From contig CM049313.1 of assembly GCA_026874595.1 (NCBI GenBank), forward strand, positions 35,429,159 to 35,493,158: 64,000 nucleotides of DNA, in the 5' to 3' direction. Origin of the DNA: Sipunculus nudus (lineage: Eukaryota; Annelida; Sipuncula; Golfingiida; Sipunculidae). The translations under genes and the position numbers were made by a program. Positions 1-64,000 of the stretch are shown here, piece by piece (positions within the stretch are counted from its first letter, which is position 1; every line of letters begins with the position of its first letter). Below the pieces are notes generated by a model. That model made no database searches. It saw only the letters and a list, made by a program, of their open reading frames with translations, and was not told the origin of the DNA.

Positions 1-1019
1 CGCCGCGTTCGTTTCCGGAGAACTCCTCTGAGACTACTGGACAGATTTTTCCGAAACTTACACCTATTATCGGGTCACATGTGAACTGGTGCCTAACCAA
101 GTGACCTTGACCTCTGACCTTTCGTCTCTGCCCAGCGTCTGTTTGTGCGTCTGTTTCCACACATAAACCCTTATATCTCTGGAACCGTTTGACCGATCCG
201 GAAAAATTTTTTACACAAATGTAGCCCTGGGATAGCTTTATAACATACACAACAAAAGGTGGAGCCACCTGCAACCATGTTTGCACAGTGTCCATCTGTT
301 CATCTGCCTGGGTTTAAAATCACTCATATCTCTGCAGTGGTTTGACTAATTCACCTAAAATTCGGCTTGCCTATACATCCTAGATAGCTTTCTCGATTTT
401 ATGACAGGTGGCGCCACCTACATTCAAGTTAATGCTCCACACATAAACCCATATATCTTGGGAACCGTTTGACCGATCCGGAAAAAAATTTTACACAAAT
501 GTAGCCCTGGGATAGCTTTATAACATACACAACAAAAGGTGGCGCCACCTGCAGCCATTTTTGCACAGCGTCCATCTGTTTGTCTACCTTTGGTTGAAAT
601 CACTCATATCTCTGCAGTGGTTTGACCAAATTACCTGAAATTCAGCATGCTTGTACATCCCGCATAGCTTTCTTGATTTTATGACAGGTGGCGCCACCTA
701 CATTCAGGTTCACGCTGTAGACATCCATGCTTATATCTCCGGACTCATTCAACCAATCAGGACAATTTTTTTACACAAATGTAGCCCTTGGATAGCTTTA
801 TAACATACACAAGAATGCTTGTGTATATATCTTGGATAGTTTCTCATTCAAATAACAGGTGGCGCCACCTACAATCATGTTTATGTGGCAGAGATCCATT
901 CTAATATTTAACACATGTTACTCTATATCCCCTTGCCACTCAATCCATGCCTTACTTCACCCGTCCTTCTCTGATTTTGGCGGATACACATAGTCGCTTG
1001 TCGACTACCCGTATTCTAG
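1..1019 (+). mobile_element. family 1 element, 5' end outside the window
   Basis: It opens inside the leader (TTTCCGGAGAACTCCTC, GCGTCTGTTTGTGCGTCTG). The core carries AGGTGGCGCCACCT at 406-419, 537-550, 686-699 and 857-870. It ends with GGCGGATAC, a TAGTCG-CTTGT-CGACTA hairpin and CTAG at 1016-1019. Confidence 0.75.
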
Positions 1020-1363
1020 TTTTTTTCAAATTTTTACGAATTTTTTTCTTTTTTTTGAGACCTTTAAAGATGTGGTTATCTGTCAACAGGGTACAAATCG
1101 CAACAACTGGACCTAGAATCTTCATTCTTGTCATGCAAGGAGGCCCATAAAAGGTGCCTATGGAAACTTGAAATTAGGTCTCTGTTACCCATATCCTTCA
1201 AGCTATAGGACTCCGAAGTATCCCTCAGAATAATGGACAATTTGATACAAAAACTTAAGTATCTGAACAACTAATGCAGAGATCACCATGATTTTTTGCA
1301 TGGATATTGACCATTAAGTGTTTTTATTAGTTTATGCAGACTGGTGGAGCCACCTGCATTTTT
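1020..1363 (+). repeat. family 3a core segment between two family 1 copies
   Basis: Reverse complement of the ~336-bp unit at 11880-12540, sharing TTTTTTGAGACCTTTAAAG, the CTAGAATCTTCATTC box and GGTCTCTGTTACCCATATCC. It ends near a GGTGGAGCCACC version of the palindrome. Confidence 0.6.
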
Positions 1364-2526
1364 GCATCTGCCAAAACGAAGTTTTGCGGATACTATGTTT
1401 TTGACCGGGTTCCTCTGCCGGTGTTCGTTTCCAGAGAGCTCCTCGGAGACTTATGGACCGATTTTCCCCAAACTTACACCTATTATCGGGTCACATGTGA
1501 ACTGGTGCCTAACCAATTTGCGTTGACCTCTGACCTTTACTCTCTATCCAGTGTCCATTTGTGGGTCTGTTTCCACTCATAAACCCTCATATCTCGGGAA
1601 CCGTTTGACCGATCAGGAAATAAAATTGATACAAATGTAGCCCTTGGATTGCTTTATAACATACACAAAAAATGGTGGCGCCACCTGTAACCATGTTTGC
1701 ACAGTGTCCATCTGTTCATCTGCCTTGGGTTAAAATCACTCATATCTCTGCAGTGAATTGACTAATTCACCTGAAATTCGTCATGCGTATACATCCAGGA
1801 TAGCTTTCTTGATTTAATGACAGGTGGCGCCACCTACGTTCACGTTCACGCTGATGACATCCAAGCTTATATCTCGGGAACCGTTTGACCGATCAGGAAA
1901 TAAAATTTATACAAATGTAGCCCTTTGATAGCTCTGTAACATACACAAAAAATGGTGGCGCCACCTGTAACAATGTTTGCACAGCATCTGTCTGTTAGTC
2001 TGCCGTGGCCTAAAATCACTCATTTCTCTGTAGTGGTTCGACATAACTGCCTAAAATTTTGCAGGTTTATACATCGTGGACAGCTTTCTTGATTTTATGA
2101 CAGATGCCACCTACATTCTAGTTAATGCTGCACACATCCAAGCTCATATCTCAGGAACCATTTGACCGATTGGGCCAAAATTGTGCATGTGTTTAGATCT
2201 CACATAGGTCTTTATCATACACAAAACTGGAGGGGTTACCTGCAAAGATTTTTGCACAGTGTTTGTCTGTTTGTCTGCCATGGGCAAAAATCGCTCATAT
2301 ACATGTAGTGGTTTGACTTTTCTGCCTAAAATTTTGCAGGTGTATACAACTTGGACAGCTTTCTGGATTTGTGGTAGGTGGCACAACCTACATACACATT
2401 TAGGCTGCAGACATCCATGCTAATATGCAACATACCTCACTCTATTTCCCCTTGCCACTCAATCCATGCCTCACTATCCGATTTTGGCAGATACATGTAG
2501 TCACTTGTCAGTTACCCGTATTCTAG
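1364..2526 (+). mobile_element. family 1 element, degenerate 5' end
   Basis: The 5' hairpin is recognisable (GCATCTGCCAAAAC...GTTTTGCGGATAC, two changes in the terminus), followed by leader and core. The 3' end has GGCAGATAC, a weakened hairpin (TAGTCACTTGTCAGTTA) and CTAG at 2523-2526. Confidence 0.7.
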
Positions 2527-2710
2527 TTTTAAAAGTTTACACATTTTTCTCTATTTTTGAGATATATAAATACAGACTAAATCTTGGCCTGTTGGTTAAT
2601 CTGTTTGATGCTTCAGTTGAATGGGTATATACTACCATTCTGATGATAAAATTTCCTTTTGCGAATCTCTTCCCAGTCAGCTGAGCGTCATGACCCATGG
2701 GTCACTTGTT
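2527..2710 (+). repeat. family 3a 3' tail and terminus
   Basis: Nearly identical, in reverse complement, to 8271-8455. It ends with GTCAGCTGAGCGTCATGACC, ATGGGTCAC and TTGTT. The junction with the family 1 CTAG is the same at both loci. Confidence 0.7.
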
Positions 2711-2799
2711 CAAGGGCTGATACACAAAATGGATGATTTTGAGCTCTCTGGAAGTCATTCTACCCTATTGTTCAAGGTTTCTTCTAAAATATTTTTTCC

Positions 2800-3718
2800 A
2801 GATCATATAACAATAATGGTATCCTGATTAGCTTTATAACATATACAAAAAAGGTGGCGCCACCTGCAGCCATTTTTGCACAGCGTCCATCTGTTTGTCT
2901 GCCTTGGGTTAAAATCACTCATATCTCTGCAGTGGTTTGACAAAATTATTTGAAATTCAGCATGCGTATACATCCCGCATAGCTTTCTTGATTTTATGAC
3001 AGGTGGCGCCACCTACATTCACGTTCACGCTGTAGACATCCATGCTTATATCTCCGGACTTGTTCGACCAATCAGGAAAAAATTTTTACACAAATGTAGC
3101 CCTTGGATAGCTTTATAACATACACAAAACTGGTGGCGCCACCTGCAGCCATTTTTGCACAGCGTCCATCTGTTTGTCTGCCTAGGGTTAAAATCACTCA
3201 TATCTCTGCAGTGGTTTGACCAAATTACCTGTAATTCGTCATGCGTATACATCCTGGATAGCTTTCTTGATTTTATGACAGGTGGCGCTAGCTTCATTCA
3301 CATTCACGCTGCAGACATTAATGCCTATATCTCCGGACTCGTTTGAACAATAAGGAAAAAATTTGCACCAATGTAGCCCTTGGATAGCTTTATAACATAC
3401 ACAAAAATGGTGGCTCCACCTGCAGCCATTTTTGCACAGCGTACATCTGTTTGTCTGCTGTGGGATAAAATCACTCGTATCTCTGCAGTGGTTTGACTTT
3501 TCCACCTGAAATTTTGCATGTGTATACATCTTGGATAATTTATCGTTCAAATAACAGGTGGCGCCACCTACAATCATGTTTATGTGGCAGAGATCCATTC
3601 TAATATGTAACACATGTAACTCTATTTCCCCTTGCCACTCGAGCCATGCCTCACTTCACCCGCCCTACTCTGATTTTGGCGGATACACATAGTCGCTTGT
3701 CGACTACCCGTATTCTAG
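2800..3718 (+). mobile_element. family 1 element, 5'-truncated
   Basis: Starts inside the core (GCTTTATAACATA) after ~90 bp of unassigned DNA. It carries palindrome boxes near 2851, 3000, 3132 and 3556 and ends with GGCGGATAC, the TAGTCG/CGACTA hairpin and CTAG at 3715-3718. Confidence 0.7.
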
Positions 3719-3744
3719 TAAATGCATGCGTCAGCTGTATGTCA

Positions 3745-3781
3745 AATTCAGCTGAGCGTCACGGCCAATAGGACACTTGTT
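3745..3781 (+). repeat. family 3a 3' terminus fragment
   Basis: AATTCAGCTGAGCGTCACGG then CCAATAGGACACTTGTT, a mutated form of the GACCCATGGGTC hairpin end, lying just after the family 1 end. Confidence 0.5.
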
Positions 3782-5040
3782 TCTTTTCTGTTGCCTGTCG
3801 TTATTTGATGAAATTGATTTATTTCAAATACTCTGGAGGTCTTAGGGAAAAGTCATTTCACGACAGCATATTCATAATGCATTTATTTCAGATATAGTTT
3901 CAGCACTTACTTAAGCCTTTTTATTTCTTGTAATCTCAAGTTAAGCCCAGCAGTGAAAAAGCATTTTTATATAACAAGCTCAATGGAAAATAAAGCTGTG
4001 AAGAAAGGTGTCATGTTTCTTTTTTTTTTAATCCTAGCTAACGGAACTTGTAGGGCATTCTCAGATGCATGTATCAGTGAAGTGGATTTTAATTCATCTA
4101 CCTTTTAAAAAAAATATGTGATTTCTGGCTCTCTCTGTGTATTTATAAATGATCTAAGGGTAATTCAGGTTAAAATATTATCTTATAAGGCCTCTGTGAA
4201 GGATTTATGAACTTGTTTATCAATAACATGCTGGTTAACACAGCAATTTTGACAAAGGGAAAACGTAACCTGAGGTGGCAGTTTATACATATGCGGAGGC
4301 GGAAAGGTCACTTGTAGCAAAAAGTAATTTTCGAAGCTTTGGCCTGCTGCCAGATGCCCTTGTTAATTTTTTTTTTTATTTTTGCGGGCCCCATATATTA
4401 TAAACATGTTGATATAAACAATACAAACAATGTGTGCGGTGATATCAACGTTTGCCGGCCTATTTTTATAAAAGCTCCAAGGGATTACCTTCAGTTTATA
4501 AAGGTCTAATAAGTGATTGGACCCCTTAAAGTTGTTTCGCTGACGTAAAGGGGACCTATTCGGATATCTAACATATAACTCCAGATAAAAATCGGTGAAT
4601 TGCTGGTTTTAACACGTATATTTATGTTTGTGCATGTATATAATAGATGTCCTTAAGTATTGGTGAGTCTGTGGACATGTTTCAGTACATATGCCACTAG
4701 CAGCAGTTTGCCAACCTTATGAAAATATGTATACAGTTCTTGAAATGGTCCGTCAGTTTATTTTCAAGGCCTGTGGGTCATGTTTTCCGATTCCTGGTTC
4801 AACTCCTGCAATGGTCTCAATGGTGAAATCCTAAATCCAGAAGGTTTAAGGTTCAGGAACTGTCGCCAGAGTCTGTTTCACATGAAATCAGTTTCTCCTT
4901 AAGTTTACGTAACTGTTGCCCTGAGACTACTTGACATGTACATATTCTGTAAGCTTACAAGTATTCTCTACACCCTTAGTAAATAAAAACCTTGGAATTA
5001 AAAAAAATGATGAAATGTTAAGGATTGAAATCAATTTTAT
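3782..5040. other. anonymous AT-rich DNA
   Basis: No ORF, structured repeat or RNA gene that I can support. Confidence 0.5.
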
Positions 5041-6560
5041 TAGTTTCATTAGGGCCCCACACAAGTGCCCTTTAGTAATCACCCTGTCCATCAGGGTTGG
5101 TGTCAAATACAGTGTGCCAAATAAAAATATAAATACGATAGCTGTCCTCCAAATACAAAACAAATTTGAGTGAGTGGAGATTAATACAAAATCAGAACAT
5201 CAAATATAAATACGCAAATGTAATTTATACAGAATATTTATTAATTTCCAGCACCATAAAACAAATATTCATTATGTCTCCTCAAGTGATTGAACAGGTA
5301 TAATCCAGGCACATGAGTGATGGCAAACATCAGGTAGAAGTGAACCACTTGATTTTATGCCGTCTTTTGGGTTGTTCAGAAGTTAGGTAGTAGTTATTTC
5401 TTTTTTAATTATCGTAGATATGAATATGTATTTATACATATATATTTGTACAGTATTTGATGAAATGCATTATCATTTTGCCCAACACAAATACAAATAC
5501 AAAAACATACTTTGTATTTAAATACAAATATGTATTTGACCCCAACCCTGCTGTCCTTCCACAAATTCATTTCCGGATAATAAACCAGTTTGGATTAATA
5601 TGGATTTCAAACTCGACATATACATGGCTCACCACTAAAGCAAGAAGCATTTTGATTTTGAGGTCAAGGTGACAGGATCCACTTCTGTTAAAGGATTGTG
5701 GATGCATTTTAAGCCAAACTTTTCGTCCCAAACCACTCAACATGCATATATTGCTCACCTACCAATAGGAGAAGAAACCGCCTGATTTTGGGAGTCAAAA
5801 GGTCAAGGTCACAGGGGTAATCTGTCCATCAATTAGTGTCTGGATCATAACATCAGTTTTGTTTGACATACTGGTTTCAAACGTGACTAATATATAACCC
5901 ACCGCTATAGTAAGAACTTTGTACATTTTAGGGTCATAAGGTCAAAGGGCAAGGTCGCAGGAACCACTTCCTTAAAAATGCATTTAAAGACAAAGTTTTC
6001 ACCCCAAACCTTTCATCTGGCTCATATAACCTTGCCTACCAATAGTGAAAGAACCCCTTTGATTTTGGGGCGTCAAGGTCACAGGGGTACTCCGTCCACA
6101 AATTTGTTTCAGGATGATAACTCCAGTTTGGATTGACATAATGGTTCCAAACTTTATTTATGTATATATGACCCACCACTGAAGTTAGTATGAACCCTAT
6201 TGATTTTGAGGTCATGAGGTGAAGGTCATATACGACCCACATCATTAAAACGATTGTTGATACATTTTAAGTCAACATATTCATTACAAACCTTCCATCT
6301 TCTACATGTGACTCCCCTGCTAATGAGAGATCTTTTCGATTTTGACAAAGATCAAGGTCACAGGACCGTACTACTGAATTATATTCTGACAAGGCTTGCA
6401 GTTTACTACCTCAGATTTCATTGTGCCTCTGTTCCTGTGGATGCTCCAACCCTATATCTTCATACATGAAAATCACTGATTCAGACTTCAACATCTTTGT
6501 TCAGTTGTTTGAACACTGATTTGAGTCCCTCTGTCTCTGTATGTAATCGCGTAGTTTTTA
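5040..6560 (+). repeat. tandem core of a family 3b-type repeat (~268-bp period)
   Basis: Units headed by a GTCCACAAATT-type box and a CCAGTTTGGATT-type box recur at ~5557, ~5825 and ~6093 (268-bp steps). Between them AAGGTCAAGGTCACAGG motifs recur. The same sequence in reverse complement fills 36400-37200. Neither terminus is recognisable here. The left part is split by the MITE at 5092-5550. Confidence 0.65.
5092..5550. mobile_element. hAT-like MITE with 8-bp target duplication
   Basis: The left terminus CAGGGTTGGTGTCAAATAC and the right terminus (reverse complement CAGGGTTGGGGTCAAATAC) differ at one position. Flanks are CTGTCCAT (5084-5091) and CTGTCCTT (5551-5558), 7 of 8 matching. Termini starting CAGGG with an 8-bp duplication are the hAT signature. 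There is no transposase ORF; the interior is AT-rich with ATTTGTATTT-type repeats. Confidence 0.75.
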
Positions 6561-7388
6561 ATTATATTTTTTCAAGCATCAATCAGCCCCCAAGTTGAAC
6601 GCATAAGCCTTCCTGACGTTTCAGTATTCTAGTATATTTTAATTTTAAATGGATATTTCTCAACCATTTACGTCTCGAAACATTCCATTCCACCCTTACA
6701 CGTAAATATATTTAATTTTAAGCTTTTGTAAACAAATAAATATAAATTTATTTCCTTACATTTAAAACTTAAATACCCCATAAAATCATAATATTGAGAA
6801 TAAGCAGGCCAAATTTAAATTTCTTTATTTTAATAATAGGTCTAAGCCCAGGGAAGAGATAAGCTGTTACAGATTTGTTTTTTTTTTTTTTTTTTGAATA
6901 GCTGAAATTCATTTAAATGTTCAAAGCTCGGATAAAATTAGCCAGTAACAGAAATTTCATTTTTATTTATAACAAATTGTAGAGCACATTTTTGGCATTT
7001 AGATTATGTACATGTAAAGATGTCATTTGTGAATATTTAATAAAAACTTACACATTTTAACTCGTGTTCATGAGACAGTTCTGGGACCTTAATAATCACA
7101 CCCCTTCCTTCATATTTATACGATAGATGGTACCACCTTAAGGCCAATGATCTAACTTATAAGGGAAACTATTGCCCATGTCTGTCAGGGCAACCTGGAA
7201 AATTAGTTTCTCTTTCCCAGTCCGAGAATAGTTTGGGAATAAAAAGTCTTAAGATCAGGGGGAATCGGGGACTTTAAAGGGAAAGTGGTCAGTTTTTTAT
7301 CTCCTGTACAAGCAACGTATAAAGTGCTGATTGGTTATCATGGCTTTTGAATGTGTTAATCCCCCCCCCCCCCCAAAAAAAAATATGT

Positions 7389-7433
<45 letters not shown>

Positions 7434-7660
7434 TATGAAATAATGAAAATTATGGACATTTCAAGAAATTTTTGTTACTTCAAAAATATTAGGAAAAAAA
7501 ATGAACTGTTTTATATGGCTGTGTCTGTATGGTTTGCCATTCTGGAAGACGGGCGATGTATAGGCTTATATATATTCTTCGGGAAAAAACATCAGCATGA
7601 AACTTTTGTTCCTAGCCCATGCCTGCATGGGTGATGCAATTAACGTGAGGTTTGTTCTGC
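6560..7660. other. anonymous AT-rich DNA with a C-run and TA microsatellite
   Basis: No gene is seen. A 14-base C-run (7361-7374), an A-run and a TA tract (to ~7430) occur in series. Confidence 0.5.
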
Positions 7661-7800
7661 TGAACTATTTTTAACGGTTTTGTAAAACCACTGTTAGTGT
7701 ACACCAGTAAACAGGTGGCTTGGCATTCACGACTTGTCTGCACTGCACACAACACCGTTAACCAAAGTACAAAGGAATGCTTATAAAAGCTGACCTTATT
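7660..7800 (+). repeat. dispersed ~130-bp repeat, copy 1
   Basis: Shares GGTTTTGTAAAACCACTG, a TAAACAGGTGGCT box, CTGCACACA and an AAGTACAAAGGAATG-like end with 19325-19450. A weaker relative begins near 25235 (GGCTTTGTTAAAAACCACTG). Family and ends are unknown. Confidence 0.45.
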
Positions 7801-8054
7801 TGATTACACTCTCTTAACATTTACCCACATAATATACACATATAACAAAATACCCCACTATCTTATTATAGGGTTCTGTGTGGTCCTGATCATTTAGACT
7901 ATATATTGAAATTATAAAAATACAAAGAATTATCAAATATCTATTCTCAAAATGAATTTTGCAATATGTGCACAGGTAAGTGTTCAGACCTGACACAGAC
8001 CTTATTGTGTGTCACACATTCTGGTAATTGCAGAAAAATCAGTTGTTTGTGTTT

Positions 8055-8270
8055 TGAGCTCAGCATACTATAAGTCAACTGAGCCATAGCGATGATCCTT
8101 TGTTAGTCGGCAGTCCGTCCGTCCTCTTAGCGTCTGTCTGTCCGTCCATTAAAATGACACATTTTGAAACCGTTGGACCTAATTCGGCATACAGTTAAAT
8201 GCATTACCAGACCGAAAATTGGGACACTACGTTCCTTTGAGATATTAAGGAAAACCCTCAATTTTCCAGT
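8055..8270 (+). mobile_element. family 3c host element, 5' part of a split copy
   Basis: The 5' hairpin (GAGCTCAGCATACTATAAG, then TCAACTGAGC) and leader with CAGTCCGTCCGTCC are followed by CCTTTGAGATATTAAGG and CTCAATTTTCC, as at 55940-55990. The copy is interrupted at 8271 and resumes at 12805. Confidence 0.7.
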
Positions 8271-8455
8271 AACAAGTGACCCATGGGTCATGACGCTCAG
8301 CTGACTGGGAAGAGATTCGCAAAAGGAAATTTTATCATCAGAATGGTAGTATATACTCATTCAACTGAAGCATCAAACAGATTAATCAACAGGCCAAGAT
8401 TAAGTCTGTATTTATATGTCTCAAAAATAGAGAAAAAATGTGTAAACTTTAAAAA

Positions 8456-11400
8456 CTAGAATATGGGTAGCCGACAAGTGACTACGTGTATCCGCCAAAA
8501 TTAGAGTGGAACGGGTGAAGTGAGGCATGGATTGAGTGGCAAGGGGAAATAGAGTGAGGTATGTTGCATATTAGCATGAATGTCTGCAGCCTAAATGTGT
8601 ATGTAGGTTGTGCCACCTACCACAAATCCAGAAAGCTGTTCAAGTTGTATACATATGCGAAATTTTAGGCAGAAAAGTCAAACCACTACATGTGTATGAG
8701 TGATTTTAGCCCACGGCAGACAAACAGACGCTGTGCAAAAATGGTTGCAGGTGGCCCTCCATGTGAGATCTAAACACATACACAATTTTGGCCCGATCAG
8801 TCAAACGGTTCCTGAGATATGAGCTTGGATGTGTGCAGCGTTAACTGGAATTTAGGTGGCGCCACCTGTCATAAAATCAAGGAAGCTGTCCAGGATGTAT
8901 AAACCTGCAAAATTTTAGGCAGTTATGTCAAACCACTACAGAGAAATGAGTGATTTTAGGCCTCAGCAGGCAAACAGACAGACGCTGTGCAAAATGTGCA
9001 AAAATGGTTGCAGGTTGCCCCTCCAGTTTTGTGTATGATAAAGACCTATGTGAGATCTATACACATGCAAAATTTTGGCCCAATCAATCAAACGGTTCCC
9101 GAGATATGAGCTTGGATGTCTGCAGCGTAAACTATAGTGTAGGTGGCACCACATGTCATAAAATCAAGAAAGCTATCCAGGATGTATACGCATGCCGAAT
9201 TTCAGTTGAATTAGTCAATTCACGGCAGAGATATGAGTGATTTTAACCCAAGGCAGATGAACAGATGGACACTGTGCAAACATGGTTACAGGTGGCGCCA
9301 CCATTTTTTGTGTATGTTATAAAGCTATCCAAGGGCTACATTTGTATAAATTTTATTTCCTGAACGGTCAAACGGTTCCTGAGATATGAGCTTGGATGTC
9401 TGCAGCGTGAACGTGAATGTAGGCGGCGCCACCTGTCATAAAATCAAGAAAGCTATCCAGGATGTATACGCATGCCGAATTTCAGGTGAATTAATCAATT
9501 CACTGCAGAGATATGAGTGATTTTAACCCAAGGCAGATGAACAGATGGACACTGTGCAAACATGGTTACAGGTGGCGCCACCATTTTTATGCCCCCGCCA
9601 GAAAGTGGCCGGGGCATATAGTATTACCCATGTCCGTCATTCCGTCCTTCCGTCCTTCCGTCCTTCCGAAATCAAACAGTTGTACGGGCTTTTTTTTTCG
9701 CAATGCCTGCAGATATTGGCCTGATTTTTGGTTTTTGGGCAGATATAGACCAGTAACAGATCAAGTTCGCGTTTCGTCCCGGTTGACCTATTTTTGACCG
9801 TTTTACGGCTCCTAAACTTAGAAAATTTCATGAAAAATAGAAATATTCATGACAGATACACATGTACGGACTTTTTTTCGCAATGCCTGCATATATTGAC
9901 CTGATTTTGGTGTGTGAGCAGATATAGACCAGTTACAGATCGAGTTCGCGTTTCGTCCTGGTTGACCTACTTTTGACCGTTTTACGGCTCCTGAACATAG
10001 AAAATTTCATGAAAAATATGAAATTTCATGACAAATACACATGTACGGACTTTTTTTCGCAGTGCCTGCAGATATTGGCCTGATTTTTGGTGTGTGGCGG
10101 ATATAGACCAGTTACAGATCGAGTTTGCGTTTCGTCCGGTTGACCTGCTTTTGACCGTTTTACGGCTCCTAAACTTAGAAATTTTCATGAAAAATAGAAA
10201 TATTCATGACAGATACATATGTACGGATTTTTTTTCGCAATGCCTTCAGATATTGGCCTGATTTTTGGTGTGTGGGCAGATATAGACCAGTTACAGATCG
10301 AGTTTGCGTTTCGTCCTGGTTGACCTACTTTTGACCGTTTTACGGCTCCTGAACATAGAAAATTTCATGAAAAATATGAAATTTCATGACAAATACACAT
10401 GTATGGACTTTTTTTCACAGTGCCATCAGATATTGGCCTGATTTTTGGTGTGTGGGCAGATATAGACCACTTACAGATCGAGTTCGCGTTTCGTCCTGGT
10501 TGACCTACTTTTGACTGTTTTACGGCTCCTGAACATAGAAAATTTCATGAAAAATATGAAATTTCATGACAAATACACATGTACGGACTTTTTTCGCAAT
10601 GCCTGCAGATATTGGCCTGATTTTTGGTGTGTGGACAGATATAGACCAGTTACAGATAGAGTTCGCGTTTTGTCCCAGTTGACCTACTTTTGACCGTTTT
10701 ACGGCTCCTGAACTTAAAAAAGTTCATGAAAAATATGAAATTTCATGACAAATCCACATGTACGGACTTTTTTTCGCAATGCCTGCAGATATTGGCCTCA
10801 TTTTTGGTGTGTCGGCAGATATTGACCAGTTACAGATGGAGTTAGCATTTCGTCCCGGTTGACCTACTTTTGACTGTTTTACGGCTCCTGAACATAGAAA
10901 ATTTCATGTAAAATATATATTTTCATGACAAATACACTTGTACAGACTTTTCTTCACAATACCTGCAGATATTGGCCTGATTTTTGGTGTGTGGGCAGAT
11001 ATAGACCAGTTTCAGATCAAGTTCACGTTTTGTCCCAGTTGACCTATTTTTGACCGTTTGACGGTGCTCTAACATAGAAAATTTCATAAAAAGGTGCACA
11101 TGTATGGACTTTTTTTCGCAGTGCCTGCAGATACGGGCCTGATTTTTGGTGTGTAGGCAGATAATGACCAGTTACAGATCGAGTTCTTGTTTTGTCTCAG
11201 TTGAACTTCTTTTGACCAATTGAACATAGAAAGTTTCATGAAAAATATAAATTTTCATAACAAATGCATATGTACTGACTTTTTTTCCTCAATGCCTGCG
11301 GTACCACCCTGATTTTTTTTGTGTTGGCAGATAATGACAGTTACAGATCGAGTTTGCGTTTCATCCCGGTTGACCTACTTTTGATTGTTTTACAGCTCCT

Positions 11401-11872
11401 AAACATAGAAAATTTCATGAAAGACAGAAATTTTTATGGAAAATGCACATGTATGGACTTTTTTTCACAATGCCTGCATATCCTGGCATGATTTTTGGTG
11501 TGTTGCTTGATAATGACCTGTTACAGATCGAGTTCGCATTTTGCCCTTGTTGACCTACTTTTGACCATACGACACCTCCTTAACTTAAAAATTTTCCAAA
11601 TTTTACAAATGTTTCTAATTTGCCCAAGGCGGGGGCATTCGTGTCGTTCCGACACATCTAGTTTGTGTATGTTATAAAGCTATCCAAGGGCTACATTTGT
11701 ATAAATTTTATTTCCTGATCGGTCAAACGGTTCCCGAGATATGAGGGTTTATGTGTGGAAACAGACGCACAAATGGACGCTGGGCAGAGAGGAAAGGTCA
11801 GAGGTCAACGCAAATTGGTTAGGCACCAGTTCACATGTGACCCGATAATTGGTGTTAGTTTCGGAAAAATCG
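8456..11872 (-). mobile_element. family 1 element nested in family 3a, carrying a family 2 insertion
   Basis: CTAG at 8456-8459 and GTATCCGCC just beyond it mark the 3' end on the minus strand. The core with GGTGGCGCCACC-type boxes runs to 9588 and resumes at 11662. The leader (AGACGCACAAATGGACGC; CACATGTGACCCGATAAT) leads to 11872, where ~85 bp of the expected 5' end, including its hairpin, are missing. Confidence 0.75.
9589..11661 (+). mobile_element. family 2 Helentron-like element, ~179-bp tandem core, complete
   Basis: The 5' end ATGCCCCCGCCA...TGGCCGGGGCAT folds into a hairpin and is followed by a leader of TCCGTCCTTCCG repeats. About 11 core units follow: the marker CAATGCCTGC or a variant starts at 9701, 9881, 10060, 10238, 10418, 10597, 10777, 10957, 11119, 11290 and 11468. 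The 3' part has GGCGGGGGCAT (11628-11638, the inverse of the 5' end), hairpin GTGTCG-TTC-CGACAC (11641-11655), AT and CTAG (11658-11661). It interrupts a family 1 core unit whose uninterrupted version is present at 9290-9330. No Rep/helicase ORF: non-autonomous. Confidence 0.85.
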
Positions 11873-12804
11873 TGTTGTAGTTATTGAGATACTGCAGTTT
11901 TTGTATCAAATTTTTTCCCTTATTCTGGGGGGGGGGGGGTATTTTGGAGCCATACAGCATAAAGAATATGGGTAACAGAGATCTTATTTCAGGATTCCAT
12001 GGAGACTTTTTATGGTTCTCCCTGTGTGTCAAGAATGAAGATTCTAGGTCTATTCTTTATGATTTGTGCCCTGTTAACAGAAATTCATATCTTAAAAGGT
12101 CTCAAAAATAGAGAAAAAATTCGTTAAAAAACCCGAACAAATACAGTCTGCAGAAACTGATGAAACACTCCATGATCAATCTGTATACCAAAAATCATGA
12201 CCATCAGTGATGTAGTTACTGAGATATTGAAGTTTTTGTATGAAATTTTTTACTATTCTTGGGGGTACTTTGGGGCCCCATAGCTCGAAGGATATGGCTA
12301 ACAGAGACCTAATTTCTAGTTTCCATGGAGACTTTTCATAGGTCTCTCAGTGTATTCAGAATGAAGATTCTAGGTCCATTCGTGATGATTTGTGCCACGC
12401 TAACAGATGACAGCATCCTTAAAGGTCTCAAAAATAGAGGAAAAAATCGTAAAAAAATCGAACAATATAGGTGGCGCCACCAGTCTGCAGGAACTGATGG
12501 AACATCTCATGATCAATATGTATGCCAAAAATCATGACCATCAGTGATGTAGTTATTGAGATATTGAAGTTTTTGGATGAAATTTTTGACTATTCTGGGG
12601 GGTACTTTGGGGCCCCATAGCTCAAAGGATATGGGTAACAGAGACCTAATTTCTGGTTTCCAAGGAGAATTTTTATGGACCTCTCAGAATCCCAAGGTAC
12701 AAGGTTCTAGGTCAAGCGGTTACGATTTGTGCCTGGTTAACGGACGGACAGATGGACAAAGAGTGATCGCTATAGCTCAGATGACTTTCAGTCAGCGGAG
12801 CTAA

Positions 12805-13136
12805 AAAAACCATTGTCACACTTCAAGACTGGCTTACATCAACACCACTGATCTGTTTTTTTTGTTTATATTTAATAAAAATATTCCTCTATATATTTCG
12901 TATAGTCATACCAGAAATTAGGTCAGTATTGTGTAATTTCTGGAAGTTACATTTAGACCCAACATTAATGGACTTTGTAAAAAGTCAGAAAAGATATTTA
13001 CTCACTTAACATGAGAAATTATGAAGCTAGAGACCTTTTTTCAGGGACCTAACTTTATTTAATGTTGACCCAAAATTATATCTGAATTTTGCAATTTGTT
13101 TTAAGTTATTAGCATAAATATAAAATCAGTACCTTA
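12805..13136 (+). mobile_element. family 3c host element, continuation after the nested insertion
   Basis: AACCATTGTCACACTTCAAG and the following 300 bp match 57045-57375. In those copies this follows directly on the sequence that ends at 8270, so the two parts are one element split by 8271-12804. It is interrupted again at 13137. Confidence 0.7.
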
Positions 13137-13471
13137 GGCCAAAAAAAATTAAAGGTATGGTTCTCAGGCACCGCCCGCATCAATTTTAAACCCCCGCATC
13201 AAAAATTTTTATTTTGATTTTCAATAAAAACTTTCCAATATTGAGCTGCAACCGCTCCTACATTTCTTTCAAGAAGATAAAACCACAAAATTTCCTTTGT
13301 TTTGTAGTGCAACTACTTATTTAGCCAAATAAAACTGTTATTTTCATGTTTTTCCCTTATCATTTAACATTTTTATCAAAACATACAAAAAATTTAAGAT
13401 AAAAAAAGCGCCCGCCCGCATTGATTTCTAAAAAAAGTGCCTGAGAACCATACCTTTTTTTTATTTTGGCC
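13137..13471. mobile_element. Harbinger-like MITE, 35-bp inverted termini, TTA duplication
   Basis: The 35-bp termini (13137-13171 and 13437-13471; both begin GGCCAAAA and end GGTTCTCAGGCAC inward) differ at about three positions. They are flanked by TTA on both sides; the related uninterrupted copy near 57372 has GTACCTTAAATA with a single TTA. A 3-bp TTA duplication points to PIF/Harbinger. No ORF. An internal CGCCCGCAT box occurs in direct orientation near each end. Confidence 0.75.
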
Positions 13472-13474
13472 TTA

Positions 13475-13775
13475 ATACATTTAGGGAACAACTCCACCTT
13501 CTAAACACTGTCAGTATGTATATGACAAATTAACTAGAAATGGCCAAATATGATATAGAAGAAAAACCTGAGCATGTTAGTGGAGTATTAGGGTGGTAAG
13601 GGAACAACCCATGAGATCTGCAGAGCGCCCACCCACCCTTCCGCCAGAGGTCGTTTCAACTTGGGAGTCCGAGTCTGCGCAGTGTGAGCGCCCACCCTGC
13701 AGGGTGCGAGATTATTGTTAAAATCTCACCGCACCTCGGCCGAGATTGAAACTCACGATCTCCCGGATTTGAATC
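13475..13775. other. anonymous DNA; possible SINE-like segment on minus strand
   Basis: The part 13620-13775 is GC-richer. On the minus strand it has GATTCAAATCC and GTTTCAATCTC boxes, resembling pol III B-boxes. A box and tail are not evident. Confidence 0.3.
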
Positions 13776-13780
13776 GTGTG

Positions 13781-13982
13781 CAGAAGCGGATCCAGGGGGG
13801 GGGGGGGTCCAGGGGGTCCGGACCCCCCCCCCCTTTTTTTTCACCCGAAGCAACCTTTTTTAAGGGGTTTTGGACGTAATTTTGCGGCCTGGACCCTCCC
13901 TTTTCCAGACCTTTTTTTTAGGAATTTCCTTAGTACTCCTGGGTTGGACCCCCCCTTTTCCTAAATCCTGGATCCGCCCCTG
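13781..13982. mobile_element. short GGATCC-ended MITE, copy 1 (5-bp duplication GTGTG)
   Basis: Left end CAGAAGCGGATCCAGG; right end CCTGGATCCGCCCCTG. GTGTG directly flanks both sides (13776-13780 and 13983-13987). The interior has long G and C runs and GCAACCTTTTTTAAG and TTTTGCGGCCTG boxes shared with the copies at 26689 and 31533. Termini starting CAG with a 5-bp duplication fit a hAT5-type element. Confidence 0.7.
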
Positions 13983-14046
13983 GTGTGTTTTATCTCTAGA
14001 CCACAGAGGCCGGTCTTACGGATGTGCGTGCGAGTGTGTGTGTTAC

Positions 14047-14064
14047 AGAGAGAGAGAGAGAGAT

Positions 14065-14109
<45 letters not shown>

Positions 14110-14124
14110 GAGAGAGAGAGAGAT
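14047..14124 (+). repeat. (AG)n microsatellite
   Basis: About 78 bp of AG with few interruptions. Confidence 0.9.
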
Positions 14125-14637
14125 CTTAAAATGTTAAAATGACATGATAATTTCAATAATATATGTAAACCATCACCTCAAAACCTGTACCGGGTATAAA
14201 ATGATATATGAACTGTGGGCCCACTATTAATTTGAAATGACTGTTGGATCGATTGTGAATGAGGGGTTTCCTCTGGCGATGCTACCTTGATTGTTAAATC
14301 CACTGAATTCTGCGAACATAAGTTCTTATTTCTGTTCATGATTAAGCCAATCCAAACACATGAATAAACATAAGCGTTTTGGTAAATATTCATGACTCTG
14401 CAGACGAAGGGAGATCTATGACGCAAGAATACAAAATTTCCATTACCTTTCTGGTCTGGAATTCCGGCCCACAAAGATACACAAAAATCCCCTAAATATA
14501 GTCACTTTTCCTATAAATATATATCAGTGAATTCATAATTGACTCATGCTATGTAAAATAAGCTTTAATTTATTTATGTTTTCACTTTTCCGTCTGATGT
14601 ATTTCAGACAGAGTTACATATTTATCTCGTTGAGCAA

Positions 14638-14697
<60 letters not shown>

Positions 14698-15650
14698 GAG
14701 TGAACGGGCAGGATTGTGTTCAAATACCCATTATGGTCATATATATGCATGGTACATGCATGCTTCACTGCACCTCTATAGTTATATTGATATAATTGGT
14801 ACTTTCTCTGTTAAATAAATAAATGTGCTGAACAAAAAAATACATAGGTAGGCAGGAGTGTATGTTGGTATATGTATAGATCTTGCCTCTTGACTCTTTT
14901 GACGGTACATGTATGATATATGCGTTGCCCTGCTTGACCCGCCATGCTTTCAACAATATTGGTTCATAAAATATAGAAAAGTGACGTGATTACACTCAGT
15001 GACCTTTTATGTCTTTGCAAAACTGGTGAACAGCTGCAACCAATATGTATACTGAATTTGCCATTGTTAATAAGAATAATATAGTACTTATAATTTTACA
15101 CCCCCCCCCCCCCCCAAAAAAAAAAGATTTGATACACACGTTGTTTCAACCTAGTTCTATGATGAGTTTAAAATCCAAGGAATTGGATCCTTTGAAACTT
15201 AATTAAAAAATATATGATTTCTATATGAAATATTTCATTCTCAAATTTGGGGAAAGGGGGCTACCCGGAAGGGGAGACCTATACATGTATCTGTTTTGCG
15301 ACTGCAATAACAAACTCATCCTAATATAGGATATATTCTCTGAATTAAAGGACGTGTTTGCGGACCCGATAAAATAATATCAGTAAATTTGGTATAAAAG
15401 CACCAGTGTCTCATTAGCAAGTGCATTGATTGCCATGAATCTTGATGTGTATTTCGATCATGGACAGTTTCAACAGTCATTGATCACTAGTGGATCCACC
15501 TGTATTTTTACATTTCTACGTATTTTATCCGAATACGTTTTAGACTGTCAAATGACGGCAATCGTGTCAGTTTAATTCTCAGCCGTGCACGGTTTCATTT
15601 AGTGCCCTGAAATTTAGTGTCGATATTGATCATAAACTCTCATCAGACGC
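14125..15650. other. anonymous DNA with TA and C-run tracts
   Basis: (TA)n at 14641-14694 and a C15 run at 15101-15115. No supportable gene. Confidence 0.5.
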
Positions 15651-15654
15651 TTAA

Positions 15655-15830
15655 TACTAGTGGCGCCACCTGTCATTTTGCCAAGTGAGTATACTTACAT
15701 AAAAATCTCAGAAACGACAGCAAGCATTACTTAGTTTTGTGCAAATGTTGGTCACAATACTCATATTTGAAATTAAGGTTTTTGTGGCGCCAACTACATC
15801 GACCTGTTATTAACGGGCAAATACCTCATA
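15655..15830 (+). repeat. degenerate GGTGGCGCCACC-type units
   Basis: AGTGGCGCCACCTGTCATTTT at ~15659 and TGTGGCGCCAACTACAT at ~15783, ~124 bp apart, each with flanking words seen in family 1 units. Ends are not identified. Confidence 0.45.
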
Positions 15831-15949
15831 ATTTTTGCCTCTCACGACTTAAAAATGTTTACGATGAAACTGCCGAGCTGCATAGTTTATTTTTTTACAA
15901 GAGTAATCCTTGGATAGGGTTCTTTCAATTGTTTAAGAATAGATAGGGT

Positions 15950-17280
15950 TCATTGAATTTTGCTAGAGTAACAGAAAGCTGAAGTTGGTCTTGTGGCCAT
16001 TAGTAAGCCTAATTCAAACTGAGGCCTGCAATAGTCTTCTTATGCAAAACTGTTGTTTAACTTCTGGAACATTGCACAAATATTATTCTCAGTTAGCCTT
16101 TGTTCAAGTTTACTAGTTTACTTATATTATTGTTGGCAGAATTATTGGACCTTTAACAATGACAGGACTTTGACATACTTTGGTAAAAAAAGCTTTTAGA
16201 TTTATTGTAATAACAAACTGAGCTCTTTGCGTATATATAAGCAGAGCTGTCCAGGCAACATAAATAATTTGTTCCATATCCAGCTTGTATAGAAGATAAA
16301 TCCATGACTAAAATACATTTGTATTCTGATTTTGCTTTCGATAGGCATCTGTTATCATTCTTTTTTTTTTTTATAAAAAAAAATTTATGAATATGTAGCT
16401 TGAGAAAAAGCATTGTAGCCAAAGTCTTACACTTTGTATTAACAGATATGGCAACGTGGAAACCTTGTCTGTATCTATTAATAGCTTACGCTCCCGAGGC
16501 AGCGGAAATCTTGGGCTTCTAAAGAAGCTACTTATTTTACCGCTGCCTGTATTTAGACACCAAGTGGCGGGTCGGTGTCCGCTGAAAACCTCGTGCGTAT
16601 GATATGACTTGCTGCCAATCAAATGCCAGTAAATAAACACTAGACAGGTAACATGGGTGCGCCAAAGGTTGCGCTTCAAGCGCAGCTTGATGACAGTTTT
16701 ATGGAATATTTCAAAAACTGGGCTACCGTTTTTGGCATTTTTGTCTGATATTAATTGGCAAACATCGTAGGTCATCGATCTGAATCAATGATGAATGATG
16801 TAGATTCCTTGTCGCGTCAGTTGTGTATCGCGTTTATCTCACGATAAACTGGGTGCAGCCAATATTTGTTACAAATCATGGGACCATTTTAGCAAATCAT
16901 AAAGGATGTTACTTCTTGCACTTTAATCTGATAGGTCCAACATACAGTGCTCCCCTCTCGTGTAGGGACCCAGAAACCAGGCCAAAAAAAACATCGCTTA
17001 CGATATAGGTAGTGGGCCTATAGGTAAAGCGCTGTGTAAAGAGCGTATTAATAGCTTGGCAGACTGGCAACTATTTCAGACTTGGCAACAGCTTTAGTCT
17101 GGATCTATTTAAAGCTTTGGCGGACCGCCAACTCTATCAGACTTCACAACGGGTCAACAGTTCACTTAGTGCAGTCAGGTACAGGTCAAGAGTTCGATCA
17201 ATGCAGTAGATGCAGCTGGCAATTAGTTTCGCAACTGCCTGTCTCAGCTGAGCTTGGTTAGCCCAGTGCACCTGTCTCAA
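15950..17280. other. anonymous DNA
   Basis: No supportable gene. An AGGCAGCGG/CCGCTGCCT inverted pair lies at ~16497-16553. A 134-codon minus-strand frame here has no recognisable domain. Confidence 0.45.
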
Positions 17281-17910
17281 GAGAAGTTTGTTATATCTAA
17301 CTGAAATCTTGGCCTGTCCATGCATCTTTGATGGCTTTCTTCTGCATAAGACTAGCGTCGCAACCAACAATGATGCTTTACAGTGTATGTACCTGCTTAT
17401 TTCCCAGGATGATTTTGATATAACAGCCTGAAATTGTGCATTTCTATACATATCGGATAGCTTCGTCGTATACAAGTTTGGTGGTAGCGCCACCTACAAT
17501 AATTTTTGCGTAATGTATGTCTCTGATTAATTCTCAGGAGGAATTTTATATATGTGCCGGAAATTTGGCATATGTATACAGCTTGGATAGCTACGTCATA
17601 TGCAAGACTGGTGGCGCCACCTACAATAATTTTGCACAGGGTATACGCTCCGGCATATTTCTCAGAATTGATTTGACTTTGAAAGTATGCATGTCCATAC
17701 ATCTAGGATGGTTTTTTTTATATACAAGACTTGTGGCACCACCTACAATTGTTTTTTGGGTTTCTGTGCACATAGCCCAAGAGTGGTTCGAAGTATCTGC
17801 TTGAATTCTTCATGTCCACACATCTTTGATGGCTTCCTCGTACACAAGACTGGTGGCGCCACCTACAATAATTTTGTGTTATGTATGTCTAAGCCAGTAT
17901 TTCAGGAGTA
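17280..17910 (+). repeat. diverged tandem array built on GGTGGCGCCACC (~122-bp period)
   Basis: Palindrome boxes at ~17483 (GGTAGCGCCACC), ~17610, ~17731 (GTGGCACCACC) and ~17851 are each followed by TACAATAATTTT or a variant and preceded by an ATACA(T)C...TGGAT(A)GCT block. The wording is related to family 1 cores but the period is shorter and no family 1 ends are present. Confidence 0.6.
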
Positions 17911-18039
17911 ACGTTTGTGTAATAGGTGCTTATACTCGGATTCAAAATGCTCAGTACTCGCATCATACCTATACATGTCATACGTGTACTTGAAAAGTAA
18001 TGGTCCAGCATGGAAGCATTATAACTGATGTTTATCACA

Positions 18040-18170
18040 TTAGACAGGTTCTCGGGTCTTTACCTCCGAGTACCAGTCCGAGTCCAGTACCCGCAAGCCC
18101 ACGTCCGAGTCCCTTATAAGGTGGACTCACTCGAGTCCGGACTCGAGTCAAAGACCGGACCACCACCAGG
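18040..18170. repeat. GAGTCC/GGACTC-rich short palindromic segment
   Basis: Repeated CCGAGTCC, GGACTCACTCGAGTCC and GGACTCGAGTC words form many overlapping short inverted repeats. Function unknown. Confidence 0.4.
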
Positions 18171-18448
18171 TATATGTACCCATGTGAGTGCTCTCTTTCA
18201 TTTCCTCTGTGTCCCAATTTTCCGAGAAAGAAAAAGTGTAAAACCCAGTACTTAATGACACACGGACTTCCCGGCTGTGATATATAAGGGACTATCTGAC
18301 GTTCTAAAAACAGGAAATATAAACAAGGGTTGCGTTGTTTGAATTCAAGAGTGTACTGTAATTACATGACAGCAAAGTTTCCGTGCTGTGTCCAATCGGG
18401 GTTTGATGGTTATGTGAAAACTGCCCAAGATAACGACTTTATTTTTTA

Positions 18449-18452
<4 letters not shown>

Positions 18453-18500
<48 letters not shown>

Positions 18501-18761
18501 TAGTATAATACACTATATGTTCAATCTGCATACTTGTACTGGACCTCCACTCAAACACCTTATCTTACTCTGTAGATTTCAGTTCACTCAGCTTCATTGC
18601 CAACATCAATTTCTTGAGGTATATTGTAATTATGTTATACTTTATATCTTATGAGGTCATCATCAAGGAAATAAACAATGCATGTACTGTTTGAATTTAA
18701 AATGTAGTTTAAATGAAAACTAGACTGCAGGCTCTTTTCAAACACACACACACATATTATT

Positions 18762-18796
<35 letters not shown>

Positions 18797-18868
18797 TGCG
18801 TCTTATTTTGTAGATGCACCGCAGTCCCAACAACGTTGGAAACTAGAGTGAAAAGTATATATTTAATC

Positions 18869-18904
<36 letters not shown>

Positions 18905-18910
18905 AAATAG
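18453..18910. repeat. cluster of (TA)n and short (CA)n tracts
   Basis: TA tracts at 18453-18494, 18763-18797 and 18871-18905, with a short CA tract at 18742-18753. No gene between them. Confidence 0.75.
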
Positions 18911-18971
18911 ATCTGTAGGTTTTCTGCAAGCAACAACTACTAGAGTGCTCTTTGGCATTTCACCAGAGCTT

Positions 18972-19143
18972 TATAATTATACAAAATGAAGAGGAGTCAA
19001 GTATTTTCAGACATTTTACTACTACGGAGTTTCGTGCAAGATGTTGTTGCACTCGTCAGGTAATGACGAGTGCAACAACATCTTGCACGAAACTACGTAG
19101 TAGTAAAATGTCTGAAAATACTTGACTCCTCTTCATTTTGTAT

Positions 19144-19150
<7 letters not shown>
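18972..19150. repeat. near-perfect inverted repeat, 87-bp arms, 5-bp loop
   Basis: Arms 18972-19058 and 19064-19150 match at 86 of 87 positions; the spacer is GGTAA. Each arm carries a hammerhead ribozyme core reading toward its outer end. The palindrome stops at a TA microsatellite on the right. Likely a rearranged Penelope-like element terminus or retrozyme dimer. Confidence 0.9.
19012..19065 (-). ncRNA. type I hammerhead ribozyme motif, full conserved core
   Basis: On the minus strand: stem I 5' strand CATTAC (19065-19060); core CTGACGA (19059-19053); stem II GTGCAA/TTGCAC with loop CAACATC (19052-19034); GAAA (19033-19030); short stem III ACTCC/GTAGT; cleavage triplet GUA ending at 19020; stem I 3' strand GTAAAATG with a two-base bulge (19019-19012). 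All core bases of the hammerhead are present; stem III has one mismatch. The plus-strand mirror copy (from 19064) has a perfect stem III (ACTAC/GTAGT) but A instead of C at the first core position. By established knowledge such short-stem-III type I hammerheads occur in animal Penelope-like elements and retrozymes and often act as dimers. Confidence 0.72.
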
Positions 19151-19176
<26 letters not shown>

Positions 19177-19239
19177 AAAAACTGAACTTGTTTACAGCGC
19201 ACTCACTCGCTTGCCATACAGAATGACGGTTGATGTAAG

Positions 19240-19262
19240 CCTATATATATATATATATATTT
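19240..19262. repeat. (TA)n microsatellite
   Basis: Short TA tract; another at 19148-19170 abuts the inverted repeat. Confidence 0.8.
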
Positions 19263-19324
19263 ATGTTTTTAAGTTTTTGTTCTTATAGTCCACGCCTGTA
19301 TTCGGGTGATTGAATCACTGTGCA

Positions 19325-19450
19325 GTTTATGGCTTTGTAATACCACTATGATAATATACAGTGTATAAACAGGTGGCTCGGTATTCAGGAGCTCCTTGCT
19401 CTGCACACAGTATAACGTTTACTAAAGTGAAAAGAAATGTTTACATTGCT
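19325..19450 (+). repeat. dispersed ~130-bp repeat, copy 2
   Basis: Matches 7660-7800 in order: GGCTTTGTAATACCACTA, ATAAACAGGTGGCTCGG, CTCTGCACACAG and AAGTGAAAAGAAATG. Confidence 0.45.
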
Positions 19451-19524
19451 GATGTAAGCTTCCTTGGCGTAAACTTTAATTTTCTCTATTTAATTACATT
19501 ACATTAAAAACACCACAACATGTA

Positions 19525-19960
19525 GCCTCCGCCAAGACGGTATAATATATATGCTTTCATATCGGTTAGTGTGTGTGTGTTTGTGGGTATGGGTGTGTTT
19601 TTGTTTGTTTGTTCTCAACGTAACCCATGCAATCATGGACGGAACCTCATGAAATTTTCAGGGCATTTCGGAAATAGGCCAATGTATGATTCGAATAGAA
19701 TTTGGTGTGGATCAAACACATGATCCGGATTCACATGTTGAGTCACTTATGCTCGAGTGAACCTTAGAATATTCCGAATAAATGGAAGAAAACACGGGTT
19801 CGGCAGCATCCCAGAATATCCCGGTATAGGTGCATTAAACGGGGATAAACATTTTCGTTGCCTATGACACTGTGCCATACCTCATTTTAAAGATTATTGT
19901 TCCCGCAGTGACATCGCCTATATGAGAATAAATAGTTTTTAATGTAAACATCATGTTGTG
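19525..19960 (+). repeat. GCC(T)CCGCCAAGACGG-led interspersed repeat
   Basis: TAGCCTCCGCCAAGACGG and a GTGTGTTTGTGGG run are followed by AACCCATGCAATCATGGACGG and CATGAAATTTTCAGG. It is related to 30180-30330 (TAGCCTTCGCAAGGAGG; AATTCACGCAATCTTGAACGG). This resembles a repeat type widespread in aquatic animals. The right boundary is uncertain. Confidence 0.5.
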
Positions 19961-19969
19961 GGTGTTTCT

Positions 19970-21125
19970 GACTTGAGTGGAGACTACCATCGAAAACAGC
20001 CGAACTGCCTTCGTCAAAGACCGGATTGCCTGCTATTCCCTTCCAGAGAAGGATAAAGGACTATTGTGCATGTGAATAACCCTGCTTTGATGCGGTGAGG
20101 ATTTAAACATGTTTGGCCTGACATTTGACCCAGGCTCTGTCCCACATGCTTGGTCAGTAAATGTGAAAAACACATGATTCTCGCTTTATGAAAAGGAGGG
20201 GTTAAATCAAGGGGTATAAATGACAAAAGCTAACACAAGGTCTACATTAACGAAAAAAGGGAGCGGGGGGGGGGGGGGGGGGGGTTCTAGGCCTCAAAAT
20301 TGGTCTGATACGATTAAGAAATCGGTTGCGACTTCACGTGAGTCCGCTTCTGCTATACTAACGAGGTTTACATGTTTCTGTATCTTTCTTCAGGAAAAGT
20401 TTCCTTGCCTTAAAACATACATTTAATTAACCTTTCATGTCTTCCTCATATCAACCTATTCTGTTTACTTCTAACAATAGTAACCAGTCAAAGTTCATAA
20501 AAGAAACCTGAATGCCTCCGCGCCCCATTCCGGTGCGTAAATGTAAACATTACTCACCAGGTTTTCAAGGTAAACATAGCGGTAAATGAATTTCTTGCCA
20601 TGAGCGCAGCGCCGCAAAATAAATGCAAAAAATATATTTTTTTACATATATATATATTATTGAGACAGTATCCCACTGAAAATCTATATTTTCTTTTAAC
20701 TTCTAGAATAAAAATAAATGAGCCAACATTCCTCATCCTTATAAATTTATCTCCCCAACCCCGGTAAAAAGCCTGGTATACCGAGTTTATCAGCCAGTTC
20801 TATATATGTAATGAGAACAGGCATAAAATTTGCTCGGTGATTGCATCATCATACCGTGCTGCTATTGCATAGCCTATAAACAGTCATTATATGCAGTCTA
20901 TAGTGTTCTACAAATGACCTGTCACAGGTCTTTCGTTGAACAGAAATCGAGGAGAAAGTTTTGTTCGGTATATGTAAGCATTGGTTGTTTCTGCATAATC
21001 AGTGTTTTTTTTAAGACAGTATTCATACTGATTACATATCTTACTCAAAATGTGATGCTAGTTTAGATTCGACAGAATGTTGTAGACGGGGTAGACGTGG
21101 GGTAGCACTTCTGTGACAAACAGAC
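19970..21125. other. anonymous DNA with a G20 run
   Basis: G-run at 20265-20284. No supportable gene. Confidence 0.45.
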
Positions 21126-21129
21126 ATAT

Positions 21130-21649
21130 GCAACTGACCAACATGCTTGCCGAAATTGAAGATTTCCGGCAAGCAATAAATAGGAAATTGTGGAGGTTGA
21201 TGAAATCTTCGTACAGCGATATTTAAAGTTATGTGCAACACGACGGAGTCTTCAGTCGATGGTTCAACGTGTGTCGATCGGTCACGCAGGGAGGAATACT
21301 TTCCCCCTGGTTTTACGTTGTCTATTTAAATAAATTGATTTTACAACTTAGAAATTGTTGTTTTGGGCGAAAATTGATAATTTTTATATTGGGTCTCCAG
21401 CTATAGCTGATGATATATCACTGATTTCTATCACTCCTTTTTGCCTTTAGCGTATGCTAGGCCTAAATATGTGTTATGAATACAGTTGTAACAGGATGTT
21501 TATTTTCAACCCAAATAAATCTGTGGTTATAGCGTTTGGTGACTCGGATACAATGTTTAAAATGCTTGTCGAATATCAATCATGGCGTCTGGGTAATTCT
21601 ATAATCAGGTTAGTGGAAGTACATCGTCACCTATGTATTCTCCTTAATT
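21130..21649 (+). pseudogene. non-LTR retrotransposon reverse transcriptase remnant, part 1
   Basis: Frame-shifted and stop-containing remains of a LINE reverse transcriptase. One frame reads INRKLWRLMKSSYSDI, then after a stop YVQHDGVFSRWFNVC and TQGGILSPWFYVVYLNKL, the motif before the catalytic palm. A second frame gives IADDISLIS at ~21400-21425, the counterpart of the catalytic YADD box. It then continues through FNPNKSVV to HLCILLN, where the family 1 element at 21650 interrupts it. Clade is uncertain. Not functional. Confidence 0.72.
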
Positions 21650-22562
21650 GTATCCGCCAAAACAGAGTTTTGCGGATACTATGTTTTCAGCCCACCGCCG
21701 CCGCCGCCGCAGCCGCCGCCGCCGCGTAGGTGTCCGGAGAACTCCTCCGTAACCGCTGGGCGGAATTTTACGAAACCCGGGATTATGTTCGGGTCACATG
21801 TGAACTGCTGCGCCCCGATTTTGTTTTGACCTCTGACCTTTCCTCTGCGCTCTGCGTCCATTTGTGCGTCTGTTTCCATAAATAAACCCACATATCTCGG
21901 GAACTGTTTGACCTATCAGGGAAAAAAAATTGCACAAATGTAGCCCTTTGATAGCTCCTTATCAAACGCAAAACTGGTGGCGCCACCTGCAACCATTTAT
22001 GCAAAGCATCCGTCTCTTTGTCTGCCGTTGGATAAAATCACTCATATCTCAACAGTGGTTTGACATATCTGCCTAAAATTTTGCAGGTTTATACATCCTG
22101 GGCAGCTCTCTTGATTTTTTGACAGGTGGCGCCACCTACATTCTAATTTACGCTGCACACATCCAAGCTCATATCTCGGGAACCGTTTGACCGATTGGGC
22201 CAAAGTTTTGCATGTGAATAGATCTCTCATAGCTCTTTATCATACACAAAACTGGTGGCGCCACCTGCAACCATTTTTGCATAGCGTCCGTCTGTTTGTC
22301 TGCCACGGGCTAAAATCATTCATATACATGTAGTGGTTTGACTTTTCTGCCTTAAATTTTGCATATGTATACAACTTGGACAGCTTTCTGGATTTTGTGG
22401 TAGGTGGCGCAACCTACATACACATTTCGGCTGCAGACATCCATGCTAATATGCAACACTTCACTCTATTTCCCCTTGCCACTCAATCCATGGCTCACTT
22501 CACCCGTTCCACTCTAATTTAGGCGGATACACGAAGTCGCTTGTCGACTACCCGTATTCTAG
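21650..22562 (+). mobile_element. complete family 1 element inserted in the LINE
   Basis: 5' hairpin GTATCCGCC...GCGGATAC (21650-21679), then a short CCGCCG repeat and leader. The core has GGTGGCGCCACC boxes near 21976, 22124 and 22255. The 3' end has GGCGGATAC (22522-22530), an AGTCG-CTTGT-CGACT hairpin and CTAG (22559-22562). At 913 bp it is the shorter of two intact copies; the length difference from 58388-59838 is in core units. Confidence 0.85.
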
Positions 22563-23860
22563 TTCAAATTTCCATTCTCATCAGAGAGCTAAACTTTCTT
22601 GTCAAAGAGCGAGGGTATATTTAAATTCCCATCCTCAGCGGGTGCTGGAGTAAGACCAAGGGGTCCTTATCCCTTCACGGCTGCTATGTTGTTCAAAGTT
22701 ATCGTAATTCCAACATTTTTGTATGGTTGTGAATTATGGAACAATCTTTCCGATGTGGAAGTCCTAAGACTTGAGGGAACGCACATATTTTGTGCCCGGA
22801 TCTACCAAGCTTTTAACCAACGAGCTCGAACTGACACTGTGTTGGCCATGTTAGGTCTCCTTGGTTACAGAGTACAATTAAAAGGTGCAATTTAAAATTT
22901 CTGGGTAGACTCTGTAGAGCCCCTGTGGGTGACCTCTGCAGAAATGTGTTGTGGCACAGAATCTTTAACTATTATTCTGATACTGTCCCATATAAGGGGT
23001 TAATAAATGATGTAATCACTATATTGAAACCTTATAGCTTTGACGACTATATGATTGATTATATACTTATGATTATTTCCCAAGTAAAGGGCTATGGAAA
23101 ACCATTTTAGAAGACGTAATGCATAATTACCAGAAAGCAAGAATTAAAAAAAGGATAACAAACCGGGACTGTTTCGACATATTAAGGGAAGTAAACCCTG
23201 ATTTAAAGCCGAGAGTACTGTGGCTAGCTGCGAGATATTTTCCAGAGTCATTTTAACATATCTTAGAACTGGCTCAACTCGTCATTTCTTTTGCATCGTA
23301 TAACCCGGAAGTTCATAGACTTTGTCATTTTGTCATTTTTGGGGTCACTTGTACTAAAATTCAGTACTACATGTTTTAACATTGTGCCAGGCGTGTAACA
23401 ATGAACGCGGAACACTCTGGTTTTTTATTATAGATTACTTACCGCTTCATGTATCTGCCTATTTGCACTCTTTAACTGACCTTGAACTTGCCGCAATCTT
23501 ATTTGGAAACCCCTTGACATAGATCCCCTTCTAGAATGTACGCGGACTGGTTCAGATTACTGGTTAATACCGCATTTTTTTTCAAGTATTTCATGTTATT
23601 AAAGCACTCACATAAGGCTAAATTAGGATAATTACCCATACTACTCATATTATAATTAGGTTGGTTCTTGGTTTTTACGGGCGGCATTTTGATATGGATA
23701 TTGTTTCGTCTTGTTGTTCTAATATTGTTCCCTACTGATATATTTATTATTCGAACACACTGGGATTATATCAATAGTAGAATCACACAAAGTGCAGAAC
23801 AGTGGACTCAGTTTGTAGATTGATTAAGGGCCTATACGGAGTTGTAGTTTAGTTTATATA
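22563..23860 (+). pseudogene. non-LTR retrotransposon reverse transcriptase remnant, part 2 and 3' region
   Basis: Reading resumes after the insertion in the frame left at 21649 (SNFHSHQRAKLSCQ). It continues through PTFLYGCELWNN, typical of the region after the palm, and after a frameshift KFLGRLCRAPVGDLC and WKTILEDVMHNYQKAR. It ends in a decayed segment with a possible Cys/His cluster (HRLCHF). Several stops and shifts show it is dead. A run to ~24013 (GAAATAAAGCTATGTATCTC) passes into a (CT)n tract and may be the element's 3' end. Confidence 0.72.
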
Positions 23861-24011
23861 TCAGTATTCACAGCGCTTTCACCTTAATTGTTCTGTTGTG
23901 TTCATGTTGTATTGCCCCTCGGTCATCGTTGAGTTTGTCGTTCACATTTCCATATTGCTATAATATGTAAAATGATATACTCTTTGAACAGCCGGAGGAA
24001 ATAAAGCTATG

Positions 24012-24013
<2 letters not shown>

Positions 24014-24074
<61 letters not shown>
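24014..24074 (+). repeat. (CT)n microsatellite at the LINE 3' end
   Basis: About 60 bp of CT directly after the inferred LINE tail. Confidence 0.85.
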
Positions 24075-24077
<3 letters not shown>

Positions 24078-24723
24078 GTACGTTTGCGTTCACCTTGAGT
24101 TGCAACCTTTTTTATCTAACGGCTTGCTTGTATATATTTAATGTGGTTGTGTGGCAATTTTTTATCTATTAATTCTGCAAAAAGGGTAAAAATGGTGGAG
24201 AAATATGTCTCCATATCCAGGCGGTTGCGAGTTCTCATAATCTGATTTCACTATCGACAGGCAGTTAATGATTATTATAGACTTTAACACGTATACAATC
24301 TAGTCTAAATGTTGAGAAAGTGTTAAACAACAAATAAATACAAGTACAACATATTTAGTGCTGGGAACGATGCCAAGCGTGTCGTGGTCCTAAGGGGGAC
24401 TCATTTACGCTATTTACCAAAAAAAATTGACATTAATTAGGAAATTTGAGACCTATTGTGTAGCGCCATTTATTATAAACTTGGCTATTGTGCATTCAGG
24501 AGAATCGCTAGAACCATAGACCCCCTATCTCGCACGATACCGTCCGAAGTCGCGAGGAACTGTCCCAAGACAAGATTGGGTAATATGCTATATTATCCAT
24601 AAATAATCAGTTTGCATGGGCCTGTTTTTGAGTATTTTTATAGAGGTTTAGTTTAAATCCTACATAATCGGACTATCTTTCCCAGACTATCTTGATATTT
24701 TCATACCTTGTCCATCCCATTGC

Positions 24724-24727
<4 letters not shown>

Positions 24728-24774
<47 letters not shown>

Positions 24775-24811
24775 GAAGGTCATTTGTAGAACACTATAGA
24801 CTGCATAATAT

Positions 24812-24862
<51 letters not shown>

Positions 24863-24871
24863 TAGATAGAT

Positions 24872-24919
<48 letters not shown>
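24728..24919. repeat. (TA)n, (GATA)n and (GA)n microsatellites in series
   Basis: TA 24728-24772, GATA 24812-24861 with ATTAGATAG variants, then GA 24878-24919. Confidence 0.9.
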
Positions 24920-24922
<3 letters not shown>

Positions 24923-26580
24923 TATACCAAATATAAATTATACAACTTTCAGTTCGCAGTTATAAATTTTCGGAAATAGAGGTTGCATGGGATAATTGAT
25001 TCCATTGCAGGCAGTACACAGTGGGCCTATATATGTGCGTGTTAAAAGCTTTTACTGCAGCATGCCACAGAACTGAACCTGTTCACCCCGCACTGTCTGA
25101 CCTGCGGTTCCTGGATGTATCTGCTGCAGCATATGAACATCCATCACACCATACAGTATATTGATTTCCCTGTTCCCATAACTACGAGGGTGATGCAATC
25201 AGCAGTGTGTATACCTCTGAATAAGGGATTCTTTGAATGGCTTTGTTAAAAACCACTGCGTGGATCACGTGACCCCGAGTTCATTTATTCACTTGCACCC
25301 AACACACCTGCAGTAAACAGCACTCTGCAAATAAACACTGCTTTCAGGCTGCTGTAGGAGATGACAAATTTAAGTGTATTCTAATATATAGTGCAGCTGA
25401 ATTTCTCGTCCAAATTATGCCCCGTATCCCAATCCCCATGTCATAACATACTGGCGATCTTAATTGATTCCAAAAAGGCGTAATAGCTTGCACTTTCAAC
25501 GCATGTGGAGGATTTAAAATTAGAATCAATTAACTGACACTAAATGTTCCTTATACATTCTAAACAGAAATGTATAAATACATAAAATTATATGGACCCC
25601 ACATTTATTCTAGAAAAAGAACTTACACATGCAGAACATATTTTCTTTGGTCATATACAATATATATTTCTATATATATACATTGTAATTTATTTTAGCA
25701 TTTTTGTTATTAATATATCAAACATTAATGCATTATTATATATTTTAATTTATGTGTGTATATTATAAGGATCGTTGACATTTTTCCATGGCGAGTATCC
25801 TCGAAACGGTAAAAACGGCTCAAGCCGTAATACATCAGAAATATTGCATCAGTCAAGAATAAAAAGGAAGCTGACCTGCACGCAAATTTTCTTACAACGC
25901 CTACACATAGGCCTTTTTGTTGTTCATTATTAATTAAGCCCTACTCATATGATATCATTTGGCATTCGTGGAGATATTTAACAATTAATGGCTAGTCCTA
26001 AGAAATGATCCAAGTGGATAATTAGTACAAATAGAAAGTAATATTAAATTCATTCATTCCCGTTAGCACGTACACGTGATTAAGAACCTGCTTAGGCGCA
26101 TATATGCCCGATCACCCGATATACGGTACAAAGATCGCTTTGTGCGAGACGCCCTCCTCCAGGAAGCAAAAAACCAGGCAGACACGACGTCATATTAGCG
26201 TAAACACAGCTACGTGACGCGCACCCAGCTACCAGCCGTGCGTGACACCCGGCACAGCTGCCAAGGTTTATATATTATACACAGGGTCAGCCCGTTCTCT
26301 CTATAAATATTATCAAGGTATATATGTTACGTATTAAAGTGCTCCACGGTTATACCCACAAGGTATTCGTCATAATATACTTTAATATAGCTTTTTCCTT
26401 TTTATTAGGAGACCCATATGTTGTTAATTATCGCGCACATTCTATAGTTTTTCAGATGTACCCAATCATGTTCCACATTTAACCCGTTTTCGTTCATTTT
26501 GCACATGTCAACAACAATTATTTTATAATACAGATATATATGTGCGGGTTACAATACCCAAGGCCAGGGTCAGCTCGTTC
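24920..26580. other. anonymous DNA
   Basis: No supportable gene. 26130-26260 is GC-richer and contains CACGACGTCAT and CTACGTGACGCGC words of unknown role. Confidence 0.45.
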
Positions 26581-26604
26581 TTTCTGTAATTGTGATATAT
26601 TTAA

Positions 26605-26636
26605 ACATATATATATATACAATATATATATATATG

Positions 26637-26682
<46 letters not shown>
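26605..26682. repeat. (TA)n microsatellite
   Basis: Two TA tracts abutting the MITE at 26689. Confidence 0.85.
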
Positions 26683-26683
<1 letters not shown>

Positions 26684-26688
26684 TTTAA

Positions 26689-26855
26689 CAGGGGTGGATC
26701 CAGGATTTAGGTAAAAGTGTTTCAACCTAGGACTAATGAGAAACCTAAAAAAAGGGGGGGGGGGGCAGGCCGCAAAATGTTGCCTAAATCCGTTGAAACA
26801 GTTAAGTTGCTTCGGATGAAGCAACCCCCCCCCCCCCCCCACGGGACCCGTTCTG
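26689..26855. mobile_element. short GGATCC-ended MITE, copy 2 (opposite orientation, duplication TTTAA)
   Basis: Left end CAGGGGTGGATCCAGG; right end reverse complement CAGAACGGGTCCCG. TTTAA flanks both sides (26684-26688 and 26856-26860). It contains G- and C-runs and CAGGCCGCAAAAT, the inverse of the box in copy 1. Confidence 0.65.
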
Positions 26856-27103
26856 TTTAACATGCATGTATGGTAATCCCATGTATGAATTTACCCTCCG
26901 ACTGACAGCATTTCTTCTTGCTTTTCGATTTTAGATATTTGCCGTTTACATGTTATGTAAATTTTAATAGTAACAAAGGACATTGCACATTGTATTTTTT
27001 AAAGGGCAAACGATTACAATATGGTATCGTTGAATCCTGGATGGTTCCTGGATGGTTCCCTGACTCCATCTTTCCGTGAACTCGGCAACATTCACGAATT
27101 CAG

Positions 27104-27104
<1 letters not shown>

Positions 27105-27179
<75 letters not shown>
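27105..27179. repeat. (TA)n microsatellite
   Basis: About 74 bp of pure TA. Confidence 0.9.
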
Positions 27180-27181
<2 letters not shown>

Positions 27182-27856
27182 TGATGTGACCATTCTAAAT
27201 GAAGCAAAAGAATTGAACATGTATTGCGGGGATTTTATAGGGCATACACATGAGTGTCTTTGACTGCAAATGGTACCGCAGATTATATATACCAATTTCG
27301 GAGGGGCATGCACCATGGTTACAATTAACCTTGCATGTATATCATTACATCTGACCTTAATCGGACACTCCTCTCACCGGGCCCTTCCGACTTTGATACC
27401 TCCCCTGCACATGGTCCCCTTCTTGATAACTGTATAATATTGTATGTATTGTTGTAACGTAATGCTAATGTTTACATCTTTCAGGTTTTGTGTATTGTTG
27501 TGTGCTTGTGAAAGTTTATGTTTGTGTGTGTCACTCAGCACGTGTAACTGGATTAATATCTAAACACTCACGTATACGTTATACATATATAAGATAATCT
27601 ATATATAGGCCTATAGGTATATCAGGTCTCGAAATTAACACCGGAATTCGCCAGTAGTTCTCGCGTATGGCCGGATATTTTTCACTGATTTTGCAAGGCC
27701 TTGTTATGTATTAGTAGAAATATCGTTAAGGAAATAGTAATAAAAGAAAAGTTTTGATTAAAAAGTGCATTCCGGTAACACTAAGAAAACATTCTGCCCT
27801 GACGGCCAACGGTGCAAAGTTTATTCATTTCGGGGTCCTAATATATAAAGAGCCTC

Positions 27857-27899
<43 letters not shown>
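27857..27899. repeat. (TA)n-(TG)n compound microsatellite
   Basis: A short TA tract runs into ~26 bp of TG. Confidence 0.9.
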
Positions 27900-30000
27900 A
27901 TTACGTCATGAATGGGTTACATATTTATATGTACTGCCCGATCTAGCGTTAAATATAATCCAGGCATATGTTTTGAATATTTAAATATACACCACTCAAA
28001 TATATATACACCCAAAAGTTGAAGCTGAAAATATACGACGGCTGCCACTTATCCGGAGACCAAAATTATCGTTCATTATACAGTCCACCATTCATTCAAG
28101 GCGTACAAAATTATACAAATTTGATACGGCCAAAGTTATATGTATACATGACACTGACCCCATTACATGACTACATTTGTGGAAGGCCTTATAAATAAAC
28201 CTGCATTCTGGCCTGTAAACGTTTGAGCTGATTTACCACTTACATATAACAACCTGCTTGCGTATACAATTTATATGTACATGTTTTGTCACCTCTTTAT
28301 ATGTTATTCTCCGACTTAATCGCATGGTACCATTCATATTTCATTATGCTATAACGGTATATGTTCTTCTTCCCTCAGAAATGCACCTTTTTCTTATCAT
28401 GAGTACTTTTAATGGCACAATGAGCATGCATATGACACTCGGTGATTTTAAATGGTAAACGAGCGCGATCTTTTTTTAAGCGTGGATAGTTCTCTTAATT
28501 CCATTTGTTCTACAGATTCTGCGTTTATTTCGCATGGTATCACAAGGATTACGATAGCACGTAGAGACTACATAGATCACACAGAAAACGGAACATATTG
28601 CGCACACGATACTACGGTGGCTGATTGAATACAGTCATTTTTGTTAGTTATCTTGAGATCTTGTGATAATATCTCGAGATAGTTTACCTCGAGATCTCGA
28701 AATAACACTGACGCAGTATAAATAACGACAATTAATTTATTTTTTATATGCATCATCCGTTGTCTTACTTAAACTATGAAACTTTGAGAAATTAAATTTT
28801 CGATTACCCGGAATCTAATAAAAAAAAATGGAGTTTAAATCATGGTTCTATGTGTAACGGATTTATACAAAGTTGAAGAACAGACAGACGACGGACCAAG
28901 ATCCATGATTATTTATAGCTTAGATAAGCTTTCCCTTAAATGATTTAAATCAACGATTTAACGAATTAAATAATGTCTATCATTTTTATCATGATTTTCT
29001 TTCTGTTAACCTCTCCATGTTGGTCTTAAAGCCACTATTCACCTGCTTTATTTATAGAATTCATATTATATCTGCATGACTAATACTCTGCATATATATT
29101 AATGAATTAGATCATTACATATATGGTAAACATATGTATACAGCCCGTTCCTTTAACAAATATAAACTATGTTAAAGTTTTGTATATCAAAGTGCAACCC
29201 TTCCATTTATCAATAAGTTGTCTTCCGGTATGCTTAGATATCACAGTCGTCACTTAATTTAACAGCCAATATGCTATACTGAATTATATTGCTCACCGGC
29301 CATGGCAGCAATTTCAGGCTCACCCAGTTATATACATTTTATGAAGATTATAGGTAAAGGCATGTACCACATTTGACCCGTGTAATATTTATATATACCG
29401 AATATTAACCCCACATAACAGCATTAGAAGACTGACTGCTATTAATGAGCTTTTAAACACTGCTCTGTCGTCATGGAACGTTTGGGCCTGTTGGTTTCCG
29501 ATGTTGTATATCATTATGAGGTGTACACCAACCTCCTCGCTGCATGGCGCATATTACGCTCCATAAGCAGCGGTTACGCTACGCTCAACTATTCGCTACA
29601 CTACCCGCTGCATTAAACCGCGGTAGCGGTCAGGTTTGGCCACCAGGCGGTGCTGTCTCTGTGGAATTTCCCCCTGCGTAATATTTAACCAAACACCTTG
29701 CAGGTATCACCATGCACAATCGGATGTTCTTCGAGGTACCGCTCACTTTACACTGCTGTGGAAAGCGCTTGGTAGCGCAGACTTTCAACACAGTCTCTAA
29801 ACTGACTTGCATGAGGTCAGTTATCCCCTACAGTCTGCACATTTCCTTTATTGCCCTGCAACACGAGCTTGCCACGGAATAGCAATGTTTCTTTACACGC
29901 AAAGCCAATCAGATTTCTTCTAACAGTTCTGTAGATTTGTTTAAACGCAGAGCCAATCAGATTTTACTTTATCCAGCGAAAACTGACTGGGTGTTGCCAA
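27900..30000. other. anonymous AT-rich DNA
   Basis: No supportable gene. A cluster of TCTCGAGAT palindromes lies at 28648-28710. Two AGCCAATCAGATTT words occur at ~29904 and ~29951 (CCAAT-box-like) without a gene next to them. Confidence 0.45.
28648..28710. repeat. TCTCGAGAT palindrome cluster
   Basis: TTGAGATCTTG, ATCTCGAGAT and CTCGAGATCTCG occur within 60 bp, forming overlapping inverted repeats. Confidence 0.5.
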
Positions 30001-30179
30001 ACCTGAAAGATCCTTCTATTTCTCACAGCGTGTGATTGGAAGGTCACCGGGCCGGGAGGTCACGCGCTGTGTTCAGAGCGTAGGCGCATATACAACATGC
30101 AGGTTTTGTAATTTCTCGAATTGCCCCCAACCTTGTTGGCGCCCCCTACAAATCCGCCCCCGTAATGCAAGCTCATTAA

Positions 30180-30330
30180 TTTTAGCCTTCGCAAGGAGGG
30201 TATGCGTTCATTCCCGTTCGTGTACGTGTTTGCGTGTGTGTGTGTTTTTTTCACATAATTCACGCAATCTTGAACGGAATCCCATAACATGGGATGCTGG
30301 AAGGCGTGGGAGGTTAATCAAAGTGGAAAA
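30180..30330 (+). repeat. GCCTTCGCAAGGAGG-led interspersed repeat, second copy
   Basis: 5' hairpin CCTTCGCAAGG, a GT-rich stretch, then AATTCACGCAATCTTGAACGG as in the copy at 19525. Confidence 0.5.
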
Positions 30331-30429
30331 CCATGGAAATAGCTTTCTGGGATTGATCAGATATACACTTGATTTCCCATGCAAAAGTGATTGCAATATA
30401 TTAAAGAAAAATACCTATATGATACCTGG

Positions 30430-31300
30430 ATGATATGCCATTTATTTATTTTTCTTTAATTGAATATGGTTGAATTTGTTTAAAATGCAAGAATTTCTAA
30501 CATGAAGGCATTTGAAGGCTTCATATTATTTTCTACAAAGTTTCAAATGAAATTTAACTATTTTCCCTTCATTTATAGTATATAAATTGTAAATTAATGA
30601 ACTTTTACACTATTTCATGATTTGTAATATTTGTTTAACTTTAAAAATCTTGGTAATATTTGCGAACCTGTACCAAAAAAAATATCAGGATCGTTTGAAA
30701 ACTATGAAATATGTTGGTCTATGAACGTTGTCCAAGATCGTTATAACATAAGTACACGTATGTACAGGCCGACAGCATAGGTTTTGGAAATCCCGCAGTG
30801 AGTTTGGAAATCCCATGGCATTGACGTGTCGTCAAATTTTCTTTCCCCAAGCGCTGACCTTGGATACCGAAGTATGCGCATGCATGGCCTATTTCAAGTG
30901 TACGTCATTTCATTGTGCAATCTGTTAACGTTCAAGTGCGCTATTTTTATATATATCACGACCCAGTATACCTCCCCCTCCCCCCAAGTGAACAATTATA
31001 AGAGAGTCAATGCCCTGGCCATTATCCTTTGATTGTAGTGAACTTATGACATTATTTACTTATCTGTGTAAGGGGGTGAGTACTGGGGTGAAGTGGCGGT
31101 ATAGAACACGAGTCTGGGGCTGACGCGAGGTCTTTCCAACCGTTATCATCTGTGTTAAACCACTCGGCGTGAGTAGTTTAAATAGGCATATATAACGTTT
31201 GTCTATTAGTACCGGGAGATATTGGGTACATATGTACTTAATTTACCGGGCAATGGAGCTGGTTGGTGACATCAACAGGTGTGTCCCCTTCTGAACTTTC
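30430..31300. other. anonymous DNA
   Basis: No supportable feature. Confidence 0.45.
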
Positions 31301-31308
31301 GATCAGAA

Positions 31309-31309
31309 A

Positions 31310-31366
<57 letters not shown>

Positions 31367-31378
31367 TATATATATATA
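31309..31378. repeat. (TA)n microsatellite
   Basis: About 70 bp of TA with one interruption. Confidence 0.9.
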
Positions 31379-31532
31379 CCCTCATTTAAGTATAAGAAAG
31401 ATAATATTCTTACGTTTTACTTACTTATTAAATCCCCCTTCACCAGCTTATTACACTATTTGAGTAAAGTTTTATTACCGTAATTTTCCCGTATTTTATC
31501 AAGAATCCTATCTGTACCTCTATATTATATCC

Positions 31533-31730
31533 CAGAAGCGGATCCAGTGGAGGAGTCCAAGGGGTCGGGCCCCCCCCCCCCCCCACCTTTTTTTAGCCAC
31601 CGCAACCTTTTTTTAAGGTTTAAATTCATACAAATTTTTGCGGCCTGCCCCGCCCCCCCCCCCCCCCCACACACACTCTTTTCCGGTACGTTTATTTAGT
31701 CCTCTCTTCTTAAATCCCGGATAGGCCCCT
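31533..31730. mobile_element. short GGATCC-ended MITE, copy 3 (decayed right end)
   Basis: Left end CAGAAGCGGATCCAG, C-runs, GCAACCTTTTTTTAAGG and TTTTTGCGGCCTGCCC as in copy 1. The right end has drifted to CCCGGATAGGCCCC and no clean duplication is visible. Confidence 0.6.
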
Positions 31731-31756
31731 TAATCCTCGCAGGTGCATGCTCTCTC

Positions 31757-31781
31757 TTCCTCTCTCTCTCTCTCTCTCTCT
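31757..31781. repeat. (CT)n microsatellite
   Basis: Short CT tract just after the MITE at 31533. Confidence 0.8.
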
Positions 31782-31789
31782 TACAAACA

Positions 31790-33895
31790 CACAAAATGAT
31801 GTACGATTGTACTCAAATTATCAATATACATTTATTCATGACCTTTTCCTCCTCGATCGTTCTGTGTGTGTATATGAGAGAGAGATGCACAAACATGTGG
31901 GATATACAAGTATATAAGTGTGTATATATATGTGTGTGTGTGTAATGATATATTTCTATTTTTTATATTTATTGTTATTTGATTTTTTTTTGTATATTTT
32001 ACAGACAAATTTATACCAGTAACTTAAATTAAGAGGAGGGTGTGCCCATTCAGCTAAAAAAATAGCCAGCGTATATTGGTATTCAGGAGCAGACTTCGTC
32101 TGCCAGTTTTCCTGATGAAAATTAAAACTGAATTGTTTTCATCATTCCTCTTTAAAATTTGACAGGATTCCCTAAAAATGAAAACTGGATAAGTATAGTC
32201 ATGTCTTATTAACAGGTCATACATAATTATATTTATATAACATAGATGGTAATCATATAGCTCATGCACGTGGGTCCCATGGCGGCCACGCATGGGCTTC
32301 TGTTGGCGTCCACGTGCCCGGCAGAGAGAACATCTGCACCCGCACACTCAGGGAGACAGTGGGCTGGCACGTGTCCCCTATAAGGGAGTCAATATTGTAG
32401 GGTAAAAACACTGGAAGAATCATTGTTACTGAGACAAGTGAAAATTGATCAAGACAATTTTATATTTTTCATACAGTTTTTCACCAACTTAACAAAAAAC
32501 GGAACTGTTGAGAATTTAGCGACAGCCTGCATGTCACCGAAACGTTGATTTTTACTGAAGACGTTGAGGTGGCAGTATAAGCTATAGGGTTCGGATCAAT
32601 TCTAGTATGAGTAGATGTGCACGCCATTTTAACTATTCCTTTTCTTTTTCATCTGCTTGTCGAACTGTCATCAGTGGCGTACCTATATCGATTGTGCCGC
32701 CAGGTGCGGTCATAGAATTTGCCGCCCCTCTTAACAACATATAAAAACCTAAAAAGAAAATATATGCAAAAAACATATGGTCAATTTCTTTCGCTATAGA
32801 TATTTTGTGGAAAATACAATTATATCATGTAATTCACTGAAAATACAACTGTCACCCCCCACTTAAAGAAAATTACTTCCCTGCTTATGAAAACCGAATG
32901 ATCTCTCTGACTTACTACAAACACGGATGTTCAATATGCAGTTCACGGGAAAGCATAATCCTTAACTGGAGAAAATACCATAATGTAGCAGGTTTCACAT
33001 ATATATTATGGTAACGTATACACACGATTGGGATTAACTTGAAACTAACCATGGTAACACCTTATTTGGTGAGAAAAAAATCAGAAACATAACATACACA
33101 TCTTTTAAAATTACAGTTCCAGCTCTTTTTTTATTAGATATATACACGCACCTAAAAGAGCTCTTTAATTACACCGGGACATTGGTCTGATTCTTGGCCC
33201 TATGCCAGAACGGGTGTTAGCAGTCCAACGAGAGCGGGTGTCGCATGTTTAGTATTTGGACTTGATGCACAATGCAATTCCGTGGTCGGATTACTATTCT
33301 GTGCTCTTAGCGCACCCTGGTGTTCCTGCCTACAGAATCTTGTTATAGAAAGCAGCGGTTACACGAAATGATGTCTGGGACGACTGCAGCTCATAACCCC
33401 TGCTTGAGGAGCGTAATATAAAAAAGAAAAATTTTCCGTGCTCGTGCTATTTCATTTTAAAATTAATTATTTTCTTCTGCACTTCGCACAGTTTTATTTT
33501 TAAACAAATGATTATTCAGTAATCATAAAATTTTCGTATTAAATTCCAGTCAATTGTACCAACTTGAATGGTATTCTTGTTGCATATTGAACTGCATGTT
33601 TCACATACACCGAAAGATAACAATTCGCGTTGGGTATAGCGGATCAGCTAAACAATTGATCATATATCAGTACAGGCAAATACAACGTATAACAGCGGCC
33701 AGTGGGCCTTCTCCGCCACCCTGGACGTCTTTAATAGAAATATTTAACTTACAATCCCATGTGCAACCCTAAAGATAAACTACCTCATACACAGGTCTGC
33801 CGGAAAGATCAGGGTTATTATCTCAAAATATAAAAGGTTGAATCACCAGTGGTACATACACAGATGTATAGTAGCAATTCAAGTAGTCCCTCCGT
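31790..33895. other. anonymous DNA
   Basis: No supportable gene. CAGTGGCGTACC at ~32672 resembles a hAT-type terminus but no partner was found. Confidence 0.4.
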
Positions 33896-33899
33896 TCAA

Positions 33900-34290
33900 G
33901 GGCGTCAATATTGGGGGGTGGGGGGGGGTATATGTACCCCCATTTTTTGGCAAGGGGGGATGGTCAATGTAATCATCTCCCGTACCTTTCAGAAAATAAT
34001 ATTATAATATTGCAGTGAAATATATTAATAAATAGAATTAAAGGCTTTGGATCCATTTACCAAAATAATCTATATCTTATATCTAAACCTTGCTTAGAAT
34101 TCACAAAATAACTTATTTTCAAAATCATTATAATTATTTGAAATATGAATAGGTATATATATATAATAATTATAATATATATAGTTGAATATGTCACTCA
34201 AAGACGCTGAAAAAGGTATAAATGTGTGTGTGTGTGTGTGTGTGTACAAAGTCATCCCCCCCCCCCCTGGAAGAAAAATTGACGCCACTG
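33900..34290. mobile_element. candidate MITE with GGCGTCAAT termini
   Basis: The left GGGCGTCAATATT with a G-run and the right reverse complement CAGTGGCGTCAATTTTT with a G-run form inverted ends ~390 bp apart. The interior has a (TG)n tract (34223-34246) and no ORF. A clean target duplication was not found. Confidence 0.5.
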
Positions 34291-34294
34291 CCCC

Positions 34295-35303
34295 CGTTGT
34301 TAAGGATAATGCAATAATTTGTATTTTGATGTGACTATTGTGTGAAAACTGGGAAATACGCAAGAGGCATTTTGGTGTCTTTGAAACATGAATATAGTCT
34401 TTTAAAATTTACGTCTTTTAAATAGTTTGGTATCTTTGAGAATTCATCAAGGAATAGACATTCTTAATACATAAAAGGGAAGCTGAATTCATTCTGAATG
34501 TTTTTTTTTTCCCACAATGTAAACCCTCTTGCCCCCACACCCTCCCGATCGAGGCACATTGTCTTCAAGTAGTGCATGTTTCTCCCTGCATGCATGGTCA
34601 ATGCCCGAATAAGAATTTCTGCCAGTGTACAGCGTTGATATATACACGCCTTTATATGTCTGATCTGAATCCCGATGACGTTCTGACAATGCAAGACTAC
34701 TGATATTTTTATTATTTCCTTCAAAACTTTTGTTAAAGGACTTTACGCGAGTCTTTTAATTTGTTTGATTGTCCATTCAATGATGCACGCAATACCTGAA
34801 ATGGGGCCATGCATGAGCCTTCTATACAATGGATTTGAGACCCGTAACATGTATAGTTATATGAAGATGGAACTTTATCATGGTTCAGGAAACACAAAAC
34901 ACACACTAATCCAAAATGAACCAGCCAAATTTGTAGAAATGAATTTGAACCATCAGGTGAGCTCGTCATGGTTCACCTCAATACTATATACGAAATCTCC
35001 AAAAATGCCGCCCCCTAAACATGCCGCCAGGGGCGGACCGTTGTGTGTGTGACGAGTGTTGTTTCCCACGAGAATTTTTAACATTTTGCCATGGACGAAT
35101 CTTGTGCATTTTGTATTGTTTTCATTAACAATTTTCATATTTTGGGATTGTAATCTTTTCACAAGGAAATTACGCAATTTAGAAGCCAGTTATGTAAGAA
35201 AAATAATAATCTTTCATCAGGATTAAGTACGTGATTAACCATTTAGTAAAACATTATGATTTTTGTCAGATAACAACAATGCAAGACTGAGAAATTGTAT
35301 TTA
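34295..35303. other. anonymous DNA
   Basis: No supportable gene. Confidence 0.4.
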
Positions 35304-37433
35304 AACAAGCGACCCATGGGTCATGAGGCTCAGCTGCTAAGCATGATCTGCGACATCACAACTTCCAGCCAATTTTTTTAAGAACCTGTTTGCCAATTTT
35401 TTTGAAACTTTCTACGAAGACAGATATATATATATAACACATGTATTGTTAAAACAGTGACTTGATGATCTGAGGCAAAATGTATGGTTGTTGAGCTATC
35501 AGGAACTTATCCCATAGCTTGCTTGATACATGTCAGTCTCATAAGGAACACCACACAGGCAAAATATTAGATCAACATATACAGCAATAAATCAAGGTAA
35601 CCCATGCAAGAATTATTGAGAAACGGGTGCTTCTGTATAAATTTTATTCAATACAAACCAACTGTACTTAACCTTCATAAATGATCCTCATATTTTTAAA
35701 GAAATCTTTGACCCAATCCTTTGCAAGATTACATTAATATATGCCCCACTGCATTCATTTTAACAGATCTTGAGATAATATGTTCAAAGGGATCCTCCAA
35801 TAAGAGACCAAACCTTTGGCAAATGCTCCAAAGAATGTTACAGTAATGAATGCCAAAAACATTTTAAATGGCATGATCAGGTTAGAGAGCTCTCATATCA
35901 GATTTATGGACATGCAAATGTGGAAAGTGTAAGTCCATTGTTTTTTAATTATCACCTTGTTTTTAATGATGCAGAAAGCATCACTGAGAGTCCTGTAAAA
36001 CAAATAAAGCCATTCTTAATCCAGGTACAGATCCACTTATTATCAGAATAAACATTTGCTGGTATATCTGATGATTTGTATAAAAAATATCTAGATATCT
36101 TGTAAACTAAGTTTATTGCTATGATTACATAAAATAAACTGCAAAATGTTCCCATACCTTAATACAATACTCTCATAGTCTTAATGCCTGGACGAAGCAT
36201 TTAGTAATACATCCGGCAACAGAGTGTTTTTGTTGTGCACTAATGATGTTTTTATCATTCAATGGGCTGATACAAAAGAGAGTCATACATCACAACTGTT
36301 GCTCACAATTACGGCCACACAGTGAGATGTACCAGTTGGGGTACACTGGTTACATGAACAAGAAAAAATAGAGATGGTCTACAAAGTAAGTTTTTATTGT
36401 GAACATCGCTGACCTATGACCTTGGCCTTTAGCCCACATATCGATTGGATTATTTCTAGAGTGATGGGTAACTACTAACCGCTTAAAACTGGAGTAATCA
36501 CTTGGCAACCAATGTGTGAAAAACTTTGACCTGCAACCTTAAACCTCCTGACAGCAAAATCAATAAGTTATTTTAAGAAAAAGAAAAGACCCATAAATAT
36601 GGAGTTTGAATCAAATTTAGTGATGCATACATGAGGCATATGTGAAAGACTGAAGGTTTGGGATTAACAAATATGTTCAAAAGCATTTGGAACAATTAAG
36701 TATTGTGACCTTGACCTTTTGAACTCAACATCCATAGGGTGCTTCCCCTTTTGGTATGTTAGCCATACACGAAAGATGGAAGGCACAGGTTGAAAGGTTT
36801 GCCTTAAACTGACTCCACGCAAGAAATGGGTGCTGTGAACTTGACCCTTGACCTCAAAATCAACATGTCTTTTCCCCTGTTGGCAGAAAAGCGATATGTC
36901 AATGCTGGAAGGTTTGGAATAAAAAGTCTGGCTTGAAATGAGTCCACAACCTTTTTAAAGAAATGTATCCTGTGACCTCAAACTCCATAGGTTCCTTCTC
37001 CCATTTGATAGGTGTGCCATATGTGAAAGATCAAAGGTTTGGGATAAAAGGTTTGGCTTAAAATGCATCCACAAGCTTTTCAAAGAAGTGGGTCCTGTGA
37101 CCTTGATCTTTGACATAAAAAATAATGGTTCTTCCCCTGTTGGTAGGTGAGCCGTATGTGAAAGATGGAAGGTTTGGGTTGAAAATTTTGGCTATAAGAG
37201 TACATACTGGAGGGGGTGCAAACACCCCATAACTCGGAGAATATAGGTCGCAGTGACCGCAGTTCAGGTTTGCAAGGATATCTTTTTAGAACCTCTAAGA
37301 CTGCATAGGGTTCATGATCCTAGCCCTTACGGTAACGAATTGTCCCCTGCTAACGGACGGAAGGCCGGTCGGCCCCACGGACAGACGGAAGGACGACGGA
37401 CGAACACCCATGACTGAAAGTCAGCTGAGCTTA
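35304..37433 (-). mobile_element. family 3b element (~130-bp core), both ends present
   Basis: On the minus strand the 5' end near 37433 reads AAGCTCAGCTGACTTTCAGTC, followed by a leader rich in CCGTCGTCC and CCGTCTGTCC. The core recurs every ~125-135 bp with GTGACCTTGACC-type boxes (plus-strand positions ~36705, ~36835, ~36972, ~37097), the same core as 5040-6560. The 3' end at 35304 has CAGCTGAGCCTCATGACCC, ATGGGTC and GCTTGTT. Confidence 0.72.
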
Positions 37434-37877
37434 AACAACGGACCCATGGGTCACTGTGCTTAGCTGAAGTTGACCTTGAAGGTAAAAATCAAAATAATAT
37501 CAAATGGAGATAGAGTGTAAGAAGAAGAGGTAATATAGGCTATGGTTGGTTTATATGATTGGTTTGTATTGATGATCAAGAAATTGTTGCGATTAATATA
37601 TTGTGACCTGACCATGAGTTCCTGTGATGTTGAAACTAAAGCATGTGAGCAGTTTGTAAACAAACGATCTGTACTATTACCATGATCATTAGTTGGCTTT
37701 TTGATTAACTGCTGACATCTCAGTAGTTTACACATTTGTGCAATTGAATCTATTATTATAATATATTATTAAATATATGTATTTTTTATTTTATGAAATG
37801 TATACAGTTGAAATACAACTAATGTCCTCAGTCCACAGATGAAAGTGGAATGGTGGGAATTCTGTATTATTATAGTG

Positions 37878-37952
<75 letters not shown>

Positions 37953-39913
37953 TTCACTTAATTCAACAATGCTTACAGGATAAAAAAGTTCATTCATAAT
38001 TATTTAATATTTAAAAAAGACAGACTGATAGACAAACATAGCTGATATAATATGAAGTTTCAATTATTATATAATTTTTTTTTACAGTTTAACATCTGCA
38101 ATAATACACAACTGAATATTTAATTTGCTTTCAAATTTCAGACTTATATAGCTTAATACCAAACATATACAGCATATGAAAGTTATTTCAACAGTGTTTA
38201 TAGGAAAATTTTCATAATTAATATGTATATTTAACGATAACAAAGAGATGATGGACAGAGCTGATCACTTTATGTTCCTTTCTACTAAGGCAAGAATATG
38301 TTTCAATAAGATCTTAATTTTTTCTAATTAAAAAAATTACACATTTGCAATAAAAACTTATGTCCCAGTGCACAGGAATCAATGGCATCCGGGGGGGGGG
38401 GGGGGGAGATGGCGGGATTAACAACACTTCTGCATATACATACAGGGCAAACAAAGCCTGATCTCCAATTCTGCTGAGCCAGGAAAATAATGAGCAAATG
38501 TATGTATTAGATCCTAATTTTTTTATCACATCATTTTTTTACTTTAATTTTATATTTCCATACATTTCTAATATAACATATATATCTGAATATAAAAGTT
38601 GATTCATGATTCTAAATTGCATCATCATAAATCTCAATCTTGTCAGATAATACCACATCATGCACACAAATGTTTATTTATATTTAACCACAAAAATATA
38701 TATTTCAAATTTGCAAAACAATAAATATCTAAAAATAATACTTGATTAAGCTTTCACAATTTTAAATCTTGCCTTTATTTATCCATAATTTGCTTCATAT
38801 TTTATAAATTCAAGCATACTGATGAGTTTAATTATATTTGTTAATATCATTTAAAAGAAAATTTATTTATTTAAAAATGCTTCATTAACACAACATGGCA
38901 TCTTCTGGATTACACCTTGAATTACTTTTTCAAGGAAAGTTTTTGTATATTGAAGTGGGAAGAGCATATACAGTTAAGGAGATACAGTGAAAACAATAAC
39001 AATTGCTGCATAACACTTGATAGGTTGGTTTTGCGGGGAGGGGGGGGGGGGGGGGACTGGGGTGGTGATATGAGAATAACTGTACACCTGCACAGCAGGG
39101 GATCTCCCCCAGTGACTGTAACAAATCAGAAGCCCTGGCTTAGATGACTTCCAGTGATCTGGAGTGGGACCCTGCATCTGGACAAAGCAATACAGCTAAA
39201 AATAAAAAATCAATAACTAGCCTAATTTTCAAGCTTTTATATTCAAATTTCAGATTTAAACAAATTAAATACTTATGATTACATGCTGTGAAAATTAAAT
39301 CAATAGTACGATAGGAAAAAAAACGTGCCATGGTCAAAGTTTGGAAAAATTTAAGGTACCGATTTTATTTTTATGTTAATAACTAAAAAAATTCCATATT
39401 CAGATCTAATTTTAAGTAAACAATTGAATCTTAATTAAACAAAGTAATATACTTGGGAAAATAGTCTCTAGTTTCAAAATTTTTCATGTTAAGTGAGTAA
39501 ATATTTTTCTTTTTTTTGCAAAGTCCATTATGTACGGGCCCATAACATAATGAAATTACACTTAACAGACTTAATTTCTGGCAAGTTTATAGGAAATATG
39601 TAGGAGATTAATTCTGGTAAATATTAAGAAAAACAGATAAGTGGTTTTGATATTAGGCAGTCCTGAAGTGCAATAATAGATTTTTAATGCAAATTTGAGG
39701 TTTTTCCTAAATATCTCGAAGGAACATAGTCATATTGACCCAATTTTCGGTATGGTACGAGATTCTGAGGACATCTATAACAGTATGCCGAATTTCAGAT
39801 TCGTAGGTCCAACGGTTTCAAAACGTGCCAGTTTAACGTACGGACAGACGGACAGCCGACGGAAAAAGGACAACGACTATATAGCTCAGATGACTTATAG
39901 TCAGCTGAGTTAA
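37434..39913 (-). mobile_element. family 3c element, both ends present, abutting the 3b element
   Basis: The 3' end at 37434 reads (minus) CTTCAGCTAAGCACAGTGAC, CCATGGGTCC and GTTGTT. The 5' end near 39913 reads AACTCAGCTGACTATAAGTC, ATCTGAGCTATATAG, then a CGTCGGCTGTCCGTCTGTCC leader. The core contains the TGACCATGGCACG marker near 39330, two G-runs (38391-38406 and 39041-39055) and a TA/TG microsatellite (37885-37951). Its left end lies directly against the right end of the 35304 element. Confidence 0.72.
37885..37951. repeat. (TA)n-(TG)n microsatellite inside family 3c
   Basis: TA to ~37930 then TG; absent at the homologous place in the copy at 43814. Confidence 0.85.
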
Positions 39914-39956
39914 AGAAAACTACTGGTACTTTTGTACCAAACAATTTTATTGTAGG

Positions 39957-39957
<1 letters not shown>

Positions 39958-40020
<63 letters not shown>
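39958..40020. repeat. (CT)n microsatellite
   Basis: About 62 bp of pure CT just beyond the family 3c 5' end. Confidence 0.9.
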
Positions 40021-40023
<3 letters not shown>

Positions 40024-40983
40024 GAATTTAACTATTCATTCACTACGAGGAAACTCCATGCCTGTGGTTGAAGTATCTTATATAATTTGTTATTTTATAA
40101 ATAAATTTATACATTAGTGGAAGTTAAATACGCAATGTTGAATTTCAGTGAAGGTTTAGGGAGAGGGAAAAGATGTCTATTACCTTGTTATGGTCCAGGT
40201 CCATTTATAGAAAGATTTTGCTCGTTTTTACATCTGACTGCCAGAGTCATAGAACTGCAACTGGTATTGGAACCTGCTGGGCGAATTTGGTCCTTTCAAG
40301 TACTGTGAGACACTTTGAGATACTCAAAAGTTTAGTTTATGGAGGGAAATTGGATTGGAACTCGAATTTGAGCCATTCATGTGATGTAGCAGCTATTCCA
40401 GTAAAGTATATGGTCAAAGGTCGATTGTTAAAAATGGGCGCAGGAATGCGCTCTTTGACTGCTGTCCAGTTTTCAGTGTGTTTGTATACATATATGACAA
40501 TTTTATACATATATATGCATACCCTATCCCTACTCCGAAATTCATTTACGTCTGATGCGGTATTTGATATGTCTCACGCATTTTTATTTCATTTACTACT
40601 ATCTCTCATCCCACGTGGAGCTCATTCAGTTAAATTTTATATAAAAACTCAAACATCGACTAAATACAAATTGAACATACATATTATTTATAAAGGTGCA
40701 AATGTACAACCAACTGCACTAAGTTTGACAAAGAGCTCCATCCTACGAACGATTTATATTAGCAGTTTTAACACAGTACTGGTGGCACAAAAAATAGAAA
40801 TATCGACCATACATAAATTGCATGTATACAAACAAGTGCCCTTGGCATCTTCTCACTAAATGGGTCAGTTGCACGGGCAAGGATGTACGCACTTACATAT
40901 ATCATAATGTAGTGATAAATTGCATAACGTGTACAGCAAAGGATATGAACACACACACAAACTTGCCTGTAGACTATATACAC

Positions 40984-41050
<67 letters not shown>

Positions 41051-41382
41051 TTATAAACACATATGCAAGCGCTGGTATGTAATCACGTGTAAGTGGGAGC
41101 TCTGTGTAATAATATATCACACTAAAACTGCGCCTCGGGCTCTAGGTACGTGTTTGTCATAAGTATAAGCTCTTTATAGACCAGGCCAGCTCATGCAAGA
41201 CCAATAGGTGTGCACACATCACCTGATGTCTGACTGGAAACACTTTAATAGGTCAAGATCAATTCTCTGGTATACTGGCTGAAGCTAGGTGTATATACCG
41301 GCTGCGGGGGGAGGGTTGGGGGTCAATAAAACAGTCATAACTCCATATACCTGTCCCACGCCAGGTATATGATGACTCATAA

Positions 41383-41447
<65 letters not shown>

Positions 41448-42080
41448 GTTTTACCAGCTGACAGGACAGACTTGGTAAAGATTTCTGGTGTTTCGGCACG
41501 TGTTGTTCCACTATTTGGAAGATTTAAATGACGACCATTAAACATTTCCATGTGCTATTGTAAGTGTCACCAGTAAAACTATTTTGTTAGGGCTGGGCCC
41601 CGACATGGCAACACTCACTCTCTAAGGCAATGGTATTTCGTAACACATGTACACAGATCACACGTGATTATATCTTAGTTAATATAAGGGGATACGGCAG
41701 CCGTGAAAACACGACTCGCTGGTAGTCTTGTCAGGACAAAAGGGTCGATATGGCGCTAGGGATAAGGCAGAGGTTTTAATTAACATCATTTTCTACAAGG
41801 TGATTACTCCTAGGCCTATTACCAGGTTCATCAGACATTGGCATGTTATATATATATTGCTTGAAAATCATTTCGTGTATGTTTCGACCAAATTTTTTTT
41901 ATTCTTTTACAACAGACTGCATTATAATTTTTTAGCAACACTGGGAACGGGATTATTAAAACAAGTAGTATACTACTCATGTAGTACACTCATGATATCA
42001 TTATGGGAGGGGCCTGGTCCAGAACAAATACCCAAAGAATCTTCAACTACTAACTGTGCACGTTCAAACAAACAATCAAA
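40021..42080. other. anonymous DNA with TA tracts; long frame of doubtful status
   Basis: TA tracts at 40988-41038 and 41384-41442. A 228-codon plus-strand frame at 40173-40859 has no recognised domain, a poor start context and no homology I can name; I do not call it a gene. Confidence 0.45.
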
Positions 42081-42114
42081 AACAAGGGACCTATGGGTCA
42101 CGACGCTCAGCTGA
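42081..42114 (-). repeat. family 3 3' terminus (solo)
   Basis: Minus strand: GATCAGCTGAGCGTCGTGACC, CATAGGTCCC and TTGTT. Confidence 0.55.
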
Positions 42115-42747
42115 TCATGATTGAACTATAAATGTATCACCATTGTGATACTATATTTAGTCGACAAACCTTATGAATATCATGGACCTATTAGGCTATT
42201 ATAAAGGAATATAATGTAATATGCGAGTAAATCATGTATGAAATTACCTGACTGATGGATTAATATGGAGTAAATATAGTGGTTTATTTTTTTATTTATT
42301 TGGGAGCTGTTGAAAATAGCCATATATTTGAGCAAATATGAATGCAATGACAGTACACTAAGCAGTGGTAGAATGATGATAAGGCTATTTGTTGAAGGAT
42401 CTATAGTGTATAGAAGTCCGCAAGATTTCAATTTGACATATATAATGTTATTATTAACCATGCTGAAGAGTGGATTTATGAATTGTGACTGTATGACATG
42501 ATATCTCTTAGGTCTTGACAAGGTACATTATATTGATGCCCACCACATCTACATATTACACAATATTGACATAATTTCTGGCACGTACATAGGCAAAAAA
42601 CAGTTATACAATATATAAAAATATGAATATATCTGATTCAACTTGTTCTCGTTTACTGAGGCTGACATTGGGATGGGGTTCGGAGAAGGAAACAGTGTGG
42701 GCAGCAAGGAGGGTTGGATGTAGAGAGAAAAGGAGATAGAGAGAGAG

Positions 42748-43560
42748 GGAGGGAGCATTCAACAGTACTTAAACACCTGGAAGGTTAAAATCTAAAATAT
42801 TATGAAATGTAGATAAAGTCTGAGAGAAAGAGGTAATCTAGGCTATGGTTGGTTGATATGATTGAAGAAATTGTTGCAAATAATATTTTAAGATCTGACC
42901 TTGCGCTTTCATTGGATACCTTTTTGACAGGCTGTTGACAGTTCAACATTTTACACATTTGTCTAATGAGATCCAATTTTTTTAATTTAAACTTTAATTA
43001 AACTGTTTTTTCTATTTTATGATATGTATACAGTTGCTATAAAATCCCCACTCCACAGGCGGAAGGACTTGATGGAGGGGGGGGGGGGGGGGGTTACGAT
43101 GGGAGTTACAACACCACTGTCTCTCTGTATATATTTTCTTCAAATTATTAAATTTTATGCTATAGCAATAGCACTATTGTTGACAGTGCGAAGGAGCAAG
43201 GACTTAGTGGGGTGGGGGAAGGGGATGGTGGGAGTTACAATACCCTTGCATATACGTACAGGATATGAAATTTAATTAATCAGAGCTTACAGGAAAAAAA
43301 AGTTTATTCATAATTATTAAATATTTAAAACAGGCAAGAAAGGTAGAGAAACAAAGCAAATAATTTTAATTCCCGTTCTTCTGAGCCAGGAAATTATGAA
43401 CAATTTTTACATAAATTCCCTTTTTTATAACATCATTTTTTTCCAGGTTTGAAAATGTAACTATACATTTAGAGTATAACATATATATGTGAATATTTCA
43501 GTTGATTCACATTTCTTAATTGCATCAACATATATATCTAATAAATTAGGTTTATAGTAC
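42748..43560 (-). repeat. partial family 3c copy
   Basis: GGTAATCTAGGCTATGGTTGG, AAATTGTTGCAAATAATATTTT and a G17 run (43077-43093) line up with 37520-38600 and 43880-44950. Neither terminus is present. Confidence 0.6.
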
Positions 43561-43600
43561 CTGTCAACATAATGGGGTGGAGGGAGGAAGGGAGGCATAG

Positions 43601-43665
43601 GGGTGAGAGAGAGAGAAAGAGAGAGAGAGAAAGAGAGCTAGAAAGAGAGAAAGGGAAAGAGAGAG
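43601..43665. repeat. (GA)n-rich tract
   Basis: Imperfect GAGAGA/GAAAGA tract between two family 3c copies. Confidence 0.8.
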
Positions 43666-43813
43666 GAGAAAGGCTCTCTTGTAATTACTGCCTGACCCAG
43701 CCTGACCCAGACACTCACAGAAGCAGTAGGCAAGGAGTGAAGGTGTTATGTAACAGCCTGGAACACTGTTAACCAATGACTTGATGTAAACATTCAAGAC
43801 ATGGTGCTATAAA

Positions 43814-46645
43814 TATGGGTCACTGTGCTCAGCTGAAGTTGGCCTTGAAGGTAAAAATCTAAAATAATAATGGAGATCAAGTCTAAGATGAAAAGGTAAT
43901 ATATGCCATGGCTGGTTGACATGATTGGTTTGTATTGATGAAATTGTTGCAAATAATATTTTGTGACCAAACTATGCATTCTCTAATGTCAAAATTGAAG
44001 CATGTGAGCGGTTTGTGAACATAAGATGTATATTATTACCATGATCATTGGCTGGCTTTTTGATAGTTTGTTGACAGTTCAGTAGTTTACACATTTGCTC
44101 AATTGGATCTATTTTACATAATATATATTATTAAATATATGTATTTTTATTTTATAAAATGTATACAGTTGAAATATAACTGATGTCTCCAGTCCCCAGA
44201 TGCAAGAACCTGGTGGTGGTGGTTGGGGGGGGGGGGGGGGGAGGGCTGGAATGATGGGAGTTACAACATCTCTGTATTAACATAGTGTATATACATATAG
44301 GATTTCCACTTCATTCAACAATACTTACAGGATTAAATAGTCCATTCACAATTACATAATATTTAAAAAAGGACAGACAGACTGTTAGACAAACAAAGCT
44401 GATAATATATTTTAATATTTTAAAGTTTTTTAACTGCAATATTACACATCTGAATACATAAGTTGCTTTCAAATTTCAGACTTTAATGGCTTAAATCCAT
44501 ACACATACAGCATATGAAAGTTATTTCAACAGTGCTTAAAGGAAAAATTTCATAATTAGTATATATATTTAATGATAATTGAGAGATGATGGACAGACAA
44601 GAGCTGATCACTTTATGTTCCTTTCTCCTGGGGCAAGAATATGTTTCAATATTAGATCTTAATTTTTTCTAATCCAATTATCTTTCAAATTGAAAAAATT
44701 GTACACATTTGCAATATTAACTAATGTCCCAGTGCACAGGTGACGGTGAGGTGCTAAGGATCAATGACAGCCCGGGGGGGGGGGGGGGGGGGGGATTGGG
44801 AAGAGATGGGATTAACAACACTTTTGCATAAACATTCAGGGCAAACAAAGCCTCATCTCCAATTCTGCTGAGGCTCGAAAATAATGAACACATGTTTGTA
44901 TTAGATCCTCATTTTTTTATTTTAAGTTTAATTTGTATACATTTCCAATATAACATATATTTCTGAATATAAACGTTGATTCATAATTCTGAATTGCATC
45001 ATCATAAATCTCAATCTTGTCATGTAACACCACATCATGCATACAAATGTATATTTATATATTCATGGGAGGGGGGGGGGGGGAGGGGGTGTGATATGAG
45101 AACAATTGTACACCTGTCACAGCAGGGGATCTCCCCCAGTGACTGAAACAAATCAGGAACCCTGGCATAGCTGACTTCCAGTGACCTGGAGTGGCCTACC
45201 TGCATCTGGAACAAAGCAAGTGACTACAATAGACCCTCAAGATAAAATTCAATAACTAGCCTAATTTTCAACCTTTTAGTTTCAAATTTCAGATTTAAAC
45301 ACATTAAATACTTATGTTTACATTCTGAGAAAATTAAATCAACAGTACTCACAGGGAAAAAATGTGCCATGGTCAAAGTTGGGTAAAATTTCAGGTACTG
45401 ATTTTATGTTTATGCTAATAACTTATAAAATTTACAAAATACAGATCTAATTTTGGGTATACAATTGAATCTTAATTAAACAAAGTTATATACTTAAAAA
45501 AATTCTCTAGCTTCAATAATTTTCATGAAACCTGAGTAAATATTTTTCCTGATTTTTTACAAAGTCAATTTTGTTTGGGCACATAACTTAAAACAATTAC
45601 GCAATACTGACATCATTTCTGGCATGTGCATAGCGAATGTATAGAAAAATATGTATATTATATATGATCAAAGTCAGATCAGTGGTTTTGATACTAGGCA
45701 GTCCTGAAGTGAAACAAAGGGTTTTTAATGAAAAAATGAAGTTTTTCATTAATATCTCGAAGGAATTAAGTTCTGGTGACCAAATTCTTGGCATGGTAGG
45801 GGATTTTGGAGACATCTTACTGTATGCCTAATTTAAGGAACTTAGAGCTGAAGCTGGGGAGCTGAGCTCTAGCAAACTGCATAACACTAGGTTGATGTAA
45901 ACAATATGTGACATGGTGCTTGAAAACTTGAATAAAATCTACAGTTTTTGATCAACTGGTTTCAAATTTTAAATGTTAACAGTTGAAATGCTAACAAAAA
46001 CATGCTTTGAAAATTAAATCCACAGCAGTTACAGGAAAAAAACGTGCCATGGTCAAAGTTGGGCAAAGTTTAAGGTACCAATTTTTTATTTTTGCTAATA
46101 TTTCAAAAAATTTTAAAGATTTTGATCAAATTTTGGGTATACAATTTAATTTTGATTAATAAAAGTTATATTACTGGAAAAAAAGTGCTTAGCTTTAACA
46201 AGTTTTGTGTTAAGTGATCAAATTTTTTTCCTGATTATTTACAAAATGCATTATGTTTGGGCCCATAACTTTTTTAAATTATATAATACAGACCCAATTT
46301 CTGGCATGTACATAGGAACCATATAGAGGATTATTTATGGTAAATATGAGGAAAAACAGATGAGTGGTTTTGATATTAGGCAGTCCTGAAGTGTGAAAAT
46401 AGGATTTTAATAAAAAATTGAGGTTTTTCCTTAATTTCTCAAAGGAACGAAGTCGCAAAGACCCAGTTTTCGGCTTAGTAGGAGATCTTGGGGACATCTA
46501 ACATTATGCTGAATTTTGGATTCCTAGGTCTTACGGTTTCAAAATGTGCCACATCTACGGACGGACGGAAGGACGGACAGACGGACGGACGACGGACAAT
46601 GGACCACGACTATAGCTCAGATGACTTATAGTCAGCTGAGCTAAA
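43814..46645 (-). mobile_element. family 3c element with two core units, 3' end truncated
   Basis: The 5' hairpin at ~46645-46612 (minus: TAGCTCAGCTGACTATAAG, then TCATCTGAGCTATAG) and a leader with GTCCGTCCGTCTGTCC are intact. The marker CATGGTCAAAGTT recurs at ~45370 and ~46046 (~675-bp step), where the copy at 37434 has one. The 3' end lacks the outer half of the hairpin (begins ATGGGTCACTGTGCTCAGCTG at 43814). It carries G-runs at 44225, 44775 and 45070. Confidence 0.72.
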
Positions 46646-47622
46646 ATAATAGGGAGGGGAGGACAGACAACTGCTCACTTTAGTTTGTCACACTCCCTCA
46701 CACTTCACAGAATCGCACAGAACGTAAATCAAAAGTAACCAAAGCCATTTCAGGAGAAACATTAACATTTTTTTATTATTTCTCTATGAAAATACTCTAC
46801 TAAAACATTCCCTGTGATATGCCCTCCTTATTATTCCAAATCTGCATACTCCCAAAGTTGTATACCCATACTGACCAGCACAAGCCGGGTTCCAATTGAA
46901 AATTTCACAGTAAACGCTCCTTCCAGCATCCTTTCAAAAAAAGCCTGTTACACATAATGACAATTATAAACAGGCGCAATAACACATCCATTATTACAAA
47001 ATTCCCCATTCTCTCATCTGACCAGATCAATTCAATTTGAAATACATCAGAAACAAATACACTGTTTTCAAGCATTTGGCATAATTATGACTGACTGACA
47101 GTGCTAACAGCACATCATTAAGAAAGAACAGCAAATTGTTAAACATTGTGAAACATTAAGTACTAATAGAATCTTCATGTTATTGCTCTGTCTATAAACC
47201 TAAAATTTGCACAACACCAAGAATAAGATGTCAAATTTCATTTATGAATAAATTTACACAAAGACAATGCTTTCTAGCGAAAAAAGCAATTTGTTTGCCA
47301 GGGCATATTTGCCCAATATCAAGATGCAAAATGGGCCAACCTCAATGTTTGTCGACCAAAAATCTACATATGTTTAAGTCAAGAAACATTTACTGGGCAC
47401 AACACAAATAGTTTTCTATTGACAAACTGGAACACATAAACATCCGAGCAATGTACCAGTAATTAAAAGGGACCACTTGAACACAATATGATTATCATCT
47501 ACAAACAATTTTTTAACACCTACTGAACATTTAAAAAAAGATGAGAAGACTTGGAGAATGCGAACTTACATTAGTGAAGAACATAATATATAATATATAT
47601 AATATATATATATTATCTACTA

Positions 47623-47667
<45 letters not shown>

Positions 47668-49037
47668 AACACAAAGCTCACCTTACTTTATATAGAAAAG
47701 CATTTACATTCACCATAAAGATTTAACCCTATTAGTAAACCATGAAGAAAATGAGACAAAAGCTGCGAGTATTACTCAAAACAAATACCATTTACTCAAC
47801 TGTGAACTACCTGCATGTCATGAAAATAAATGATGCTGGGAGCCATTACAAAGGTCTTGTAGCCCTGACAGAACACAAAAGTCCTGGTTTGGGGGGGGGG
47901 GGGGGGAATCATCCTAATCAATGCATCATGCTTTCTCCAGGAGGCACCCCAATGACCTGCTCCACCCTCCTGAGTCCTCACAGCAAGATTACATGACCTT
48001 ACTGATTTCCCTGCAGCAGGTTTGGGTTCTATTATTTTTTTCTCCTGTTGAGCTAGCTTTAGGACTATCTTGCATAAATTAACCTACATCACTGCCAAAT
48101 ATATAAGGTTAAAGTTCACAAACTACCTAGTGCTGTCAGACTGTAACATATAGCATGTTTCAACAAGACAATAAAGCTCGGAACAGCTAACTGGTCTTAC
48201 TCATGCACAAACATCACTGAAGTTTCTGCTCTACAACTTTTCTATATTTTAACCAAGATATTACATACATATTTCATGTAAATATAATTAAAAACCCATT
48301 GACTGCTTTAAATCCCGACTAATATTGTATCATTTAGGATATAGAACCCAGGTGACTATAACTATAATAATTGGCATGGCAAGCAATTTTATGAACAAAA
48401 CATTATATGCATTATTCCACTTTAGACTCTAACAATGGAGTTTTAAATATATATGATATAATATGAGAGAACCTAAACTTAACTATAATTAACATAATAC
48501 CTTGTGCATTTCATGCTTATAATTATAACTTACATCCCGTCTCCATTGTTTACTTGAGACATATTTGAAGATTTGAATATAGATATATATATTTATATAT
48601 ATATATGTATCTATAATTATCACAAGTTAATGGCGAAGTGTTTTGTTTTCTTGATACATGGCCAACTCATAATTGTGTATAAAGCATATATTTATAAAAA
48701 TTAAGCACAACTAAATGCCTGTTCCACAAGAACAGACTGAATCATTACATAGCAAACTGCGTGTTATTCAAGCCACATGCTAAGTGCGCAGATACATGTG
48801 ACGTCTAACTCAGGCCTAGATATACTAGTCTGACAAGAACAGCTGATGCTCAGCCTTGACCTGTTTCTGTATGAGCCCTACAATATTATAAAGCTAGAAA
48901 AGCCAGAGCAGCTGTAACAGTTGGCAGACACACGTAGGCCACACCACATGGCCAATGATACCACCATGTGATTGTCTAATACATACAACTTATATCATTT
49001 AGTTAACATGAATGATCTGTGACAATTTATATTTGTA

Positions 49038-49078
<41 letters not shown>

Positions 49079-51170
49079 CAATAATATAGTAGTATACATG
49101 TGCATGGCTTGAAAAATTATATTTTTCATGTGGTTACATAAATAAAATAAATCTCTTCTAAATGTCTATAGCCACGTGAAAATATTTCACATGTCCTGAT
49201 CAGTTTGCAAGTACTAACAAAATCTTTTTAGACATTTGTCTGCCTTGCTGCTGAAAACAACCATTAAGGCTCTATTACTAGACTGTAGCCTACTGCAAGT
49301 TAAATAAGTAACATCAACCAACATAAATATCTATATGGCCACATCTGAAATTATTGTAACAGTCCTGGGGAGTTTGAATGTACCAATTATCCACAGGTAC
49401 CATATTGTCTTTTAACAATACATGAATATACATTAAAGAGGCAAGTGAGATTGAAACAGCTGTTTAGTCTTTTTTTAACAAAGTATTATGCAAATTTCTC
49501 TCTCATTCAACAAAGCTGATAGAATATTTAACGAGTAGCTTGTTTCTGAGATGGGGTCTCTGAAACATTATATGTAAGCACACAAGTACAGTTTCTGCTA
49601 AAGACACATGGGTACAGTGGATATGCAAGATAGCAATTTGCTGACATGCTATGAAGCCCAATATGGCACATTCTACCATCAAAAGTTGGCAGCTCATTAA
49701 GCCATTACAATAACATAATAACTTTAAAGAAGGTTTCCCTGCACATCAAACACAGCACACAAGTCATGCTCACTTTCCTTACTAATAAACAAGAGCAGTG
49801 CACAGACAATGGCATTGTTTTCTTAAAAGTTGCAATAAGAAGGACTGAGCTGGTCCATTTTGTAACCCTGTGTGATTACCAACCCCACCTTTATGTACAG
49901 ATCTACCTGAGTATAGTCTCACACAATCTTATTACTGTGGTGATATTTATATATATGTATCAAGATTTAGGTACATAAAATATATAGGTCCTATAAATAC
50001 ACATACACTCTTTTATCAGTCAAAATCAAATGCAGTTTTGTACATAATGCCCATGTAAACCTTTTATACTTTCAGTCATTCACACTTTATGCTGCCACGT
50101 GCTGAGATGTATCAAGTTACCAACTCACCCGTCTTAAATTTCATTTCCAAGAAGACATTTCCATTCAAAATACATGTACAATCAACAATCTGCATATAAT
50201 ATATTTTACACACACAGTCACAAAATTGGGCAAGATAGATTACCACCAGCTGTGTGGGACTCACTGAAGCTGCCAATTCAAAACAGAATTGGAAAGAATA
50301 TTAAATAAATTGGAATTTTGTGTGAAACTGTTTTTCATGTTTGTTTTGACAGGCCTAAAATCTGGCCCACCATGACCTGCAATTTACTTTGAAATGAGAT
50401 GAATTCTTGAATAAAAATCCAAATTCAAATATATCCAAGGTACAAGAGATCAAAATAGAAGAGAACCATTTATGAAAAAAAATTGAAAGAATACACTCCA
50501 TTTTCCCATACTGTTTGAACATTATTACTTAACAAGGCTATTGAAAGGTCAGATGTGAAAAATGAAGGGTTAAAAAATAGTGCTTAATGACCAATTTTGT
50601 ATGATGCTTTCCCTGTAGTACAATTTGTAATGCATGTTTATTGTTTGTAAAGTGCAAGCCTTATTTTTAAGATTCTGCTAGAATGTGTAAATTTGTTGGT
50701 CCCAAATAAAAAAGAATTCTAGTTGACATTATATAACACAAAAACACTTATATTAAAATGAAAAAGGATAAACTGGAACTTAAAACTGCTTAGAATAAGA
50801 ATATTTTTTTTATCTTTAAGCTAAACATATCTTTGCATGAGGATTGAACAGGAAATATATATCATAATGAATGTCAGTGTGAACAAAATGATCAAACCAA
50901 ATGAAGAATATGTCAGTCATAAAGAATAGATTAGTAATAACAGTTTCAAAACACAGGCAAAAACAACTTGATTCAATCTTTAAAACGTCATCATGTGAGA
51001 TCATCTAACTGACAAATAAGCATAGTTGGTAGTAGTCAGTCATACTGATTGGCCAGATCAATGGACAAAAAGGAAAATAAATTAAAAATGGCCATTCTTC
51101 CCTTCAGTATGACAAACTTACCACAGAATCCTGAATGAACACAAATGCAGCGTTGGCAAAAATGTAATGA
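46646..51170. other. anonymous AT-rich 3' flank of the F-box gene
   Basis: No other gene can be supported. TA tracts at 47627-47663, 49040-49076 and 51171-51192 and a G-run at 47891-47906. The F-box 3' UTR must extend leftward from 51215; a minus-strand AATAAA at 50636-50641 is one possible poly(A) signal, but the true end is not determinable. Confidence 0.5.
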
Positions 51171-51214
51171 ATATATATATATATATATATATGTTATGTG
51201 AACATACAAGATTG

Positions 51215-52642
51215 TTACATACACCAACCCGACTTGTGCTTTGGACAAGAACATTCTTCACTTAAGATGTCTTCTAGTTCAGGGTGTACAATGTCCTGCC
51301 AGTCTGGTCGCAGATGATGGCCGTTGATCACTCTCAGCTGCGGTGCTCCTTCGCGCAGGACTTCATACATACACGGGATGTTTACACAGTCTCTTGATAA
51401 CAGTGGGCCATTCCAAGGATGGCGAGCAATCTTGAATACCTCCAGAGAAGGAAGGTCCACTCCCTTCAGGTAGAAGCCACGGCATTGAGACACATCCAAA
51501 TATTTCAGATTTTCTGACCTAATCTGGTAGAACTGTAATCCACGGCCGCTTGGAGTCCACACCTCTAGAATCAGTCTCTCAAGGTGTGGGATATAGTGGA
51601 AAAGTTGGTCCAAAGATGACTGGTTTAATGTCTGGAACACAAAGTATCTTTCAAGGCCTAGTGTTTTCAGTTTGTCAAGACGGCTGAGACACTGCAGAGA
51701 TCGGACTGACCAATCAAATGGTAATGTCAGCTGCTCAACATTTGGTGTCATGGATGTGAATTTGTCAAAAAAGTTGACAAATTTGCGCTGCCTCTGACGG
51801 TGGCGATGCATGAACTCCTGACATTCACTGGATGACCAAACCATTTGTTCCAGCCAAAAAGGCCGTACTGGCGTTTCTTTCCAGTTCAAGTAAGCCATCT
51901 CAAGGTCTTCAAGGCGGCTACGGCTAAGGAAGCTATCCAGACCATCTAACCACCGGTCTTCTGGATCTCCAATGTCAAATGCAAAACAAAGTTTTTTGAG
52001 ATTTGGTCTAATTTGTTGTAAAAAAGTTAGATATTTGTTCATTTTTAGTCTGTAGTTTGCATAACACACCCTGCCACACACATGAGATCTTTTCTTACTG
52101 TGACACAAAGGGAAGGCTCGTAGATCTACATCATGCCACAAACAAGGCGACTTAATGAGACAGTTCCACTCCTGACAGACCTGACCTGCGATTCCTTTTT
52201 CACTTTGAGTGAGGAATCCAAAGATTTTCAATTTGCAGTCCTGAGGGAGAAATGCAAACGGGAACTTGTCGTCACCACATTTATTATGTCGCATACCTGA
52301 GAAAAAGGCTGGGAGCACTCTATTTTTTTCATTTTTTATAAATCTGTCCACAACATCAGCAGCATAATAATGACTGCAGTCATCCGTTCCAATGGACTGT
52401 TGAGCGTTTCCTTTGTTTGCTGCTACACACTCTGACACAGACCGGTTTCTTTTGCTGCATCCTCTCTTTGTGACGGATGGCTTTCGTGGACTGCTGAGAG
52501 CCCGTTTGACGGAGGCAGCTCCTACTTCATTTATATTCTCCATGGACTGGTTCTCCTCAACACATGATGTGAGAATACTGAAGTATAGACAGGCTGCTGA
52601 TGTCAAGCCAGCTAAACATTCACTTTCTGCTCTCTTCCTCAT
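51215..52642 (-). CDS. F-box protein with leucine-rich repeat-like C-terminal half
   Basis: A 475-residue open frame with no internal intron. The N-terminal ~120 residues are Ser/Lys/Arg-rich and look disordered, with a basic cluster near residues 46-68 that could be a nuclear signal. An F-box fits residues ~131-174: it opens FLPQDCKLKIFGFL and ends with a C-L-W-H-D-V-D-L segment, the usual Skp1-binding pattern. After it come irregular leucine-rich segments (such as LKTLGLERY, LERLILEVW, LKYLDVSQCRGF), then a short Cys/His tail (ECSCPKHKSGWC). By family knowledge this would be the substrate-recognition subunit of an SCF (Skp1-Cul1-F-box) ubiquitin ligase; the substrate is unknown. The start is placed at MRKRAE because a splice acceptor (TATTTTCAG) lies 10 bases upstream in the same strand, so the open frame farther upstream is intronic. 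At least one 5' non-coding exon is therefore expected in the divergent promoter region shared with the kelch gene. I cannot assign it to a named FBXO or FBXL orthologue. Confidence 0.87.
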   Translation of the reverse strand: MRKRAESECLAGLTSAACLYFSILTSCVEENQSMENINEVGAASVKRALSSPRKPSVTKRGCSKRNRSVSECVAANKGNAQQSIGTDDCSHYYAADVVDRFIKNEKNRVLPAFFSGMRHNKCGDDKFPFAFLPQDCKLKIFGFLTQSEKGIAGQVCQEWNCLIKSPCLWHDVDLRAFPLCHSKKRSHVCGRVCYANYRLKMNKYLTFLQQIRPNLKKLCFAFDIGDPEDRWLDGLDSFLSRSRLEDLEMAYLNWKETPVRPFWLEQMVWSSSECQEFMHRHRQRQRKFVNFFDKFTSMTPNVEQLTLPFDWSVRSLQCLSRLDKLKTLGLERYFVFQTLNQSSLDQLFHYIPHLERLILEVWTPSGRGLQFYQIRSENLKYLDVSQCRGFYLKGVDLPSLEVFKIARHPWNGPLLSRDCVNIPCMYEVLREGAPQLRVINGHHLRPDWQDIVHPELEDILSEECSCPKHKSGWCM

Positions 52643-52651
52643 TTCAATTAA

Positions 52652-52668
52652 CCTGAAAATATACAGTA
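52652..52668 (-). other. splice acceptor of the F-box coding exon
   Basis: On the minus strand a pyrimidine-leaning tract ending TATTTTCAG abuts GTTAATTG, 10 bases before the chosen ATG. It implies that the coding exon begins at 52652 and that the 5' UTR is spliced. A candidate donor (GTAAGT) on the same strand lies near 53339-53344 and another near 53709-53714. Confidence 0.6.
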
Positions 52669-53099
52669 ACACCGATTAAATAATAATTACAATAAACAAT
52701 TTCAATAAAAACAGAAATAGCATTGGCAAAACCAATAAAATATCCCATCCAAAGCAAATGAATAAATTAAGAAGAATTGCCCACTTTTTGGATTGTAATA
52801 GAATATAATATTCTTTTATTTTAAATGAAAAAAAATATGTCACTAGTCCTCATATTTTTAACAATAGCTCTACCCTCTTAGAAGTCTTCACACATACTGC
52901 CATGCCACAACTGTCTATCAGTGAACTATGCACTTTCATACTTTTTAACTCAAGGTGCAATTCATATCACTTGTACCCTGGATGCTTAAATGGAACACAA
53001 CAGGCAGACCAATAAATAGTAAGGACTCCCGATAAGGCACAAAGGACTCTGACATCCAGAGCCATATTATATATCTGATAAATTCATATTTATTTAAAG

Positions 53100-53960
53100 T
53101 TCGTGAACTGATAAAGAAACGATCTGCGGTTTATCTATGAAGAAACGCCGAGATAGCTAACGAGTCGAACCTAGCTGGGCGATCAGCTGATTTCAATCTG
53201 CGGCCATTTCCCCATTTGACGCTGACAAGCCCAACTATTTGAACCAGTTCCAACTGGTTTCCGTGTGGTTTCCCTATCCTCATCGACAATGAACTATACA
53301 GAAATACAAATACTAAAATACATGCAAGCTTTCATACTGACTTACTGTTAAATTTCACGACAGCCCGTTCATAATCTATCATGGTTTAGCACTGAGAGCG
53401 TCTTTAGTAGAACGCGCCGATCAGCTGATTTCAACCGCAAGCCATTTTGACGATCTGTAACTGTCTGTGAGCTTGCTTTAACCGCCAAGAACTGCCTAAA
53501 TTTGGAATGATACGACGAATTCTACAAAGTATGTGAATTTCTGTCCTCGTTCCTTCCGACTACACTCACGGAGGTTATTTTAAAATGCGCATATTTGTTT
53601 AATTTAATCGAATTGTACACAAAGGATCCTACCTGCTTCGCCCAGCTGACAGCTCACTTCTCAACGAAGCAACAACGGACGCGTCCGACTACACCCGAGC
53701 ATAAATTAACTTACTTTCCATATGGTGATGTCATGGTGCGCTCATTGATCAGGTGACAACAAAAATTGCTTTCAAAACCACTCAATACAACTAGATTTCT
53801 AATTGCTCCAAAATATAATTAATATATGGAATCATCATGGTTTATAAAAGCTTGTACAATAAAAACCTGAATTTTATTTGACCCCTCATGACCTTCCCAC
53901 AATGCATTTCTTTGCGGGAAATTGGAACCAAGATTGCGGGAACAAATTCCAAATATCGAA
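53100..53960. promoter_or_regulatory. putative divergent promoter between F-box and kelch genes
   Basis: The gap between the two head-to-head start codons is GC-richer than the surrounding DNA and lacks recognised repeats. A ~30-bp motif, GATCAGCTGATTTCAA followed by a GCCATTT box, occurs twice in the same orientation at 53181-53209 and 53419-53448. On the minus strand its end reads AAATGGC, like a YY1-type initiator element. TGATGTCA, a CRE/ATF-like site, lies near 53726. TCCCACAATGC at 53895-53905 fits the ZNF143/THAP11 core TCCCANNATGC, and GCGGGAAA at 53914-53921 fits an E2F site; both are just upstream of the kelch ATG. On the minus strand two short upstream ORFs precede the GTAAGT donor at ~53344, consistent with a 5' UTR exon. 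Transcription starts themselves cannot be seen. Confidence 0.55.
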
Positions 53961-54019
53961 ACAAGTCTTGGTTAGTTTTATACACTGAATATTGCTATTA
54001 TTTACTAAAACAGTACACC

Positions 54020-54236
54020 ATGGGTAATGAGGCAAGCCAACAGCTCAAGTACGGAGATCGTCTTGATAATGATGTGACGGTGAGCTGGGGACAATTTACA
54101 GGTAACCCTTTTGTTGGCCGGGATGGTCACGCCGCATGTGCGGTTGGCAATCATCTGTACGTGTTTGGTGGACTCAAAAAGGCTGAAGGCGAAATCGGAG
54201 CGTCCGAATCAAATGAACTGTTGTGTTTCAATGTTG
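54020..54236 (+). CDS. kelch-repeat protein, coding exon 1 (start, N-myristoylation motif, first blade)
   Basis: Exon 1 of a kelch beta-propeller protein whose reading continues through three further exons and off the window. The ATG sits in a strong start context (ACACCATGG). The first residues, MGNEAS, fit the N-myristoylation rule (Gly2, Ser6), so membrane attachment is plausible. Residues ~34-72 form the first kelch unit: RDGHAACAVGNHLYVFGG carries the diagnostic double glycine at 50-51. The exon ends after residue 72 in phase 1 at a GTAAGT donor. An upstream in-frame ATG at 53888 exists but would read through the promoter motifs and lacks the good context, so I rejected it. Kelch propellers mediate protein binding in proteins such as RABEPK and the KLHDC1/2 ubiquitin-ligase receptors; the sequence resembles these but I cannot name the orthologue. 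Confidence 0.87.
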
Positions 54237-55771
54237 GTAAGTATGATACTCCAATCTGGACTCAAGTGGATTTCTATGAGTGAGTAGGAAATGGATATAT
54301 AGTTGAAAATGTAGTGTTACTTTCTCATTTAATTTCGAATCTCGATTATATCTACATCTAAAATAGACTAAATTTATTTATCTATTTATTTTAGTTATTT
54401 AGCTAAATAAATAAATTAAAATTCTAAAAATACTTAGACTAATTTCACTTAATTCTACAAACTGGAACCTCTATTTCATTGATAAAAATGCTCTAATCTT
54501 TAACTGGTTTAGGTTTAATTAGCTAATCATCCATGAATAACACTTGATTATTTCATATTTGACAGAATAAGAAATAAAACCAGGCATAATAATATTAATA
54601 ATAATAAGGCTTTTTCACGGGTCTTGAATGACTTGATAATTTTGATGTAAGGATTATTGTATTTTCTATTCATTTTTACTTATTTCTAAATTTTCATTTT
54701 TAAATGAATACTTGAATGGATTTTTAAAGTCTTCATATTTTCTTAAATAATTATAAATTGGTAAATTTTGTAAAATTAAATTTTCATGTAATAATACAAA
54801 AACAGTCCCTGAAATCAACCCTCAAATGGTACCTAGGTAACTCATTTTTACAGATCTGTTTGCTCTGATATGAGTTTGGGTGCTATATGGTGACTATGAC
54901 TCTTCACACAGTAATTTAATACTTTAATGAATATCAGATATCCCACCTTTGATTGACACCAGGCAAGGTTTCGCTGCCAGCCAATCAAGGCAGTGCGGAA
55001 CAAAGCCCTTGTTAATGGCCAATTCATTAGTACCTGGTTTCTGATACACAAGCACTATCAGTAACATTACTCATAGTGCCTCTTCAGTCAAGTGGTCAGT
55101 CACCCAGATGGGCTGCTATATAATTGCCACCCTTAAATGAAGTTCATCCTCCATATATCATTAAAGCATGTCTACGTTTTATGTATTCTTATGAAAACAT
55201 CTTAATAAAACATTACTCATGGAAATTTTATACAGATTCCTATCATAATTTCTTGTCTATTCTTTTAAAGACTTTATTTTTTGGAGAGCATGCACATATA
55301 TATTAATTAAAAATATATCTGCATGTTTAAAACTTTTAAGCGATGTCAAAATCAGAATTCATAAAATTTTTAAATTGTTTTGTTTTCTGAATGTGTTAAA
55401 ATCTTGAAATTTAATAATGAAAATAGGCAAATGTATTTACTGATATATTTTTCAAAGTATTATTGCTGATACATTTTAAAAGAAGTAATGATTTGGCCTC
55501 TATAAAAATAAACAAGATTTAAAATTTTTGCAGAGAACAGTACTGACATTTAGTCCAATACTAACATAAATTTCAACACTAAGTCTTGGTTGTACTTTTT
55601 GATCTAGCAGATCATCTTCTTGAAACTCCAGATATGTTTTTGATTAATTTAAATGATTGGTTACAAATGAGGAGATGTATATTAAATATTTTATATGTTT
55701 TAGTACTGAGAGACAGCTTGTTAATTTAGTAAATATGAGTTAAATGCACAGTTATCATTCATGCATTAATT

Positions 55772-57500
55772 TTAGCTCAGCTGACTATAAGTCATCTGAG
55801 CTATAGTCGTGGTCCATTGTCCGTCGTCCGTCCGTCTGTCCACGTCTGTGGCACATTTTGAAACCGTAAGACCTAGGAATCCAAAATTCGGCATAATGTT
55901 AGACGTCCCCAAGATCTCCTACCAAGCCGAAAACTGGGTCTTTGCGACTTTGTTCCTTTGAGAAATTAAGAAAAACCTCAATTTTTTTATTAAAAACCTA
56001 TTTTCACTTTTTAGGACTGCCTATTATCAAAACTACTCATCTGTTTTTCCTCATATTTACCATGAATATTCCCCTATATAGTTCCTATGTACATGCCAGA
56101 AATTACGTCTGTATTATATAATTTAAAAAAGTTATGGGTCAAAACAATGCATTTTGTAAAAAAATCAGGAAAGATATTTGATCACTTAACACAAAACATG
56201 TTAAAGCTATAGACTAGTTTTCCAGTAATATAACTTTAATTTATCAAAATTAAATTTTATACCCAAAATTAGATCAAAATCTTTTAAATTTTTGGAAATA
56301 TTAACAAAAATAAAAAATTGGTACCTTAAGCCAACCCCAAAGAAGTATTCACTCATCGAGCAGCAACAGGTTGCTGCTGTCAAGACCTCAGCCCTGTGTG
56401 CTCCTTAAGCATGTTCTCTGAGCCAACAGTCGCAGTGCCACGCCAAGCCAAGCAGGGAGCCGTAGAGGGCGCCATCTTCTCTCCTGGGTTGTTGTCTTTG
56501 TTAGAAAGCTACAGCATCCACAGCCACAAAGCCAGAAGCAACCCGCATTCCCTCCACTGATCCCAGCAGCGGAGACCCAGCCATGCCATTCGAGAGCCGA
56601 ACTCGATTCTTGTGAATGACCTAACTTCGAGACGCAAAGCCCTTTTACTTGCGTTTTCGGTCATTTGGACCATTTAACCAGTTTCCCTGTACCTTATTTG
56701 CCCAACTTTGACCATGGCACTTTTTTTTCCTGTAAGTACTGTGGATTTAATTTTCACAGCATGTTTTTGTTAGCATTTTGTCTGTTAACACCAAAAATTT
56801 GAAACCAGTTGATCAAAAACTGTAGATGTTATTCAAGTTTTCAAGCACCATGTAACATATTGTTTACATCAAGCTAGTGTTATGCAGTTTGCAAGAGCTC
56901 AGCTCCCCAGCTTCAGCTCTCAGTTCCTAAAATTTTGCATACAATTAGATGTCTCCAAAATCCCCTACCATGCCAAGAATTTGGTCACTAGGACTTAATA
57001 CCTTCGAGATAATTATAGAAAACTTCATTTTTCCATTAAAAACCCATTGTTACACTTCAAGACTGCCTAATATCAAAACTACTGATCAGACTTTAATCAT
57101 ATATAATATACATATTTTTCTATACAGTCTCTATGCACATGCTAGAAATGATGTCAGTATTGTGTAATTGGATTTAAGTTATGGGCCCAAACATAATCCA
57201 CTCTGTAAAAAATCAAGAAATATATTAATTTCCTCAACAAGAGGATTGCTGAAGCTAGAGATTTTTTGTCAGGGATGTAACATTATTAAATCAAGAATTA
57301 ATTGAATATCCAAAATTGGTTCTGAATTTTTCAAATTTTATAAGTTATTAGTATAAATATAAAATTGGTACCTTAAATATGCCAAACTTTGACCATGGCA
57401 CGTTTGTTTCCTGTGAGCACTGTTGATATAATTTTCATATCATGCACACATAAAGATTTCAGCTTTTTAGTTTAGAAAGCTGAAAGAAATTGGCCAAAAA
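55772..57500 (+). mobile_element. family 3c element (~675-bp core), 5' end intact, with internal insertion
   Basis: It starts with TAGCTCAGCTGACT-ATA-AGTCATCTGAGCTA, a 14-bp stem with one mismatch, then a CCGTCGTCCGTCCGTCTGTC leader. The core is the reverse complement of the cluster at 37434-46645. The marker TGACCATGGCAC recurs at ~56708 and ~57389, a ~680-bp period. A 360-bp segment absent from other copies interrupts it at 56329-56688. The 3' end is not seen; similarity fades near 57500. Confidence 0.7.
56329..56688. mobile_element. 360-bp insertion with 8-bp direct repeat GTACCTTA
   Basis: This segment has no counterpart in the homologous repeat copies (for example near 46070 or 57370). 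GTACCTTA occurs at 56321-56328 and again at 56689-56696 where other copies have it once, so an 8-bp target duplication is inferred, as for hAT elements. The insert is clearly GC-richer than its host, contains a GCAGCAAC/GTTGCTGC hairpin near its left end, and has no obvious terminal inverted repeats or ORF. A B-box-like CTTCGAGAC lies near 56626. A SINE or hAT-derived insertion are both possible. Confidence 0.55.
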
Positions 57501-58387
57501 TTGTAGCTTTTATTAATGTTTTTATGAGACCATGTCAGACCTTAGCTTTCCCCAGCCCCTCTTGAGTCACCTGTATGTTGACCTTGTTGACCTTTCATCA
57601 AATTATGCACGCTTGACGCCAGGCATACACTGGGGCAGCCAGGCAGCTTATGGCCAGCCACAGTTGATCAAGGTGTCCAACCCAACTCATCTAGTAGTTT
57701 TAACTAACAAAACAACAATAAACAATAAATTAATAAATTTTTATTGTTTTTTAATAACAAATTAAAGAAAAATAGAAAAGGAATTTGTTAGTTGATAATA
57801 ACAGGAAATTAACTTGCAGTTACTGATGATATAAGAATCTTGTATAGATTGATAGAATGTCACATATTCCAAATAACACCATGCAGTTACCTATGGTATT
57901 TTTTAGTTCAATTTTAATGATAAAAAATAAATCATATTATTCATTACTAATCATTAGGGATCATATGAAGGAAATTAATGATAGACAAAGATGCAGTTGA
58001 TAAAATATTAATCTAGATTCCTGCTGTTTCTAGTGTGTACATTGATGTGAAATTAGTCCAAAATGAATACATGTATATTACATTGATTTTTTTTTTTAAT
58101 ATGAATAAAAGCCATAAAACCAGGTACTTGTGATCATTATTTAAATGTGTGAATTTTGTATATTCTGGATTCTTAACATCATTGTTTGGTGAAAACTGAA
58201 TAAATACCAAACATGGTGCGAATACTTTGCAAATGTTTTTGAATACGAATATGAATATGTACTCCATTATAAAATTTCTTGCATAAGAATGGGAATTCAG
58301 GTAAAAATGAAAGTATATGAATACCAGTGCAAATACTTTCAATATGTATTCATGAATGCATTCATGAATATATTCTTGGATATTATT

Positions 58388-59838
58388 GTATCCGCCAAAA
58401 CAGAGTTTTGCGGATACTATGTTTTCAGCTGCACGCCGCCGCGGCCGCGTAGGTGTCCGGAGAACTCCTCCGTAACCGCTGGGCGGAATTTTACGAAACC
58501 CGGGATTATGTTCGGGTCACATGTGAACTGCTGCGCCCCGATTTTGTTTTGACCTCTGACCTTTCCTCTGCGCTCTGCGTCCGTTTGTACGTCTGTTTCC
58601 ACACATAAACCCACATATCTCCGGAACCGTTTGACCAATCAGGAAAATTTTTTTGCACAAATGTAGCCCTTGGAGAGCTTTATAACATACACAAAAAATG
58701 GTGGCGCCACCTGCAACCATGTTTGCACAGTGTCCATCTGTTTGTCTGCCTTGGGTTAAAATCACTCATATCTCTGCAGTGACTAGACTAATTCACCTGA
58801 AATTTGGCATGCGTAAACATCCTGGATAGCTTTTCTGATTTTATGACAGGTCGCGCCACCTACATTCACATTTACGCTGCAGACATCCAAGCTCATATCT
58901 CGGGAACCTTTTGACCGATCAGGAAATTTTTTTTTGCACAAATGTAGCCCTTAGAGAGCTTTATAACATACACAAAAATGGTGGCGCCACCTGCAACCAT
59001 GTTTGCACAGTGTCCATCTGTTCATCTGCCTTGGGTTAAAATCACTCATATCTCTGCAGTGACTTGACTAATTCACCTGAAATTCGGCATGCGTATACAT
59101 CCTGGATAGCTTTTCTGATTTTATGACAGGTGTCGCCACCTACATTCACGTTTACGCTGCAGACATCCAAGCTCATATCTCGGGAACCATTTGACCGATT
59201 GGGTCAAAATTTTGCATGTGTATAGATCTCACATTGCTCTTCATCATACGCAAAACTGGTGGCGCCACCTGCAGACATTTTTGCACAGCTCCTGTCTGTT
59301 TGTCTGCCAGGGGATAAAATCACTCATATCTCGGCAGTGGTGTGACATATCTGCCTAAAATTTTGCAGGTTTATACATCCCCGACAGCTCTCTTGATTTT
59401 ATGACAGGTGGCGCCACCTGCATTCTAGTTTATGCAGCAGACATCCAAGCTCATATCTTGGGAACCGTTTGACCGATTGGGCCAAAGTTTTGCATGTGTA
59501 TAGTTCTCACATAGCTCTTTATTATACGCAAAACTGGTGGCGCCACCTGCAACCATTTTTGCTCCGCGTCCATCTGTTTGTCTGCCACGGGCTAAAATCA
59601 CTCATATACATGTAGTGGTTTGACTTATCTGCCTTAAATTTTGCATATGTATACAACTTGGACGGCTTTCTGGATTTTAGGGTGGGGGGGCACCCTACAT
59701 ACACAATTTGGCTGCAGACATCCATGCTAATATGCAACACTCTATTTCCCCTTGCCACTCAATCCATGCCTCACTTCACCAGTTCCACTCTGATTTAGGC
59801 GGATACACGATGTCGCTTGTCGACTACCCGTATTCTAG
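58388..59838 (+). mobile_element. complete family 1 Helentron-like non-autonomous element in kelch intron 1
   Basis: The 5' end GTATCCGCC...GCGGATAC forms a 30-base hairpin (58388-58417). A leader with GCGTCCGTTTGTACGTCTG follows, then a core of alternating ~130-150-bp units each carrying GGTGGCGCCACC or a near copy. The 3' end has GGCGGATAC (59798-59806), a GTCG/CGAC hairpin with loop CTTGT, and terminal CTAG (59835-59838), flanked by T on both sides. This is one of two copies in the window with both ends intact, 1451 bp long. Confidence 0.8.
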
Positions 59839-60184
59839 TTTTAATAATCATTTCAGTTGTATTTTATTTTAAAAAATCATACGATTTTCTTATTATTTTT
59901 AATAAAAATTATATTTGGGACAATTTGTAATTATTTTTAATAAATAGTTAAACTCTTATATTATATGTTCGCTTATAAGTTATATGGCCAAGTCAAAATC
60001 TGTGTGACAATAGAACTCCATTTGTTAATAAAATAAATGAGATCAATCCTCTTCCCTGTCTCCAAAGATACTATCAAAATCATACATAAGCTTAACACCC
60101 ACAACTCATAATAAAGCTTATATTTATTTCCACACAAAACAAGCATGTGCCTCATTTTTAAATCATATTTTTTATCATATATAA

Positions 60185-60217
60185 CAGCTGAACGCTGTGA
60201 CCCATGGGTCCCTTGTT
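60185..60217 (+). repeat. family 3 element 3' terminus (solo)
   Basis: CAGCTGAACGCTGTGACCC then ATGGGTC and a CCTTGTT end, matching other family 3 ends. No family 5' end or core could be placed to its left with confidence. Confidence 0.55.
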
Positions 60218-60485
60218 ATAAATCAGCAAGATGCAGCTTAAGTTTTGTGGCATTTAGCACTTTCAGTAGTAGCATTGTCTTAAATTCCATTTTATGCTGG
60301 ATAATACATCAACAATATTTCCTGTGTAATTAAGATGAAAAATTAACTTTGTTCTGTTGTGACATTTTAAGATTGTACCTGTTTTATCATATGAGTTCTT
60401 GTCACAATCATCAAAAATTGTTTTTTTTTTATCCATATGTTTTATATTTGGCTGTGTTAATAAATTTATAAATTTTCTCTCTCAG

Positions 60486-60638
60486 AGACGCAAACATGGA
60501 CGAGGGTGGAGGCCAAAGGAGAAGTCCCCGCACCACGAGTCGGAGCCACCATGCAGTCTGCAGACGGTCAGCTCTACTTGTTTGGAGGTATAAGCCAGGA
60601 GAGTGGATGGCTTCGGGATTTCCACAAATTTGATGTTG
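60486..60638 (+). CDS. kelch-repeat protein, coding exon 2 (second blade)
   Basis: Acceptor CTCTCTCAG and donor GTAAGA enclose 51 codons that join exon 1 in phase 1 without a stop. Residues 73-123 form one complete kelch unit: TQTWTRVEAKGEVPAPR, then LYLFGG (Gly106-Gly107), closing with FHKFDV. The exon begins and ends at the same place in the blade as its neighbour, so one exon encodes one blade. The preceding intron is 6.2 kb and holds a family 3c element (55772-~57500) and a complete family 1 element (58388-59838). Confidence 0.88.
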
Positions 60639-60660
60639 GTAAGATCTTTAATATTGTTAA

Positions 60661-60841
60661 TACAGTGAAACCTCGAAAATACAACCACCAATAGAACATC
60701 GAGAAAGTGGTCTTATTTTGAAGGTGGTCATGTACCTGAGGTGTATTATAAAAAGCAAAAAATAATTAGGACTGTAAAAAAGTGGTCGTTATTTTTAGGT
60801 GGTTGCTACACGAGGTGCTCATTAGATGAGGTTTTACCGTA
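60661..60841. mobile_element. mariner-like MITE with TA duplication
   Basis: The left end is TA then CAGTGAAACCTC; the right end is GAGGTTTTACCG then TA. These are near-perfect inverted termini ~12 bp long flanked by the dinucleotide TA, as in Tc1/mariner elements. Internally a GTGGTC-type motif recurs. It has no coding capacity and lies just inside intron 2 of the kelch gene, 22 bp after the donor. Confidence 0.7.
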
Positions 60842-61189
60842 TTATTTGTATTGGATTATTTGTGATGTGTGTCGTTGACTGTTCAGTAGCTAAAGCAACA
60901 TTCCGGGATGCCATTTTCCCCCTATGAAAAGTATTAACTTTTTTCTGAGAAGCAGAGAAATATTCTCTGCCATTGTTTCATAGTCATGGCATATTACTCA
61001 GCAGTTTTGCCATGATCTGCAGTTTTGAAAAAAATTGCTTGAAGTGTGAAGTATTAAAGATTTGTATGTTATCCTGATGGCTTGTCACTTAAATGCAGAT
61101 ATCCATTAAGCTTTTTAGCTGTATCACATACAATAACATTTCTATAGGAAAAATTGTACAATTTGATATTATTATCTACTTTTTGATAT

Positions 61190-61330
61190 GCCCGTCATTT
61201 GATGGGAGTATTATGTTATACCGGCTCTCCGTCCGTCTGTTAGCTTTTAGTGTCAACTTGATAACTTACTGGGGCTTTGACAGATTTTCACCAAACTCAC
61301 CATAACTACTTCACTAAAGTCACCATATCT
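61190..61330 (+). repeat. fragment of a hairpin-led interspersed repeat
   Basis: It begins ATGCCCGTCATTTGATGGG (a CCCGTCA/TGATGGG hairpin), followed by a TATTATG segment and a CTCCGTCCGTCTG leader. This is the same plan as the 5' ends of families 1-3 but a different sequence. No matching 3' end was found, so it is probably truncated. Confidence 0.45.
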
Positions 61331-61784
61331 AAATCATACAAGATTTTAATGCTTTAATTTCTTTCCCTGAAATTTTAAATGGCAGGACTGATTATGTAGT
61401 CAAATTTACAAATTTAAATATAAATCAAATATGAATGCAACAGTTCTTGTTTGTTCAAATGTAAACACTGTGTCACATACAAATTCAGATATGTTTCATA
61501 AAAAGAAAAACTATGACCAAGTGTGACAGAGAGAGGTTCATGAATTATGTGCATACAGTATCTGCTTTTTACAAACTTCACACAGCACTTCATACACTTT
61601 ACTTGGTGTTGGAAGATTTTGTAACAATTCATACATGTTTATCCTGTTACAGTTTTCCATAGATAATTGTGATGCTTTGTATGGAAAAGATTTATATACT
61701 GATAAATTATCATCATTTGAACTGACTGTCATTCATATGTGATGATAAGCCACACCAAATTTTAATTTATTTTTATCTGTTCAG

Positions 61785-61927
61785 CTACCAGCACATGGAG
61801 TGTTGTGGAAGCTAGTGGTCAGGCTCCTAGTGCCAGAGACAAGCTGTCCTCAGCAGTTATTGGATCCAATATTTATATATTTGGAGGTTTTGGTCCTCAG
61901 GGTATGGCACAGGAAGAGGAGACTGTG
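61785..61927 (+). CDS. kelch-repeat protein, coding exon 3 (third blade)
   Basis: Acceptor TCTGTTCAG and donor GTAAGT enclose 143 bases that continue the frame from exon 2 (phase 1) and leave it in phase 0. Residues 124-171 run TSTWSVVEASGQAPSARDKL, then IYIFGGFGP (Gly157-Gly158), and end in the start of an acidic run. The segment ARDKLSSAVIGSNIYIFGG resembles the third blade of KLHDC1/2-type proteins, as I recall them; this is a similarity, not an assignment. Confidence 0.88.
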
Positions 61928-63720
61928 GTAAGTTTTATTGGACTGAATTAAGATGTCAAAATATATTTATACTGTAGTTTATGTAACATTAGTCCTAAAA
62001 TTTGTCATTTCAGTGACAGCCTTCATTTTGAGGATAATTGTTTGGCTGTAAAACCTTTACTATTACAGTAAAAAGGCAAGCTTTTTTTGCACAGAACACT
62101 CAACTCTGAAATTAAAGTACAATTTTGAGCACAGTTGACTACAAGTATATATTTAAATAAAGTTGCAATTTAGAATTGTGAATTCTGAATCTAGTGTTAT
62201 TTTAAGACATTTAATGATTTGCACATTTTTAAAATAAAATTTTTGCGGTAAAAATTGTGTGCATAATGTGATGTTATCTGACTTAATTAGAAATAAATGT
62301 TTTTGCAATTTAGAAATGTGAATCAACTTATATATTAAAATATATTTGTTATACTGTAAATATGTAAGATGTATAATTTTGGAAAAAGAATTGTTGTAAT
62401 AAAATAAAATATGGATCTAATGCAAACATATAGTCATTATTTCACGGCCTCAGTAGGATGGGTTAACCGTGTACATTTGATAAAATTGAATAAAACTTTG
62501 GTATATTAAAAAAAATAAGGTCTAATTTAACAAACGTGTAAACTGCTGAACTTTCAGCAGCTTATGGAAAAGCTGACCAATGATCATGGCAATGGTGTAC
62601 TTCTTATGTTAAAAAACTGCACAGATGCTTCAGTTTTAACATTTAGAAACAAATGTTCAGATCACAAAATATTATTTGCAACAATTCTTACTAAAAAAAC
62701 AATCATGACAACCAACCATATCTCCATTTGATATAATTTAAAAATGTTACCTTTAAGTTTAAGGTTAACTTCAGCTGAGCACAGTGACCCATGGGTCCCT
62801 TGTTTACATAAAGCTTTGCCATTATTCTTGCATCTGTAGACAATGATGGAACTTTGTTTGAGAGAATTAATATGTGATAAGTTTAAATTGCATAATGTGC
62901 TATTGTGAAAATTCAGCACAAGGTTTGATGAAATTGTTGTATTATCCTTACCTTGTATATTTTTGTTGGCTTCATATTTCGTGAATTTAAGCTTTCTCTA
63001 TTTCCACCTTTTCAGTGTTTCGCAAGGGTTTGGTTTTCAAGATCACATGATACAATAAACTACACAATGTACCCTTTAATTGTATGAAATAGTTATTATG
63101 TATAAGATGTCATATCATTCAATATATCAATCTTTGACATATGGATAATATAAAAGATATCAATGAGACTGCAGTTTTAATGAGTGTTCACCTGTGTTAA
63201 GTGGGCATCTTGTTCCAGGTTTTATTTTAGAGATAATTTACTTTTTGAAAATATTGCAAATTTGGTCAGATTTAGGTTTTTTTCCTTTTCACTGATGTCT
63301 GCAATATGTTGTGCAAATACTGACACATTCTTCATCAATATATATTTCATATCATGCATTTTTCTTTATGTTTTAAATGTGCATGGTGTTGAAAGATTTT
63401 CTTTATGTTTGTAAATGTTCATGTCATCTTGTTATACATTGCCTGTTTATGTATATTTTTATGTATATATGTATGTATATGTTTCTTTTTGTGTAATAAA
63501 AAAATTGCAAATTTTAAACCCTCCAAAATATGAAGCCTGCCACTTTTGCATCATGGCTCTGTTTTTGTATCCAGTCTGATCATTTTGTGTAATATTTTGC
63601 AACAAATAACCCTTTTGTGTGAGAGGTCCTTGCTTAGAGGTTATTTGAACTTATATCTCACAGGGTCAAAAACAAGTCTTGTATACCATTAAATGGATTT
63701 CAACTGTCAAATTTTAACAG
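61928..63720 (+). other. kelch intron 3
   Basis: GT-AG intron of ~1.8 kb, AT-rich. The only recognised element is a family 3 3' terminus at 62770-62804, with ~25 bases of preceding shared sequence. Confidence 0.8.
62745..62804 (+). repeat. family 3 element 3' terminus
   Basis: TTCAGCTGAGC (the inverted copy of the family 5' end), then the palindrome GTGACCCATGGGTC, then a TTGTT end. The preceding AAGGTTAAC resembles sequence next to the 3' ends at 37434 and 43814, so it belongs to subtype 3c. Confidence 0.65.
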
Positions 63721-63817
63721 GAAGAAGATGAAGAACTTGATGAAGATGAAGAAGAGTTAGATGAGGAGGAAGGGATGCAGTTTGGATGGTTTAATGATCT
63801 TCATATATTTAACACAG
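63721..63817 (+). CDS. kelch-repeat protein, coding exon 4 (acidic loop and blade end); gene continues past the window
   Basis: The acceptor TTTTAACAG and a GTAGG donor enclose 97 bases in frame. About 18 residues are almost entirely Glu/Asp/Leu (positions ~172-188), extending the acidic run begun in exon 3. They are followed by FGWFNDLHIFNT, which closes the third kelch unit. The acidic stretch is therefore a surface loop inserted inside blade 3, between the double-glycine strand and the closing strand. The exon ends in phase 1 at the same blade position as exons 1 and 2. Roughly 203 residues are encoded in this window; a six- or seven-bladed propeller would need about as much again to the right. 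Confidence 0.85.
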
Positions 63818-64000
63818 GTAGGTTCACTGATTGTACAACTCTGGATCTTTGTGTAATATTTTAAATTTTTTTTTTTCAATTTTGTTAATAATATTTGAAA
63901 AAAAATTGTCCTGTGGTTTTTGGAAGAACAGAATATTTAAATTTGTGTTTATAGAGATGATACTCCATTTTACTGTAAGCATGTTTAAAAGCACTGTATA

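Follow-up and report, generated by a model that had tools for sequence, protein, structure and literature searches.

In the available part of its description, Poseidon_Ac (PAc) from Anolis carolinensis carries a single RT/EN open reading frame (ORF), uses AT-rich targets and has a hammerhead at the pLTR–ORF boundary, upstream of two internal sites at which reverse transcription starts, the stretch between the two sites being the 'tail' (PMC11167929). In vitro, both target strands were cleaved and extended and reverse transcription started internally at the two sites; hammerhead mutants still inserted, hammerhead cleavage depended on the element's protein, and the same part of the report states that no RNA-seq reads ended at the cleavage site (PMC11167929). 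Inverted pLTRs, head-to-head copies and junction palindromes are described for Pen2a/Pen2 of Adineta vaga, in which a 31-bp tail is optional on one of the inverted pLTRs (PMC3846280). As far as the available text of that report goes, inverted pLTRs are usual for Penelope-like elements (PLEs), Pen2a/Pen2 have very low copy numbers and some target-site duplications, self-priming on antisense RNA was proposed for them but not settled, and the Neptune group of PLEs has a Cys-rich stretch between RT and EN (PMC3846280). Excerpts of two further reports describe PLE hammerheads as usually minimal versions (PMC6155905) and place the type I hammerheads of metazoan non-LTR retrozymes in short repeats of 150–450 bp arranged in tandem (PMC7229834).

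The 64-kb stretch of Sipunculus nudus DNA analysed here (the window) contains a near-perfect inverted repeat of 179 bp at 18972–19150, as an earlier note on this DNA had claimed. Its two 87-nt arms (18972–19058 and 19064–19150) are 99% complementary and flank a 5-nt spacer (87 + 5 + 87), and the single arm mismatch is at 19027/19095. This palindrome is a doubly 5′-truncated insertion of a PLE with hammerhead-bearing pLTRs, located inside a (TA)n microsatellite (Table 1). Positions in the copies are given as q, the distance from RT start site 1, which is the end of the pLTR; site 2 is the end of the tail. The boundary between the tail and (TA)n is approximate, and the match to the full element reaches down to 18892. 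Copy A just retains the hammerhead core and the inner stems, and the plus-strand copy B ends at q87, just inside the core. The plus-strand core had been described in the earlier note as damaged at one base; C3 is indeed missing, although the cause is truncation at q87 rather than damage. The same note had called the head-to-head hammerheads an unusual arrangement; no support was found for a special function of the pair at this locus, and inverted pLTRs are usual for PLEs. Elsewhere in the window, a 486-aa ORF with an F-box domain (51215–52675, minus strand; Pfam E 1e-8) and an ORF with Kelch repeats (53882–54283, plus strand; Kelch_3 and Kelch_1 above cut-off) were observed.

Table 1. Coordinates of the PLE insertion and of the minus-strand hammerhead motif in the window.
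Feature	Position	Strand	Basis
(TA)n target microsatellite, left of insertion	18856..18909		TRF; family ends usually beside (TA)n with n at least 4
PLE 'tail', ~62-nt extension past RT start site 1, this end only	18910..18971	minus	family flank comparison
PLE copy A, tailed: pLTR 3′-terminal 94 nt, q1–q94	18972..19065	minus	family comparison
PLE copy B, tailless: pLTR 3′-terminal 87 nt, q1–q87	19064..19150	plus	family comparison
Head-to-head junction, 2-nt microhomology (TG)	19064..19065		overlap of copies A and B
Copy B partial hammerhead, without C3 and stem I 5′ strand	19057..19115	plus	own-family covariance model, 61.9 bits; truncation at q87
(TA)n target microsatellite, right of insertion	19147..19171		TRF
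Type I hammerhead motif (full core; inner stem I, stem II, stem III)	19012..19065	minus	core read, descriptor, covariance models
Stem I 5′ strand CATTAC	19065-19060	minus	read off palindrome sequence
Core CTGACGA	19059-19053	minus	read off palindrome sequence
Stem II GTGCAA/TTGCAC, 7-nt loop	19052-19047/19039-19034	minus	sequence
Core GAA	19033-19031	minus	sequence
Stem III ACT/AGT	19030-19028/19023-19021	minus	sequence
A17	19020	minus	sequence
Stem I 3′ strand GTAAAATG	19019-19012	minus	sequence
Predicted hammerhead cleavage site q49|q48	19019..19020	minus	core geometry; modal 5′ end of short family copies

On re-reading, the minus-strand motif contained everything that had been reported for it, namely the complete core, the stems and the cut predicted at 19020/19019. 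A hammerhead descriptor (CTGANGAG, stem II of at least 4, CGAAA, stem III of at least 2, NUH and stem I of at least 4) matched one site in the window, in two registers, and none in 300 simulated 64-kb sequences generated by a first-order Markov model built from the window, with both strands searched. The q49|q48 register is favoured because it fits 14 family 5′ ends, whereas q52|q51 fits one. The earlier note had also proposed a search with the Rfam type I hammerhead model (RF00163), with which the window motif scored 15.8 bits and L028, the single intact family copy scored, 16.1 bits, both below the gathering score of 34; nothing in the 64-kb window reached a gathering score in the Rfam search. 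The motif is therefore claimed as hammerhead-type and not as an Rfam member. A covariance model built from its own family gave 79.6 bits for the minus-strand motif (19007–19072). The invariant hammerhead core and three stems, open at stem I, are present in the family, with 95.5% of cells paired over seven distinct rows; no compensatory base changes were seen among these copies, which are too alike to be expected to show them. The 66-nt family hammerhead has a longer stem I, with CAGACA/UGUCUG outside an internal loop. Copy A of the window is without the native 5′ strand of this outer stem, and two of the six pairs formed by the replacement letters are non-standard.

RNA folding gave −4.6 kcal/mol for the hammerhead fold alone, compared with −59.7 kcal/mol for the hairpin at nt 125 and −143.3 kcal/mol for the full palindrome. 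A transcript of the palindrome is predicted to be trapped in the 87-bp hairpin from the moment the hammerhead emerges. Because this hairpin is predicted to form before the hammerhead is complete, no cleavage would be expected from full-length transcripts at this locus, which is an ordinary and, judging from the folding models, probably inert PLE insertion. The 5′ ends of the window copies lie at q92–94 and q85–87; thus, reverse transcription passed the cleavage site and that RNA was uncut there. The window copy itself is no cleavage footprint.

Searching the genome (1.43 Gb, 153 contigs) with the palindrome identified further palindromes; most matches were lone 94-bp arms, and many of these form inverted pairs. 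The spacing of the pairs read ranged from 76 bp to 3.7 kb, with 6.7 kb in L032, which contains an internal tandem repeat. Paired ends matching the arms, mostly 0.4–3.7 kb apart, enclose an RT-like ORF reading outwards. The Penelope-like association of the arms suspected in the earlier note was thus found among relatives in the same genome, and the type I hammerhead motif does belong to such an element, the arms being the pLTR ends of a family bearing RT motifs. In L032, the tandem copy, the pLTR with the hammerhead is followed by site 1 (TATAATTATA), the tail, the 5′UTR and the ATG of the ORF, and the counterpart of the window's tail is the 5′UTR stretch after the pLTR. The family shares with PLEs the occurrence of pLTRs both in tandem (L032) and inverted (head-to-head pairs), together with 5′-truncated copies, and its anatomy, as read from the sequences, is that of a PLE. 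The putative RT and GIY-YIG domains of the ORF are assigned from motifs read by eye, YRDDGLG (RT) and SYIG...R...H (GIY-YIG), with YRDDGLG and SYIGLTENSFKSRYANH found in the ORFs between the wider pairs. The ORF had no relevant match in Pfam, NCBIfam or PDB, its single-sequence fold was uninformative (pLDDT 33), and no relatives of the element were found in viral contigs. Between RT and EN lies a Cys-rich stretch (CNCRIPTECPMSGHC); its location ahead of the endonuclease suggests the Neptune group, a placement offered as a lead only. In L025, the element adjoins what looks like part of another, diverged PLE: an ORF at 4008–4346 (minus strand) that resembles its C-terminal endonuclease region (LSKYIWKLK).

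An exact pattern of the arm occurs at 99 places genome-wide, and all 99 were classified; allowing up to three mismatches raises the number to 198, and a few of these 99 additional copies were read. Excluded from the counts of 5′ ends were 10 of the 99 places, where the retrieved stretch ended before the copy did; C1:91074114, C7:59510284 and C7:59511036, where the alignment stops at q115–116 in an apparent subfamily indel; C12:6605091 (q134) and copies ending beyond q120; and L005, L013 and L016, which were found using the window as the query. The ranges of 5′ ends were read by hand, and the counts are the same whether L112B is read as 48–49 or 45–49. The modal 5′ end of short copies was q48, the G of GUAAAAUG and the nucleotide 3′ of the predicted cut, which accounted for 14 of 65 ends and occurred in 12 of 38 insertions; this set combines the copies found by pattern only with ten insertions retrieved by searching with two palindromes, one of which was joined at q48 and supplied six of the q48 insertions (7 of its 12 new ends were q48-compatible), the other having arms of 41/39 (1 of 8 new ends). 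The position is unambiguous at five ends (L040B, L071A, L106B, L109A and L110A). In the unbiased, pattern-only set (q28–q120), 6 of 45 ends were compatible with q48, with P of ~1e-4 for a uniform distribution over 28–120 (7e-5 in another run) and 3e-4 for one over 38–61; without L040, P was 0.004–0.008. The number of ends fell at the cut, from 14 at q38–49 to 2 at q50–61 (P 0.004). Moreover, the partner to which the q48 end is joined stops at a different position in 10 of the 12 insertions; therefore, the position belongs to the copy and not to the join. These copies suggested that the hammerhead really cuts the element RNA before it is copied into DNA.

The same ends might instead mark places where the RT pauses, either the three-way junction of the hammerhead or the A-run of GTAAAATG. 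Structure-induced RT stops are common, q48 sits at the ribozyme core, 2 nt before a stem III strand, and more 5′ ends cluster within the motif (q86–103). However, a moving RT would meet the outer stem I first, at q36–41, stem III is just 3 bp long, and the peak lies at the exact scissile position and is followed by the drop (14 vs. 2). Pausing is therefore a rather unlikely source of the q48 ends, although it deserves serious weight. A second, larger cluster of 5′ ends was found at the 5′ edge of the hammerhead (14 ends at q86–97 and 6 at q98–109, of 45), and a further cluster lies around q40. The cluster at q86–103 includes the window's own ends; transcription start, RT stop and trimming are candidate causes.

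Head-to-head insertions combine one tailed and one tailless end, directly in 39 of 40 cases and, in the 40th (L032), when the outermost ends are considered. Among the 30 pairs of the initial set, 29 had one tail (14 left, 15 right) and L032 was called tail/tail, because an internal tandem pLTR separates its true outer ends, of which one is tailed and the other tailless; all 10 later-found insertions had one tail. The tails of L003 and L071 are shortened, and the tailless end of L007 continues into element ORF sequence rather than flank, leaving its outer end unproven. Within the family, tracts of at least four TA units adjoin 49 of 56 tailed ends and 51 of 53 tailless ones; (TA)n on both sides would mask any target-site duplication. 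Of the 28 insertions that supplied the pattern-only 5′ ends, 9 yielded a single arm; head-to-head insertion is therefore not the sole product, and the one-tail rule is limited to pairs. One short arm each was found at L044, L060, L068, L069, L074, L077, L079, L023 and L085; several one-arm insertions have the 5′ end directly in (TA)n and are possibly single-strand events. In L016, L017 and L064, the partner arm is the tail alone or the tail plus ~4 nt, implying that reverse transcription stopped almost at once. The tailless arm of L006 (C16:25968005-25968144) directly abuts (TA)n and begins at ~q42 (GTAAAAT), which may be a third start position. The tailed arm of L053 (C3:58043779-58044042) consists of q1–q98, a few extra nt and q42–q101 in the same direction, an apparent template jump; the palindromic join that follows, at q101, has no loop. 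L100 and L101 (C17:10435079 and C17:10754142), 0.3 Mb apart, share an identical element junction and probably reflect a segmental duplication.

Haplotypes were compared between the two arms at 22 variable positions, each scored in 16 or more arms and showing the minor allele in 5 or more of them, and 21 of 30 insertions were informative. Concordance was observed in 191 of 192 cells, with one discordant, against 105.8 concordant cells expected under independence, linked positions not being independent of one another. The simplest reading of these matching haplotypes is that both arms would derive from one RNA, although gene conversion between the arms, or the use of several RNAs transcribed from one source locus, could have the same effect. 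The variant GAAGAGGAG, common to both window arms, was considered as a private marker of one event and rejected, because it also occurs at C1:74437398 among the matches listed and thus marks the source; the haplotype test was used instead.

Matching haplotypes would likewise result from fold-back self-priming, in which the 3′ end of the cDNA snaps back and copies itself and the tail of the second arm is lost through annealing of TATAATTATA to the (TA)n end. Priming of this kind, with an antisense template, has been proposed for Penelope palindromes, according to the part of the report available (PMC3846280). In such a process, the first-made arm should always exceed the other by a loop, whereas tailed arms both shorter and longer than their partners were observed, the arms of L040 measure 48–49 and 48, and arm differences reach 1.0 kb (L028) and 1.7 kb (L030). 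In addition, at least one base is shared at 12 of 25 short junctions, and the other 13 are blunt or carry inserts, without the shared bases that a primer needs; these junction types are a hand tally, in which L075 was entered with an insert of 0. Fold-back is thus an improbable origin for the pairs.

The interiors of the longer elements bear on their class. In L028, L027 and L030, for example, both halves are 5′-truncated copies of one sequence placed head-to-head, and in the longer elements the two halves represent a single outward-reading ORF, cut short at different points. Paired inverted ends around kilobase-long interiors would also suit a fold-back DNA transposon of the MITE type, with terminal inverted repeats and an accidental likeness to hammerheads, but this reading is barely compatible with such halves, with the tandem copy L032, with ends that differ by a tail, with RT-like ORF motifs and with a hammerhead core that is kept in most family copies and absent from controls; it was dropped, as the interiors are RT-like ORFs reading outwards. 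The palindrome also receives scores from several miRNA models (e.g., 43.2 bits for mir-3479 and 30.2 bits for mir-277), but a microRNA-type hairpin gene is scarcely credible and was rejected: these values fall under the gathering scores (79 and 43, respectively) and might be reached by a long perfect hairpin in any case, and the arms are dispersed repeats.

The reading we prefer, and consider probable, is a single PLE insertion in which both (TA)n target strands prime on one element RNA, with hammerhead cutting giving rise to the q48 ends. In this scheme, the RT/endonuclease would open both strands of the (TA)n target, and the two target 3′ ends would prime reverse transcription on a single element RNA, one at site 1 and the other at site 2. 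Since a single RNA has one site 1 and one site 2, each pair would receive one tail. In short copies, reverse transcription would start beside the 5′ pLTR and soon meet the RNA 5′ end or fall off, and the two cDNAs would then be joined. An RNA cut by the hammerhead would have its 5′ end 48 nt from site 1, which could explain the excess of copies ending at q48. Cleavage and extension of both strands and the two internal starts are taken from Poseidon_Ac in vitro; we infer the remainder. The more specific proposal, that two RTs act on the same RNA, one per start site and target strand, and that the hammerhead cuts the RNA in vivo and leaves genomic footprints, is tentative and held with slightly less than even confidence on the evidence of the genomic copies. 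The dispensability of the Poseidon_Ac hammerhead in vitro and the lack of reads ending at its cleavage site, as described in the available part of the report, count against this mechanism, as does the cluster of 5′ ends at q86–103.

The PLE, the hammerhead and the tail are already known. As far as the literature was searched, by title and abstract, the count of one tail per head-to-head pair and the cleavage footprint at q48 are new; no tail counts per insertion and no genomic 5′ ends at a PLE hammerhead cut were found, which is not proof of absence. If the proposal is true, genomes preserve footprints of ribozyme cleavage as copies with the scissile nucleotide at the 5′ end. The regularities in tails, haplotypes and scissile ends make the role of the hammerhead and the origin of head-to-head copies in PLEs countable in other PLE-rich genomes.

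In L1 twin priming, both target strands prime on the element RNA and inverted structures result, in which the 5′ part of one copy is inverted. The scheme proposed for the S. nudus family similarly has two target strands priming on the element RNA, whereas both PLE copies here begin at the 3′ end and point outwards. As in the available description of Poseidon_Ac, the hammerhead and pLTR are followed by the tail just before the ORF start (L032); in contrast to that description, the S. nudus family targets (TA)n, its own start site 1 is TA-rich (TATAATTATA), the tail lies in the 5′UTR and the cleavage position is the 5′ end of some short copies. Short repeats with type I hammerheads are shared with retrozymes as excerpted, whereas the S. 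nudus copies are head-to-head and part of an ORF-bearing element rather than head-to-tail and ORF-less. The Cys-rich stretch of the ORF occupies the place corresponding to that described, in the text available, for Neptune PLEs. The inverted pLTRs, head-to-head copies, one-sided tail and junction palindromes resemble those described in the available part of the Pen2a/Pen2 report, from which the S. nudus family differs in its 40 one-tail pairs and its very short, doubly truncated forms.
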